46,760 bases of DNA from Neoroseomonas soli (GTDB taxonomy: Bacteria > Pseudomonadota > Alphaproteobacteria > Acetobacterales > Acetobacteraceae). A program made the position numbers and the translations under genes. The notes beneath the pieces are model-generated. The model saw only the letters and a list, made by a program, of their open reading frames with translations. It was not told the DNA's origin and did no database searches. The DNA lies in NCBI RefSeq assembly GCF_018129065.1, contig NZ_JAAEDM010000032.1:1-46760 (forward strand), read 5' to 3'. Shown here piece by piece: positions 1 to 46,760 of the stretch (positions within the stretch are counted from its first letter, which is position 1; every line of letters starts with the position of its first letter).

Positions 1-19
1 GGCGCCGGCCGCCGCCATC

Positions 20-3000
20 TCAGCCCGCGGCCGGGGCGGGTGGCGCCGCTTCCGCGGCCGGTCCCGGCGGCTTCCCGCCGAACACCGTGACGTAGAGCGT
101 CGGCAGGAAGACCAGCGTCAGCAGCGTCGCGACCATCAGCCCGCCCATGATGGCGAAGGCCATCGGCCCCCAGAACACCGTCGGCGCGATCGGGATCAGC
201 CCGAGCACGGTCGAGACCGCGGTCAGCAGCATCGGGCGCAGGCGGGAGGACGCCGCGGCGATCACCGCGTTCCAGACATCCTTGCCTTCCTCGCGATCGG
301 CTTCGATCTGCATGATCAGGATGATCGCGTTCTTCGCGATCATGCCGAGCAGCGAGAGGATGCCGAGGATCGCCACGAAGCCGAGCGGCCGGTTGAAGGC
401 CAGCAGCGCCAGCACCACGCCGATGATACCGAGCGGCAGCAGCGCCAGCACCAGCCCCAGCCGCCGGAAGGAGCCGAGCTGGAACATCAGCAGCGTGAGC
501 ATGATGAGCAGCATCATCGGCACCACGGCGATGACCGAGGCCTGGCTGTCCGCGCTTTCCTCCGCGATGCCGCCGAGGTCGACGCGGTAGGGCCGTTCGA
601 GCCGCGCGTTCAGCGCGTCGATGCGCCCCTGCACCGCGGCGACCACCGTGTCGGGCAGAACGCCGGGGTTGACGTCGGCGCGCACGGTCAGTGTCGGCAC
701 GCGGTCGCGCCGCCAGATCAGCGGGTATTCCTGCGTGTGCTCGAAGGTCGCGAGCTGCGTCAGCGGCACCGTCCGCCCGCCCGGCAGCGACACCTGGAGC
801 GAGCGCAGCGTATCGAGCGAGAGCCGCTGGTCCGAGGTCGCGCGGGCCACCACGTCGATCAGGTAGATGTCGTCGCGCACCTGCGTGATCGTCGTGCCCG
901 TGACCGCGCCGTTGATCGCGGCCGCGAGTTCCGCCGAGGACAGGCCGAGCAGTCGCGCCTGGTCCTGGTCCACCCGCACGCGCAACTGGCGAGAGGGTTC
1001 CATCCAGTCGAAATGGACATGCCGCGCGCCGGGTGTGTCGGCGAGGATCTTCGCGACATCCTGCGCGATCTCCCGCACGCGCTCGATGTCCGGCCCGTTG
1101 ACGCGGTATTGCAGCGGCCAGCCGACCGGCGGGCCGAGTTCCAGCGGATAGACGCGCGAGACGGCGGCGGGGAACTGCTCGGCGAGCAGCGTCTCGAGCC
1201 GCCGGTGCAGCCTTTCGCGCCCCGCCAGGTCCTTCGCCACCACCACCGCCTGGGAGAAGAAGGGCAGGGCCAGTTGCACGTTCAGCGGCAGGTAGAAGCG
1301 GATGGCGCCGCGGCCGACATAGGTGCTCCAGCGCTGCACGTCCGGATCGGCGGCGAGCGCGGCGTCGAGGCGCTGGGCCACTTCCTCGCTCGCGAAGATC
1401 GAGGCGTTCTGCGGCAGCGTCACCTCGACCAGCAACTCGGTGCGGTCGGAGGAGGGGAAGAACTGCCGCGGCACGAACTGCATGGCGAAGATTGCGGCGC
1501 CGAACATCACGACGGTGAAGGCGATGGTCACCCACTTCGCCCGCATCGCCATGGTCAGGAAGGCGGTGTAGCCGCGCAGGATGGCGCCGGGCTTCACGGG
1601 CTCCACCGCGCCCTTCGGCGCCTTGAGGATCGCCATGCCGAGCAGCGGCGCGAAGATCACCGCCACGAACCAGGACACGATCAGCGCGATGCCGACCACG
1701 GCGAAGATCGAGAAGGTGTATTCGCCCGCCGAGGACCGCGCGAAGCCGATCGGCACGAAGCCCGCGATGGTCACCAGCGTGCCGATCAGCATGGAGGAGG
1801 CGAGGGTGGAATAGGCGAAGGTCGCCGCCTTCGGCTTGGAATCGCCCGCCGCCAACCGCCGGATCATGGCGTCGATGGTCGTCATCGCGTCATCGACCAG
1901 CAGGGTCAGCGCGATGATCAGCGCACCGAGCGAGATGCGCTGGAGGTCGATGCCGAACACCGACATCAGCGGGAAGACGATTGCGAGCGTCAGCGGGATG
2001 GACAGCGCCACCACCGAGCCGGCCCGCATGCCGAGCGCCACGAAGGACGCCGCCATGATGATCAGGATCGCCTGCCAGAGGCTGTCGGTGAAGTCGCCGA
2101 TCGCCTCGTCCACCGTCACCGACTGGTCGGCCACGAGGACGGGCTCGATGCCGATGGGCAGGTTGGCGCGGATCTCGTCCATCGCCGCCTTGATGTTGCG
2201 GCCGAGGGCCAGGATGTCCCCCGAATCCCGCATCGCGACCGCAAGGCCGATGGCGGGCTGGCCGTTCACGCGGAACATCGGCTGCGGCGGATCGGCGGTG
2301 GCGCGGCGGACCTCGGCGATGTCGCCCAGGCGGAAGATGCGCTCGCCGACCACGAAGTTGACGTTGCGGATGTCCGCCTCGTTCGCGAAGGCGCCCGAGA
2401 CGCGGACCGAGAGGCGTTCCTGCCCGGTCTCCACCAGCCCCGCCGGGCGCACCAGGTTCTGCGCCTGCAACGCCGCGATCAGCGCACCGCGGTTCAGCCC
2501 GAGGCCGGCGAGGCGCTCGGTCGAGAACTCGATGAAGATGCGCTCATCCTGCGCGCCGAGGATCTCGACCTTCGAGACATCCGGCACCAGCAGCAGGCGC
2601 GACCGCGCGGCCTCGACCTGGTCGCGCAGCTCGCGCTGGGTGAAGCCGTCGGCGGTGAAGCCGTAGATGATGCCGAAGGTGTCGCCGAAATCGTCGTTGA
2701 AGAACGGCCCGACCATGCCCTGGGGCATGGTGTGGCGAATATCGGCGACGCGCCGGCGCACCTGGTACCACATGTCCGGCACCACGGCGGGCGGCGTAGC
2801 ACCCTTGAGGTCCACGAAGATCGTGGTCTGGCCGGGCACGGTGTAGGAGCGGATCCGTTCGAGGTTCGGCGTCTCCTGCAAGGTGCGCTCGAGCCGTTCC
2901 GTCACCTGCAGCAGCGTCTCCTCGATCGTCGCCCCCGGCCAGACGGCGGAGACGATCATGGTGCGGAAGGTGAAGGCGGGGTCCTCGTTGCGCCCGAGCT

Positions 3001-3100
3001 TGAGGAAGGCGAAGGAGCCCGCCACCAGCGCGACGATCATGAAGTAGACGACGAGCGAACGCCGCCCGATCGCCCATTCCGACAGATTGGGCCCGATCAT
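20..3100 (-). CDS. RND-family efflux pump permease (AcrB-like)
   Basis: A 1026-residue inner-membrane proton-driven pump of the HAE/AcrB superfamily, which would drive export of hydrophobic compounds from the periplasm or membrane. The sequence shows an N-terminal membrane segment, a large periplasmic loop beginning with the family-typical GRNEDPAFTFR, the paired transmembrane aspartates in LLVDDAMTT near residue 400, a second periplasmic loop, and a C-terminal membrane block ending in the conserved region around GMIAKNAI. Length matches the family. Its start codon overlaps the stop of the upstream adaptor gene (ATGA at 3097-3100), so the two are translationally coupled. No TolC-type outer membrane gene is in view; it may lie beyond the left edge or be encoded elsewhere. 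The substrate cannot be told from sequence. Confidence 0.95.
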   Translation of the reverse strand: MIGPNLSEWAIGRRSLVVYFMIVALVAGSFAFLKLGRNEDPAFTFRTMIVSAVWPGATIEETLLQVTERLERTLQETPNLERIRSYTVPGQTTIFVDLKGATPPAVVPDMWYQVRRRVADIRHTMPQGMVGPFFNDDFGDTFGIIYGFTADGFTQRELRDQVEAARSRLLLVPDVSKVEILGAQDERIFIEFSTERLAGLGLNRGALIAALQAQNLVRPAGLVETGQERLSVRVSGAFANEADIRNVNFVVGERIFRLGDIAEVRRATADPPQPMFRVNGQPAIGLAVAMRDSGDILALGRNIKAAMDEIRANLPIGIEPVLVADQSVTVDEAIGDFTDSLWQAILIIMAASFVALGMRAGSVVALSIPLTLAIVFPLMSVFGIDLQRISLGALIIALTLLVDDAMTTIDAMIRRLAAGDSKPKAATFAYSTLASSMLIGTLVTIAGFVPIGFARSSAGEYTFSIFAVVGIALIVSWFVAVIFAPLLGMAILKAPKGAVEPVKPGAILRGYTAFLTMAMRAKWVTIAFTVVMFGAAIFAMQFVPRQFFPSSDRTELLVEVTLPQNASIFASEEVAQRLDAALAADPDVQRWSTYVGRGAIRFYLPLNVQLALPFFSQAVVVAKDLAGRERLHRRLETLLAEQFPAAVSRVYPLELGPPVGWPLQYRVNGPDIERVREIAQDVAKILADTPGARHVHFDWMEPSRQLRVRVDQDQARLLGLSSAELAAAINGAVTGTTITQVRDDIYLIDVVARATSDQRLSLDTLRSLQVSLPGGRTVPLTQLATFEHTQEYPLIWRRDRVPTLTVRADVNPGVLPDTVVAAVQGRIDALNARLERPYRVDLGGIAEESADSQASVIAVVPMMLLIMLTLLMFQLGSFRRLGLVLALLPLGIIGVVLALLAFNRPLGFVAILGILSLLGMIAKNAIILIMQIEADREEGKDVWNAVIAAASSRLRPMLLTAVSTVLGLIPIAPTVFWGPMAFAIMGGLMVATLLTLVFLPTLYVTVFGGKPPGPAAEAAPPAPAAG

Positions 3101-4206
3101 CGCGCGCCGCCGAGCAGGCGCACCTTCTGGCCCGGCCTGAGCGCCTGGACGCCGGCCGTGACCACGATCTCACCGGCTTCGAGGCCGGTCCCGACCACCA
3201 CATGGCCGGGGTCGTGGCGCACCAGTTCGACCGTGCGCAGCGCGACGGTCTGGTCCGCCGGATTCACCACCCAGACGGCGGGCGCGCGGTCGGCCCGCGT
3301 AAGCGCCGAGGCCGGGATCGAGAAGCCCGCGCTGGACCCGAGCGTCAGCCGCCCCGTCACCGTCGCGCCGAGGCGCATGGCCGGTGGCGGGTCCGCGAGG
3401 CCGACGCGCACCTGGAAGGTGCCGGTCACGGCATCGGCGCGCGGCGCGACCTCGCGCACGCGGCCGGTGGTGCGAATATTGGGGTCGGTGGCGAGGACGA
3501 TCTCGATCACCGGATTGGCCGGCGCCTGGTCCTTCAGCACCGGCGGCACGTCGAAGACGGCGTCGCGGCCCTCGTCGCGGGCGACCTGCACGATCATGCG
3601 GCCGGGCTGCACCACTTCGCCGGGCTCGGCGCCGCGCGCGGTGACGCGGCCATTCACGTCGGAGACGAGTTCGGTGTAGCCGAGCCGGGTTTCCGCGATG
3701 CCCACCTGCGCCTGGGCCGCATCGACCGCCGACTGCGCGCTCTGCTGCGTCTGCGCCGCCTGGTCGTAGCGGACACGGGTGGTCCAGCCGTCGCGCAGCA
3801 GTTCGGACTGTCGCCAGTAGTTGTTGCGCGCCTCGGTCAGTTGGGCGGAGGCCGCGGCGAGCTGCGCGCGGGCGGCGCGCAGGCCGTTCTCCTCGTTCTC
3901 GCGGTTCAGCCGCGCCACCACCTGGCCGGCGCGCACCGTGTCGCCCACGTTGACCAGCCGCTCGACCATCCGCCCGTCGATGCGGAAGGCGAGGTTCACC
4001 TCCGTCTCGGCCTGCACCGTGCCGGTCAGCGAGACGACTTCCCCGCCCGCGCTGCGTTCCACCGTCACGACGCGCACCGGGCGGACTTCCGGCGGCGCGG
4101 GTGGGGGGGCGCTGTCGCAGGCGGCGAGCAGCCGGAGGGCCAGCAAGCCTGGCATGACCGCGCGAAGGAAGGGCCGGATGGGCGAATACTGCATCATGAG
4201 GTCCAT
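3097..4206 (-). CDS. RND efflux periplasmic adaptor lipoprotein (HlyD/MFP family)
   Basis: Membrane fusion protein that would link the pump encoded just downstream to an outer membrane channel. The chosen start gives a signal sequence with lipobox LLAAC, so the mature protein should be a lipoprotein anchored by its cysteine. It is followed by the two lipoyl half-motifs (TGTVQAETEVNLAFRIDG and, after the hairpin, VNGRVTARGAEPGEVV), a coiled-coil hairpin rich in Ala/Gln, a beta-barrel and a C-terminal membrane-proximal domain. The open frame extends upstream to 4338, but that extension lacks a signal peptide. Several Met codons (4206, 4197, 4194) compete as start, none with a strong Shine-Dalgarno, so the exact start is uncertain. 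It forms an operon with the permease through an ATGA overlap. Confidence 0.9.
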   Translation of the reverse strand: MDLMMQYSPIRPFLRAVMPGLLALRLLAACDSAPPPAPPEVRPVRVVTVERSAGGEVVSLTGTVQAETEVNLAFRIDGRMVERLVNVGDTVRAGQVVARLNRENEENGLRAARAQLAAASAQLTEARNNYWRQSELLRDGWTTRVRYDQAAQTQQSAQSAVDAAQAQVGIAETRLGYTELVSDVNGRVTARGAEPGEVVQPGRMIVQVARDEGRDAVFDVPPVLKDQAPANPVIEIVLATDPNIRTTGRVREVAPRADAVTGTFQVRVGLADPPPAMRLGATVTGRLTLGSSAGFSIPASALTRADRAPAVWVVNPADQTVALRTVELVRHDPGHVVVGTGLEAGEIVVTAGVQALRPGQKVRLLGGAR

Positions 4207-4365
4207 GGTCGCCGGTATCGGCAGGTCATTGCGTCGTCGGGTCATGCATCGCGCCGAGGGGATGCGCAAGCGAAACGCGAATGACGGCGGGCTCGGGGCT
4301 GCCCGGCGCGGCCAAACCATGAGCCCAACGTCCCGCACCCTGGTTCGTGCGTCCCAGGGCGGGCG

Positions 4366-5820
4366 TCAGCGCGCCGGCAGCGCCTCGGTCACCCGGTCGA
4401 GCAGGTAGGGAAAGAAGGGGTTGGAGGTGACGCGCGACAGCGAGTCGAGCCCGACCGCCAGCACGCCCCGCTCCCCGCGGATGGCCAGCGCGCCGAGCCG
4501 CACGCCGAAATCCTCCGCCGGGTCGGGTTCGGCGCCGTAGAGCCCGTCCTGCGGCGGGAAGGGCAGCGCGACGTGGGAGAGCGAGAAGACCTCCCGCGGC
4601 CAGGCGAGGCCCAGCGGCATCGCGGTTTCCTCCTGGCTGCCGACCGGGGTCCGGCGCGCGATGGCGGCGTTGGTCTCGGCCGCCGCGTTGGTGACGATGG
4701 TCAGGCCGTAGGCGCGTGGCGCGGGCGGGACGATGCGGCCGAGCGCCGCCTCCGCCCCCGCCGCGAAGAGCGGGCCGAACTTCACATTCCGGTTCAGGTC
4801 GAAGAGCACGAGCTCGCTGCCATTGGCCGGCAGGCGCGCATGGAGCGCCGAGAGCACCGCCGGCGTCGAGACCGTCGCGTCCACCACGGATTGGAAGGTG
4901 AGCACCGGCGGCAGCGCGGCAAGCCGCCCCGCGCCCGCCAGCCGGTCGAGCTGCGCCTGCAATGCCGCCGTCAGCCGGTGGGTCTGCCGCGCCGCCTGGA
5001 CCGGAAAGGAGTTGTACTTGAAGGGGTTGAATTCCGGCTGCACGTCGAGCCAGGCGGCGCGGGCGAAGCGGGGCAGCAGCGCCGGCCACCCCGCGATGCC
5101 GGCGAAGCGGGCGAAGGCGGTCACGCCCACCATGGGGGAGAGCAGCACGATGCGTTCCGCGCGCGGCAGGCGCGCATCCTCGATGGCGTCGAGCTGATGC
5201 TTGAGCGCGAGCGCGCCGCCGTTCGAGTAGCCGACCAGGTGGATCGGCCGCTCCCGCCCGACCCGCGCCTGCGCTTCCCGCATCGCGAGGCGCGTCGCGG
5301 CCATCCAGTCCTCCCAGGCCGCGCGCGTCAGGCCGGCGGGGACGGTGCCGTGGCCGGGCATGCGCATCCCGATGGCGAGGAAGCCGCGCGCGCGATAGGC
5401 CTCGGCCAGGTGGCGCAGGCTGAAGGGCGCGTCGGTCAGCCCGTGCAGGAAGACGGCGGCACCGCGCGGGGCACCCTCCGGCTCCAGCACGAAGGAACGG
5501 TTCCAGTCGCGCGCGAAGCGCGCCGGGTTCACCGGGCTGCCCGCGAAGAAGCGGTTCGCCGGGACACGGTCGGCGGGGTCGAGCGCCTCCGTCACCTCCC
5601 GCCGCACGGTGGCGAAGGCGGCTTCCTCCGTCGCGAGCCAGCCGCGCCAGTCGGCGGCATCGAGGGCGTCCGGCGACAATTCCTCCGGCACCACCAGGTG
5701 CCAGGGCGCGAGCGGCGGGCCCTGCGTCGCTTCCCAGGCGCGGACGCCGAGCACCAGCAGCAATGCCGCCGCGACCGCGGCCGCCGCGCGGATCAGCCAG
5801 CGCCTCGCGAAGGATGTCAT
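4366..5820 (-). CDS. Membrane-anchored alpha/beta hydrolase
   Basis: A 484-residue serine hydrolase with one N-terminal membrane segment (about residues 8-28) and a hydrolase fold behind it. Visible motifs are the oxyanion-loop FLHGLTD (124-130) and the nucleophile elbow GYSNGG with Ser199; a later Asp and His should complete the triad but were not assigned with certainty. The family includes esterases and lipases acting on acyl esters; the substrate is unknown. It is longer than a minimal alpha/beta hydrolase because of an extended C-terminal part. It lies upstream of, and in the same direction as, the efflux genes with a 159-base gap, and diverges from the AI-2E family gene across 119 bases. 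Nothing links it functionally to either neighbour. Confidence 0.85.
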   Translation of the reverse strand: MTSFARRWLIRAAAAVAAALLLVLGVRAWEATQGPPLAPWHLVVPEELSPDALDAADWRGWLATEEAAFATVRREVTEALDPADRVPANRFFAGSPVNPARFARDWNRSFVLEPEGAPRGAAVFLHGLTDAPFSLRHLAEAYRARGFLAIGMRMPGHGTVPAGLTRAAWEDWMAATRLAMREAQARVGRERPIHLVGYSNGGALALKHQLDAIEDARLPRAERIVLLSPMVGVTAFARFAGIAGWPALLPRFARAAWLDVQPEFNPFKYNSFPVQAARQTHRLTAALQAQLDRLAGAGRLAALPPVLTFQSVVDATVSTPAVLSALHARLPANGSELVLFDLNRNVKFGPLFAAGAEAALGRIVPPAPRAYGLTIVTNAAAETNAAIARRTPVGSQEETAMPLGLAWPREVFSLSHVALPFPPQDGLYGAEPDPAEDFGVRLGALAIRGERGVLAVGLDSLSRVTSNPFFPYLLDRVTEALPAR

Positions 5821-5939
5821 GCCTGTCTCCGGGTCCCCGTCGAGCGGTGTCGCACGGAACCGCGTCCGGATCGAAGCCCTTGCGCCGCGCGTGCAGCCGA
5901 CCCAGGCTGGCGCCGATTCCCGGGAAGCTGCCGAACCTC

Positions 5940-6971
5940 ATGACCACCGATCGCGGACTTCGCATCCTCGTTGGCCTCTGCGCCACCGTGCTCGTCGCGG
6001 CTGCGCTCCAGGCGGGCCAGACCATCTTCGCGCCGGTCGTCTTCGCCTTCTTCGTCATCGCGCTGGTCTGGCCGGTGCAGCGCGTGGTGCAGGCGCGGAT
6101 GCCGGCGGGCCTCGCCATGATCGGCACGGTGCTGGTCACGCTCGTCGTCGTCGCGGGGCTGGCGATGTGCATCGCCTGGGCCTTCGGGCGCGTGGCGCAG
6201 TGGGTGGTGGCCAATGCGTCCCAGTTGCAGGCGCTGTACAACGCCAAGATCGCCTGGCTCGAGTCGCAGGGCATCGCGGCGGCCGGTCCGCTCGCCGAGC
6301 AGTTCGACGTGCGCTGGCTGGTGCGCATCGCGCAGGGCGTGCTCGCGCAGTTGCAGGGCGTCATCAGCTTCGTGGTGGTGACGGCGGTCTTCGTCATCCT
6401 CGGCCTGCTGGAAGTGGGGCAGGTGGCCTCGCAGCTCGCGGCGCGCGGGGAGAGCGCGGCGGCGCGCGGGGTGCTCTCCGGACTGGCTGCGAGTGCTTCG
6501 AAACTGCGCGCCTACATGCTGGTGCGGACCTTCGCGAGCGTGCTGACGGGCGTGCTGGTCTGGGCCTTCGCGCTCTACATGGGGCTCGACCTTGCGGCCG
6601 AATGGGGCGTCATCGCCTTCGTGCTGAACTACATCCCGTTCATCGGGCCGCTGGTCGCAACCGTCTTCCCGACCGCCGTCGGCATGCTGCAATTCGGGTC
6701 CTGGCAATCCGTCGTGACCATCTTCGCGGTGTTGCAGGTGATCCAGTTCCTGATCGGGTCCTACCTGGAGCCGCGCCTCGCGGGGAAACACCTGGCGGTG
6801 TCGCCCTTCATGGTGCTGGTGGCGGTATTCCTCGGCGCATTCCTGTGGGGGATTCCCGGGGCTTTCATCGGCGTGCCGGTGCTGATCGCCGCGCTGACGC
6901 TCTGCGAGCAGTTCGAGGGCAGCCGCTGGGTGGCGGAACTGCTGTCGGGCAAGGGCGCGGGCGGCGGGTGA
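5940..6971 (+). CDS. AI-2E family transporter (PerM/TqsA-like membrane protein)
   Basis: A 343-residue polytopic membrane protein of the AI-2E exporter superfamily (PF01594). It has two N-terminal hydrophobic segments, a soluble central helical stretch, and a C-terminal membrane block with the family hallmark NYIPFIGPLVA and a following PTAVG turn. Members have been linked to autoinducer-2 export, Na+/H+ antiport or small-molecule export, so the name does not prove quorum-sensing function. The open frame runs upstream to 5763 inside the divergent hydrolase, but the ATG at 5940 begins directly before the first membrane segment and gives the family's usual length. The Shine-Dalgarno is weak. 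No LuxS is present in the window. Confidence 0.88.
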   Translation: MTTDRGLRILVGLCATVLVAAALQAGQTIFAPVVFAFFVIALVWPVQRVVQARMPAGLAMIGTVLVTLVVVAGLAMCIAWAFGRVAQWVVANASQLQALYNAKIAWLESQGIAAAGPLAEQFDVRWLVRIAQGVLAQLQGVISFVVVTAVFVILGLLEVGQVASQLAARGESAAARGVLSGLAASASKLRAYMLVRTFASVLTGVLVWAFALYMGLDLAAEWGVIAFVLNYIPFIGPLVATVFPTAVGMLQFGSWQSVVTIFAVLQVIQFLIGSYLEPRLAGKHLAVSPFMVLVAVFLGAFLWGIPGAFIGVPVLIAALTLCEQFEGSRWVAELLSGKGAGGG

Positions 6972-7036
6972 CGCCGCGGGGAGGAGCGTGGCGCACCTGT
7001 CGCGTCTCACACCCGTTCCGAAATCCCTGACGAGGT

Positions 7037-7140
7037 CCCGGGTTCCAAAGGCCTTTCGGCCGATGGGTCCCCATTGACGTTGCTTGCAACAGCAATGGGG
7101 ACCCGTGGCGGGGAGAGGGGCGGCGCCCCTCTCCGCCGCG
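7037..7140 (-). repeat. B-type hairpin repeat with a nested second hairpin, 3' of the GntP gene
   Basis: Directly after the GntP stop, read on the minus strand, there is a GC-rich stem (GAGAGGGGCGCCGCCCCTCTC), then a 12-bp perfect inverted repeat (arms 7065-7076 and 7093-7104) whose loop holds a further 5-bp stem, and then the motif GGCCGAAAGGCCTTTGGAACC. The outer parts match the element at 25184-25246; the 12-bp hairpin looks like a sequence inserted into the element's second stem. It probably acts as a transcription terminator or REP-like structure, since it lacks a classic U-tract. Confidence 0.6.
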
Positions 7141-8595
7141 TCAGAACGACCCCAACGTGCTCCCCAGCACGATCACCGCCGCCAGCGCGATCAGCGCGCC
7201 GACGATGCACGCCATGACGATGTCGAGGTACGACTGCCTGTGCGTGGACCCGCACACCGCGAGCAGCGTCACCACCGCGCCGTTGTGCGGCAGGCTGTCC
7301 AGCGTGCCTGCCCCGATCACCGCCACCCGGTGCAGCAGTCCCGGGTCGATGCCCTTTTCCGCCGCCAGCGCCATGTAGGTCGGCCCCAGCGCGTCGAGCG
7401 CGATGGTCAGCCCGCCCGAGGCCGAGCCCGTCAGCGCCGCCAGGATGTTCGTTGCCGCCGCGAGCGAGACCAGCGGCCCGCCGCCGATGCCGAGCACCCA
7501 GTCGCGCACCGCCTCGAAGGCCGGCATGGCCGCGACCACCGCGCCGAAGCCCACCAGGCTGGCGACGCTGAAGATCGGCAGGACCGAGGCATTGGCGCCG
7601 GCATCCATCGTCGCCCGCAGGTCCGGCAGCCGCGCGAAGGATGTGGCGAGTTGCACCAGGATGGCGGCAAGCAGCGCCACCGCCACCGACCACACGCCCG
7701 CGACCGCCGCGAGGCTGGTGCCGCCCCAGCGCGGCTCGGCGAGGAAATCCGCGTTCATGTTCGGCAGGACGGCCATCGACATGAGGAGGTTCACGCCGAC
7801 CACGACGAACAGCGGCAGCGCCGCGAGCAGGATCGGCGGTTCCCCCGCCGCATGCGGGCTGCGGTGCATCTCGGCGGGGTCGAATTCGCGCGCGGTGGAG
7901 GCGCGCTCGCGGATCACGGGGTCGTCGGCGGCGGCATCGACGGGGGCGGGCGTCTCGTCCCCGAAGCCTTCGCCGGCGGCGCGCGCGCGGGCCTCGGCGC
8001 GTTGCAGCCACCACAGCCCGAAGCCGAGCATGATGGCGGAGGCCAGGATGCCGAGCCCCGGCGCCGCGAAGGGCGTGGTGCCGAAGAAGGGCATCGGGAT
8101 GGCGTTCTGGATCGCCGGCGTGCCCGGCATGGCGGACATGGTGAAGGTCGATGTGCCGAGCGCGATCGCCGCGGGCATCAGGCGGCGGGGGATGCCGGCC
8201 TCGCGGAACAGCGCCATCGCCATCGGCACCAGCACGAAGATCGCGACGAAGAGGGACACGCCGCCATAGGTGACCGCCGCGCCGGCCAGCACGACCGAGA
8301 GCAGCGCCCGCTGCGGCCCCAGCTTCGCCGTCATCCACCGCGCGATGGCGCCGACCGAGCCGCTGTCCTCCATCAGCTTGCCGAACAGCGCGCCGAGCAG
8401 GAACAGCGGGAAGAACTGCGCGACGAAGCGCGCCGCGCTGCCCATGAAGGTCTGCGTCCAGTGCGCGAGCAGCGGCTCACCCGCGAAGCCCGCGGCGACC
8501 AGCGCCGCGACCGGGGCCAGCAGCAGCACCGACCAGCCGCGATAGGCCAGCCAGACGAGGACCGCGAGGCCGAGGAGGATCCCGAGGAGGCCCAT
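7141..8595 (-). CDS. GntP family permease
   Basis: A 484-residue polytopic transporter of the gluconate permease (GntP) superfamily, which takes up sugar acids or other small carboxylates by proton symport. The sequence is almost entirely hydrophobic helices, with conserved blocks such as FFPLFLLGALFGKLMEDSG, AGAAVTYGGVSLFVAIF and the MPGTPAIQNAIP loop; the C-terminus has the ALTGSASGGL turn seen in the family. It starts with ATG four bases after the stop of the patatin gene, so the two are likely cotranscribed from the 9.65-kb end. The substrate is not predictable from context. A strong hairpin repeat follows its stop. Confidence 0.88.
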   Translation of the reverse strand: MGLLGILLGLAVLVWLAYRGWSVLLLAPVAALVAAGFAGEPLLAHWTQTFMGSAARFVAQFFPLFLLGALFGKLMEDSGSVGAIARWMTAKLGPQRALLSVVLAGAAVTYGGVSLFVAIFVLVPMAMALFREAGIPRRLMPAAIALGTSTFTMSAMPGTPAIQNAIPMPFFGTTPFAAPGLGILASAIMLGFGLWWLQRAEARARAAGEGFGDETPAPVDAAADDPVIRERASTAREFDPAEMHRSPHAAGEPPILLAALPLFVVVGVNLLMSMAVLPNMNADFLAEPRWGGTSLAAVAGVWSVAVALLAAILVQLATSFARLPDLRATMDAGANASVLPIFSVASLVGFGAVVAAMPAFEAVRDWVLGIGGGPLVSLAAATNILAALTGSASGGLTIALDALGPTYMALAAEKGIDPGLLHRVAVIGAGTLDSLPHNGAVVTLLAVCGSTHRQSYLDIVMACIVGALIALAAVIVLGSTLGSF

Positions 8596-8599
8596 CGCC

Positions 8600-9646
8600 T
8601 CACGCCTTCTGGAGCAGGTATTCGATCGGCAGCGTCGATCGGGTGCCGAGTGCCTCGCCGTGCTCGGCCAGGAAGGCGTCGGCCGCGCGGCGGCCCTCGT
8701 CGCGCAGCATGGTCAGGAACTCCCATTCCGCGTTGAGCTTGGAGGAGGCGCCGAGTTCCAGCAGCAGCCCGCTGCGGACCAGGTGCACGCGCATCCTGGC
8801 CCAGTGGGCGGTGCGCTCGTTGCCGGGATCGGCCACCGAACGCAGCAGCGCCATCATCTGCAGTTCCTTGAGCAGCACGGCGTTGAAGGCGACCTCGTTC
8901 AGCCGGTTGAGGATGTCCCGCGCGCTTTTCGGGATACCCGGCCGCTCCACCGGGTTGATGCCGACGATGATGGTGTCGTCGGACACGCACTCGTCGATCA
9001 GCGGCGTCATGGTCGGGTTGCCCGAATAGCCGCCGTCCCAATAGGCCTGCCCGTCGATCTCCACCGCCTGGAACATCATCGGCAGGCAGGCGGAGGCGAG
9101 CAGCGCCTCGGGCGAGAGGTCGGCATTGCGGAACACCCGCGGCCGCCCCGTGTGCACGTTGGTCGCGGTGATGAAGAGCTTCACCGGCGCCTGCGGGAGG
9201 CGGGCGAAATCCACCGCCTCGGCCAGGATGGCCGCCAGCGGGTTGGGCAGCCCGAAATCCAGGTCGTAGGGGGAGAAGACGCGCGTCGCGATGTCCATCG
9301 CCAGGTAGCCGGGCGAATGGTCGAGCGACCAGCGCCCGAGCAGCACGTCGAGCGGCCCGCGCCTCAGCGGGCTGAGCGCCGCGGCCTCCGAGACGCGGCG
9401 CCAGAAGGCCGCCAGCGCATCCTGCGCGCCCTCCCGCCCGCCGATCGCCAGGCCGTGGGCGAGCACCGCGGCGTTCATCGCCCCGGCCGAGGTGCCGGAG
9501 GCGGCTTCGATGACGAGCCATTCCTCCTCGAGCAGCCGGTCCAGCACGCCCCAGGTGAAGGCGCCGTGGCTGCCCCCACCCTGCAGCGCGAGGTCCACGA
9601 GGATCGGCGCGCGCGTGGCGGCGCGGCGGGCGGGGCGTTGGGCCAT
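8600..9646 (-). CDS. Patatin-like phospholipase, cytosolic type
   Basis: A 348-residue patatin-domain lipid hydrolase. The oxyanion loop is GGGSHG (23-28), the nucleophile is Ser53 in GTSAG, and the second half of the catalytic dyad is Asp204 in WDGGYSGN. No signal peptide is visible, which suggests a cytoplasmic or peripheral membrane enzyme acting on acyl lipids. Relatives in Acetobacteraceae and Rhizobiales often sit near polyhydroxybutyrate or lipid genes, but there is no such gene here. It is the upstream gene of a two-gene unit with the GntP permease and is divergent from a second, lipoprotein-type patatin across 268 bases. Confidence 0.9.
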   Translation of the reverse strand: MAQRPARRAATRAPILVDLALQGGGSHGAFTWGVLDRLLEEEWLVIEAASGTSAGAMNAAVLAHGLAIGGREGAQDALAAFWRRVSEAAALSPLRRGPLDVLLGRWSLDHSPGYLAMDIATRVFSPYDLDFGLPNPLAAILAEAVDFARLPQAPVKLFITATNVHTGRPRVFRNADLSPEALLASACLPMMFQAVEIDGQAYWDGGYSGNPTMTPLIDECVSDDTIIVGINPVERPGIPKSARDILNRLNEVAFNAVLLKELQMMALLRSVADPGNERTAHWARMRVHLVRSGLLLELGASSKLNAEWEFLTMLRDEGRRAADAFLAEHGEALGTRSTLPIEYLLQKA

Positions 9647-9914
9647 GGGTCTTCGGTCGCCTTGGTTCCTGCCGCCGGCTGGGGCCTGTCAGCCCATGCA
9701 CCGGAAGGCGAGTGTTAGTGTGCGCTGCACAAAATCGATCCGAAACTAAACCGGGTTGCGCGTCGGAGGGAAGCGCCCGCGGGGTGACGCTTCCGGGAAG
9801 CGGGCCCGGCGGCGCTTCCCGGCCGGGACCGGCGCACCCTAGACTGCGGCTCCCCGTCCGGCAGCGCCGGGGCCGGGCACTGCGGACATCGGCAGGGAAG
9901 AAGGGGCGCACGGC

Positions 9915-11153
9915 ATGAGGTTGCAGGGTTGGCTCTGGCGCCGAGGGGCGCCGGCGCGGTTGCTGGGCGCGTTCCTGGCTCTGCTGGCCCTGGCCGGCTG
10001 CGGCAGCATCCGGCGACTCGACCCCCCACCCGTGGCGGTGAGCGAGTCGGAGCCTGTCCTCGGCATCCCCAATGCACGGCTGTGGCTCGATTCGGGGGGC
10101 GACGCGCTGCTGCGCGAAGGGCGGCTGATGCAGGAGCGCCAGGTCGCCCTGCTGCCGCCCGGCCGGCGCGGCGCCTTGCCGCCGGCGAATTTCCTGGCCC
10201 TGTCCGGCGGCGGGGACAACGGCGCCTTCGGGGCGGGGCTGCTGGTGGGCTGGACGCAATCCGGCCAGCGGCCGTCCTTCGACCTCGTGACCGGCATTTC
10301 CGCTGGCGCGCTCATCGCCCCCTTCGCCTTCCTCGGCCCGGACTACGACCCGCAAGTGCGGGAGGTCTTCACCGAGGTCGCCCCGCGCGACCTCATGCTG
10401 ATGCGCGGGCGGATGCGCGCGGTGCTGTTCGGGGAGGCACTGGCCGACACCTCCCCCCTCTATCGCCTGATCGAACGCCACGTGAACGAGGAACTGATGG
10501 CCGCGATCGCGCGCGAATACGGCCGCGGGCGGCTGCTGCTGATCGGCACCACCAACCTCGACCTCGGCCGGCCGGTGTTCTGGAACATCGGCGCCATCGC
10601 GGCGAGCGGGCACCCCGATGCGCTCGAACTGTTCCGCCGCATCCTCCTCGCCTCCGCCTCCATCCCCGGGGCCTTCCCGCCGGTGCTGATCGACGTCGAG
10701 CACCAGGGCGCCCACTACCAGGAGATGCACGTGGATGGCGGGGCGTCGGTGCAGATGTTCCTCTGGCCCCCCGGCCTCGAGGTCCGCAACGCCGGTCGGC
10801 CGCGCGAACGCACCGCCTGGGTGGTGCGCAACGGCCGGATGGACGCGGAATGGGCGAGTACCAACCGCTCGATCCTGTCCATCGCCGGGCGGTCTGCGTC
10901 GACGCTGCTGCATTTCAGCGCGGCCAACGACATCGTCCGCATCTATCTGACGGCGCAGCGGGACGGGGTGCGGTTCCGGCTCGCCTATATCGATTCCGAC
11001 TTCCAGGCGCCGCGCAGCGAGCCCTTCGACACCGCCTTCATGCGCGCGCTCTTCGACCACGGCTACCGGCAGGGGCTGGCCGGCGGGCGCTGGCGGGACA
11101 CGCTGCGCCCGGTCGGCACCATCGAGCCGGCGAGGGAGGCGGCGGCACGCTGA
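9915..11153 (+). CDS. Patatin-like phospholipase lipoprotein
   Basis: A 412-residue patatin-domain protein with an N-terminal signal peptide and lipobox (LAGC, Cys29), so it should be a membrane lipoprotein facing the periplasm. Catalytic features are complete: the GGG loop near residue 98, Ser129 in GISAG, and Asp274 in VDGGAS. The substrate is likely a phospholipid or lysophospholipid; this is a family inference. An AAGGGG about ten bases upstream can serve as ribosome binding site. It is divergent from the cytosolic patatin at 8600-9646; the two share the catalytic plan but differ in targeting and in most of their sequence, so they do not look like a recent duplicate. Confidence 0.9.
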   Translation: MRLQGWLWRRGAPARLLGAFLALLALAGCGSIRRLDPPPVAVSESEPVLGIPNARLWLDSGGDALLREGRLMQERQVALLPPGRRGALPPANFLALSGGGDNGAFGAGLLVGWTQSGQRPSFDLVTGISAGALIAPFAFLGPDYDPQVREVFTEVAPRDLMLMRGRMRAVLFGEALADTSPLYRLIERHVNEELMAAIAREYGRGRLLLIGTTNLDLGRPVFWNIGAIAASGHPDALELFRRILLASASIPGAFPPVLIDVEHQGAHYQEMHVDGGASVQMFLWPPGLEVRNAGRPRERTAWVVRNGRMDAEWASTNRSILSIAGRSASTLLHFSAANDIVRIYLTAQRDGVRFRLAYIDSDFQAPRSEPFDTAFMRALFDHGYRQGLAGGRWRDTLRPVGTIEPAREAAAR

Positions 11154-11268
11154 TCGTTCCGCCCTGGCCTCCGCGGCGTTGCACAAGGACACCAAGGGTG
11201 ATTTCGCGCGACGCGGCACCCGGGTCTAAGAGAACCGCGCTCCGTATCGCGTGAGGCTTCGAGGAATC

Positions 11269-12417
11269 ATGACCGCCCCCATCGCGCTGTTCGACGTGAA
11301 GGCCCAGCAGGCGCTGATCCGTCCCGAGCTGGATCGCCGCATCGCCGCGGTGCTCGATTCCGGCCGCTTCATCAACGGGCCGGAGGTGACGGAACTCGAG
11401 GAGAAGCTCGCCGCCTTCGCCGGCTGCGCCCATGCGGTCGGCGTCTCCTCCGGCACCGATGCGCTGCAGATCGCGATGATGGCCGAGGGCATCGGCCGCG
11501 GCGACGCGGTCTTCCTGCCGGCCTTCACCTACACCGCGACCGCCGAGGTGCCGCTGGTGCTGGGCGCCACGCCGGTCTTCGTGGACGTGGACGCCGAGAC
11601 CTTCAACATCGACATCGCCGACCTCGAGCGCCGCATCGCCGCGGTGAAGAAGGACGGGCGGCTGAAGCCGCGCGCGGTGGTGGGCGTGGACCTGTTTGGC
11701 CTGCCCGCCGACTGGCCGGCGATCGAGGCGATCTGCGCGCGGGAGGCGATGTTCGCCCTGGACGACGCGGCGCAGGCCTTCGGCGCGGCGCTGAACGGCA
11801 GGCGGCTGGGCCGCTGGGGCGGGGCGGCGGCGCTGTCCTTCTACCCGACCAAGACGCTCGGGGCCTATGGCGACGGCGGCGCGCTGCTGACCGACGACCC
11901 GCACCGGGCCGAACTGTTCCGCATGCTGCGCACCCATGGCGAGGGCCGCACGCGCTACGAGGTGGAGCGCACCGGCATGAACGGCCGGCTCGACACGCTG
12001 CAGGCGACCATCCTCTGCGCCAAGATGGGCCTGTTCGAGGGCGAGCTCGCCCAGCGGCACCGGATCGGCGCGGCCTATGACGCGGCGCTGGCCGGGAAGG
12101 TGGGCGTACAGGTGGCGCAGCCGGGGGCGGAAAGCGCCCGCGGCCTCTACACGATCCGCCTGCCGGATGCCGCAACGCGCGCGCGGGTGCAGCAGGCGCT
12201 GGCGGCGCAGCAGATCGGCTGCGGCATCTACTACCCGAAGCCGCTGCACCATCAGCCGGCCTATGCGGCGCAGCACGCCGGCGCGGTCGCCGGCGGCCCG
12301 GCGCCGCTGCCGGTCAGCGAGGCGCTGTGCAACCAGGTCCTGTCCCTGCCCATGCACCCCTACATGACCGAGGCGGATGCGCAGCGCGTCGCGGCGGCGG
12401 TGACCGCGGCGGTGTGA
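11269..12417 (+). CDS. DegT/DnrJ/EryC1/StrS-family sugar aminotransferase
   Basis: A 382-residue PLP-dependent aminotransferase that would aminate a nucleotide-linked keto-sugar, as in surface polysaccharide or glycoconjugate pathways. Conserved blocks include SGRFINGPEV, GVSSGTDALQIA, PAFTYTATAE, the aspartate in LDDAAQAFGA, and the Schiff-base lysine 195 in FYPTKTLGAYGDGGA. The FIN-GPEV/ALQIA pattern resembles WbpE-type enzymes that make 3-amino sugars of uronic acids; that specificity is tentative. The open frame begins at a GTG at 11251, but the ATG at 11269 has GAGG seven bases upstream and is preferred. It stands alone, without other nucleotide-sugar genes nearby. Confidence 0.9.
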   Translation: MTAPIALFDVKAQQALIRPELDRRIAAVLDSGRFINGPEVTELEEKLAAFAGCAHAVGVSSGTDALQIAMMAEGIGRGDAVFLPAFTYTATAEVPLVLGATPVFVDVDAETFNIDIADLERRIAAVKKDGRLKPRAVVGVDLFGLPADWPAIEAICAREAMFALDDAAQAFGAALNGRRLGRWGGAAALSFYPTKTLGAYGDGGALLTDDPHRAELFRMLRTHGEGRTRYEVERTGMNGRLDTLQATILCAKMGLFEGELAQRHRIGAAYDAALAGKVGVQVAQPGAESARGLYTIRLPDAATRARVQQALAAQQIGCGIYYPKPLHHQPAYAAQHAGAVAGGPAPLPVSEALCNQVLSLPMHPYMTEADAQRVAAAVTAAV

Positions 12418-12545
12418 CGACGGCGCCGGCCATGTCGCGGCGATCGATGCGGCGGCATCGAGATATCCGGACGATCGCCGCACGGAACGGTTGAAACCAC
12501 GCCCTTCGCGGCGCCACCATGCGGCATCGAGCCGAGGAGGCGCCG

Positions 12546-13268
12546 ATGCGCCGCAGGTCCTTTCTCGCCGCGGCCGGGGCCGCGGCGGTGCCGGCATTCC
12601 GCTCCGCCCGTGCGGAGGAAGCCGTGGACGTCGCCCTTGTCCTGGCCGTGGACGTCTCCCGCTCCATCGACGAGGACGAGGCCAGGCTGCAGCGCGAAGG
12701 CTACCGCCTTGCAGTTGCCGACCCCGTCGTGCTGGCGGCCATCCGCAGCGGACAGGTCGGGGCGATCGGCATCGCCTATGTCGAATGGGCCGGCATCGAG
12801 TACCAGCGCACCGTCATCCCCTGGCGGCGGATCGCGGCGCAGGCCGATGCCGACGCCTGGGCGGCGGCACTGGCCGAGGCGCCGCGCGCCTCGCTGTCCT
12901 GGACCTCCATCTCCGGCGGCATCCGCCATTCCATGGGCCTGCTCGATGAATGCCCGTGGGAGGCGACGCGCCGCGTCATCGACGTCTCGGGTGACGGCGT
13001 GAACAATTCCGGACCGCCGGCCGACCTGGTGCGCGATGCCGCGGTGGCCGAGGGCATCGTCATCAACGGGCTGCCGATCATCAACGACCGCCCGACCTTC
13101 GGGCGGCTGCCGCCGGTGCCGCTCGACGACTACTACCGGGAGAACGTGATCGGCGGCGACGGCGCCTTCATGATCGTCGCCGAGGATTTCGAGAGCTTCG
13201 GCGTCGCCGTGAAGCGCAAGCTGATCCAGGAAGTCGCGGGGTTGGCGCGGGGCGCTATTCCCGCCTGA
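12546..13268 (+). CDS. DUF1194 (VWA-like) exported protein
   Basis: A 240-residue protein of the DUF1194 family, which has a von Willebrand factor A-like fold. The N-terminus RRRSFLAAAGAAA looks like a Tat or Sec signal peptide ending near the AXA at residues 21-23. The MIDAS metal motif DxSxS is present as DVSRSID, followed by DVSGDGVNNSG, a second characteristic block. The function of the family is unknown; metal-dependent binding in the periplasm is a reasonable inference. The start at 12546 follows GAGGAGG at seven bases and is preferred over the in-frame ATG at 12519. Its 3' end overlaps the end of the convergent small lipoprotein gene by 14 bases. Confidence 0.85.
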   Translation: MRRRSFLAAAGAAAVPAFRSARAEEAVDVALVLAVDVSRSIDEDEARLQREGYRLAVADPVVLAAIRSGQVGAIGIAYVEWAGIEYQRTVIPWRRIAAQADADAWAAALAEAPRASLSWTSISGGIRHSMGLLDECPWEATRRVIDVSGDGVNNSGPPADLVRDAAVAEGIVINGLPIINDRPTFGRLPPVPLDDYYRENVIGGDGAFMIVAEDFESFGVAVKRKLIQEVAGLARGAIPA

Positions 13269-13674
13269 CCTCGTTGGTGTCCACCAGCCGCAGGCATCCC
13301 TGCACGACCGGCGCGCAGGCCGAGTTCTGCGACATCGGCAGGTCCGAGGCCGCCGAGTAGCCGATGCGCGTCACCTTGCCGTCCACCAGTTGGAAGGTGA
13401 CGCGGCAACTCGACCCGGCCGAGACGCTGAGCGAGCCGCCGATCACCGGCACCGGCGCCGAGACGCCGGCGGCCGGGGGGGTGCGGTCATAGGTCCAGAA
13501 CTCCCCGCCGGCCGACTGGGCCGTGAGGTTCGGCACCCCCGCGCAGAGGCGCAGGTCGTCCGCGCGCAGCCCGACCAGGCGCTCGCGCCCGTCCTCGGCC
13601 ACGGCGGAATCACGTGCCGAACAGGCGCCGAGGGCCAGTGCGGACGGCAGCAGCCATGCGAATGCGAGGCGCAT
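13255..13674 (-). CDS. Small lipoprotein, BamE/SmpA-like layout
   Basis: A 139-residue predicted lipoprotein with signal peptide and lipobox LGAC at residue 18. The mature part holds GLRADDLRLCAGVPN, a tryptophan-tyrosine pair in EFWTYDR, and a beta-rich end, SCRVTFQLVDGKVTRIGY. The DLRLCAGVP...WTY...F-DGKV pattern resembles the small alpha-beta fold of SmpA/BamE-type proteins, though the similarity is too weak to call it BamE. A second cysteine pair may form a disulphide in the periplasm. Its ATG overlaps the stop of the DUF3775 gene by one base (TGATG), so the two form a coupled unit; its 3' end overlaps the convergent DUF1194 gene. Confidence 0.75.
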   Translation of the reverse strand: MRLAFAWLLPSALALGACSARDSAVAEDGRERLVGLRADDLRLCAGVPNLTAQSAGGEFWTYDRTPPAAGVSAPVPVIGGSLSVSAGSSCRVTFQLVDGKVTRIGYSAASDLPMSQNSACAPVVQGCLRLVDTNEVRRE

Positions 13675-14096
13675 CACGACCCGTCCGCATCCTCCAGCGA
13701 AAGTCCGAGTTCGGAGAGGCCTTCCTCGATCATGTCGCCCAGCATGTCGATGCCGAGCAGGTATTCGGCGGTGTCGCGCACGTTGCGTTCCTTCGCCAGT
13801 GTGCGGGCCTCGCTCCATTCCGCGCCCGAGTAGTCGCCGCGGCCGATCCAGGCCAGCGCGATGAGGGAGGCCTGCTCGTCCTCATTGAGGTCGCCGATGA
13901 AGGCGCGCAGCGCGTCCTCATCCATGTTCTCGTCGTCCTCGGCATCGAGGCCTTCATCGTCCTCATCCTCGCGCGCCAGGGCGCCGCTTTCCTCGCCTTC
14001 CTGCACGGCGCGCGCGGCATCCACGATGGCTGCGACTGCCTCGAGGCTTATTCCGAGGTCGAATCCCTCATCGTCCTTACGGTCGCGCGCGGCCAT
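13674..14096 (-). CDS. DUF3775 domain protein
   Basis: A 140-residue acidic cytosolic protein. The C-terminal part (roughly residues 60-130) matches the DUF3775 pattern: LRAFIGDLNEDEQASLIALAWIGRGDY, then ARTLAKERNVRDTAEYLLGIDMLGDMIEEGL. The N-terminal part is highly acidic (runs of Asp and Glu) and probably disordered. Function is unknown for the family. The ATG at 14096 is preceded by AGGAGTGAGG and is preferred over the upstream in-frame ATG at 14132. It is the first gene of a two-gene minus-strand unit with the small lipoprotein. Confidence 0.8.
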   Translation of the reverse strand: MAARDRKDDEGFDLGISLEAVAAIVDAARAVQEGEESGALAREDEDDEGLDAEDDENMDEDALRAFIGDLNEDEQASLIALAWIGRGDYSGAEWSEARTLAKERNVRDTAEYLLGIDMLGDMIEEGLSELGLSLEDADGS

Positions 14097-14326
14097 TGTC
14101 CTCACTCCTGCATCACGGACGGCGGCAATCAAGCATGGGCGGGCGGGGGCTTGCCACCCCCGGCAAGGCGCGATTCACGCGGCCCAGGCCGGCGCGAAGG
14201 CCGGGATCATCGGCTTGGGCAGGGCGGCGATGGCGGCGAGGTTCTCCCGCTGGCCTTCCGGCCGCGCCTGCTTCCGGTCGGCAGCGACGAGATTACCCTG
14301 CGCCGGAAGCCGCGCGAGCGTCACCT

Positions 14327-14356
14327 GCATCCGCATCCGCATCTGCATCTGCATCT
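14327..14356. repeat. Hexanucleotide tandem repeat (GCATCY x5)
   Basis: Two GCATCC units are followed by three GCATCT units and a partial sixth. The run lies 230 bases upstream of the DUF3775 start and is in no assigned gene. Such runs can change copy number by slippage. Confidence 0.8.
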
Positions 14357-14478
14357 GCACCGGCGTCGCGCCGCGCTTCGCGGTGATGCGGCGGGTCGGC
14401 CAGATGCCTGGAGCGGCTTCCGTTCGCCCGGGCTCACGAACACCGCTCCAGGTCCTTAGCTTTCGTGAGCATCGTCAT

Positions 14479-14504
14479 CCGATCGGGTGATTCCACCTGG
14501 TCGG
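14479..14504. repeat. Palindromic element with central GATTCCA
   Basis: The imperfect palindrome CCGATCGGGTG-ATTC-CACCTGGTCGG shares GAGCATC upstream and the core GATTCCA with the dispersed repeat at 14566-14642, so it may be a diverged copy. Similar palindromes are common between genes in alphaproteobacteria. Confidence 0.5.
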
Positions 14505-14565
14505 CATCTGCCCGAGGCCGAGGCGCAGGATGTGCAGCCGTGGGGGCGAGAGCGATGTCCACATC

Positions 14566-14642
14566 GGCGGAAACCGGTCTCGCCGTGTTTGAGCGAGCAT
14601 CTTCACGCTGCGGCCGATTCCAGTCGTATGCGATCCGCTCTA
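14566..14642 (+). repeat. Dispersed repeat C, copy 1
   Basis: About 77 bases matching, in inverted orientation, the sequence at 27091-27168. Shared blocks are GCGAGCATCTTCACGC, GGCCGATTCCAG and GCGATC-GCTCTA, with diverged spacers. It ends 14 bases beyond the stop of the WD40 gene. Confidence 0.75.
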
Positions 14643-14656
14643 CAGGACCGGGACGG

Positions 14657-15688
14657 TCATCGCTTCGAGAGGTCCACGATCCCGGCGAAGCCGTTCTCGG
14701 CCCCGAAGGCGAGGTGCGTTCCGGCCGCATTCCAGGCCAGGGCCGAGATGGCCGATCCGCGCGGCGCCGCCACGGGCACGACGCGACCGGAGGCGACCTC
14801 GGCCATCAGCACCAGCCCGTCGCCGAAGCCCGCGGCGACCACCTCCTGCTGCGGATGGCAGGCGACCATGGTGCAGAGCACGCCGTCCCCGCCGGCCAGT
14901 TCGGTCGGCGCCTTGCCCATCGGCCCACCGCCGAAGAAGGGCCAGAGCACGACGCAGTCGGCCCCCGCCGTCGCCAACCACCGCCCCTTGGCGGTGAAGC
15001 CGAGCGACTTGGTCTTGGACGGATACCCCGCCATGCGCATGTGCTGCCCGTCGGCCAGCCGCCAGCCATGCAGCGTGTTCTCCTGCATGGTGGTGACGAC
15101 ATGCGTGCCGTCCGGGCTGATCACCACGCCGGTGTGGCTGCCCTTCCATTCCAGCACGCGCGGGGTGCCTTCCTTCGCCGCGACGAACCACAGCGAGGCG
15201 CCGTTGTAATGGCTGGCGGCGATGCGCTTGCCCTTGCCGTCGAAGGCAATGCCGGTCACCGAGGTCGGATGCGCGAGCGATTTCAGCGCCGCGCCCTTGC
15301 CGTCCAGGACATGCACGGCCTTGCCCACCGCGACGGCGCGCAGGCCGGATTCGTGGGAGGTGACCCGCTCCACCCACTTGCTGCCGTACTTCGCGAGCTC
15401 GGTCGCGGTGCCATCGGGCGCGATGCGCATCAGCCGCCCATCGTCGCCGCCCGTGAGGACGCCATCCTTCGCGTCGGGGGCGATGGCGAGGCAGGCGCCG
15501 TCATGCGCCGCGACGCTGCGCCATTCCGCGCGCAGGTCGCCGGGGGTCGCGATGCGCACCGTGCCGTCGCCAAGGGCGAAGGCGCAGGAACCGCCCTCCC
15601 GCCCGAAGGCGACGCCGACGACCCAGGCGCCGAGATCCTCCGCATGGCCGCGGGATTCGAGGAGAAAGTCCGATTCGGTCGCACTCAT
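14657..15688 (-). CDS. WD40 repeat protein
   Basis: A 343-residue soluble protein made of degenerate WD40 blades, expected to fold as a beta-propeller and act as a protein-binding platform. Blade-like strands recur, for example VVGVAFGREGGSCAFALGDGTVRIA, GACLAIAPDAKDGVLTGGDDGRLMRI, GVVISPDGTHVVTTMQENTLHGWRL and SALAWNAAGTHLAFGAENGFAGIVDL; seven blades fit the length. No signal peptide is present. The open frame extends to 15799, but that part is repeat DNA, and the ATG at 15688 begins the conserved protein. It lies 3' of the CobW-type GTPase in the same direction, separated by 295 bases of inverted repeats. A role in the same pathway as the GTPase is an inference from position. Confidence 0.82.
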   Translation of the reverse strand: MSATESDFLLESRGHAEDLGAWVVGVAFGREGGSCAFALGDGTVRIATPGDLRAEWRSVAAHDGACLAIAPDAKDGVLTGGDDGRLMRIAPDGTATELAKYGSKWVERVTSHESGLRAVAVGKAVHVLDGKGAALKSLAHPTSVTGIAFDGKGKRIAASHYNGASLWFVAAKEGTPRVLEWKGSHTGVVISPDGTHVVTTMQENTLHGWRLADGQHMRMAGYPSKTKSLGFTAKGRWLATAGADCVVLWPFFGGGPMGKAPTELAGGDGVLCTMVACHPQQEVVAAGFGDGLVLMAEVASGRVVPVAAPRGSAISALAWNAAGTHLAFGAENGFAGIVDLSKR

Positions 15689-15769
15689 CGCAGTGTCCGG
15701 GTCCGTGTCCTGGTGCGTGTATGGGGCTTCGGCGGCGCGGTGGCCATGGCCAGGGGCGCGGCAGCGAGG

Positions 15770-15976
15770 GGGCGCCGCCCCCTCGCGCTCCCCCGCCAAA
15801 GGCCGAAAGGCCTTTGGAAACCATTTTCAATCGGGGTGGACAGGGAGGGGGCGTCAATGGCGAGCCGGTGATCGCTGGCATTTCATGCCCCCTCCCTGTC
15901 CACCCCGATCAAATCGAGGGTTCCGAGGGCCTTAAGCCCTCGGCGGGTGGGGTTCGGGGAGGGCAGGGCCCTCCCC
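15770..15976. repeat. Composite of two opposed hairpin repeats around a 23-bp perfect inverted repeat
   Basis: Three parts lie between the CobW stop and the WD40 start. On the plus strand, 15770-15822 is a B-type element with a 9-bp stem closed by a GAAA tetraloop (15796-15817). Positions 15830-15852 and 15887-15909 form a perfect 23-bp inverted repeat with a 34-base loop. On the minus strand, 15910-15976 has the same two-hairpin plan and GGAACC end but different stem sequence. The transcript could fold into a very stable structure and separate expression of the two genes. Confidence 0.75.
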
Positions 15977-15983
15977 GTGCACG

Positions 15984-17030
15984 TCATGCCGGGGGCGGGC
16001 TCCAGCGCGCGATCTCAGCCTCGATCTTCGCCTCGTCCTCACCCGCCTGGCAGGCCTCGAAGCCCTTCCGCAGCCAGGGCCGGTTCAGGTCGCGGCCGAT
16101 GAAGACGATCTTCGACTTCCTCGGGTCGCCTTCCTTCACCTCGCCGATGAAGTCGCCATCGGCGATCATGTGGACCGCCTGGAAGGCGAAGCGGCGGCTG
16201 TCGCCCTCATAGTAGAGGATCCCCTTGGTGCGCAGCAGGTCCTGGCCCTTCGACGCCAGAACCTGCGTGATCCAGGCGTTGAAGCGTTCCGGGTCGACCG
16301 GCTTCTCGACCTCGAAGGACACGCTGTTCACCGCGGAATCATGCTCGTGGTGGTCCTCGCCGGAGAGGAATTCCGGCTCGCGCTCCAGGACGCGGGCGAG
16401 GTTGAACGCATCGCGCCCGACCACGGCGTCGATCGGCACGTCGGACTTGGTCGCGCGGCGGATCTCGGCATAGGGGTTGACGGCGCGGATGCGGCGCTCG
16501 ACCTCGGACGCCTCATCGGGCGTCACCAGGTCCATCTTGTTGAGCACGATGACGTCGGCGAAGGCGATCTGCTCCTGCGCCTCGCTGCTGTCGGACAGGC
16601 GCGCGGGCAGGTGTTTCGCGTCCACGACCGTGACGATGGCATCGAGCTTCGTCGCGCGCTTGACGTCCTCGTCCACGAAGAAGGTCTGCGCGACGGGGGC
16701 GGGATCGGCGAGGCCGGTCGTCTCGACGATGATGCCGTCGAAGCGGTCGCGGCGCTTCATCAGCGCGCCGAGGATGCGGATCAGGTCGCCGCGCACGGTG
16801 CAGCAGATGCAGCCGTTGTTCATCTCGAACACTTCCTCGTCCGCATCGACGACGAGGTCGTTGTCCACGCCGAGCTCACCGAACTCGTTGATGACCACGG
16901 CGAACTTCTTGCCGTGGTTCTCGGTCAGGATGCGGTTGAGCAGCGTGGTCTTTCCGGCGCCGAGGTAGCCGGTCAGCACGGTGACGGGCACGGGCTCGCG
17001 GCCAAGGGGGGGCTGCGTGGTTTCGCTCAC
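15984..17030 (-). CDS. CobW/COG0523-family GTPase (metallochaperone type)
   Basis: A 348-residue G3E GTPase of the COG0523 group, whose members insert or deliver metals, often zinc or cobalt. The Walker A motif GYLGAGKTT is at residues 21-29, the metal-binding CxCC motif at 74-77 (CICC), the Walker B-like ETTGLADP follows, and NKMD gives base recognition. A His-rich stretch (EDHHEHD) and a C-terminal CobW domain complete it. The GTG at 17030 overlaps the stop of the upstream receiver-like gene (GTGA), which fixes the start better than the upstream in-frame ATG. No zinc transporter or Zur gene is nearby, so the metal is uncertain; no Zur box was recognised. Confidence 0.9.
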
Positions 17031-17800
17031 GGGGAGTCTCCAGGCGGTGTGTCGCTTGCCGCCCATATGGGGTCTTGGGCGGCCGCGGTCATCCTGTCCT
17101 TGCGCAGCGCCACCCGGGCGGCCACGACGGCGGACATCAGCGGGTAGAGGAAGCGACGGCCGGCATCGGCATTCTCCACCAGGCGCCGGGCGGCGGCGGC
17201 GGCGGCAATGGCACCGACATCTTCCAGCGCGGCCGCGATTTCCGTTCCCGCGGCGACATAGTCGCCCGCGCCCCCGCCCTCGGTGAAGAGGGCAGCGAGC
17301 AGGCGGCCCGGGGCATCCATCGCGGCGTCGTCAAGCCCGGCGAGAGCTGCGGGACCATGCAGGCGGCGCAGCGCCGCCCGCCGCTCGGGGTCCAGCGGCG
17401 GCGGCGGCGTGCGGTCCCGGGCGGCCTGGCGGAGCGCCTCCCCCAAGGCTTCGGCCTCGAAGGGGCGGGTGAGAAGGACGTCGAAGCCGGCGTCCAGGGC
17501 CTCGTCCTCCTCTCCCCGGCGCAGGCCGGTGGTGGTGCCGACCAGCGGCAGGTCGGCCTGCGGCGGCAGGCGGTCCCGCAATCGCTGGGCGGCGTCCTTG
17601 CCGTCGAAGCCATCCGCGGTGAAGGCCATGACGACGGCATCGACCTCCTCGCGCAGCAGCAGGTCCTCCGCCGTGTCCCAGTCCGATACGGGCAGGACCT
17701 CGTGGCCCTGCTCCTCCAGCATGGCGATGACGGTGACCCGCGTGCCGGGCAGCGGGTCCACCAGCAGCACGCGCAGCGCCTGCGCTTCCTCCTCGGCCAT
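17027..17800 (-). CDS. Degenerate receiver-domain protein
   Basis: A 257-residue protein whose first 120 residues follow the response-regulator receiver pattern: [11 protein letters not shown] with one acidic-pocket Asp, [26 protein letters not shown] and [11 protein letters not shown]. The usual phosphoacceptor is missing: the strand reads [14 protein letters not shown], with Ala59 at the expected Asp, and the switch lysine is Arg. It therefore probably does not accept phosphate in the normal way. The C-terminal half is helical, Ala-rich and shaped like an Hpt-type bundle, but no active His was recognised. It starts eight bases after the aminotransferase stop and overlaps the CobW gene by GTGA, so it belongs to one transcript with both. 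Confidence 0.75.
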
Positions 17801-17808
17801 GGCCGGGG

Positions 17809-19140
17809 TCAGGCGGCCTCGGCGCGGATCGCCTCGTCCAGGGTGCCGACCAGGCGGTCCACATGGGCGTTCTCGACGATCAGCGGCGGGGAGAGGGCGA
17901 CGATGTCCGCCGTCACGCGCACCAGCACGCCCTTGTCAAAGCAGCGGCGGAACACGTCCATGGCGCGGGCGCCTGGCTTGCCGGGGCGGGAGGACAGCTC
18001 GATGCCGCCGATCAGGCCGAAGTTGCGGATGTCGATGACGTTCGGCGCCGACTTCAGGCTGTGCATCGCGTCTTCCCAATAGGGCTCCATGGCGCGGGCG
18101 CGGCCGGGCAGGTCCTCGGTCTTGTGCAGTTCCAGCGTGGCGATGGCGGCCGCGGCGGCGAGCGGATGGCCGGAATAGGTGTAGCCGTGGAAGAACTCGA
18201 TGCCCGCGGGCATGCCGTTCACGATGGTGTCGTACACGCCGTTCTTCACCGCGACCGCGCCCATCGGCACCGCGGCGTTGGTCAGGCCCTTCGCCATGGT
18301 CATGATGTCCGGCGTCACGCCAAGGCGCTCGGCGCCGAAATTCGTGCCGAGGCGGCCGAAGCCGGTGATGACCTCGTCGAAGATCAGCAGGATGCCGTGC
18401 TTGTCGCACAGCTCGCGCAGGCGCTTGAGGTAGCCCACGGGCGGCACCAGCACGCCGGTCGAGCCTGCCACCGGCTCGACCATCACGGCCGCGATGGTCT
18501 CGGCACCGTGCAGGGCGACCAGGTTCTCGAGCGCATCGGCCAGTTCGGCGCCGTGCTGCGGCTCGCCCTTCGCGAAGGCGTTCTTGGCCGGCAGGTGGGT
18601 GTGCGGCAGGTGGTCCACATAGGGCAGCAGCGCGCCGAACTGCTTGCGGTTCGGGCCGATGCCGCCGACCGACATGCCGCCGAAGCCGACGCCGTGGTAG
18701 CCGCGCTCACGCCCGATCAGCCGCACGCGGGAGGATTCGCCGCGGGCCTTGTGGTAGGCGAGCGCGATCTTCAGCGCGGTGTCGGCGCTCTCGCTGCCGG
18801 AATTGGTGAAGAAGACCCGGTCCACGCCTTCCGGCGTGATCTCCGCGATGCGGGACGCGGCCTCGAAGGCGATCGGGTGGCCGAGCTGGAAGGTCGGCGC
18901 GAAATCCATGATCGCGGCCTGCTTCTGGATCGCCTGCACGATCTCGACGCGGCCATGGCCGGCGTTGCAGCACCACAGGCCGGCGGTGCCGTCCAGGATC
19001 TCCCGCCCCTCGGGCGTGTAGTAGTGCATGCCTTCCGCGCGGGCGAGCATGCGCGGCGTGCCCTTGAAGTACTTGTTGTCGGAGAAGGGCATCCAGAAGG
19101 CGTCCAGGGAGTTCGGACGCGGCACGCTCAGTTCGTTCAT
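17809..19140 (-). CDS. Class III omega-aminotransferase (beta-alanine:pyruvate type)
   Basis: A 443-residue PLP enzyme of aminotransferase class III. Conserved elements are PFSDNKYFKG at the N-terminus, TNSGSESADTALK, RGYHGVGFGGMSVGG, the cofactor aspartate in IFDEVITGFGR (Asp255) and the Schiff-base Lys284 in TMAKGLTNA. The N-terminal WMPFSDN and the VGGIGPNR block are typical of omega-amino acid:pyruvate aminotransferases, which move amino groups from beta-alanine or similar amines to pyruvate. The ATG at 19140 has GGAGA upstream and gives the normal length; the open frame begins at 19179. It is the promoter-proximal gene of the minus-strand unit that includes the receiver-like and CobW genes. 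Confidence 0.92.
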   Translation of the reverse strand: MNELSVPRPNSLDAFWMPFSDNKYFKGTPRMLARAEGMHYYTPEGREILDGTAGLWCCNAGHGRVEIVQAIQKQAAIMDFAPTFQLGHPIAFEAASRIAEITPEGVDRVFFTNSGSESADTALKIALAYHKARGESSRVRLIGRERGYHGVGFGGMSVGGIGPNRKQFGALLPYVDHLPHTHLPAKNAFAKGEPQHGAELADALENLVALHGAETIAAVMVEPVAGSTGVLVPPVGYLKRLRELCDKHGILLIFDEVITGFGRLGTNFGAERLGVTPDIMTMAKGLTNAAVPMGAVAVKNGVYDTIVNGMPAGIEFFHGYTYSGHPLAAAAAIATLELHKTEDLPGRARAMEPYWEDAMHSLKSAPNVIDIRNFGLIGGIELSSRPGKPGARAMDVFRRCFDKGVLVRVTADIVALSPPLIVENAHVDRLVGTLDEAIRAEAA

Positions 19141-19239
19141 CGCCAGGGTCTCCGGGGTCGGCAGGGGTGCAAGGAACACCCACCGGGCCGGCGGGGCAAG
19201 CGCTGGCTCCGGCGGAGGGGGCGAATTGGATTGTAAAAT

Positions 19240-19249
19240 GCAAATTTGC
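19240..19249. promoter_or_regulatory. Palindrome in an AT-rich divergent promoter region
   Basis: The 10-base palindrome GCAAATTTGC lies in an AT-rich island (19225-19250) of otherwise GC-rich DNA, between the divergent aminotransferase and small membrane-protein genes. It could be an operator for either gene. No regulator is encoded next to it, so this is a weak call. Confidence 0.3.
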
Positions 19250-19340
19250 TCGCCTTCCCGGCGCTGGCGGGCGCAGGATACCCAAATACGGCCGTGCGCG
19301 TTCGCCGCGACCGCGCGGCCCGGGTTTCAGGAGGAGTGCG

Positions 19341-19733
19341 ATGGAAACGACCCATGACACGGAAGCGGGCTTCCACGGCTTCGAGTTCGGCCCCTGGTGG
19401 AACGGCCAGGGCCGGCTGGCGCCGCTCTACTGGGGGTGGGGCGTGGCGGCGAGCCTGGTGCTCTCCCTCGTCATCGCCGTCCCGCCGCTGATGGGTTGGG
19501 TGGGTGCCGGCTGGGTGCTGTTCGGCATCGTGGTGCTGATGGTCTACACGGGCTGGATCTGCATCTGCGTCTGGCGCAGCGCGGACAACATCGACAACCC
19601 GACACCGCTCGGCATCGACCGCGCCTTCTGGAGCGCGCTGGCGCGGGTGCTCACGGTCGGCTGGGCCCTCAATGCCGCGGGCCTGTCCCTGCTGCTGCTG
19701 CAGATGGTGATGCTGCCGCCGATCCAGGGCTGA
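19341..19733 (+). CDS. Small membrane protein of unknown function
   Basis: A 130-residue protein with three hydrophobic segments (about residues 30-50, 54-75 and 103-122) and a short polar N-terminus. The conserved-looking WRSADNIDNPTPLGIDRAFWSALAR lies between the second and third segments. No family was recognised. The ATG at 19341 is preceded by CAGGAGGAG at ideal spacing, so this start is preferred over the longer frame from 19167. It is divergent from the aminotransferase and is followed by a strong inverted repeat, so it is probably expressed alone. Confidence 0.7.
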   Translation: METTHDTEAGFHGFEFGPWWNGQGRLAPLYWGWGVAASLVLSLVIAVPPLMGWVGAGWVLFGIVVLMVYTGWICICVWRSADNIDNPTPLGIDRAFWSALARVLTVGWALNAAGLSLLLLQMVMLPPIQG

Positions 19734-19779
19734 GAGACCGCTGCAGGGTGCGCCATCCGGCGCATCCTGAAGTCCGACA

Positions 19780-19851
19780 CCGGCCCGCTCCCCCACCCGG
19801 CCACCCATCCAGGATACTGGCGCTGGGCGGCCGGGTGGGGGAGCGGGCCGG
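19780..19851. terminator. 23-bp perfect inverted repeat, candidate terminator
   Basis: Arms 19780-19802 and 19829-19851 are perfect reverse complements with a 26-base loop. The structure starts 47 bases after the small membrane-protein stop. There is no U-tract, so it may be a REP-like element or a Rho-assisted stop rather than a classic intrinsic terminator. Confidence 0.55.
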
Positions 19852-19947
19852 CGTGTGCATTCTCGATCGGTCTCCGGCGTCCCGCGCCCTTCGCCCCCGC
19901 CGCCGGCCGTGGCATGGTCGGCCCGCGCCGGTAAGGAGGGCGCGCGC

Positions 19948-20601
19948 ATGGCCAAGGGTCGCCTTGTCATCGGCACCAAGCGGTATTCGTCCTGGTCGCT
20001 GCGCGGCTGGCTCGCCGTGCGGCTCGCGCATCTGGACGTCGAGGAAGTGGTGATCCCCCTGGCCGGCGGCGGGACGGAGGCAATCAAGGCCGTCTCCCCC
20101 AACGGGCTGGTCCCATACCTCGAGCATGACGGGGCGCGGATCTGGGAAAGCCTTGCCATCGCGGAATACTGCGCCGAGATCGCCCCGCTGCTCTGGCCCG
20201 CCGACCGCCCCGCGCGTGCCCACGCGCGCGCCGTCGCCTCGGAAATGCATGCCGGCTTCCGCGGCCTGCGCATGGCCATGCCGATGAACCTCGGCCGCAC
20301 CTTCCCCGGCATGGGCCGCACGCCCGAGGCGCTGGCCGACATCGCCCGCATCGAGGCGATCTGGGCCGAGGCGCTGCACGCCCAGGGTGGCCCCTTCCTG
20401 TTCGGCCCGCGCTTCGGCCTGGCGGATATGATGTATGCGCCGGTGGTGACGCGCTTCCTCACCTGGCAGCCTGACCTCACGCCGACCTCGCGTGCCTATG
20501 TCCAGGCGGTGCGGGCGCATCCGCTGATGGAACGCTGGTACGCCGAGGCGGCGGCTGAACCGCAGTCCTGGCTGCTCGACAAGTACGAGAACCCGGCATG
20601 A
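19948..20601 (+). CDS. Glutathione S-transferase family protein
   Basis: A 217-residue GST-fold protein. The thioredoxin-like N-terminal domain has KRYSSWSLRGWLAV, where Ser or Tyr can activate glutathione, the cis-proline loop NGLVPYLEHDG, and the glutathione-binding WESLAIAEYCAE. The C-terminal helical domain follows from about residue 90. The KRYSSWSLR subgroup is widespread in proteobacteria, and its substrate is not known. AAGGAGGG lies upstream of the ATG at 19948. The stop overlaps the start of the VOC gene (ATGA at 20598-20601), so the two are translationally coupled. Confidence 0.9.
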   Translation: MAKGRLVIGTKRYSSWSLRGWLAVRLAHLDVEEVVIPLAGGGTEAIKAVSPNGLVPYLEHDGARIWESLAIAEYCAEIAPLLWPADRPARAHARAVASEMHAGFRGLRMAMPMNLGRTFPGMGRTPEALADIARIEAIWAEALHAQGGPFLFGPRFGLADMMYAPVVTRFLTWQPDLTPTSRAYVQAVRAHPLMERWYAEAAAEPQSWLLDKYENPA

Positions 20602-21482
20602 GCACCGCCGTCGCGGTCGACCACGTCGGCGTGGCGGCACGGGACCTGGCGCCGATGGCCGCGGCCTACGAGCGCCTCGGCTTCGCGCTTTCCCCGGTCG
20701 CGCAGCAGTCGGGCCGCCGCCGCCCGGACCTGCCGGTGGAGCAATACGGTTCCGGCAATCGCTGCGCCTTCCTGAAGCACGGCTACATCGAGCTGATCGC
20801 GATCCTCGATCCGGCGCTCTACGACAACACGCTGAACGCCTTCCTCGCGCGCTACCCGGGCATGCACATCCTGGCGCTGGCCATGACGGACGAGGATGCG
20901 AACCTCACCCGCATGCGCGCCGCGGGCATCGACATCCCCGGCGTGGCGTATCTCGAACGCCCGGTGGAAGCGGGCGGGCCGATCGCGCGTTTCGCCCGCC
21001 TGCCCTTCCCGGATCCGCCGGAAGGCCGCGTGCAGCTCATCCGCCACCTGACGCCCGAACTGGTGTGGCAGGAAAGGTGGATGGACCACGCCAACAAGGC
21101 GGTCGCGCTGGAGGAAGTGATCCTCTGCGCCGCCGAGCCCGCGGAGACGGCGGCGCGCCTGTCGCGGCTGTCCGGCCTGCCGGTTGAACCGGACCCGGCC
21201 GGCGGCTTCCTGCTGCGCCTGGCGGGCGCTGCGCGTGCCGCCGGGCCCTTCGCGCCGGTCATGGAAACCCGCGTGCGGATGCTGACGGAGCAGGCGCTGG
21301 GCGAAGTCCTGCCTGGCGTGACCGCGCCCGCCCTGCCGTTCATGGCGGGAATGGTGGTGCGCACGGAGGATGGCGGCGCGGCGGCGCGGCGGGTGCTGGA
21401 AGGGATCCCGACGGTGCAGGCGCCGGCGGGAGCCATGGTGCCGCCGGCCTATGCGGCAGGCGCGGCGGTGGTGTTTGCGTGA
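20598..21482 (+). CDS. VOC/glyoxalase-like domain protein
   Basis: A 294-residue protein of the glyoxalase-like (VOC) superfamily, closest in pattern to the Glyoxalase_3 group. The first half begins VAVDHVGVAARDLAPMAAAYERLGF and continues with FLKHGYIELIAILD, which supply the His and Glu metal-ligand positions seen in the fold. The second half repeats the fold less clearly. Family members are metal-dependent lyases, isomerases or dioxygenases; no substrate can be assigned. It is coupled to the upstream GST gene, which may suggest a shared detoxification role. A palindromic repeat begins immediately after its stop. Confidence 0.8.
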   Translation: MSTAVAVDHVGVAARDLAPMAAAYERLGFALSPVAQQSGRRRPDLPVEQYGSGNRCAFLKHGYIELIAILDPALYDNTLNAFLARYPGMHILALAMTDEDANLTRMRAAGIDIPGVAYLERPVEAGGPIARFARLPFPDPPEGRVQLIRHLTPELVWQERWMDHANKAVALEEVILCAAEPAETAARLSRLSGLPVEPDPAGGFLLRLAGAARAAGPFAPVMETRVRMLTEQALGEVLPGVTAPALPFMAGMVVRTEDGGAAARRVLEGIPTVQAPAGAMVPPAYAAGAAVVFA

Positions 21483-21483
21483 T

Positions 21484-21617
21484 GGGGGGAGAAGAGAACT
21501 TCTCCCCCCATACCCCCCTCAACCTTCTTTGGGTTTTGGGGACTGACCGCGATGGTCAGCGCCAGAAATCCAAAGAAGGGAGGGGGTTCGGGGGAGGTTC
21601 ACCCTCCCCCGACCTTC
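21484..21617. repeat. A-type palindromic repeat, copy 1 (full length)
   Basis: A 134-base element between the VOC and FkbM genes. It starts with a 10-bp hairpin two bases after the VOC stop, has inverted arms containing CCTTCTTTGG and CCAAAGAAGGGAGGGGG around a central CTGACC...GGTCAG, and ends with a GGGGGAGG/CCTCCCCC hairpin and GACCTTC. The FkbM start codon lies four bases beyond. Related copies lie at 22381, 32421 and 42845. Confidence 0.85.
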
Positions 21618-21621
21618 GCCC

Positions 21622-22362
21622 ATGAGCGCCATCGGCGCCTCCCTCCGCACCTACTACGCCCCGGGGCGCGCGCCGCTGCTGGATGGCTTCCACGCGCGCT
21701 TCCTCGGACCGGGCGACCTCGCCTTCGACGTCGGCGCGCATGTGGGCGACCGCACGGCGTCCTTCCGGCGCCTCGGCGCGCGCGTGGTGGCCGTGGAACC
21801 GCAGCCTCGCCTCCTGCGGGCGCTGCGGCTGATCTTCCGCGCAGATCCGGGTGTCGCGCTGGTGCCGGCGCTGGTCGGCGCGCGGCCGGGCGAGGCGGTG
21901 CTGCGCCTGAACACCGCCAACCCCACCATCGCCACCGCGAGCGAGGCCTTCATCGCCGCCGCCGACGGCGCCGCCGGCTGGGAGGGCCAGCACTGGGACG
22001 CCGCCATCGCGCGGCCGGTGACGACGCTCGATGCGCTGGCCATGCGGCACGGATTGCCGGCCTTCATCAAGATCGACGTCGAGGGGTTCGAGGCCGAGGC
22101 CCTGCGTGGCCTGACGCGACCGCCACGCGCGCTCTCCTTCGAGTTCACGACCATCCAGCGCGGCGTCGCCGCGGAGTGCCTGGCGTTGCTTTCGGTGCTC
22201 GGCTACCGCGCGTTCAATGCGTGCCTGGGCGAGAGCATGGCCTTCGTCCATCCGCGCCCCATCCGTGCCGAGGCGATGGCCACCTGGATCGCCGCCCTGC
22301 CGCATGCCGCGAACAGCGGCGACGTGTACTGTGCCCTCGCCCCGGAAAGACTGGCGCCGTGA
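21622..22362 (+). CDS. FkbM family methyltransferase
   Basis: A 246-residue SAM-dependent methyltransferase of the FkbM group, which methylates hydroxyls on glycans, lipids or polyketides. The SAM-binding motif I is FDVGAHVGDRT (35-45); VAVEPQPRLLRAL supplies the acidic ribose contact; IKIDVEGFEAEAL is the family's signature block. The ATG at 21622 sits four bases after an A-type palindromic repeat, so its ribosome binding site, if any, is the GGGGGAGG in that repeat, about 20 bases upstream and within a hairpin. The substrate is unknown and no glycan cluster surrounds it. Confidence 0.85.
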   Translation: MSAIGASLRTYYAPGRAPLLDGFHARFLGPGDLAFDVGAHVGDRTASFRRLGARVVAVEPQPRLLRALRLIFRADPGVALVPALVGARPGEAVLRLNTANPTIATASEAFIAAADGAAGWEGQHWDAAIARPVTTLDALAMRHGLPAFIKIDVEGFEAEALRGLTRPPRALSFEFTTIQRGVAAECLALLSVLGYRAFNACLGESMAFVHPRPIRAEAMATWIAALPHAANSGDVYCALAPERLAP

Positions 22363-22380
22363 TGCTGCGAGGGCGGAAAT

Positions 22381-22421
22381 CCAAAGAAGGGAGGGGGAGC
22401 GGGGGAGGTTCTCCTCCCCCG
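22381..22421 (+). repeat. A-type palindromic repeat, copy 2 (half element)
   Basis: A single arm containing CCAAAGAAGGGAGGGGG and an 8-bp GGGGGAGG/CCTCCCCC hairpin with a TTCT loop. It fills the short gap between the FkbM stop and the DUF938 start (22433). The left arm and centre of the full element are missing. Confidence 0.8.
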
Positions 22422-22432
22422 CGCGCTTGCCG

Positions 22433-23038
22433 ATGACCGACGATCGCCGTTTCGCCCCCGCCACCGCGCGCAACCGTGACCCGATCCTTGCCGTCCTGCG
22501 CAACGTGCTGCCTGCGCGCGGCGTGGTGCTGGAGGTCGCGAGCGGCACCGGCGAGCACGCCGTGCATTTCGCCGCGGCCTTTCCTTCGCTGGTCTTCCAG
22601 CCGAGCGACCCGAATGACGCTGCGCGCGCCAGCATCGATGCCTGGGCATCCGGCATCGCGAACATCCGTCCGGCGTTGGCGCTGGATGCCGCCGCACCGG
22701 CCTGGCCGGTGGCGGAAGCGGATGCGGTGCTGTGCATCAACATGATCCACATCGCGCCCTGGTCGGCCTGCGAGGGCCTGGTGCGCGGCGCCGCCGTGAT
22801 CCTGCCCGCGGGCGCGCCGCTGGTCCTCTACGGCCCGTATAAGCGCGAAGGCCGGCACACCGCGCCATCGAACGAGGCTTTCGACGCCGACCTGCGGACA
22901 CGCGATCCGGCCTGGGGTGTGCGGAACCTCGAGGATGTCGCGGCATTGGCCGCGGCGGCGGGCTTCGGGCCGCCGGAGGTCACGGAGATGCCGGCGAACA
23001 ACCTGGTGGTGGTGTTCCGCCGCTCGGCCGCGGGCTAG
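22433..23038 (+). CDS. DUF938 family methyltransferase-like protein
   Basis: A 201-residue protein of the DUF938 family with a Rossmann-like SAM-binding fold: VVLEVASGTGEHAVHFA is motif I, and NMIHIAPWSACEGL marks the family. The N-terminus RFAPATARNRDPI is typical. These are predicted SAM-dependent methyltransferases without a proven substrate. The ATG at 22433 lies 12 bases after a half-copy of the A-type repeat. The open frame extends upstream to 22217 inside the FkbM gene, but the family N-terminus sets the start. Confidence 0.85.
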   Translation: MTDDRRFAPATARNRDPILAVLRNVLPARGVVLEVASGTGEHAVHFAAAFPSLVFQPSDPNDAARASIDAWASGIANIRPALALDAAAPAWPVAEADAVLCINMIHIAPWSACEGLVRGAAVILPAGAPLVLYGPYKREGRHTAPSNEAFDADLRTRDPAWGVRNLEDVAALAAAAGFGPPEVTEMPANNLVVVFRRSAAG

Positions 23039-23064
23039 AACGGGCGCACCGAGAGGAGATGGCG

Positions 23065-24030
23065 ATGACCGACCTGCCGCGCGCCGTGCGCATCACGGAG
23101 GAAGGCCCGCGCGAGGGGTTCCAGATCGCAGCGACGCCCGTGCCGACGGCGGACAAGATCGCGCTAATCGACGCGCTCTCGGCGACCGGCGTCTCGCGGA
23201 TCCAGGTTGCTTCCTTCGTCAGCCCGAAGCGCGTGCCGGGCTGGGCGGATGCCGATGCGGTTGTCGCGGGATTCGCGCCGCGGGCGGGCGTTGCCTACAC
23301 GGCGCTGTGGTTCAACCCGCAGGGGCTGCAGCGCGCGCTGGCCTTCAAGGATCGGCTTTCGGTCTACGGGTCGATCACCGTCGCGGCTTCCGAGGCCTTC
23401 TCTCAGCGCAACCTGAATCGCGACCGAGCAGGGCAACTCGCGGCGATGCGCGAGAATGTCGCGGAGCATCTCGCGGCGGGCGTGAAGGTGAACCGCGTCT
23501 CCGTCCAGGCCGCCTTCGGCTGCAACTTCCAGGGCGAGATCACGCCGGCGCAGGCAATCGCCGCGGTGGCGGATGCGATGGCGCTCGCGGCAGAGACGGG
23601 CTGCGCCATCGAACGCATCTCGCTCGCCGATACGATGGGCTGGGCGAACCCGCTGCTGATCGAGCGCGTGGTCGGCGAGGTGCGCTCGCGCTGGCCCGAT
23701 CAGGCGGTCTCCCTGCACCTGCACGACACGCGCGGGCTCGGCATCGCCAATGCGCTCGCCGGGCTGCGGATGGGCGTGGCGGAATACGACGCGGCGGTGG
23801 GCGGCGCCGGCGGCTGCCCCTTCGCCGGGCATCCCGGCGCGCCGGGCAACATCGCGACGGAGGAACTGGTCCTGTTGTGTGAGGAAATGGGTATCGCCAC
23901 GGGCGTGGACGTGGACGCGCTGATCGCGGCCGGGCATCTGGCGGAGAAGATCCTCGGCCGCACGCTGCCTTCCGCCCTGCTGCGCGGCGGCAGCCTGACG
24001 GCGTTCCGGGCGAAGGCGCGCGCGGCATGA
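23065..24030 (+). CDS. Hydroxymethylglutaryl-CoA lyase-like enzyme
   Basis: A 321-residue TIM-barrel lyase of the HMGL-like family, which splits 3-hydroxy-3-methyl acyl-CoA esters into a ketone or keto acid and acetyl-CoA. Visible features are the N-terminal EGPREGFQ metal and base loop, VSPKRVPGWADAD, the metal ligands in HLHDTRGLG, and the signature GGAGGCPFAGHPGAPGN with the catalytic Cys. AGGAG lies six bases before the ATG at 23065, which is preferred over the ATG at 23059. Its stop overlaps the CoA-transferase start. Citramalyl-CoA or HMG-CoA are plausible substrates, as in leucine or itaconate breakdown. Confidence 0.88.
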   Translation: MTDLPRAVRITEEGPREGFQIAATPVPTADKIALIDALSATGVSRIQVASFVSPKRVPGWADADAVVAGFAPRAGVAYTALWFNPQGLQRALAFKDRLSVYGSITVAASEAFSQRNLNRDRAGQLAAMRENVAEHLAAGVKVNRVSVQAAFGCNFQGEITPAQAIAAVADAMALAAETGCAIERISLADTMGWANPLLIERVVGEVRSRWPDQAVSLHLHDTRGLGIANALAGLRMGVAEYDAAVGGAGGCPFAGHPGAPGNIATEELVLLCEEMGIATGVDVDALIAAGHLAEKILGRTLPSALLRGGSLTAFRAKARAA

Positions 24031-25175
24031 ACACGCTTCCGCTCGAAGGCATCCGCGTCGTCGAATTTTCCCACATGGTGATGGGGCCGACCTGCGGCCT
24101 GGTGCTCGCCGATCTCGGCGCCGAGGTCATCAAGGTCGAACCTCCCGGCAAGGGCGACCGCACGCGCTACCTGACGGCCTCGGGCACCGGCTTCTTCCCG
24201 GCCTTCAGCCGAAACAAGAAATCCGTGCAGCTCGACACGGAGGACGCGGCGGACCTCGAGACGCTGAAGCGGCTGATCGACACGGCCGACGTGGTGATCG
24301 AGAACTTCCGGCCCGGCGGGCTGGACGCGAAGGGCCTCGGCTACGCCGCGCTGACGGCGCGCAACCCGCGGCTGATCTACCTTTCGCTCAAGGGCTACCT
24401 TCCGGGCCCCTACGAGAACCGCACCGCATTGGATGAGGTGGTGCAGATGCAGTCGGGCCTCGCCTACATGACCGGCCCGCCCGGCCGTCCGCTGCGCGCG
24501 GGCGCGCCGGTGAACGACATGATGGGCGGCATGTTCGGCGCCATCGCGATCCTCGGCGCGCTGCGCCAGCGCGAGGCGACGGGCCGCGGCCAGCACCTGC
24601 AGTCCGGCCTGTTCGAGAACGCCGCCTTCCTCGTCTCCACCGCCATGCTGCAGCAGGCGATGACGGGGCAGGACCCGACGCCGATGCCCGCCGGCCGCCG
24701 CGCCTGGGGCGTCTACGACGTGTTCGACACCAGGGACGGCGAGCAGATCTTCATCGGCGTCGTCACCGAGCGGCAGTGGGAGATCTTCCGCCGCGAACTC
24801 AACGAGCCGGTGCTCGACGATCCCGACTACGCGACCAACACCGAACGCGCGAAGCGGCGGGAGACGCTGATCCCGCTCGTGCAGTCGCTGCTGGTCAAAC
24901 ACGACGTCGCGGCGCTCGAACACATGTGCGAGCAGGCGGGATTGCCCTTCTCCCGCATCGCGCGGCCATGGGACCTGTTCGAGGACCCGCACCTGAAGGC
25001 GAGCGGCGGGCTGTTGCCGATCACCCTGCCTGATGGCCGTCCCGGCGCCGTCCCCGCACTGCCGATCCAGTTTGGCGCGGAACGGCTCGGCGTGCGGCTC
25101 GACCTGCCGAAGGCCGGCGAGCACGACGAGGAGATCCTGGGGCCGCTGCAGGCAGGGCGCAGCGCGGCGGAGTGA
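24027..25175 (+). CDS. CaiB/BaiF (class III) CoA-transferase
   Basis: A 382-residue family III CoA-transferase moving CoA between carboxylic acids. The start LEGIRVVEFSHMVMGPTCGLVLADLGAEVIKVE is diagnostic, followed by SRNKKSVQLD and VVIENFRPG. Asp164 in APVNDMMGG occupies the catalytic aspartate position that forms the acyl-anhydride intermediate. It overlaps the HMG-CoA-lyase-like gene by ATGA, which suggests that this enzyme activates a dicarboxylic or hydroxy acid with CoA and the lyase then cleaves it. A B-type hairpin repeat follows and probably ends the transcript. Confidence 0.92.
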   Translation: MNTLPLEGIRVVEFSHMVMGPTCGLVLADLGAEVIKVEPPGKGDRTRYLTASGTGFFPAFSRNKKSVQLDTEDAADLETLKRLIDTADVVIENFRPGGLDAKGLGYAALTARNPRLIYLSLKGYLPGPYENRTALDEVVQMQSGLAYMTGPPGRPLRAGAPVNDMMGGMFGAIAILGALRQREATGRGQHLQSGLFENAAFLVSTAMLQQAMTGQDPTPMPAGRRAWGVYDVFDTRDGEQIFIGVVTERQWEIFRRELNEPVLDDPDYATNTERAKRRETLIPLVQSLLVKHDVAALEHMCEQAGLPFSRIARPWDLFEDPHLKASGGLLPITLPDGRPGAVPALPIQFGAERLGVRLDLPKAGEHDEEILGPLQAGRSAAE

Positions 25176-25183
25176 GGCGCGCC

Positions 25184-25246
25184 GGAGAGGGGCTTCGCCC
25201 CCCTCCGGACCTCCCCCCACCAAAGGCCGAAAGGCCTTTGGGAACC
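25184..25246 (+). terminator. B-type two-hairpin repeat after the CoA-transferase gene
   Basis: A first stem near 25184-25205 (GAGGGG...CCCCTC) is followed by CCCCCC and a 9-bp stem closed by a GAAA tetraloop (25220-25241), then GGAACC. The same plan occurs at 7037-7140 and 15770-15822. It begins nine bases after the stop and reads in the gene's direction, consistent with 3'-end formation. Confidence 0.6.
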
Positions 25247-25372
25247 ATGAGATACAGCCGGGGACATTGGGGGAGGGGGGCTGCCCGTCCCCGTCATCCC
25301 CGCGGCGTCCTGCCTCGCGCTACGGACCGCCACGATCCGCCTCGACACCCCCGGCAAGGCGGGCCGGGCAGG

Positions 25373-26065
25373 CTACCGCAGGGGAATAGCGAAGGACGGC
25401 ACCGCGACGCCGAGCGGCCTTCCCAGCGCCGCCTTCGACTGCACGCCGACGACGACGAAGCCGCCATCCTCGGCCAGCGCGATCAGCGGCGCGCCGCTGC
25501 TGCCGAGCGTGCCGGCGCAATTGTGCCCGACCAACATCCCCTGGCCGCCGAAGGTGCCCATCACCACCACGCGGCAGCCGAGATCGGCCAGCAGCACCCC
25601 CGGCCGGTCATGCTGCCAGCCAGGCAGGGCGAGGGCGATCCCTTCTCGCGGCGGCTCGCGGGACAGGCGCAGCGCACGTCCCTCGCCGAGTGGCGTGTCC
25701 AGGGTCAGCACCGCCCAGTCCGAACGCCAGGGCTGCTCGGTCCGCGGGTTGAAGCCGGGGTCGATGCGGACCGCCGTCACGCGCGCAACGCGGGTGCCGA
25801 GACGGAAGGTCACGTCGCGCGCCGGCGCCAGGGCGGTGGCGTCCTCGTTGATCAGGCAATGCGCCGCGGTCAGCACGCTGCGCGGGCCGACCAGCGTCCC
25901 AGTGCAGCGGTTGCCCGGCGCCTCCACCTCCCCGACCGCGTTCCACGGCGGGCGGTCGGGCGGGACGGGGCGGCGCGTGTCGGTGCGGCCGAGGCCGGGC
26001 GTGTCCTCCGCCGCCAGCGCCTGGGCGGTGGCCAAGAGGAGCAGCAGCGCCGGCAGGAGGCGCAT
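25373..26065 (-). CDS. Secreted trypsin-like serine protease
   Basis: A 230-residue exported protease of the chymotrypsin fold. A signal peptide (MRLLPALLLLLATAQALA) precedes the mature part. The triad is complete: His69 in LTAAHC, Asp116 in RSDWAVL and Ser190 in GSSGAP. Cysteines near the His and Ser can form the usual disulphides. It would act in the periplasm or outside the cell. An alternative GTG start at 26086 overlaps the sirtuin stop (GTGA) and adds seven residues to the signal n-region; the two starts cannot be separated here. It is the last gene of a unit with the sirtuin and a tiny proline-rich protein. Confidence 0.85.
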   Translation of the reverse strand: MRLLPALLLLLATAQALAAEDTPGLGRTDTRRPVPPDRPPWNAVGEVEAPGNRCTGTLVGPRSVLTAAHCLINEDATALAPARDVTFRLGTRVARVTAVRIDPGFNPRTEQPWRSDWAVLTLDTPLGEGRALRLSREPPREGIALALPGWQHDRPGVLLADLGCRVVVMGTFGGQGMLVGHNCAGTLGSSGAPLIALAEDGGFVVVGVQSKAALGRPLGVAVPSFAIPLR

Positions 26066-26082
26066 GATCGAGGCCCGGATGC

Positions 26083-26907
26083 TCACCGGCCCGCCAGCAG
26101 CCGGTCCACGAAGGCGGGCACCACCTGGGTCGCGGGGCCGTGGATCGCCTCGTCGAACAGCATGGCGCCCTCGGACGGCTCGAGGTTCAGTTCGACCGTG
26201 CGGGCTCGGCCGCGCACCCCGGCGACGAAGCCCGCGGCCGGATAGACGCTGCCCGAGGTGCCGATCGAGACGAACAGCCCGCAGCGCCCCAGCGCCTCGT
26301 CGATGCGGTCCATCTCCATCGGCATCTCGCCGAACCACACCACATGCGGGCGCAGCCGGCCGGTCGCGCCGCAGGCGGGGCAGGCGCTGATGGGTTCGAT
26401 GTCCGCCGACCAGGGGCTGGCGGCGCCGCAGGCGAGACAGCGCGCCTTGCCCAGTTCCCCATGCATGTGCAGCAGGTGGCGGCTGCCGGCGCGCTCATGC
26501 AGGTCGTCGACATTCTGCGTCACCAGCAGCACCTCGCCGGGCCATTCGCGCTCCAGCCGCGCCAGCGCCAGGTGCGCTGCGTTCGGCGCGAGCGCGGGAT
26601 CGGCGAGCTGCGCCCGGCGGGCGTTGTAGAAGGCCTGCACCCGGCAGGGGTCGCGGGCGAAGGCCTCGGGCGTCGCGACCTCCTCGATGCGCACCCTGGC
26701 CCAGATGCCGTCGGTGTCGCGAAAGGTGGCCAAGCCCGATTCACGGGAGATGCCGGCGCCCGTCAGCACCACGATCCCGCCGTTCTCGACCACGCGGGTC
26801 CCGCGCGCCACTGGCATGTCGGTCCCGCGCGCCGGTGGCATGCCGGTCTCGCGCGCAGGTGGCGCGCCGGTCTCGCGCGCCGCTGGCGCGACCTCCCTCG
26901 CCGCCAT
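26083..26907 (-). CDS. SIR2-family NAD-dependent deacylase with repeat-coded N-terminus
   Basis: A 274-residue CobB-like sirtuin. It has the NAD motifs GAGIS (50-54) and TQNVDDLHE, catalytic His149, and zinc cysteines 157, 160, 176 and 179. Tyr94 and Arg97 (FYNAR) match the pair that lets CobB and SIRT5 accept succinyl or malonyl lysine, so desuccinylase activity is plausible. Before the domain lies a 40-residue stretch of 8-residue repeats (ARETGxPP-like) encoded by a 24-bp minisatellite. The ATG at 26907 overlaps the stop of a preceding 57-codon gene (TGATG), which supports this start although no Shine-Dalgarno is seen. A start inside or after the repeats cannot be excluded. Confidence 0.85.
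   Translation of the reverse strand: MAAREVAPAARETGAPPARETGMPPARGTDMPVARGTRVVENGGIVVLTGAGISRESGLATFRDTDGIWARVRIEEVATPEAFARDPCRVQAFYNARRAQLADPALAPNAAHLALARLEREWPGEVLLVTQNVDDLHERAGSRHLLHMHGELGKARCLACGAASPWSADIEPISACPACGATGRLRPHVVWFGEMPMEMDRIDEALGRCGLFVSIGTSGSVYPAAGFVAGVRGRARTVELNLEPSEGAMLFDEAIHGPATQVVPAFVDRLLAGR
26797..26892. repeat. 24-bp in-frame minisatellite in the sirtuin gene
   Basis: Four consecutive 24-base units (26797, 26821, 26845, 26869) with a few substitutions each. On the coding strand they specify 8-residue units rich in Ala, Arg, Pro, Gly and Thr. The period is a multiple of three, so copy-number changes would lengthen or shorten the protein without a frameshift. Confidence 0.88.
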
Positions 26908-27080
26908 CAGGAGGTCGGCGGCGGCGGCGGCGGGTAGCAGGAGCGCGGCGGCCGCGGCACGGGGGAAGAAGGCGGCGGCGCCGGGGTCTCGGTCTGCCAG
27001 GCCTGTGCCGCCGCCACGGGCAGCGCCGGCGGCAGGGCGGGAAGCGCGGCGGCGAGGAGGAGGATCGACAGGCTGCGCAT
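26907..27080 (-). CDS. Small secreted proline-rich protein
   Basis: A 57-residue open frame with a clear signal peptide (MRSLSILLLAAALPALPPAL onward, cleavage probably after VAAAQA) and a short mature part rich in proline, with one cysteine before a run of prolines near the C-terminus. No homologue was recognised. Its stop overlaps the sirtuin ATG as TGATG, which argues that it is translated. No strong ribosome binding site is visible. A copy of dispersed repeat C lies directly upstream and may contain or displace its promoter. Confidence 0.55.
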   Translation of the reverse strand: MRSLSILLLAAALPALPPALPVAAAQAWQTETPAPPPSSPVPRPPRSCYPPPPPPTS

Positions 27081-27090
27081 GGCGGAAGCC

Positions 27091-27168
27091 TAGAGCAGAT
27101 CGCACGCGGCTGGAATCGGCCGTGTGCGTGAAGATGCTCGCTGAGGCACGGCGGGAGGGGCTTCCACC
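27091..27168 (-). repeat. Dispersed repeat C, copy 2
   Basis: Reverse-complement match of 14566-14642, with GCGAGCATCTTCACGC, CGGCCGATTCCAG and GCGATCTGCTCTA conserved. It ends ten bases before the start codon of the proline-rich protein. Confidence 0.75.
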
Positions 27169-27263
27169 CGGGCGGAAACCTCCCTGGCCAGGCGACGGCG
27201 GTCGGCGAAACCGCTCCCGGCTGCCGCGGCAGGCCCCCTGGCGCAAGCGGCGGCGGGCGGGTC

Positions 27264-27668
27264 ATGCTGGGCGCCGTGCTGCGACTCGTCTTCCTGCTCC
27301 CCTTGCTGGCGGCCCTCGGCTTCGGTGGCTGGTGGCTTTTCGTGACGCCAGCCCCGTCGCCCGTGGCCACCGGCCCGCGCGCGGCGATGGCCGAGCGCGG
27401 GCCGCGCGCTGCCGCCGTCACTCCGCCCGCGGCGGGCAGCGCTGCGCTGCAGACGCCGTTCGGGGATGCGATGTTCCGCTGGCGCTGCACCGCCGGCCTG
27501 CGGGAAGCGATTGGCGAGCATCCGGACTGGCCGCTCCGCCGGCTCGCCGGCTTCTGCCTCTGCGTCGCGGACCGGCTGCGCGCGGAAGGGCTGCGCGACC
27601 TCGTGCTGAGCGGCGGCGACACCGCCTCTGCAGTGGCGGCGGCCGAGGCCTCGGTCTGCCGGCGGTAG
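27264..27668 (+). CDS. Membrane-anchored hypothetical protein
   Basis: A 134-residue protein with one N-terminal membrane segment (about residues 4-26), an Ala/Pro-rich linker to about residue 58, and a small globular part with FRWRCTAGLREAIGEHPDWPLRRLAGFCLCVADRL. The cysteines in RWRC, FCLC and the C-terminal VCRR could pair in the periplasm. No family was recognised. No clear Shine-Dalgarno is seen. Codon use is like the neighbours, and the frame is the only plausible gene between the repeat at 27.1 kb and the deacetylase, so it is probably real. Confidence 0.6.
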   Translation: MLGAVLRLVFLLPLLAALGFGGWWLFVTPAPSPVATGPRAAMAERGPRAAAVTPPAAGSAALQTPFGDAMFRWRCTAGLREAIGEHPDWPLRRLAGFCLCVADRLRAEGLRDLVLSGGDTASAVAAAEASVCRR

Positions 27669-27754
27669 AACCGGGCATCACCGCATCGGACGTCGAAATC
27701 CGCCGTGCCAGTGGCCTCGGCGGTTCCCGTGAACCGGTCGCCGGTCCTGCGGCG

Positions 27755-28666
27755 CTACGCGGCGGCCCAGGCCCGGGCTTCCGACCGCAACTCCGCCAGC
27801 CGCGCGGTGAAGGGCACCGAGCGCCGTCCGTGCAGCAGCCCTTCCAGCCGCGGCAGCATCGGTCCGCGGTTGAGCCACAACATCAGGCTGCCGAAGACGC
27901 CGGCATCGGGGCGGTGGACCAGCGCCTCGCGCTCGTCGAGGTCGTAGGGGTGGCAATAGGACCACAGGGCGCCGCCCGCGGCTTCCTCCGCCGTCCAGCG
28001 CGCGGCCAGGCCGCGCAGGCGCCAGGGCGGCAGCCAGCGCAGGTACATGCCTCCCAGGAAGGGCAGCCAGGCCGGCCCCAGCCGCGCCACCGGCACCGGC
28101 AATTCCAGCAGCCCGCAGGGCCAGAGGAAGGGCCGCCGCGGTGCCCCTGGCCAGCCCGCGAGCGGGTTCCAGGCCGGCAGCACGGAGGAGGAATAGGCGA
28201 AGCCGAGTTCCGCCAGGATGTCCGGCGCCCAGGCGGCCGCCGGCGTCAGGGAGAAATAGGGCGCGCGGAATCCCGCCGGCGCCGCGCCGGTCAGGTTCGC
28301 CAGCCGGTCCCGCGCCGTTGCCATGCCGGCGCGGAAACGATCAGGCGCCAGATCCGCCAGGGGCTGGTGGACATGGCCGTGCGAGGCGACCTCATGCCCC
28401 CGCCGCGCGATCCGCGTGACCAGGCGCGGATCGGCGCGCGCCACCCGGTCCAGCACGAAGAAGGTCCCGCGCGCCCCGGCGGCATCCAGCAGGTCGAGCA
28501 GCCGGGCGGTCTGTTCGCGTGCGCGTGACCCGCCCTCATGCTCCTCGACGTCCACGGTGAAGGTGAACAGGGCGGGCAGTGCCGCGAAGCCGCGCGCGGC
28601 CCGGCGTGCCGCCCTTGTGAGGCCACTTTCGCGTTGATATTCTTGCAGTCCGGAGGTGGATGACAT
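27755..28666 (-). CDS. Polysaccharide deacetylase family protein (NodB fold)
   Basis: A 303-residue carbohydrate esterase 4-type protein. The metal and base residues are visible: Asp39 in FTFTVDVEEHEGG and the His pair in SHGHVH (96 and 100), then FRAPYFSL. The TVDVEEHE start and the spacing resemble the deacetylases of exopolysaccharide loci that remove N-acetyl groups from amino sugars. There is no signal peptide, so it may act on a cytosolic or membrane-linked glycolipid. It is divergent from the ACP gene across about 110 bases at the edge of the aryl-polyene-like operon. Deacetylases are not core APE genes, so its membership is uncertain. Confidence 0.85.
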   Translation of the reverse strand: MSSTSGLQEYQRESGLTRAARRAARGFAALPALFTFTVDVEEHEGGSRAREQTARLLDLLDAAGARGTFFVLDRVARADPRLVTRIARRGHEVASHGHVHQPLADLAPDRFRAGMATARDRLANLTGAAPAGFRAPYFSLTPAAAWAPDILAELGFAYSSSVLPAWNPLAGWPGAPRRPFLWPCGLLELPVPVARLGPAWLPFLGGMYLRWLPPWRLRGLAARWTAEEAAGGALWSYCHPYDLDEREALVHRPDAGVFGSLMLWLNRGPMLPRLEGLLHGRRSVPFTARLAELRSEARAWAAA

Positions 28667-28777
28667 CGCGGCTGAGGTCGCTGGTCGGCCCCGCTTCGTC
28701 AAGGCCACCCGGCAAGGGGGCGGCCGGCGGCGGCAGCCCTCGGGATTGTGAAGCCGATGCGCGGCGGGAGACCGAGC

Positions 28778-29044
28778 TTGACCACGACCCTCTCCTTGGA
28801 AGCGGAGGTGGCGCGCCTCGTCGTCGAGGCATTGCACCTCGAAGTCGCGCCGGAGGAGATCGATCCGGAGGCGCCCCTGTTCGGCGAGGGCCTCGGCCTC
28901 GATTCGATCGACGCGCTCGAGATCGCGCTCGCCGTTTCCAAGCGGTATGGCTTCCAACTCCGATCCGATGACGAGATGAACCACCGCATCTTCGCCTCGC
29001 TCCGCGCGCTCGCCGCGCATATCGAGAAGAACCGGGCGGCCTGA
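28778..29044 (+). CDS. Acyl carrier protein of the aryl-polyene-like operon
   Basis: A small acidic ACP with the phosphopantetheine attachment motif GLGLDSIDALEIAL. It would carry the growing polyene chain between the synthase enzymes. Three in-frame starts compete: GTG 28748, ATG 28757 and TTG 28778. TTG is preferred because GGGAG lies seven bases upstream and the protein then begins at the family-typical LTTTLSLEAEVARLV. APE loci in other bacteria usually encode two ACPs; only one is visible here. It is the first gene of the plus-strand operon, and the membrane-protein gene follows after five bases. Confidence 0.85.
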   Translation: MTTTLSLEAEVARLVVEALHLEVAPEEIDPEAPLFGEGLGLDSIDALEIALAVSKRYGFQLRSDDEMNHRIFASLRALAAHIEKNRAA

Positions 29045-29049
29045 ACGCC

Positions 29050-29664
29050 ATGCGCCTGCCCCGCCTGGCGCCGCGGCTGCTGGTCTCGCTGCCGCTCTCG
29101 GGGCTGTGCCTCGCTGCCCGGGCGGCGGGACAGGATCTCGCCGCCGCGGCTCTGGCCGCCGCGATCATCGTCGCCTTCCTGGCGCCGACCGCGCGGCCGG
29201 CGGGCATCGTCGCCTGCGCGCTGGCGGCCGGGATCGCGACCTGGCTCTGGGTGGGCGGGACGGGTGGGGCCCGGGCGGTGCTCGCGGCGCTGCCCCTGGC
29301 CGGGAACCTGACGCTCGCCTGGCATTTCGGCGCGACGCTGCGCCCGGGGCAGGAAGCCCTGATCGTCCGCTACAGCCGCGCCGAGCACGGGGAGATCCCG
29401 GCCGGGCTCGTGCGCTACGCGCGCCGGCTGACGGCGCTCTGGACGGCGTACTTCCTGCTCTTCTCCGCGATGAACGCGGCGACGCTGGCGGGCTTCGGGC
29501 CGCCGGCGGGGCCCTCGGCGGCGCTCAACATCGGCCTCGCCGCGGCGTTCTTCCTCGGCGAGCATGTGGTGCGCGGCATGGTCTTTCCCGAACTCGGCCC
29601 GGTGCGGCCGTGGCGGACGCTGCGCGCCATCTGGCGCGCCGACGCGGTGCCCCATGCCCGCTGA
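29050..29664 (+). CDS. APE-locus membrane protein (COG4648-like)
   Basis: A 204-residue polytopic membrane protein with about six hydrophobic helices. Between them lie ALPLAGNLTLAWHFGATLRPGQEALIVRYSR and RRLTALWTAYFLLFSAMNA, a pattern found in the COG4648 membrane proteins that recur in aryl polyene loci between the ACP and the acyl ligase. The molecular role is unknown. The position in the operon supports the call: it starts five bases after the ACP stop and its 3' end overlaps the ligase gene by 11 bases. Confidence 0.75.
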   Translation: MRLPRLAPRLLVSLPLSGLCLAARAAGQDLAAAALAAAIIVAFLAPTARPAGIVACALAAGIATWLWVGGTGGARAVLAALPLAGNLTLAWHFGATLRPGQEALIVRYSRAEHGEIPAGLVRYARRLTALWTAYFLLFSAMNAATLAGFGPPAGPSAALNIGLAAAFFLGEHVVRGMVFPELGPVRPWRTLRAIWRADAVPHAR

Positions 29665-30982
29665 CGCCGCCCTGCCGCTGACGTCCCGCGCGCCGCACGA
29701 AGTGATCTTCCACCGCGGGCGGGAACCGGTGACGACGGCGCGTTTCCTCGCCGAGGTGGCGGCCCTCGCCGCGCGCCTGCCGGCGGAAGGGCCCGTCCTG
29801 AACTTCTGCGCCGACCGCTACCTGGCGCTGGTCGGCTTCGCCGCGGTGCTGTCGCGGGGCCAGGTGACGCTGCTTTCCGCCGACCGTTCCCCGCAGCGCC
29901 TGGCCGACATCGCCCGGCTGCACGGGGCGCGCTGTGCGCTCGCGGACACCGAGGCCGAACTGCCCGTGCCGGTGCTGCGGCCGGATGCCGCGCCCGGTGC
30001 CGATGCGCCGAACCCGCTCATCCCCGCCGGGGCGGTGGCTGCGATCGCCTTCACCTCCGGCAGCACGGGGGAGCCGCGGCCGCATGCCAAGCCCTGGGGC
30101 GCGCTGGTGGCCGGGGCGCGTGCCGCCGCCGAGCGGTTCGGCGTGACATCGGGCACGGCCATCGTCGGCACGGTGCCGGCGCAGCACATGTACGGTTTCG
30201 AGACGACCCTGATGCTGCCGCTGCATGGCGGCGGGGCGGGGCACGCGGGGGCGGTCTTCTACCCCTCCGACATCGCGGAGGCCCTGGCCGGCGTACCCGC
30301 GCCGCGCCTGCTGGTGACCACGCCGCTGCAGATGCGCGCGGTGCTCGGGACGGGCATCGCGCTGCCGCCGCTCGCCGCCGTCATCTCTGCCACCGCGCCG
30401 CTCGATCCGCGCCTCGCCGCGGAGGCCGAGGCGGCCTGGGGCGCGCCCGTGCTCGAGATCTACGGCGCCACCGAGGCCGGGTCCGTCGCCTCCCGCCGCA
30501 CGCTGGAGGGCGATGCCTGGGAACCCTATCCCGGCACGGTCTTCGCCATCGCCGAGGACGGGGCGGACGTGACCGTGCCCGGCCTGCCGGCGCCGGTGCC
30601 GCTCTCGGACACGCTGGAGCCCCTGCCGGAAGGCCGCTTCCGCCTGGCGGGGCGGCGGGCGGACATGGTGAAGCTGGCGGGCAAGCGCGCCTCCCTCGCC
30701 GGGCTGACGCGCATCCTCACCGACGTCGAGGGCATCGCGGACGGCGTCTACCTCGCGCCGGCGGATATCGACGACAACCCGCGGGCGCGGCTCGCGGCGC
30801 TGGTGGTGGCGCCGGGAATGACGCCGAAGGCCGTGGTGGCGGCGCTGCGCGGGCGGATCGAGCCCGCCTTCCTGCCGCGCCCGGTGGTGATGGTCGATGC
30901 GCTTCCGCGCGATGGGGTGGGCAAGCTGCGGCAGGCGGAACTCGCCGCGCTCGCCTGGCCCCGCGGCCCGGTGCGGCGCTGA
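29654..30982 (+). CDS. AMP-binding acyl-CoA/ACP ligase of the APE operon
   Basis: A 442-residue adenylate-forming enzyme, shorter than typical acyl-CoA synthetases, as is usual for the ligase of aryl polyene loci (ApeH type). Motif A3 is TSGSTGEPRPHAK (134-146), A5 is YGATEAG, and the hinge region is FRLAGRRADMVKLAGKRAS; the C-terminal domain is reduced. It would activate an aryl acid such as 4-hydroxybenzoate or a cinnamate and load it on the ACP. The starter acid must be made elsewhere, because no ammonia lyase is visible. Its ATG overlaps the preceding gene by 11 bases. A 166-base gap follows, the largest in the operon. Confidence 0.85.
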   Translation: MPADAALPLTSRAPHEVIFHRGREPVTTARFLAEVAALAARLPAEGPVLNFCADRYLALVGFAAVLSRGQVTLLSADRSPQRLADIARLHGARCALADTEAELPVPVLRPDAAPGADAPNPLIPAGAVAAIAFTSGSTGEPRPHAKPWGALVAGARAAAERFGVTSGTAIVGTVPAQHMYGFETTLMLPLHGGGAGHAGAVFYPSDIAEALAGVPAPRLLVTTPLQMRAVLGTGIALPPLAAVISATAPLDPRLAAEAEAAWGAPVLEIYGATEAGSVASRRTLEGDAWEPYPGTVFAIAEDGADVTVPGLPAPVPLSDTLEPLPEGRFRLAGRRADMVKLAGKRASLAGLTRILTDVEGIADGVYLAPADIDDNPRARLAALVVAPGMTPKAVVAALRGRIEPAFLPRPVVMVDALPRDGVGKLRQAELAALAWPRGPVRR

Positions 30983-31148
30983 TACCGGCCAGACTTTCGG
31001 CTGCTTCGGCACCAGCGCGCCTGGTCCTGCGCGCGGCCGCCCCAGCCGCTCCGCGCGCCAATTCACCGGGCCTGGATCGGCAAGGCCCGGCGGCATGAGC
31101 CCTGCACCGCCCATTCAACCCGGCCCCGGACTGCCGTAGAAGGCGCCC

Positions 31149-31505
31149 ATGGCCTCCGACCCCAGCCGCGGCCCGGCCGCCCGGCGCCCGGACGAGGTGC
31201 CGCCCCCGCCCACGCATGTCGCCCGCTTCGCCGTGCCGCCGGACCATCCCGCCTTGCCCGGGCATTTCCCGGGTCATCCGGTCGTGCCTGGGGTCGTGCT
31301 GCTCGACCGGGTGGCCGAGGCGGCACGCATGGCCTTCGGCCTTGGCCCCCTGCGCGGGCTCCCGAGGACGAAATTCGCCGCCCCCGTCCTGCCGGGGCAG
31401 GACGTGCGCGTCGTGCTCACCCTGCTCGCGCCCGGCCGCGTCGGCTTCGCCTGCGAGGCCGATGGCCGGCCGGCGGCAGCCGGGGACATGGCCTTCACGG
31501 CATGA
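31149..31505 (+). CDS. Hotdog-fold 3-hydroxyacyl-ACP dehydratase (ApeI-like)
   Basis: A 118-residue single hotdog domain with the FabZ/FabA-type motif LPGHFPGHPVVPGVVLLD; His39 is the likely catalytic residue. It would remove water from the 3-hydroxyacyl intermediate after ketoreduction. The first 25 residues are Pro/Arg-rich and look disordered. AGAAGG precedes the ATG at suitable distance. The stop overlaps the acyltransferase start (ATGA at 31502-31505). APE systems use two dehydratase-like proteins, and a second one lies at 37374. Confidence 0.8.
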   Translation: MASDPSRGPAARRPDEVPPPPTHVARFAVPPDHPALPGHFPGHPVVPGVVLLDRVAEAARMAFGLGPLRGLPRTKFAAPVLPGQDVRVVLTLLAPGRVGFACEADGRPAAAGDMAFTA

Positions 31506-32407
31506 GCGGCACCGCCGCCTGGGCCGCGACGCCGGAGCGCGGCAACGCCGCCGTGCTGCGGCTGATGACGCGCATCGCGCTCGGCCTCGGCTGGCCGGTG
31601 GCGCATGCGCTGCTGCACCCGATCACGCTGTTCTTCCTCGCCACCTCGCCCGCCGCGCAGAAGCGTACGGCGCGGCGCTACCTGGGGCGGGCGCTCGGCC
31701 GGCCGGCGGGGTGGCGCGACCTCTGGCGGCTGTATTTCTGCTTCGCCTCGACGATGCTCGACCGTGTCTTCCTGCTGACCGGGCGCACGCGTGGCTACCA
31801 TGTGCAGGTCGAGGGGCTGGAGATTCTGCGCGACGCCGCCGCGCGCGGGCAGGGGATGGTGGTGCTCGGCGCGCATATGGGTTCCTTCGAGGCGTTGCGC
31901 GCGGTCGGCGGCGCCGGTGCGCCGGTCGAGGTGCGCATGATGATGCACACCGCCAATGCCGGCGCCGCGGACGCGCTGTTCGACAGCCTCGACCCGACGC
32001 GCGCGGCCGCCGTCATCCCGCTCGGCCGACCCTCGGCGATGCTGGCGGCGCGGGAGGCGCTGGAGCGCGGCGGCGTGGTGGGGATCCTCGCGGACCGCGC
32101 GGTGAGCGGCGACCGCATGCTGCCGGCGGAATTCCTCGGTGCGCCGGCGACGCTGCCCGGCGGGCCGATGACGCTCGCCGCGATCCTGCGCGCGCCGGTG
32201 GTGCTGGGCTTCGGGCTGTGGCTCGGCCCGCGCCGCTACCTGCTGCGCTTCGAACCCTTCGCCGAGGCGATCGACCTGCCACGGGACCGGCGCGAGGCCG
32301 CGTTGCGCGAATGGCTCGGGCGCTACGCGGAGCGGGTCGGCGAGATGTGCCGGGCGCATCCCTACAACTGGTTCAACTTCTACGACTTCTGGGGGGAGGA
32401 GCCGTGA
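31502..32407 (+). CDS. Lysophospholipid acyltransferase (LpxL/HtrB-like)
   Basis: A 301-residue membrane-associated acyltransferase of the LPLAT superfamily. The catalytic HX4E motif is in LGAHMGSFEAL (His125, Glu130), followed by the acceptor-pocket GILADRAVSGDRM. Such enzymes in APE loci are thought to transfer the aryl polyene, or a fatty acid, to a lipid anchor in the membrane. In many APE loci this domain is fused to a GT2 glycosyltransferase; here the two are separate genes, with a GT2 at 38602-39402 on the other strand. Its stop overlaps the GTG start of the LolA-like gene. Confidence 0.85.
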   Translation: MSGTAAWAATPERGNAAVLRLMTRIALGLGWPVAHALLHPITLFFLATSPAAQKRTARRYLGRALGRPAGWRDLWRLYFCFASTMLDRVFLLTGRTRGYHVQVEGLEILRDAAARGQGMVVLGAHMGSFEALRAVGGAGAPVEVRMMMHTANAGAADALFDSLDPTRAAAVIPLGRPSAMLAAREALERGGVVGILADRAVSGDRMLPAEFLGAPATLPGGPMTLAAILRAPVVLGFGLWLGPRRYLLRFEPFAEAIDLPRDRREAALREWLGRYAERVGEMCRAHPYNWFNFYDFWGEEP

Positions 32408-33066
32408 GGTGGCGGTGGCTGAAGGTCGGGGGGAGTGAACTCCCCCCGAATCCCCCCTCCTTCTTTGGAACCAAAGAAGGGAGGGGGTTCGGGGGAGGTT
32501 CGCCTCCCCCGACCTTCCTGCGCCGCACCCTGCTGATCCTGCCCCTGGCCGCCCAGGCCCCCGACCCGCTGCCCGAGGTGATGGCGGCCCTCGCCGCCGT
32601 GCGCGAAAGCCGCGCCGCCTTCACCGAGGAGAGGGAACTCCCTGAACTCGACCGCCCGCTGATCTCGCGCGGCGTGCTGACCTGGCGCGCGCCCGATCGG
32701 ATGGAGAAGCATACGCTCGAGCCGGTCGAGGAACGCTTCCTCGCCGATGGCGACACGCTGGTCCTGGAGCAGCCCGCGCGCGGCATCCGCGAGACCATGG
32801 CGCTCGACGCCGTGCCCGAGGTGCGACCGGTGGTGGAGGCGATCCGCGCGACGCTTGCCGGCGACCTCGCCACACTGCGCGAGCATCACGAGGTGGTCTT
32901 CTCCGGCACCTTCGCGCGCTGGCGGATGGTGCTGACGCCGCGTTCGCTGCGCGTGCGCGCGGCGGTGCAGCGCGTGACGCTGGAAGGCGAGGGCGGCGCC
33001 ATCCTGGTGGTGGAGACGCAGATGCGCGACGGCCGCACCCGCATGGCGATCACCCCGCTGCGATGA
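32404..33066 (+). CDS. LolA-like carrier protein with a palindrome-coded N-terminal insert
   Basis: A 220-codon gene for an outer-membrane-lipoprotein-carrier-like protein of the APE operon. The mature part begins after LRRTLLILPLAAQA and has LolA features (AAFTEERELPELDRPLISRGVLTWRAPDRMEKHTLEP...FLADGDTLVLEQP), a concave sheet that could ferry a lipidated pigment through the periplasm. No ATG precedes the signal peptide in frame. The best start is the GTG at 32404, which forms GTGA with the acyltransferase stop. Between it and the hydrophobic core lies a 97-bp A-type palindrome read in frame, adding about 33 residues (TKEGRGFGGGSPPPTF type). Without it the protein would start MRWRWLRRTLLILPLAAQA. 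Confidence 0.75.
   Translation: MRWRWLKVGGSELPPNPPSFFGTKEGRGFGGGSPPPTFLRRTLLILPLAAQAPDPLPEVMAALAAVRESRAAFTEERELPELDRPLISRGVLTWRAPDRMEKHTLEPVEERFLADGDTLVLEQPARGIRETMALDAVPEVRPVVEAIRATLAGDLATLREHHEVVFSGTFARWRMVLTPRSLRVRAAVQRVTLEGEGGAILVVETQMRDGRTRMAITPLR
32421..32517 (+). repeat. A-type palindromic repeat, copy 3, inside the LolA-like coding region
   Basis: A near-perfect 97-base palindrome with arms of 48 and 47 bases around a two-base AA centre. It runs from GAAGGTC to GACCTTC and has no central CTGACC block. The bases CT flank it on both sides (GGCT before, CTGCG after), consistent with a 2-bp duplication; 97 plus 2 gives 99 bases, a whole number of codons. Confidence 0.88.
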
Positions 33067-35402
33067 GGCGCCTCGTCGCGCGCTATGCTGCCCTCTTCGC
33101 CGCGCTGGCGGTGCTGGCGCTGGCCTTCCCGCTGCTGCTGCGCCAGGTCTCGCTGCGCGGCGACATCGCCGATTTCCTGCCGGCGCCGAAGACCGAGGAA
33201 TCCGCCTTCCTGCTGGAGGAACTCCGCAGCGGCGCCGCGACGACGCTGCTGATCGCGGGGATCGAGGGCGGGGAGGCGCGCGACCTCGCGCGCGTCTCGC
33301 GGGCGATGGCGGCGCGGCTCGAGGCGAGCGGGCTTTTCGCGCTGGTGGCCAATGGCGCGCCGCGTATCGACGATGGCGAGGCGGCGCTGCTCATCGCGCA
33401 TCGCTACGCGCTCTCCCCGGCCGCGACGCCGGAAGCCTTCACCGAGGCGGCGCTGCGCCGCTCGCTGGAAGCCGTGCTGGACGGGCTGCGCGGCAGCGCC
33501 GCGCCGCTGGTGCGGCGCTATGGCTTCGCGGATCCGACCGGTGCCTTCCTCGCGCTGGTGCGGGGCTGGGCCGCGGATGCGCGCGTGGCGATGGAGCATG
33601 GCGTGTGGATGGCCGAAGGCCCCCGCGCGCTGCTGCTGGCGCAGTCCCGTGCCGGAGGCCTGGACACCGAGGCGCAGGCGCGCACGGCCGAGGCCTTCCG
33701 CGCCGCCTTCGCTGCCTCCGACCCTCCGCCGGGGGCGCGGCTGCTGCTCTCCGGGCCCGGCATCTTCGCGGCGGAGGCGGCGGCGACGGTGCGGGCGGAT
33801 GTGCGCCTCGTCTCGATGCTGTCCTCGGTGCTGGTCGCCGCCTTCCTGATCTGGCGCTACCGGTCGCCACTGATGCTGGCGGTGGTAGCGGTGCCGCTCT
33901 CGGCCGGCACGCTGGCGGCACTGGCGGTGGTCGATGCGGCGTTCGGGCATGTGCACGGCGCGGCGCTCGGCTTCGGCATGACCATGCTCGGCGTGGTGGA
34001 CGACTACCCGATCCTGCTCATCACCGGGCGCGCGCCGGGGGAGACGCTGCGCGAGGCCGCGCGCCGCATCTGGCCGACGCTGCGGCTGGCGACGGCGGCG
34101 GCGGTGGCTGGGCTCGTGCCGATGCTGGCCTCGGGCTTTCCGGGCCTGGCGCAGCTCGGCCTCTTTGCGGCGACGGGGCTGGTCGGCGCGGCGCTGACGA
34201 CGCGCTACCTGTTGCCCGCGCTGCTGCCGGCGGAAGGGCTGCCGGTGCGTCCGCTTCCGGAACGGCTCGCGCATGTGCTGCTGCGGCTGCCGGCGCGGCG
34301 CGGGGTGGTGCTGGCGGCGCTGGCGGTTGTCGCGGTCGCGCTGGCACTGGGCGGCGGGCCGCGCATGGAACGCGACCTGGCGGCGTTGAGCCCGGTGCCG
34401 GAGGCGGTGCGCGACCTCGACGAGGTGCTGCGGCGCCAGGTAGGTGCGCCGGATGTGCGCGTGGTGCTGACGCTGCGCGCGCCTGATGCCGAAGCGGCCC
34501 TTCAGGCGGCGGAACGGGCGGCGGAAGCGCTGGCGCCGCTGGTTGCCTCCGGCGCCATCGCCGGGCTGGATCACCCGGCGCGCTTCCTGCCGAGCGCGGC
34601 GACGCAGCGCGCGCGGCTCGCGGCATTGCCCGAGGCCGCCACGCTGGCAGAACGTATCGAGGCCGCGCGCCAGGGCCTGCCCTTCCGCGCCAATGCCTTC
34701 GCGCCCTTCCTCGAAGGCATCGAGGCCGCGCGGACGCAGGCGCCGCTGACGCCGGCGGATCTTCGCGCGGCGCCGCTGCTCGCCGCCCGGCTGGCTCCGC
34801 TGCTGCGGCAGGAGGAAGGCGGCGTCCGCGCCATCCTGCTGCCCACCGACATCCGCGACATGGCGGCGCTGCGCGCGGCCGCATCCCGCGTGCCCGGGCT
34901 GCTGCCGGTGGAGATCAAGGCGGAGACCGAGGCGATCCTCGCCGAGGCCACCGGCGCCGCGCTGCGCTGGGCCGCGGTCGGTGGCGTGCTGGTGCTGGTG
35001 CTGCTCGGCGCGGGGCGGGGGCTCGCCGGCGGATTGCGCATCGCCGTGGCGCTCGGCGGCGCGCTGATGCTGACCTTCGCCATGCTCGCAGCGCTGGGGG
35101 AACGGATCTCGGTCTTTCACCTGACCGCGGCGCTCTTGCTGGCCGGCGTCGGCATGGACTATGCGCTGTTCCTTGGGAATACCCGGGCCTCGGCCCGTTC
35201 CGGGGAGGCATCGACGGAGGAGGCAGCGCGGGCGCTTGGATCCGTCATCACCTGCATGGTCACCACCTTGCTCACCTTCGGGCTTCTCGCGCTCTGCCGC
35301 ACGCCGGTGCTGCACGCCACGGGGCTGACCGTGACGGTCGGCGTCGCGGCGGCCTTCCTGCTCGCCTGCGCCCTGGCGCCCGGACGGGGTGCGCCCCGCT
35401 GA
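33063..35402 (+). CDS. MMPL-family exporter of the APE operon
   Basis: A 779-residue RND-superfamily membrane protein of the MMPL type with two homologous halves, each with a first helix, a periplasmic domain and a block of about five helices. Proton-relay residues are visible in GVVDDYPILLITGR of the first half and GVGMDYALFLGNTR of the second. In APE loci this protein is proposed to move the lipid-linked pigment from the inner membrane towards the outer membrane, together with the LolA-like carrier encoded just upstream. Its ATG overlaps that gene's stop, and the ketosynthase gene follows after five bases. Confidence 0.9.
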   Translation: MRRLVARYAALFAALAVLALAFPLLLRQVSLRGDIADFLPAPKTEESAFLLEELRSGAATTLLIAGIEGGEARDLARVSRAMAARLEASGLFALVANGAPRIDDGEAALLIAHRYALSPAATPEAFTEAALRRSLEAVLDGLRGSAAPLVRRYGFADPTGAFLALVRGWAADARVAMEHGVWMAEGPRALLLAQSRAGGLDTEAQARTAEAFRAAFAASDPPPGARLLLSGPGIFAAEAAATVRADVRLVSMLSSVLVAAFLIWRYRSPLMLAVVAVPLSAGTLAALAVVDAAFGHVHGAALGFGMTMLGVVDDYPILLITGRAPGETLREAARRIWPTLRLATAAAVAGLVPMLASGFPGLAQLGLFAATGLVGAALTTRYLLPALLPAEGLPVRPLPERLAHVLLRLPARRGVVLAALAVVAVALALGGGPRMERDLAALSPVPEAVRDLDEVLRRQVGAPDVRVVLTLRAPDAEAALQAAERAAEALAPLVASGAIAGLDHPARFLPSAATQRARLAALPEAATLAERIEAARQGLPFRANAFAPFLEGIEAARTQAPLTPADLRAAPLLAARLAPLLRQEEGGVRAILLPTDIRDMAALRAAASRVPGLLPVEIKAETEAILAEATGAALRWAAVGGVLVLVLLGAGRGLAGGLRIAVALGGALMLTFAMLAALGERISVFHLTAALLLAGVGMDYALFLGNTRASARSGEASTEEAARALGSVITCMVTTLLTFGLLALCRTPVLHATGLTVTVGVAAAFLLACALAPGRGAPR

Positions 35403-35407
35403 GCCGC

Positions 35408-36592
35408 ATGGCTCCGCTCCGCATCACGGCGATCACCGCGACCAGCGCCATGGGCGTCGGGCTGGCGGGGACGCGCGAGGCGCTGGCGACGCGCCGCGGC
35501 GGCCTCGCGCCCTGCGACCTGCCCGGCATGCCGCCAGGCGTCTGGGTCGGGCGCGTGCGGGAGGCCGATACGGTCGAACCGCCCGCGGCGTTCGCCGCCT
35601 TCGCCTGCCGCAACACGCGGCTTGCGGAACTTGCCCTGCGCCAGGATGGGTTCACGGAGGCGGTGGCCGCTGCCGTCGCCCGGCATGGCGCCGGGCGCGT
35701 GGCCGTGGTGCTCGGCACCTCCACCTCCGGCATCGAGGAGACGGAGCAGGCCTGGTCCCGCCGTGGCGCGGACGGCGCGCTGCCGCCCTACGATTTCGCC
35801 TCTACCCACGACCTGCATGCGCTGCCGCGCTACGTGCGCGCGCGGCTCGGGTTGAAGGGGGCCTGCATCTCGATCTCGACCGCCTGCACCTCGGGCGCGC
35901 GGGCTTTCCTCGACGCGGCGACGCTGATCGCGGCGGGCGTTGCCGACGCGGCGGTGGTGGGCGGCGCTGACACGCTCTGCCGGCTCACGCTGCACGGCTT
36001 CGGCTCGCTGGAACTGCTTGCCAAGGGGCCGACGCGGCCCTGCGCGGAGGACCGCGACGGCATCTGCATCGGGGAGGCCGCCGCCTTCGCCCTGCTGGAA
36101 CGTGCGGGGCCGGAGGATGCGGGCGCGCTCGGGCTGCTCGGTGCCGGTGCTTCGTCGGACGGGCACCATATGTCCTCGCCGCACCCGGACGGGCTCGGCG
36201 CGGTGGTGGCGATGCGCGCGGCGCTCGACAGCGCGGGCCTCGCGCCGTCGCAGATCGACTACGTCAACATGCACGGCACCGGCACGCGCGCGAACGACGC
36301 GATGGAGGACCGTGCCCTCGCGCGGATCTTCGGCGATGCGGTGCCCTGTTCCTCCACCAAGGGCTGGACGGGCCACACGCTGGGCGCCTCGGGCGCGCTG
36401 GAGGCGGCGATCTCGACGGTCTGCATCGAGGCTGGGCTGGTGCCGGGCTGCCTTGGCCTTGACCGCGCGGACCCGTCCTTCGCCTCCGGCATCGTGGTGA
36501 CGAACCGGGCGGCGCGCGTGGACCGGGTGCTGTCCAATTCCTTCGGCTTCGGCGGCAGCAACTGCGCGCTGGTGATCGGGCGGCTGCCGTGA
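35408..36592 (+). CDS. Beta-ketoacyl-ACP synthase of the APE operon
   Basis: A 394-residue FabF-like condensing enzyme that adds two-carbon units from malonyl-ACP. The active-site triad is complete: Cys160 in STACTSG, His289 in NMHGTGT and His323 in TGHTLGASGA, with the C-terminal SFGFGGSN loop. It would pair with the chain-length factor encoded next. APE systems often have a second ketosynthase (ApeR and ApeO), but only one is visible here. The stop overlaps the GTG of the chain-length factor gene (GTGA at 36589-36592). Confidence 0.92.
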   Translation: MAPLRITAITATSAMGVGLAGTREALATRRGGLAPCDLPGMPPGVWVGRVREADTVEPPAAFAAFACRNTRLAELALRQDGFTEAVAAAVARHGAGRVAVVLGTSTSGIEETEQAWSRRGADGALPPYDFASTHDLHALPRYVRARLGLKGACISISTACTSGARAFLDAATLIAAGVADAAVVGGADTLCRLTLHGFGSLELLAKGPTRPCAEDRDGICIGEAAAFALLERAGPEDAGALGLLGAGASSDGHHMSSPHPDGLGAVVAMRAALDSAGLAPSQIDYVNMHGTGTRANDAMEDRALARIFGDAVPCSSTKGWTGHTLGASGALEAAISTVCIEAGLVPGCLGLDRADPSFASGIVVTNRAARVDRVLSNSFGFGGSNCALVIGRLP

Positions 36593-37377
36593 CGCTCGCC
36601 GTCGGCATCGCCGGGATCGGGCTGCTCGGGCCGGGGCTCGCGGGCTGGGTGCAGGCCGCGCCGGTGCTGGCCGGTCGCGTCCCGCACGAGGCCGCGCCGC
36701 TCACCCCGCCCGCGCCTGCCATGCTGCCGGCCACCGAGCGCCGCCGCACCGGCCCCTCGGTGCGCCTGGCCCTCGCCGTGGCGGCGGAGGCGGTGCAGGA
36801 CAGCGGCGTGCCGCCGGAGGAACTCGATACCGTCTTCGCCAGTTCCAATGGCGAGGGGCAGGTGATCACCTCGATCCTCGAGGCGCTGCACACGCCGGAC
36901 GGGGCCATCTCCCCGACGCAGTTCCACAATTCGGTGCACAACGCGGCGGCGGGGTACTGGGGCATCGCGGTGGGATCGTCGCGGCCCTCGGTCAGCCTGG
37001 GTGGGCATGACGGGGTCTTCGCCACGGGGCTGCTGCATGCGGCGGCGCAGGTCGTGGCCGGCCGCCGGCCCGTGCTGTTCGTGGCGCATGACGTGCCGCT
37101 GCCGCCGCCGCTCGACGCATTGCGGCCGACCAGCGCGCCCTTCGCGATCGCCATGGTGCTGACGCCCGCGACAGGGACGCGCGGCGCGCTGCGCCTGGAA
37201 CAGCGCGACCTGGCCGCGCCGCCGCCGCTGCTCCCGCCAGGTCTCGACGCGCTGCACGGCGCCAATCCGGTGGCGCGCGCCCTGCCGCTGCTCGCCGCCC
37301 TTGCGGCCGGCGGCGCGGCGGAGATCCTGCTGCCGATGCTCGACGATGCGAGCCTGGCGGTGACGGTGGCGGCGTGA
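36589..37377 (+). CDS. Ketosynthase chain-length factor (ApeC-like)
   Basis: A 262-residue ketosynthase-like protein with the short N-terminal ketoacyl-synthase domain typical of aryl-polyene chain-length factors (Ketoacyl-synt_2). The block SPTQFHNSVHNAAAGYWGIA replaces the active-site cysteine region, so it should be catalytically inactive in condensation and set polyene length as the partner of the adjacent ketosynthase. RRRTGPSVRLALAVAAEAV near residue 60 is also family-typical. It is coupled to both neighbours by GTGA overlaps (36589 and 37374). Confidence 0.88.
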   Translation: MTLAVGIAGIGLLGPGLAGWVQAAPVLAGRVPHEAAPLTPPAPAMLPATERRRTGPSVRLALAVAAEAVQDSGVPPEELDTVFASSNGEGQVITSILEALHTPDGAISPTQFHNSVHNAAAGYWGIAVGSSRPSVSLGGHDGVFATGLLHAAAQVVAGRRPVLFVAHDVPLPPPLDALRPTSAPFAIAMVLTPATGTRGALRLEQRDLAAPPPLLPPGLDALHGANPVARALPLLAALAAGGAAEILLPMLDDASLAVTVAA

Positions 37378-37802
37378 AGGCCCTGCCGGCGACGCGGGAG
37401 GCGATCGCGCGCCTCATTCCCCACCAGGGCGGGATGTGCCTGCTCGACCGCGTGGACTCCTGCGATGCGGAGGCGATCGCCTGCGCCGCGACCAGCCACC
37501 GCGACGCAGCCAATCCGCTGCGGCGGGACGGCATGCTGCCGGCAGTCTGCGGCGTCGAATACGCGCTGCAGGCGATGGCACTGCACGGCGCGCTGACCGA
37601 GGGCGCGCCGCAGGGCCGCGGCTTCGTCGCGGCGCTCTCGGGCGTGGAGATCGCGGCCGCGCGGCTGGATGATGTTGCGGGCGTGCTTTCCGTCTCCGCC
37701 ACCGCGATGGCGCGGGAGAGCCGCGGCTTCATCTACCGCTTCGCGGTCGAGGGGGAGGGACGATGCCTGCTGAGCGGGCGGGCGACGGTGGTGCTGGCAT
37801 GA
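37374..37802 (+). CDS. Second hotdog dehydratase (ApeP-like)
   Basis: A 142-residue hotdog protein with the ApeP-type start IARLIPHQGGMCLLDRV (His17 likely catalytic) and CGVEYALQAMALHG on the central helix. In APE synthesis a pair of dehydratases forms a heterodimer; the other partner is probably the ApeI-like protein at 31149. It starts with GTG overlapping the chain-length factor stop. Its last 24 codons are part of an 89-bp tandem duplication that also contains the start of the next gene, so a near-copy of its C-terminal end is repeated downstream in a micro-ORF. Confidence 0.85.
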   Translation: MKALPATREAIARLIPHQGGMCLLDRVDSCDAEAIACAATSHRDAANPLRRDGMLPAVCGVEYALQAMALHGALTEGAPQGRGFVAALSGVEIAAARLDDVAGVLSVSATAMARESRGFIYRFAVEGEGRCLLSGRATVVLA

Positions 37803-37908
37803 CGCGCGCCCTCGTCACCATCTACCGCTTCGCGGTCGAGAGCGAGGGGCGCCGCCTGCTGATCGGGCGGGCGAGGGTGGTGCTGGCATGATCCGCGCCC
37901 TCGTCACC
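37731..37908. repeat. 89-bp direct tandem duplication across a stop-start junction
   Basis: Copy 1 (37731-37819) and copy 2 (37820-37908) are adjacent and differ at about nine positions. Each contains the dehydratase 3' end, the ATGA overlap and the first codons of a reductase-type start. The period is not a multiple of three. Confidence 0.95.
37799..37891 (+). CDS. 30-codon chimeric micro-ORF made by tandem duplication
   Basis: The frame starts at the ATG that overlaps the dehydratase stop (ATGA 37799-37802) and ends at the TGA that overlaps the reductase start (ATGA 37888-37891). It encodes MTRALVT, nearly the reductase N-terminus (MIRALVT), fused to a 23-residue near-copy of the dehydratase C-terminus (from IYRFAVE). 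Ribosomes leaving the dehydratase would have to pass through it to reach the reductase by coupled reinitiation. Whether the peptide has a function is unknown; it may be only a translational relay. Confidence 0.6.
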   Translation: MTRALVTIYRFAVESEGRRLLIGRARVVLA

Positions 37909-38592
37909 GGCGGCGCGAGCCCGATAGGTGCCGCGATATGCCGCGCGCTGGCCCGCGACGGCCATGCGGTGATCGTCCACGCCCATGCCCATGCCGAGCG
38001 AGCGGCGGCGCTGGCCGATGAGATCGGCGGGACGAGCATCGCATTCGACCTCGCCGACCACGACGCCTGTCGCATCGCCTGCGAGGCCTTGCTGCAGGAC
38101 GGCCCGATCCAGGTGCTGGTGCACAATGCCGGCACGCATGAGGACGTGCCCATGGCGGGCATGAGCGAGGCGCAGTGGCGGCGCGTGCTCGCCGTCTCGC
38201 TCGACGGCTTCTTCCACGTCGCGCGGCCGCTGCTGCTGCCGATGATGGGCACGCGGCGCGGGCGGATCGTGGCGATGTCCTCGGTGTCCGCCATCATGGG
38301 GAACCGCGGCCAGGCGAACTACGCCGCCGCCAAGGCGGGGCTGATCGGCGCGGTTCGGTCGCTCGCACTGGAATGCGCGCCGCGCGGGGTGACGGTGAAC
38401 GCGGTCGCGCCCGGGCTGATCGAGAGCCCCGCCGTCGCCGCCGCCGTGCCGCCCGAGGCGGTGCGGCAGATGGTCCCCGCGCGGCGGCTCGGCCGGCCGG
38501 AGGAGGTGGCGGAACTCGTCGCCTTCCTCTGTTCCGACCGCGCGGCCTACATCACGGGGCAGACCGTTTCGATCAACGGCGGGATGGCGTAG
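37888..38592 (+). CDS. 3-oxoacyl-ACP reductase (FabG/ApeQ-like)
   Basis: A 234-residue short-chain dehydrogenase that would reduce the beta-keto group of the growing chain with NADPH. The cofactor loop is TGGASPIG, followed by HNAG, the catalytic Ser132 in MSSVSAIMGN, and Tyr145/Lys149 in NYAAAKAG; the C-terminal TGQTVSINGGM is FabG-like. It is the last gene of the coupled plus-strand operon. Its start is reached through the micro-ORF created by the tandem duplication. Ten bases separate its stop from the end of the convergent GT2 gene. Confidence 0.92.
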   Translation: MIRALVTGGASPIGAAICRALARDGHAVIVHAHAHAERAAALADEIGGTSIAFDLADHDACRIACEALLQDGPIQVLVHNAGTHEDVPMAGMSEAQWRRVLAVSLDGFFHVARPLLLPMMGTRRGRIVAMSSVSAIMGNRGQANYAAAKAGLIGAVRSLALECAPRGVTVNAVAPGLIESPAVAAAVPPEAVRQMVPARRLGRPEEVAELVAFLCSDRAAYITGQTVSINGGMA

Positions 38593-38601
38593 CGCGGCGC
38601 C

Positions 38602-39402
38602 TCACGGATCGCGCTTCGCCAGCCGGCGCAACTCGGCCTGGCTTCGCCACAGCCCCGCGGGGTCCATGCCGCGCGCGAGCAGCTTGCCCGCCACCATCAA
38701 TACGATGCGGGCGATGTCCGCGACGGGTCGGAAATGACTCGGGCGGCGCAGCGTCCCGCCATAGAGGGCGGGGATGTCGGCCGCGACGCTGGTGATGCCG
38801 GCGCGCGCGGCGTCGATCAGGATCTCGCTCTCGAAGGAGAAGCGGCGGGCGCGGCCGTCGTAGCGCGCGAGTTCCGTCAGCGCCGCCGCAGGGTAGATGC
38901 GCAGGCCTGATTGGCTGTCCGCCACCGCATGCCCGGCCGCCCAGGAGATCCAGAAATCCGCGAAGCGATTGGCCCGCCGTCGCGCCGCCGGCTGCCCGGC
39001 GGCATGGCGGCGGGAGCCGATCACGATCCGGTCAGGCCGCGCCAGCGCGAGCAGCCGCGGCAGATCCTCCGGCCGATGCTGGCCGTCGCCGTCCAGGGTC
39101 GCGACGAAGGCGGCGCCGCGGGCGAGCGCCTCCGCCATGCCGCGGCGCAGGGCCGCGCCCTTGCCCTGGTTGCCCGGCATGGCCACCACCTCCGCCCCGG
39201 ACGCGGCGGCCAGGGCGGCGGTGCCGTCGGTCGATCCGTCGTCCACCACCAGCAGCGGGGCTTCCGGCAGCGCGGCGCGCACGCGTGCGACCACCGATGC
39301 GATGGTTGCCGCTTCCTGGTATGCGGGGATGACGACGGCGAGGCTCGCGGCCGCCGCTGCGGTTGCATCGGTCACGGGAATGCGGCTGGAATGGGCGATC
39401 AC
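38602..39402 (-). CDS. Glycosyltransferase family 2
   Basis: A 266-residue GT-A fold transferase of the dolichyl-phosphate mannose synthase-like group. It has VVIPAYQEAATI, the nucleotide-sugar motif VVDDGSTDGT, GNQGKGAALRRGM and the metal-binding DGDGQHRPEDL. There are no strong C-terminal membrane helices. APE loci often contain a GT2, commonly fused to an acyltransferase, so this is probably the sugar-transfer partner of the acyltransferase at 31502. The start is the GTG at 39402, with TAAGG directly before it; an inner GTG at 39375 is possible. It is divergent from the halogenase-like gene with only 33 bases between the starts. Confidence 0.88.
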   Translation of the reverse strand: MIAHSSRIPVTDATAAAAASLAVVIPAYQEAATIASVVARVRAALPEAPLLVVDDGSTDGTAALAAASGAEVVAMPGNQGKGAALRRGMAEALARGAAFVATLDGDGQHRPEDLPRLLALARPDRIVIGSRRHAAGQPAARRRANRFADFWISWAAGHAVADSQSGLRIYPAAALTELARYDGRARRFSFESEILIDAARAGITSVAADIPALYGGTLRRPSHFRPVADIARIVLMVAGKLLARGMDPAGLWRSQAELRRLAKRDP

Positions 39403-39435
39403 CTTACCGTTGAAATGCGCGGGGACCTAGGGACC

Positions 39436-40761
39436 ATGCCGCTCGATTCCGCCGACATTCCGGTCGAGACCCGATGCGACGTGCTCGTCATCGGCGGCGG
39501 CCCGGCCGGGTCCACCGCCGCGGCGCTGCTGGCGGAGAAGGGGCGCCACGTCGTGCTGCTCGAGAAGGACCGCCACCCGCGCTTCCACATCGGGGAGAGC
39601 CTGCTGCCGCTCAACCTGCGCATCTTCGAGCGCCTCGGCGTGCAGGAGGAGATGGCGGCGATCGGTGTCTACAAGCCCGGCGCGCGCTTCGTCTCGGACG
39701 AGCACGGCAAGCACACCGCCTTCTCCTTCGCGGCGGGGTTGAACCAGGACTACACCTATTCCTACCAGGTGCGGCGCAGCGAGTTCGACGAGATCCTGTT
39801 CCGCCGCGCCCATGCCGCCGGCGCCGATGCGCGGGAGGGGGTGCGCGTGCTCGATGTCGCGCTGGATGCGCGCGGCGGGCACCTCGTGATGGCGCGCGGC
39901 GAGGACGGCGCGATGCAGGCCTTCCGCGCGCGCTACGTCGTCGATGCGTCCGGCCGCGACACGATGCTCGCCACCGCCATGGGCAGCAAGGCGCGCAACC
40001 CGCACAACAACACCGCCGCCATCTACGGCCATTTCCACGGTGTCGCGCCCTTCGGGGAGCAGGAGGACGGCAACATCACCATCCACCTGTTCGACCACGG
40101 CTGGTTCTGGATGATCCCGCTGCAGAACGACGTCATGAGCGTGGGCGTCGTCAGCAACCCGGCCTTCTTCAAGCGCCGGCGCGGCGCGGTGGAGTCCTTC
40201 TTCCTCGAAACGCTGCGCTCGGTCCCTTCCGTCGCGCGGCGGATCGAAGGGGCGGAACTGGTCTCCGACGTCACCACCACGGGCAACTACTCCTATGCAT
40301 CGAAGGTGATGCACGGCGACGGCTGGCTGATGGCGGGCGACGCCTATGCCTTCCTCGACCCGGTCTTCTCCTCCGGCGTGCTGCTGGCGATGGCGAGTGC
40401 CGAGATGGGTGCCGAGGTCGCCGACACCTGGCTCGATGACCCGGCGCGTGCGGCCGGCATGGCGCGCGCCTTCGAACGCAAGGTGAAGCGGGCGATCGGC
40501 TCGCTCTCCTGGCTCATCTACCGCATCAACAAGCCGGTGCTGCGCGACATGTTCATGGAGCCGCGCAACCGCTTCCGCATGCGGGAAGGCCTGGTCAGCC
40601 TGCTGGCCGGCGACGTGCATGCCAACGCCAACCGGCAGATGCCGGTGCTCGCCTTCAAGGCGGCCTACCATGCGCTGAATGTCGCCTACCGCTTCGGCTA
40701 CAGGCTGCGGCCGGAGGGGCTGGTGAAGGTGCCGCCGGCTACACCGGCGGCTGCTGGATGA
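39436..40761 (+). CDS. Flavin-dependent halogenase-like oxidoreductase
   Basis: A 441-residue FAD enzyme of the tryptophan/pyrrole-halogenase superfamily. The dinucleotide motif GGGPAGS is at 20-26, HIGESLLP at 51-58 as in carrier-protein-dependent halogenases, Lys80 in YKPGARF aligns with the catalytic lysine position of PrnA-type enzymes, and the halogenase signature WxWxIP is intact at 223-228 (WFWMIP). A halogenated aryl polyene, as in the brominated xanthomonadins, would be a logical product. Related proteins that hydroxylate instead of halogenate also carry several of these motifs, so the reaction is not certain. AGGG precedes the ATG. Its 3' end overlaps the convergent lipoprotein gene by 23 bases. 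Confidence 0.85.
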   Translation: MPLDSADIPVETRCDVLVIGGGPAGSTAAALLAEKGRHVVLLEKDRHPRFHIGESLLPLNLRIFERLGVQEEMAAIGVYKPGARFVSDEHGKHTAFSFAAGLNQDYTYSYQVRRSEFDEILFRRAHAAGADAREGVRVLDVALDARGGHLVMARGEDGAMQAFRARYVVDASGRDTMLATAMGSKARNPHNNTAAIYGHFHGVAPFGEQEDGNITIHLFDHGWFWMIPLQNDVMSVGVVSNPAFFKRRRGAVESFFLETLRSVPSVARRIEGAELVSDVTTTGNYSYASKVMHGDGWLMAGDAYAFLDPVFSSGVLLAMASAEMGAEVADTWLDDPARAAGMARAFERKVKRAIGSLSWLIYRINKPVLRDMFMEPRNRFRMREGLVSLLAGDVHANANRQMPVLAFKAAYHALNVAYRFGYRLRPEGLVKVPPATPAAAG

Positions 40762-41125
40762 TCGCCCGCTCGAGGTTCTCGATCCAGCTGTTGTAGTTCC
40801 TGTGGATGCTGGTGCCGTCGTATTGCAGGTTCGTGCTGTTCACGTAGCGGATCGAGAAATTGCTGGCGGTGTAGGTGATCTCGGTCACCGCGACATGGGT
40901 GCGCAGGCGCAGCGTGGCGCGGATCAGGCCGGGGCGCACCGGCTCCATCTCCCAGCCCAGCCCGGCGCCGGCGCGCAGGATCTGGTTGCGGCGGATCTCC
41001 GGCGTCGCCGTGTCCACGAAGCTGCGGCTCTCGACGTTGTAGATGGGCCGCGTGCAGGCCGAGAGTCCGACCGCGGCAATCGCCAGCAGCACCGGCGCCG
41101 CACCGAGCAGGGACCTTCGTTGCAT
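40739..41125 (-). CDS. Small lipoprotein of unknown function
   Basis: A 128-residue predicted lipoprotein with lipobox LSAC at Cys24. The mature part is a short alpha-beta domain: TRPIYNVESRSF, then strands GLIRATLRLRTHVAVTEITYTASNFSIRYV, then YDGTSIHRNYNSWIENLERAI. This Tyr/Asn-rich ending is seen in small lipoproteins of many proteobacteria that have no known role. GGAGG lies upstream of the ATG. It overlaps the end of the halogenase-like gene on the opposite strand. A link to pigment export or the outer membrane is only positional. Confidence 0.75.
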   Translation of the reverse strand: MQRRSLLGAAPVLLAIAAVGLSACTRPIYNVESRSFVDTATPEIRRNQILRAGAGLGWEMEPVRPGLIRATLRLRTHVAVTEITYTASNFSIRYVNSTNLQYDGTSIHRNYNSWIENLERAIIQQPPV

Positions 41126-41213
41126 CCTTTGTCCTCCACCTCGCGCGCCCGGGATCGGGCGTCGCCTGAAGCATAGGCTATCGGCCTCGCCCGGCCCTGC
41201 GGGTTGCGCCAGG

Positions 41214-41873
41214 TCAAGCGATGCGCGCGAGCCAGCGCCGCCGCCGGAGCAGCCGCGCGAGCAGTCGCCCTGTCACGTACCAGTGGACCATGAGGCCTTC
41301 CGTCAGCAAGGCCGGCAGGTCCGGGCGGAACGCGTCCTCCGCTGCCACCGGCGCGACGGCGAGACCGAGGCCGCGCGCCATGAGCAAGGTGCGGTGCAGG
41401 TGCAGCCGGCTGGTCACCAGCGCCTCCGGCCCCGACGCTGGACCTGTCGTCCTGTGGTTGCGCAGGTTCTCGAGCGTATGGCGGGAATGCGTCTCCATGC
41501 CGATGCGCACGGGATCGAGGCCATGCGCGACCAGCCAGTCGCGGCCGGCCTCGGCCTCGCTCGGCGCGCCCGGCGCCGAGCGTCCTCCGAGCACGACCAG
41601 GTCCGCCCGCGGGCAACTACGTGCGAGGACGAGCGCCCGTCTCAGCCGCACGGCGAACACCGGCGAGGGCACACTGCCCCGCAGCCGGTGGCCGAGCACG
41701 AGGATGCGCCCCGGGGGTGCCTCGGGCGCCATCCCCGCCCGCCGGGCCGTCCGCAGCACCGCGAGCGTCGCCGCCAGGGGCGCCAGGCCGCCGGTCAGCA
41801 CCGCGACGGTCGCGGCCGCAGCCAGGGTGATCGCGCCTTCAGGGCCGAGGAAGGGCGGCTCGCGTTCCGTCAC
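41214..41873 (-). CDS. YdcF-like (DUF218) protein
   Basis: A 219-residue protein with two N-terminal hydrophobic stretches and a DUF218 domain: ILVLGHRLRG, RRALVLARSCPRADLVVLGGRSAPGAPSEAEAGRDWLVAHGLDPVRIGMETHSRHTLEN, and VTSRLHLHRTLLMARGLGL. The GG...SEA...E...T-EN pattern is diagnostic. Family members (SanA, YdcF, ElyC) act in envelope maintenance and may bind a nucleotide or lipid carrier. It begins with GTG overlapping the stop of the lipoprotein hydrolase (GTGA at 41870-41873), so the two are coupled. Confidence 0.85.
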   Translation of the reverse strand: MTEREPPFLGPEGAITLAAAATVAVLTGGLAPLAATLAVLRTARRAGMAPEAPPGRILVLGHRLRGSVPSPVFAVRLRRALVLARSCPRADLVVLGGRSAPGAPSEAEAGRDWLVAHGLDPVRIGMETHSRHTLENLRNHRTTGPASGPEALVTSRLHLHRTLLMARGLGLAVAPVAAEDAFRPDLPALLTEGLMVHWYVTGRLLARLLRRRRWLARIA

Positions 41874-43006
41874 GCCGCAAGCCAGGCCCGCGCCGCGGCC
41901 TCGGAACCCGAGGGCAGCGGGAGGCGCGAGTCCATCGACCAGGCGGTGATGTCGCGCGCCACGCGGTCCCCGCGCGTGTCGCGCAGCAGCATGTGGTAGC
42001 CCTCCGGATAGAAGCCGGCGCGCTGCCGGGCGGGGTCCGGCAGGGCGGAGAGCAGCCGGCGGGTCGGCGCCGCCGGGACCAGCCTGTCCTGCCCGCCGTA
42101 GAGCAGCAGGGCCGGCGCGCGGAAGCGCGGCGCCGCCGCAACCGCCGCATCCATCAGGTCCACCAGCCCCGCGATGGCATCCACCCGCGTATTGCGGATC
42201 AGCAGCGGGTCGCGCGACCAGCGCTGCCAGGCTTCCATGTTGTCGGTCGGCTGGAAGCCGGGCGCGCTGTTCACGACGCCCATCATCGGCACCACCGAGA
42301 CCATGAGATCGAGCATGTTGCGCGCGAGCCAGCCGAGGCTCGCCCGCCCGACCACGGCAGGGGCCAGCAGCACGTAGCCATCCGCAGGCGGTGGCGTGCG
42401 GGAGGCGCCGGCGACGAGCAGCACGGCGCCGCCCATGCTCTCCCCCATCATCACCACCGGCACGCGCGGGTGGCGGGCGCGGATCAGGCGGGCGGCCTCG
42501 GCGGCGTCGGCGGCCATCGCCTCATGGCCGGCCCAGATGCCGCGGTTGGGCGCGCCCCCGAAGCCGCGCTGGTCGTAGCCGTAGAGGCCGACGCCCTCGC
42601 TGGTGAACCGGGCGGCGGCGTCCTGCAGGAAGGCGCGGGCATGCTCGTTCATGCCATGCAGGCCGACCACGATGGCCTTGGGCGGGCTGGGGGGCAGCCA
42701 GGCATGGAGGGGGAGGCGCGCGCCATCGGCCATGACCAGGGCATCGCCGAAAAGCGAGGGGGAGGCGACCGGCGGGCCCATCGGTGCGCGCGCGGGGGCG
42801 CAGCCGGCGGCGGCGAGGGCGGCCAGGACGGCCCGGCGGGGGAAGAAGGGCGGGGGAGGGGAACCTCCCCCGCTCCCCCGCCCTTCCTTGGTTCCTGGGA
42901 ACTGACCTCGGCTGTCAGTCTCCAGGGAACAAAAAAGGGAGGGGGCTCGGGGGAGGTTCACCCTCCCCCGACCTTCCTTCCGTCCGTCGCGCCCTGTTCG
43001 GATCAT
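41870..43006 (-). CDS. Lipoprotein alpha/beta hydrolase with a palindrome-coded N-terminal insert
   Basis: A 378-codon serine hydrolase of the monoacylglycerol-lipase-like type: VVGLHGMNEHARAF, YGYDQRGFGGAPNRG, nucleophile Ser190 in GESMGG, and a late PALLLYGGQDRLVPA block. A lipobox ends the signal peptide (AAAGC, Cys69). The only in-frame ATG is at 43006, and between it and the hydrophobic core (RRAVLAALAAAGC) lies a 132-bp A-type palindrome read in frame as residues 11-54. Removing it leaves MIRTGRDGRK joined to FPRRAVLA, a normal lipoprotein signal. An internal GTG at codon 16 is also inside the repeat. It is coupled to the YdcF-like gene downstream. Confidence 0.8.
   Translation of the reverse strand: MIRTGRDGRKEGRGRVNLPRAPSLFCSLETDSRGQFPGTKEGRGSGGGSPPPPFFPRRAVLAALAAAGCAPARAPMGPPVASPSLFGDALVMADGARLPLHAWLPPSPPKAIVVGLHGMNEHARAFLQDAAARFTSEGVGLYGYDQRGFGGAPNRGIWAGHEAMAADAAEAARLIRARHPRVPVVMMGESMGGAVLLVAGASRTPPPADGYVLLAPAVVGRASLGWLARNMLDLMVSVVPMMGVVNSAPGFQPTDNMEAWQRWSRDPLLIRNTRVDAIAGLVDLMDAAVAAAPRFRAPALLLYGGQDRLVPAAPTRRLLSALPDPARQRAGFYPEGYHMLLRDTRGDRVARDITAWSMDSRLPLPSGSEAAARAWLAA
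42845..42976 (-). repeat. A-type palindromic repeat, copy 4, inside the hydrolase coding region
   Basis: A 132-base full-length element with inverted arms, terminal GGGGGAGG/CCTCCCCC hairpins and a central CTGAC...GTCAG. On the minus strand it begins GAAGGTC and ends CGCCCTTC. It codes for 44 residues without a stop in the hydrolase frame, including TKEGRGSGGGSPPP, the same peptide frame as the copy in the LolA-like gene. Confidence 0.88.
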
Positions 43007-43088
43007 CGCCCGCCAGATGATACCGCCCCCGAGGCTGGTCCACCACGTCCGCCGCGACTATGGTGCGCCCCCTGGCGAGAGGACCCCC

Positions 43089-43316
43089 ATGCGCGACCCC
43101 CAGATGACCGGATATGCCCCGAAGCCCGTCGCCGGGCTGACCCCCGACCAGCGGATCGAGGTGACCTCCCGCAAGGTCCCCTGCGACGGGGAAGCGGCCT
43201 CGGGCCTCGGCCATCCGCGCATCTGGCTGCACATCGAGGACCGCGAGGTCACTTGCCCCTATTGCTCCATTACCTACGTCCTCGCCGAGGGCGCAGGCGA
43301 GGACCATGGCCACTGA
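43089..43316 (+). CDS. zf-CHCC zinc-finger protein
   Basis: A 75-residue protein with the CHCC zinc ligands Cys32, His42, Cys56 and Cys59 (VPCDGE, LGHPRIWLHI, TCPYCSITYVL). This domain is shared with the NDUFS6 accessory subunit of respiratory complex I, and the short bacterial form is common in alphaproteobacteria. It is likely a small structural or iron-sulphur-related factor, but its role is not known. AGAGGA precedes the ATG. Its 3' end overlaps the polA start by 11 bases. Confidence 0.88.
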   Translation: MRDPQMTGYAPKPVAGLTPDQRIEVTSRKVPCDGEAASGLGHPRIWLHIEDREVTCPYCSITYVLAEGAGEDHGH

Positions 43317-46191
43317 CGACACACGCGCCCCCGAGGCCGGCCGGCCGCGGGGCGCCGCGCTGGCGGAGGCGACTGCCGCATCCGAGGCGCTGCCCGAGGT
43401 GAAGCCGGGCGAGCGCCATCTGATCCTGGTGGACGGCTCCGGCTACATCTTCCGCGCCTATCACGCGCTGCCGCCGATGACGAACCCGGAGGGCGTGCCG
43501 GTGAATGCCGTCTATGGCTTCACCACCATGCTCTCGCAGTTCCTCACGCGCCATGCGGGCAGCCACATCGCGGTGGTCTTCGATGCCGCGCGGGTGAATT
43601 TCCGCAACGAGTTCTACCCCGAGTACAAGGCGCATCGCCCCGACCCGCCCGAGGACCTGATCCCGCAATTCGACCTGATCCGCGACGCGACGGATGCGCT
43701 CGGCGTCGCGCGGGTGCAGCAGGAAGGCTTCGAGGCCGACGACCTGATCGCCGCTTACGCCAAGGCCTACCTCGCCGAGGGTCCCGGCCAGGTCACCATC
43801 GTCTCCTCCGACAAGGACCTGATGCAGCTTGTGCGGCCGGGCGTGCAACTTCTCGACCCGATCAAGCAGAAGCCGATCCGCGAGCCGGAGGTGCTGGAGA
43901 AGTTCGGCGTCACGCCGGACAAGGTGATCGAGGTGCAGGCGCTCGCCGGCGATTCCACCGACAACGTGCCCGGCGTGCCGGGCATCGGGATCAAGACCGC
44001 GGCGCAACTCATCAACGAGTATGGCGACCTTGAATCGCTCCTGGCGAACGCCACGAAGATCAAGCAGCCCAAGCGGCGCGAGGCGCTGATCGGGAATGCC
44101 GAGATGGCGCGCATCTCGAAGCGGCTGGTGACGCTCGACGCCGACGCGCCGTTGCCCCGGCCGGTCGAGGATTTCGCGGCGAAGCCGCCGGGCGACCACA
44201 AGCTCGAGCATTTCCTGCGCGCGATGGGGTTCCGTTCGATCCTCGCGCGCATGGGCAAGCTCGGGGAAGGCAACGAGCCGGCCCGCCGCGGGGCGCCGCA
44301 GGCGGTCCGCCACGCGCCGGCGCCGGGGCCGGTGGCGCCGGACCTCTCCGTGCCCTTCGGGCAATATGAGGCGGTCACGACCGAACAGGACCTCGCGCGT
44401 TGGATCGCGGCGGCGACGGAAGCCGGCGTGATCGGCATCGACACCGAGACCGACAGCCTGGATGCGCGGCGCGCGAAGATGGTGGGCTTTTCCATCGCCA
44501 CCGCGCCGGGCAAGGCCTGCTACGTGCCGATCCGCCACGGCGGCGGCGGGGACATGCTGTCCGATCCCGCGCCGGCGCAGATCGAGATGGTGCGCGCCTT
44601 CGCGCTGCTGCGCCCGCTGCTGGAAGACGCCACCGTGTTGAAGGTGTTCCAGAACGCCAAGTACGACCTCGAGGTCTTCGCGCGCGAGGAGAATGGCGGC
44701 TTCGCCACCATCGCGCCGATCGACGACACGATGATGATCTCCTACGCGATGGAGGCGGGGCGGCGCGGGCATGGGATGGACGAGCTTTCGGTCGTCCACC
44801 TCAACCACACGCCGATCAAGTTCGACGAGGTGACGGGCACCGGCAAGGCGCGCATCCCCTTCGGCCAGGTGGCGCTCGACAAGGCCACCGCCTATGCGGC
44901 CGAAGATGCGGACGTCACGCTGCGCCTCTGGCTGCTGCTGAAGCCGCGGCTGCGGGAGGAAGGCGCCCTCGCCCTCTACGAACAGATCGAGCGCCGCATG
45001 GTCGGCGTGCTGCGCGACATGGAAGCCGCCGGCATCAAGGTGGACGGCGCCGAGCTCGCCCGCATCGGGGAGGATTTCGCCAAGCGCCTCGCGGTGCTGG
45101 AAAAGGAGATCCATAGGCTCGCCGGGCGCGAGTTCAACGTCGGCTCTCCCAAGCAGCTCGGCGAGATCCTCTTCGACGAAATGAAGCTCACTGGCGGCCG
45201 CAAGGGCAAGACCGGGGCCTATTCGACCGACGCATCGGTGCTCGATGACCTTGCGGCGCAGGGCGTGGAGCTCGCGGCGCGGGTGCTGGACTGGCGGCAA
45301 CTCGCGAAGCTGAAATCCACCTATGTCGAGGCGCTGGCGGCGCAGATCGATCCGGTGGACCGGCGCGTGCACACCTCCTACGGCATGGCGGGCACGAGCA
45401 CGGGGCGGCTGTCCTCCAACGATCCCAACCTGCAGAACATCCCGGTCCGCAGCGAGGAAGGCCTGCGCATTCGCCGCGCCTTCGTCGCCGAGCCGGGCCA
45501 CGTCATCATGTCCGCCGACTATTCGCAGATCGAGCTGCGGCTGCTCGCGCACCTCGCGGAGGTGCCGACCCTGCGCGAGGCCTTCGAGCACGGCGAGGAC
45601 ATCCATTCCCGCACCGCGGCGGAAATCTTCCACCTGGAAAAAGGCAAGGTGGACAAGGAAGCCCGCCGCCGCGCCAAGACGATCAACTTCGGCATCATCT
45701 ACGGCATGTCGGCCTTCGGGCTGGCCTCGCGCCTCGGCATCCCCCCCGCCGAGGGCCGCACCATCATCGACGCCTATTTCGCCCAGTACCCCGGCATCCG
45801 GCAGGAGATGGAACGCTGCAAGGAGGAGGCGCGGACCCATGGCTATGTCCGCACGCCCTTCGGCCGCAGGCTCTGGATCCCGGACATCGCGACCAAGGAC
45901 CCGGTGCGCCGCGCCGGCGCCGAGCGCGCCGCCATCAACGCCCCCTTCCAGGGCGGCGCCGCCGAGATCATCAAGCGCGCCATGGTCCGCCTGCCGCGCG
46001 CGCTGAAGCAGGCCGGGCTGAAGGCGCGCATGCTGCTGCAGGTCCACGACGAACTCGTGTTCGAGGTCCCGAAGGACGAGGTCGAGGCCACCGCCGCCGT
46101 GGTGAAGGACATCATGGAATCGGTCGCGACGCTGCGCGTGCCGCTCTCGGTCGAGGTCGGCACCGGCCATTCCTGGGCGGAGGCGCACTGA
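43306..46191 (+). CDS. polA: DNA polymerase I
   Basis: A 961-residue DNA polymerase I for Okazaki-fragment processing and repair. All three domains look active. The 5'-nuclease starts at [20 protein letters not shown] and includes EADDLIA and [12 protein letters not shown]. The 3'-5' proofreading exonuclease has [20 protein letters not shown] and its later Asp. The polymerase has motif [16 protein letters not shown], motif [17 protein letters not shown] and motif [13 protein letters not shown]. There is a 37-residue Ala/Glu-rich N-terminal extension before the nuclease. GAGG precedes the ATG, which overlaps the zinc-finger gene. Confidence 0.98.
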
Positions 46192-46192
46192 A

Positions 46193-46760
46193 GTGGCCGC
46201 CGGCTGGACGCCGCAGGAAAGGACGACGCTCGCGCAGATCTGCGGCGCGCATTTCGTCAGCCATGTGCATATCCTGGTCCTCCCGCCGCTCTTCCCGTTG
46301 CTGAAGGACAGCCTCGGCGTCTCCTATGTCGAGCTCGGCCTGGCGCTGACGGTGTTGAACGTCGTCTCCTTCTTCACCCAGGCGCCGATGGGCTTCGTGG
46401 TGGACCGGCTCGGCCCGCGGCGGATGCTGGCGGCGGCGCTGCTGCTGGGCGGGCTGTCCTTCATCCTGCTCGGGCTGACGGGCTCCTATGCCTGGCTGAT
46501 CGCGGCGGCGGCGCTCGCGGGGCTGGCGAACAGCGTCTATCACCCGGCGGACTACGCCATCCTCGGCGCCTCGATCGCCGAGCAGCGCGTCGGGCGCGCC
46601 TTCTCGATCCACACCTTCGCGGGCTTCCTCGGCGGGGCGATGGCGCCGGCCTTCGTGCTCGGCATCGCGGCCTGGCTCGGCATGCCGGCCGCGCTGATCG
46701 CGGCGGGGCTGCTCGGGCCGGTGGCGGCGGTGCCGCTGCTGCTGGCCGGGGCGCCGCAGG
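46193..46760 (+). CDS. MFS transporter, 3' end beyond the window
   Basis: A partial gene starting with GTG two bases after the polA stop and open to the right edge (189 codons visible). It encodes a major facilitator with [19 protein letters not shown] in the first helix, the A-loop motif [13 protein letters not shown] between helices 2 and 3, and [15 protein letters not shown] in helix 4. The HPADYAIL block resembles fosmidomycin-resistance-type (Fsr) exporters. The start lacks a strong ribosome binding site and probably depends on coupling with polA. The substrate is unknown. Confidence 0.85.

Follow-up and report, generated by a model that had tools for sequence, protein, structure and literature searches.

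The window analysed here is a stretch of 46,760 nucleotides from Neoroseomonas soli, whose plus strand carries at positions 31502-35402 an acyltransferase gene (31502-32407), a LolA-like gene of 220 amino acids (32404-33066; match to LolA_3, PF19574, E 2.7e-11) and an MMPL exporter gene (33063-35402). The GTG start of the LolA-like gene (32404-32406) is preceded by AGGAG and overlaps the TGA of the acyltransferase gene. Besides the acyltransferase and the exporter, the neighbourhood encodes an AMP-binding ligase, a FabA-like dehydratase, a ketosynthase and a FabG-type reductase, which additionally gives a sub-threshold match to the flexirubin FlxB model; the LolA2_flexi match lies far under the cut-off (24 of 125 bits). 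The region holding the LolA-like gene (29564-38592) is presumably an aryl-polyene/flexirubin-like gene cluster.

Inside the LolA-like gene, in frame within the n-region of its signal peptide, lies a compact palindromic element of 97 bases (32421-32517, plus strand) made of two inverted arms without a centre. The sequence and coordinates given for it by an earlier sequence-only reading are right. Its description as near-perfect is appropriate if small bulges are allowed; in an ungapped comparison, 70 of the 97 positions match the element's own reverse complement. As DNA the element folds into one long hairpin (-41.4 kcal/mol, z -7.0), the RNA of 32390-32560 reaches -125 kcal/mol (z -8.3), and in neither case did any of 200 shuffles fold as well. 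The element contains no stop in the reading frame, its length fits the frame, and it is followed by two arginines and the hydrophobic core LLILPLAAQA. Between element and core there is no in-frame ATG, GTG or TTG in either the host draft genome (G000; 5.24 Mb in 216 contigs) or Neoroseomonas eburnea LMG 31228 (G003), in agreement with the earlier claim that GTG 32404, coupled to the upstream stop, is the only usable start. A candidate for a rare CTG start lies just 3' of the element in G000 and has no equivalent in G003.

N. eburnea shares this compact copy, identically placed and in an unchanged reading frame, with 10 differences in 97, and the two LolA-like proteins are 82% identical from residue 1. 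The N. eburnea gene starts with a TTG coupled to the upstream stop; two alternative starts, an ATG immediately 5' of the element and a GTG within the element centre, would each still translate element sequence. Among 16 LolA-like upstream regions (15 genomes of the genus plus G048; G010 was dropped as its anchor was missed, and none was seen there by eye), BLAST detected family DNA in four, always in frame: the two copies above, a right half of the element in G030 that has the same 3' junction as G000, and an arm with part of a centre in G006. Five orthologues of the same genus (G012, G032, G001, G014 and G004) have an empty site, at which a GTG or TTG overlapping the upstream stop is followed by a short n-region, for example VTRRALL, with two arginines and the core. 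These orthologues, together with the dispersal of the family described below, bear out the proposal of a repeat inserted in frame within a signal-peptide coding region. The empty site expected in close relatives was found, in a different form from the one proposed: MRWRWLRR with a single CT occurs in no orthologue seen, and where the element is missing the n-regions read V(T/R)RR or LKRR and lack the RWRW residues too. A tree of LolA-like and MMPL sequences joins G000 and G003 at 100/100 and places G030 and G006 elsewhere without resolution. The LolA-like copies may stem either from a single ancient insertion followed by decay or from several separate events; the 3' junction of G030 favours one insertion, and the additional centre sequence of G006 points to more than one, or to an ancestral copy that was longer. 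A hairpin in the LolA-like n-region of G020 and G021 was considered as a remnant and rejected, since it gave no family match by BLAST and weak GC-rich matches at most. In G018 (L017) short tandemly repeated units of SRDCLGAP type, without any palindrome, lengthen the n-region, which indicates that this n-region has been remodelled in more than one way.

The search for further copies suggested by the sequence-only reading revealed a dispersed family, with at least 86 matches in the host genome from the 40 of 117 candidate places that were scored. Genes in this genome (71% GC) were called with a caller seeded on Pfam-supported genes, and 632,227 of its bases were studied as 36 stretches picked around matches plus the window, a copy-enriched sample whose density is not that of the genome. 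These contain 90 arms forming 56 elements, of which 34 have two inverted arms and 22 are one-armed. In a typical full copy of about 130-140 nt, a 48-nt arm, GAAGGTCGGGGGAGGnGAACCTCCCCCGAACCCCCTCCCTTCTTTGG, is followed by a centre that varies between copies and then by the same arm inverted, sometimes in diverged form; the LolA-like copy of the window is such an element without its centre. The ends of the two-armed copies read GAAGGTC...GACCTTC or close variants. Most copies are intergenic and lie downstream of genes: 36 of the 56 elements are placed between co-directional genes, 16 between convergent and one between divergent genes, one is at the end of a stretch and two are flagged as inside or between frames. 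The window itself holds two intergenic copies, with two arms at 21484-21617 and with one arm at 22381-22421. For 16 of the 71 upstream-gene relations in the host genome, the stop codon extends into the element, typically as T+GA or TAA at the element's edge; at L042:8566 and L054:5473, the first bases of the element complete the upstream stop (TGA or TAA).

RNAalifold of 21 copies yields three stems with 40 pairs, in which 824 of 835 cells are paired. One reading is that the arms are kept by selection on a regulatory RNA (or DNA) structure, acting for instance in mRNA stability or in translation control at the start of the gene, with the peptide as a by-product. Between G000 and G003, in pairs of similar length, identity is 777/855 (91%) in the arms, 218/315 (69%) in the centre and 1131/1350 (84%) in the 75-nt flanks, although the arms were picked by similarity, which favours conserved ones. 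Double changes that preserve pairing occur at 6 of the 40 pairs in the 21 copies and at 5 of 43 pairs in five hydrolase n-regions, counts that have no control and include pairs broken in several other copies. The location of most copies downstream of genes is likewise consistent with a structural role; homogenisation between copies, however, would look alike, and no Rfam family matched the window or L046 at gathering score. Identity with a known Rfam RNA was rejected, all matches being below that score and mostly to miRNA-type hairpins. Selection on structure is a reasonable possibility that we hold to be somewhat short of probable; it is compatible with the explanation favoured below and hence no strict rival to it.

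Family matches are present in 16 of 35 genomes of the same genus, and the same 16 hold the LolA-like gene. None was found in 288 other genomes of the class among the candidates scored, at most three per genome, which is weak evidence of absence. In 1.99 Mb of N. eburnea, both flanks of 22 element places align with G000; at least one arm is kept at 19 of these places and absent at three. Taken with the identities of arms, centres and flanks, these shared places suggest that the family is mainly inherited and that its arms are constrained or homogenised. One presence/absence pair is L037:2758-2887 in G000, where a whole element separates two genes and is followed by an ATG, and L114 in G003, where the genes overlap at GTGA.

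A currently mobile element, moved by a transposase that uses CT or similar targets and inserted separately and recently into the LolA-like genes, would fit the three differing places and the centre that G006 has and the window copy lacks. When offsets are allowed, two of the 34 two-armed copies have flanking 5-nt repeats (0.7 expected) and one has a 6-nt repeat (0.16 expected). Against mobility, no adjacent direct repeat of at least 3 nt, the criterion for a target-site duplication, was seen in any of the 34; most of the aligned places are common to both species; and G000 and G030 have the same LolA-like 3' junction. The CT noted earlier on both ends is present at the window copy, and its significance disappears in the family: CT stands on both sides of only two of the 34 copies, a matter of chance, and left and right flank dinucleotides agree in three against 2.3 expected by shuffling. 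Nor did the suggested tie to RAYT transposases hold, as the search for a RAYT-type TnpA gave no Y1_Tnp (Y1/RAYT transposase) match at E <= 0.001 in the 16 carrier genomes, in a search that covered the Y1_Tnp family alone and was positive in 5 of 14 control genomes. The sole Y1_Tnp match in the 35 genus genomes (G027:C7:20625-20960) is in a genome without the repeat family. Present mobility is on balance unlikely.

The clearest recurrence lies in the same window and was missed by the sequence-only reading: a full-length element (42845-42976, minus strand) forms, in frame, the n-region of another exported protein, a lipoprotein alpha/beta-hydrolase of 378 amino acids (41870-43006, minus strand; Hydrolase_4, E 2.4e-52). 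Here ATG 43006 is followed by the whole element and then by FPRRAVLAALAAAGC. N. eburnea has the same start ATG and an in-frame element, one codon shorter overall. The hydrolase gene is present in 35 of 35 genus genomes, and 20 loci were compared (G016, cut by its contig, was left out). Family DNA precedes the core in 8 of 15 carriers (G000, G003, G012, G021, G032, G018, G028 and G011) and is lacking in seven (G010, G030, G006, G001, G014, G004 and G020); none of four genomes without the family has it there, their n-regions being short, for example MTMKPFITSRRALL, with a nearby ATG. All eight have an uninterrupted reading frame across the element. No ATG, GTG or TTG lies between element and core in G000, G003 or G021; the only later starts in G012, G028 and G032 are TTGs placed after the arginines, G018 has a TTG after the element from which a later start is possible, and G011 has a GTG at the start of its surviving arm. 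Family DNA is also found in the signal peptide of a cytochrome c in three of five genomes, as a full element in G000, as a right arm in frame in G020 and as a left arm in G012, with none in G006 or G018. Both the LolA-like and the hydrolase gene retain the two arginines beside the core; the cytochrome c lysines are supplied by the element, whose centre in G000 provides GTG-AAG-AAA.

Under a strict test for N-terminal cases, requiring no ATG, GTG or TTG from the element to 16 codons into the downstream coding segment, three of 34 downstream genes in G000 were left, namely the LolA-like gene, the lipoprotein hydrolase and the cytochrome c. Reading all 34 genes adds L046:1260, before a protein that is seemingly not exported and presumably resembles a glycosyltransferase, so that three of the four N-terminal in-frame cases read in these 632 kb precede exported proteins, a number too small to show enrichment before signal peptides. 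Among 44 genes in G003 the test left the LolA-like gene and L167, to which inspection by eye adds two more, the hydrolase and that glycosyltransferase-like gene; in 42 loci of nine other genomes (43 elements, 25 downstream genes) none was left. The test misses real cases, such as the N. eburnea hydrolase and the G006 LolA-like copy (L065), even though the latter was included. L033 and L167 were rejected as N-terminal insertions, both genes having a start after the element. In-frame copies also occur at C-termini. In both species the C-terminal ~44-47 residues of a GT4-type glycosyltransferase are encoded by a full element (L046:2482-2614 in G000, L145:4351-4481 in N. eburnea); its neighbour L046:1260-1390 runs in frame into the start of the glycosyltransferase-like gene, and a second C-terminal copy is in a gene at L107 in G003. 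The non-exported N-terminal case and the C-terminal fusions indicate that the element is not specific to signal peptides.

These observations are best explained, in our view with good probability, by an old and mainly inherited REP/BIME-like repeat that is read in frame as an n-region and most likely removed by signal peptidase. The family would be confined, as far as searched, to one group of a Roseomonas/Neoroseomonas-type genus, passed on mainly by vertical inheritance and maintained in its arms as three stems. The LolA-like copy may have settled behind the start codon no later than in an ancestor that the window species shares with N. eburnea. Since it holds no stop in frame and its length fits the frame, ribosomes starting at GTG 32404 would read through it, giving a predicted signal peptide with ~32 extra n-region residues before the conserved RR and hydrophobic core. 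Variation in the n-region is tolerated by signal peptides, and everything before the mature protein is taken off by signal peptidase I or II, so the extension should be disposable: the peptidase would most likely cut off all of it and leave the exported protein unchanged, which would explain why insertions are tolerated in the LolA-like protein, the lipoprotein hydrolase and the cytochrome c. The family, its common position, the open frame and the lack of a later start can be read directly from the genomes; translation, cleavage and harmlessness of the extension are what they predict. The pN/pS of the element peptide is 0.36 in the LolA-like gene and 0.62 in the hydrolase, and 0.45 to 1.87 in the five other frames of the hydrolase element, values that do not establish selection on the peptide. 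Other element pairs, too, often differ in length by multiples of three, so lengths give no statistical support for frame-keeping.

An improbable reading is that the element is instead a 5' untranslated or intergenic RNA element and that translation begins downstream of it, from a non-standard codon such as the CTG of the window copy. It is consistent with the intergenic position of most copies, with a start after the element in 31 of 34 downstream genes in G000 and with the statement that many N-terminal REPs are probably not coding (PMC3733652). Against it, the LolA-like gene of G003 has no NTG codon at all from element to core, the empty-site orthologues begin at the coupled GTG or TTG, the hydrolase has no ATG, GTG or TTG from element to core in three genomes, and its upstream ATG is common to G000 and G003. 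Unless a rare start is used, the extended n-region would thus have to be translated.

A broader, tentative and rather doubtful view is that signal-peptide n-regions offer a conserved palindromic RNA element a safe harbour, and that in some genes the element itself provides the start codon and the n-region. At the 5' end of a coding region the element would preserve its fold, together with any regulatory role, while signal peptidase discards the peptide, and one stretch would serve as both RNA element and disposable coding sequence across the divergence of many species. An RNA role in parallel to a coding role would be compatible with the sequences. N-terminal palindromic repeats are usually dismissed as probably extragenic; with no start after the repeat in two species and the frame kept in several, that doubt becomes testable. 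If the preferred explanation is true, repeats may enter proteins by a simple rule, in segments that get cut off, which can be tested by proteomics and reporters. A further result is the description of a repeat family that has no RAYT and whose arms have diverged less than the DNA around them.

Among known systems, GTAG/CGTC REPs and BIMEs are many-copy short palindromes, often in inverted pairs and mainly between co-directional or convergent genes (PMC3733652). Their ends supply stop codons (TAG) to upstream genes, some copies lie inside ORFs, many N-terminal ones may be extragenic since translation can begin later, and CGTC repeats are given there as missing in Acetobacteraceae (PMC3733652). 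Our family resembles them in its copy number, inverted pairs, mostly extragenic position downstream of genes and completion of upstream stops by the element edge, with TGA/TAA in place of the TAG of GTAG REPs. Unlike REPs, it carries neither a GTAG nor a CGTC tag at its ends, as judged from the 34 copies with two arms, is larger (three stems) with no RAYT found, and leaves no standard later start in the LolA-like and hydrolase genes of G000 or G003. Because the tests for a GTAG tag and a RAYT failed, we call the family REP-like and not a RAYT-associated REP. MITEs are non-autonomous repeats with inverted ends that are able to fuse with ORFs (PMC10969869); here there was no target duplication in 34 copies and no partner transposase was identified. 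The same review describes Rickettsia RPEs as palindromes inserted in frame in alphaproteobacterial protein genes (PMC10969869). The likeness to RPEs proposed earlier is fair as a way of working; in the LolA-like and hydrolase genes the frame is open and no later start follows, so translation of the element is predicted. The family is set beside RPEs by description and not by sequence; unlike RPEs, most copies here are intergenic, and three of the four N-terminal cases are signal-peptide n-regions whose residues should be removed. A literature search limited to titles and the beginnings of abstracts, with few subscription journals, found no report on the family or on signal peptides that contain palindromic repeats. 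Earlier work has described intragenic REPs as well as Rickettsia RPEs; what is new is a family without RAYT that recurs in signal-peptide n-regions across species.
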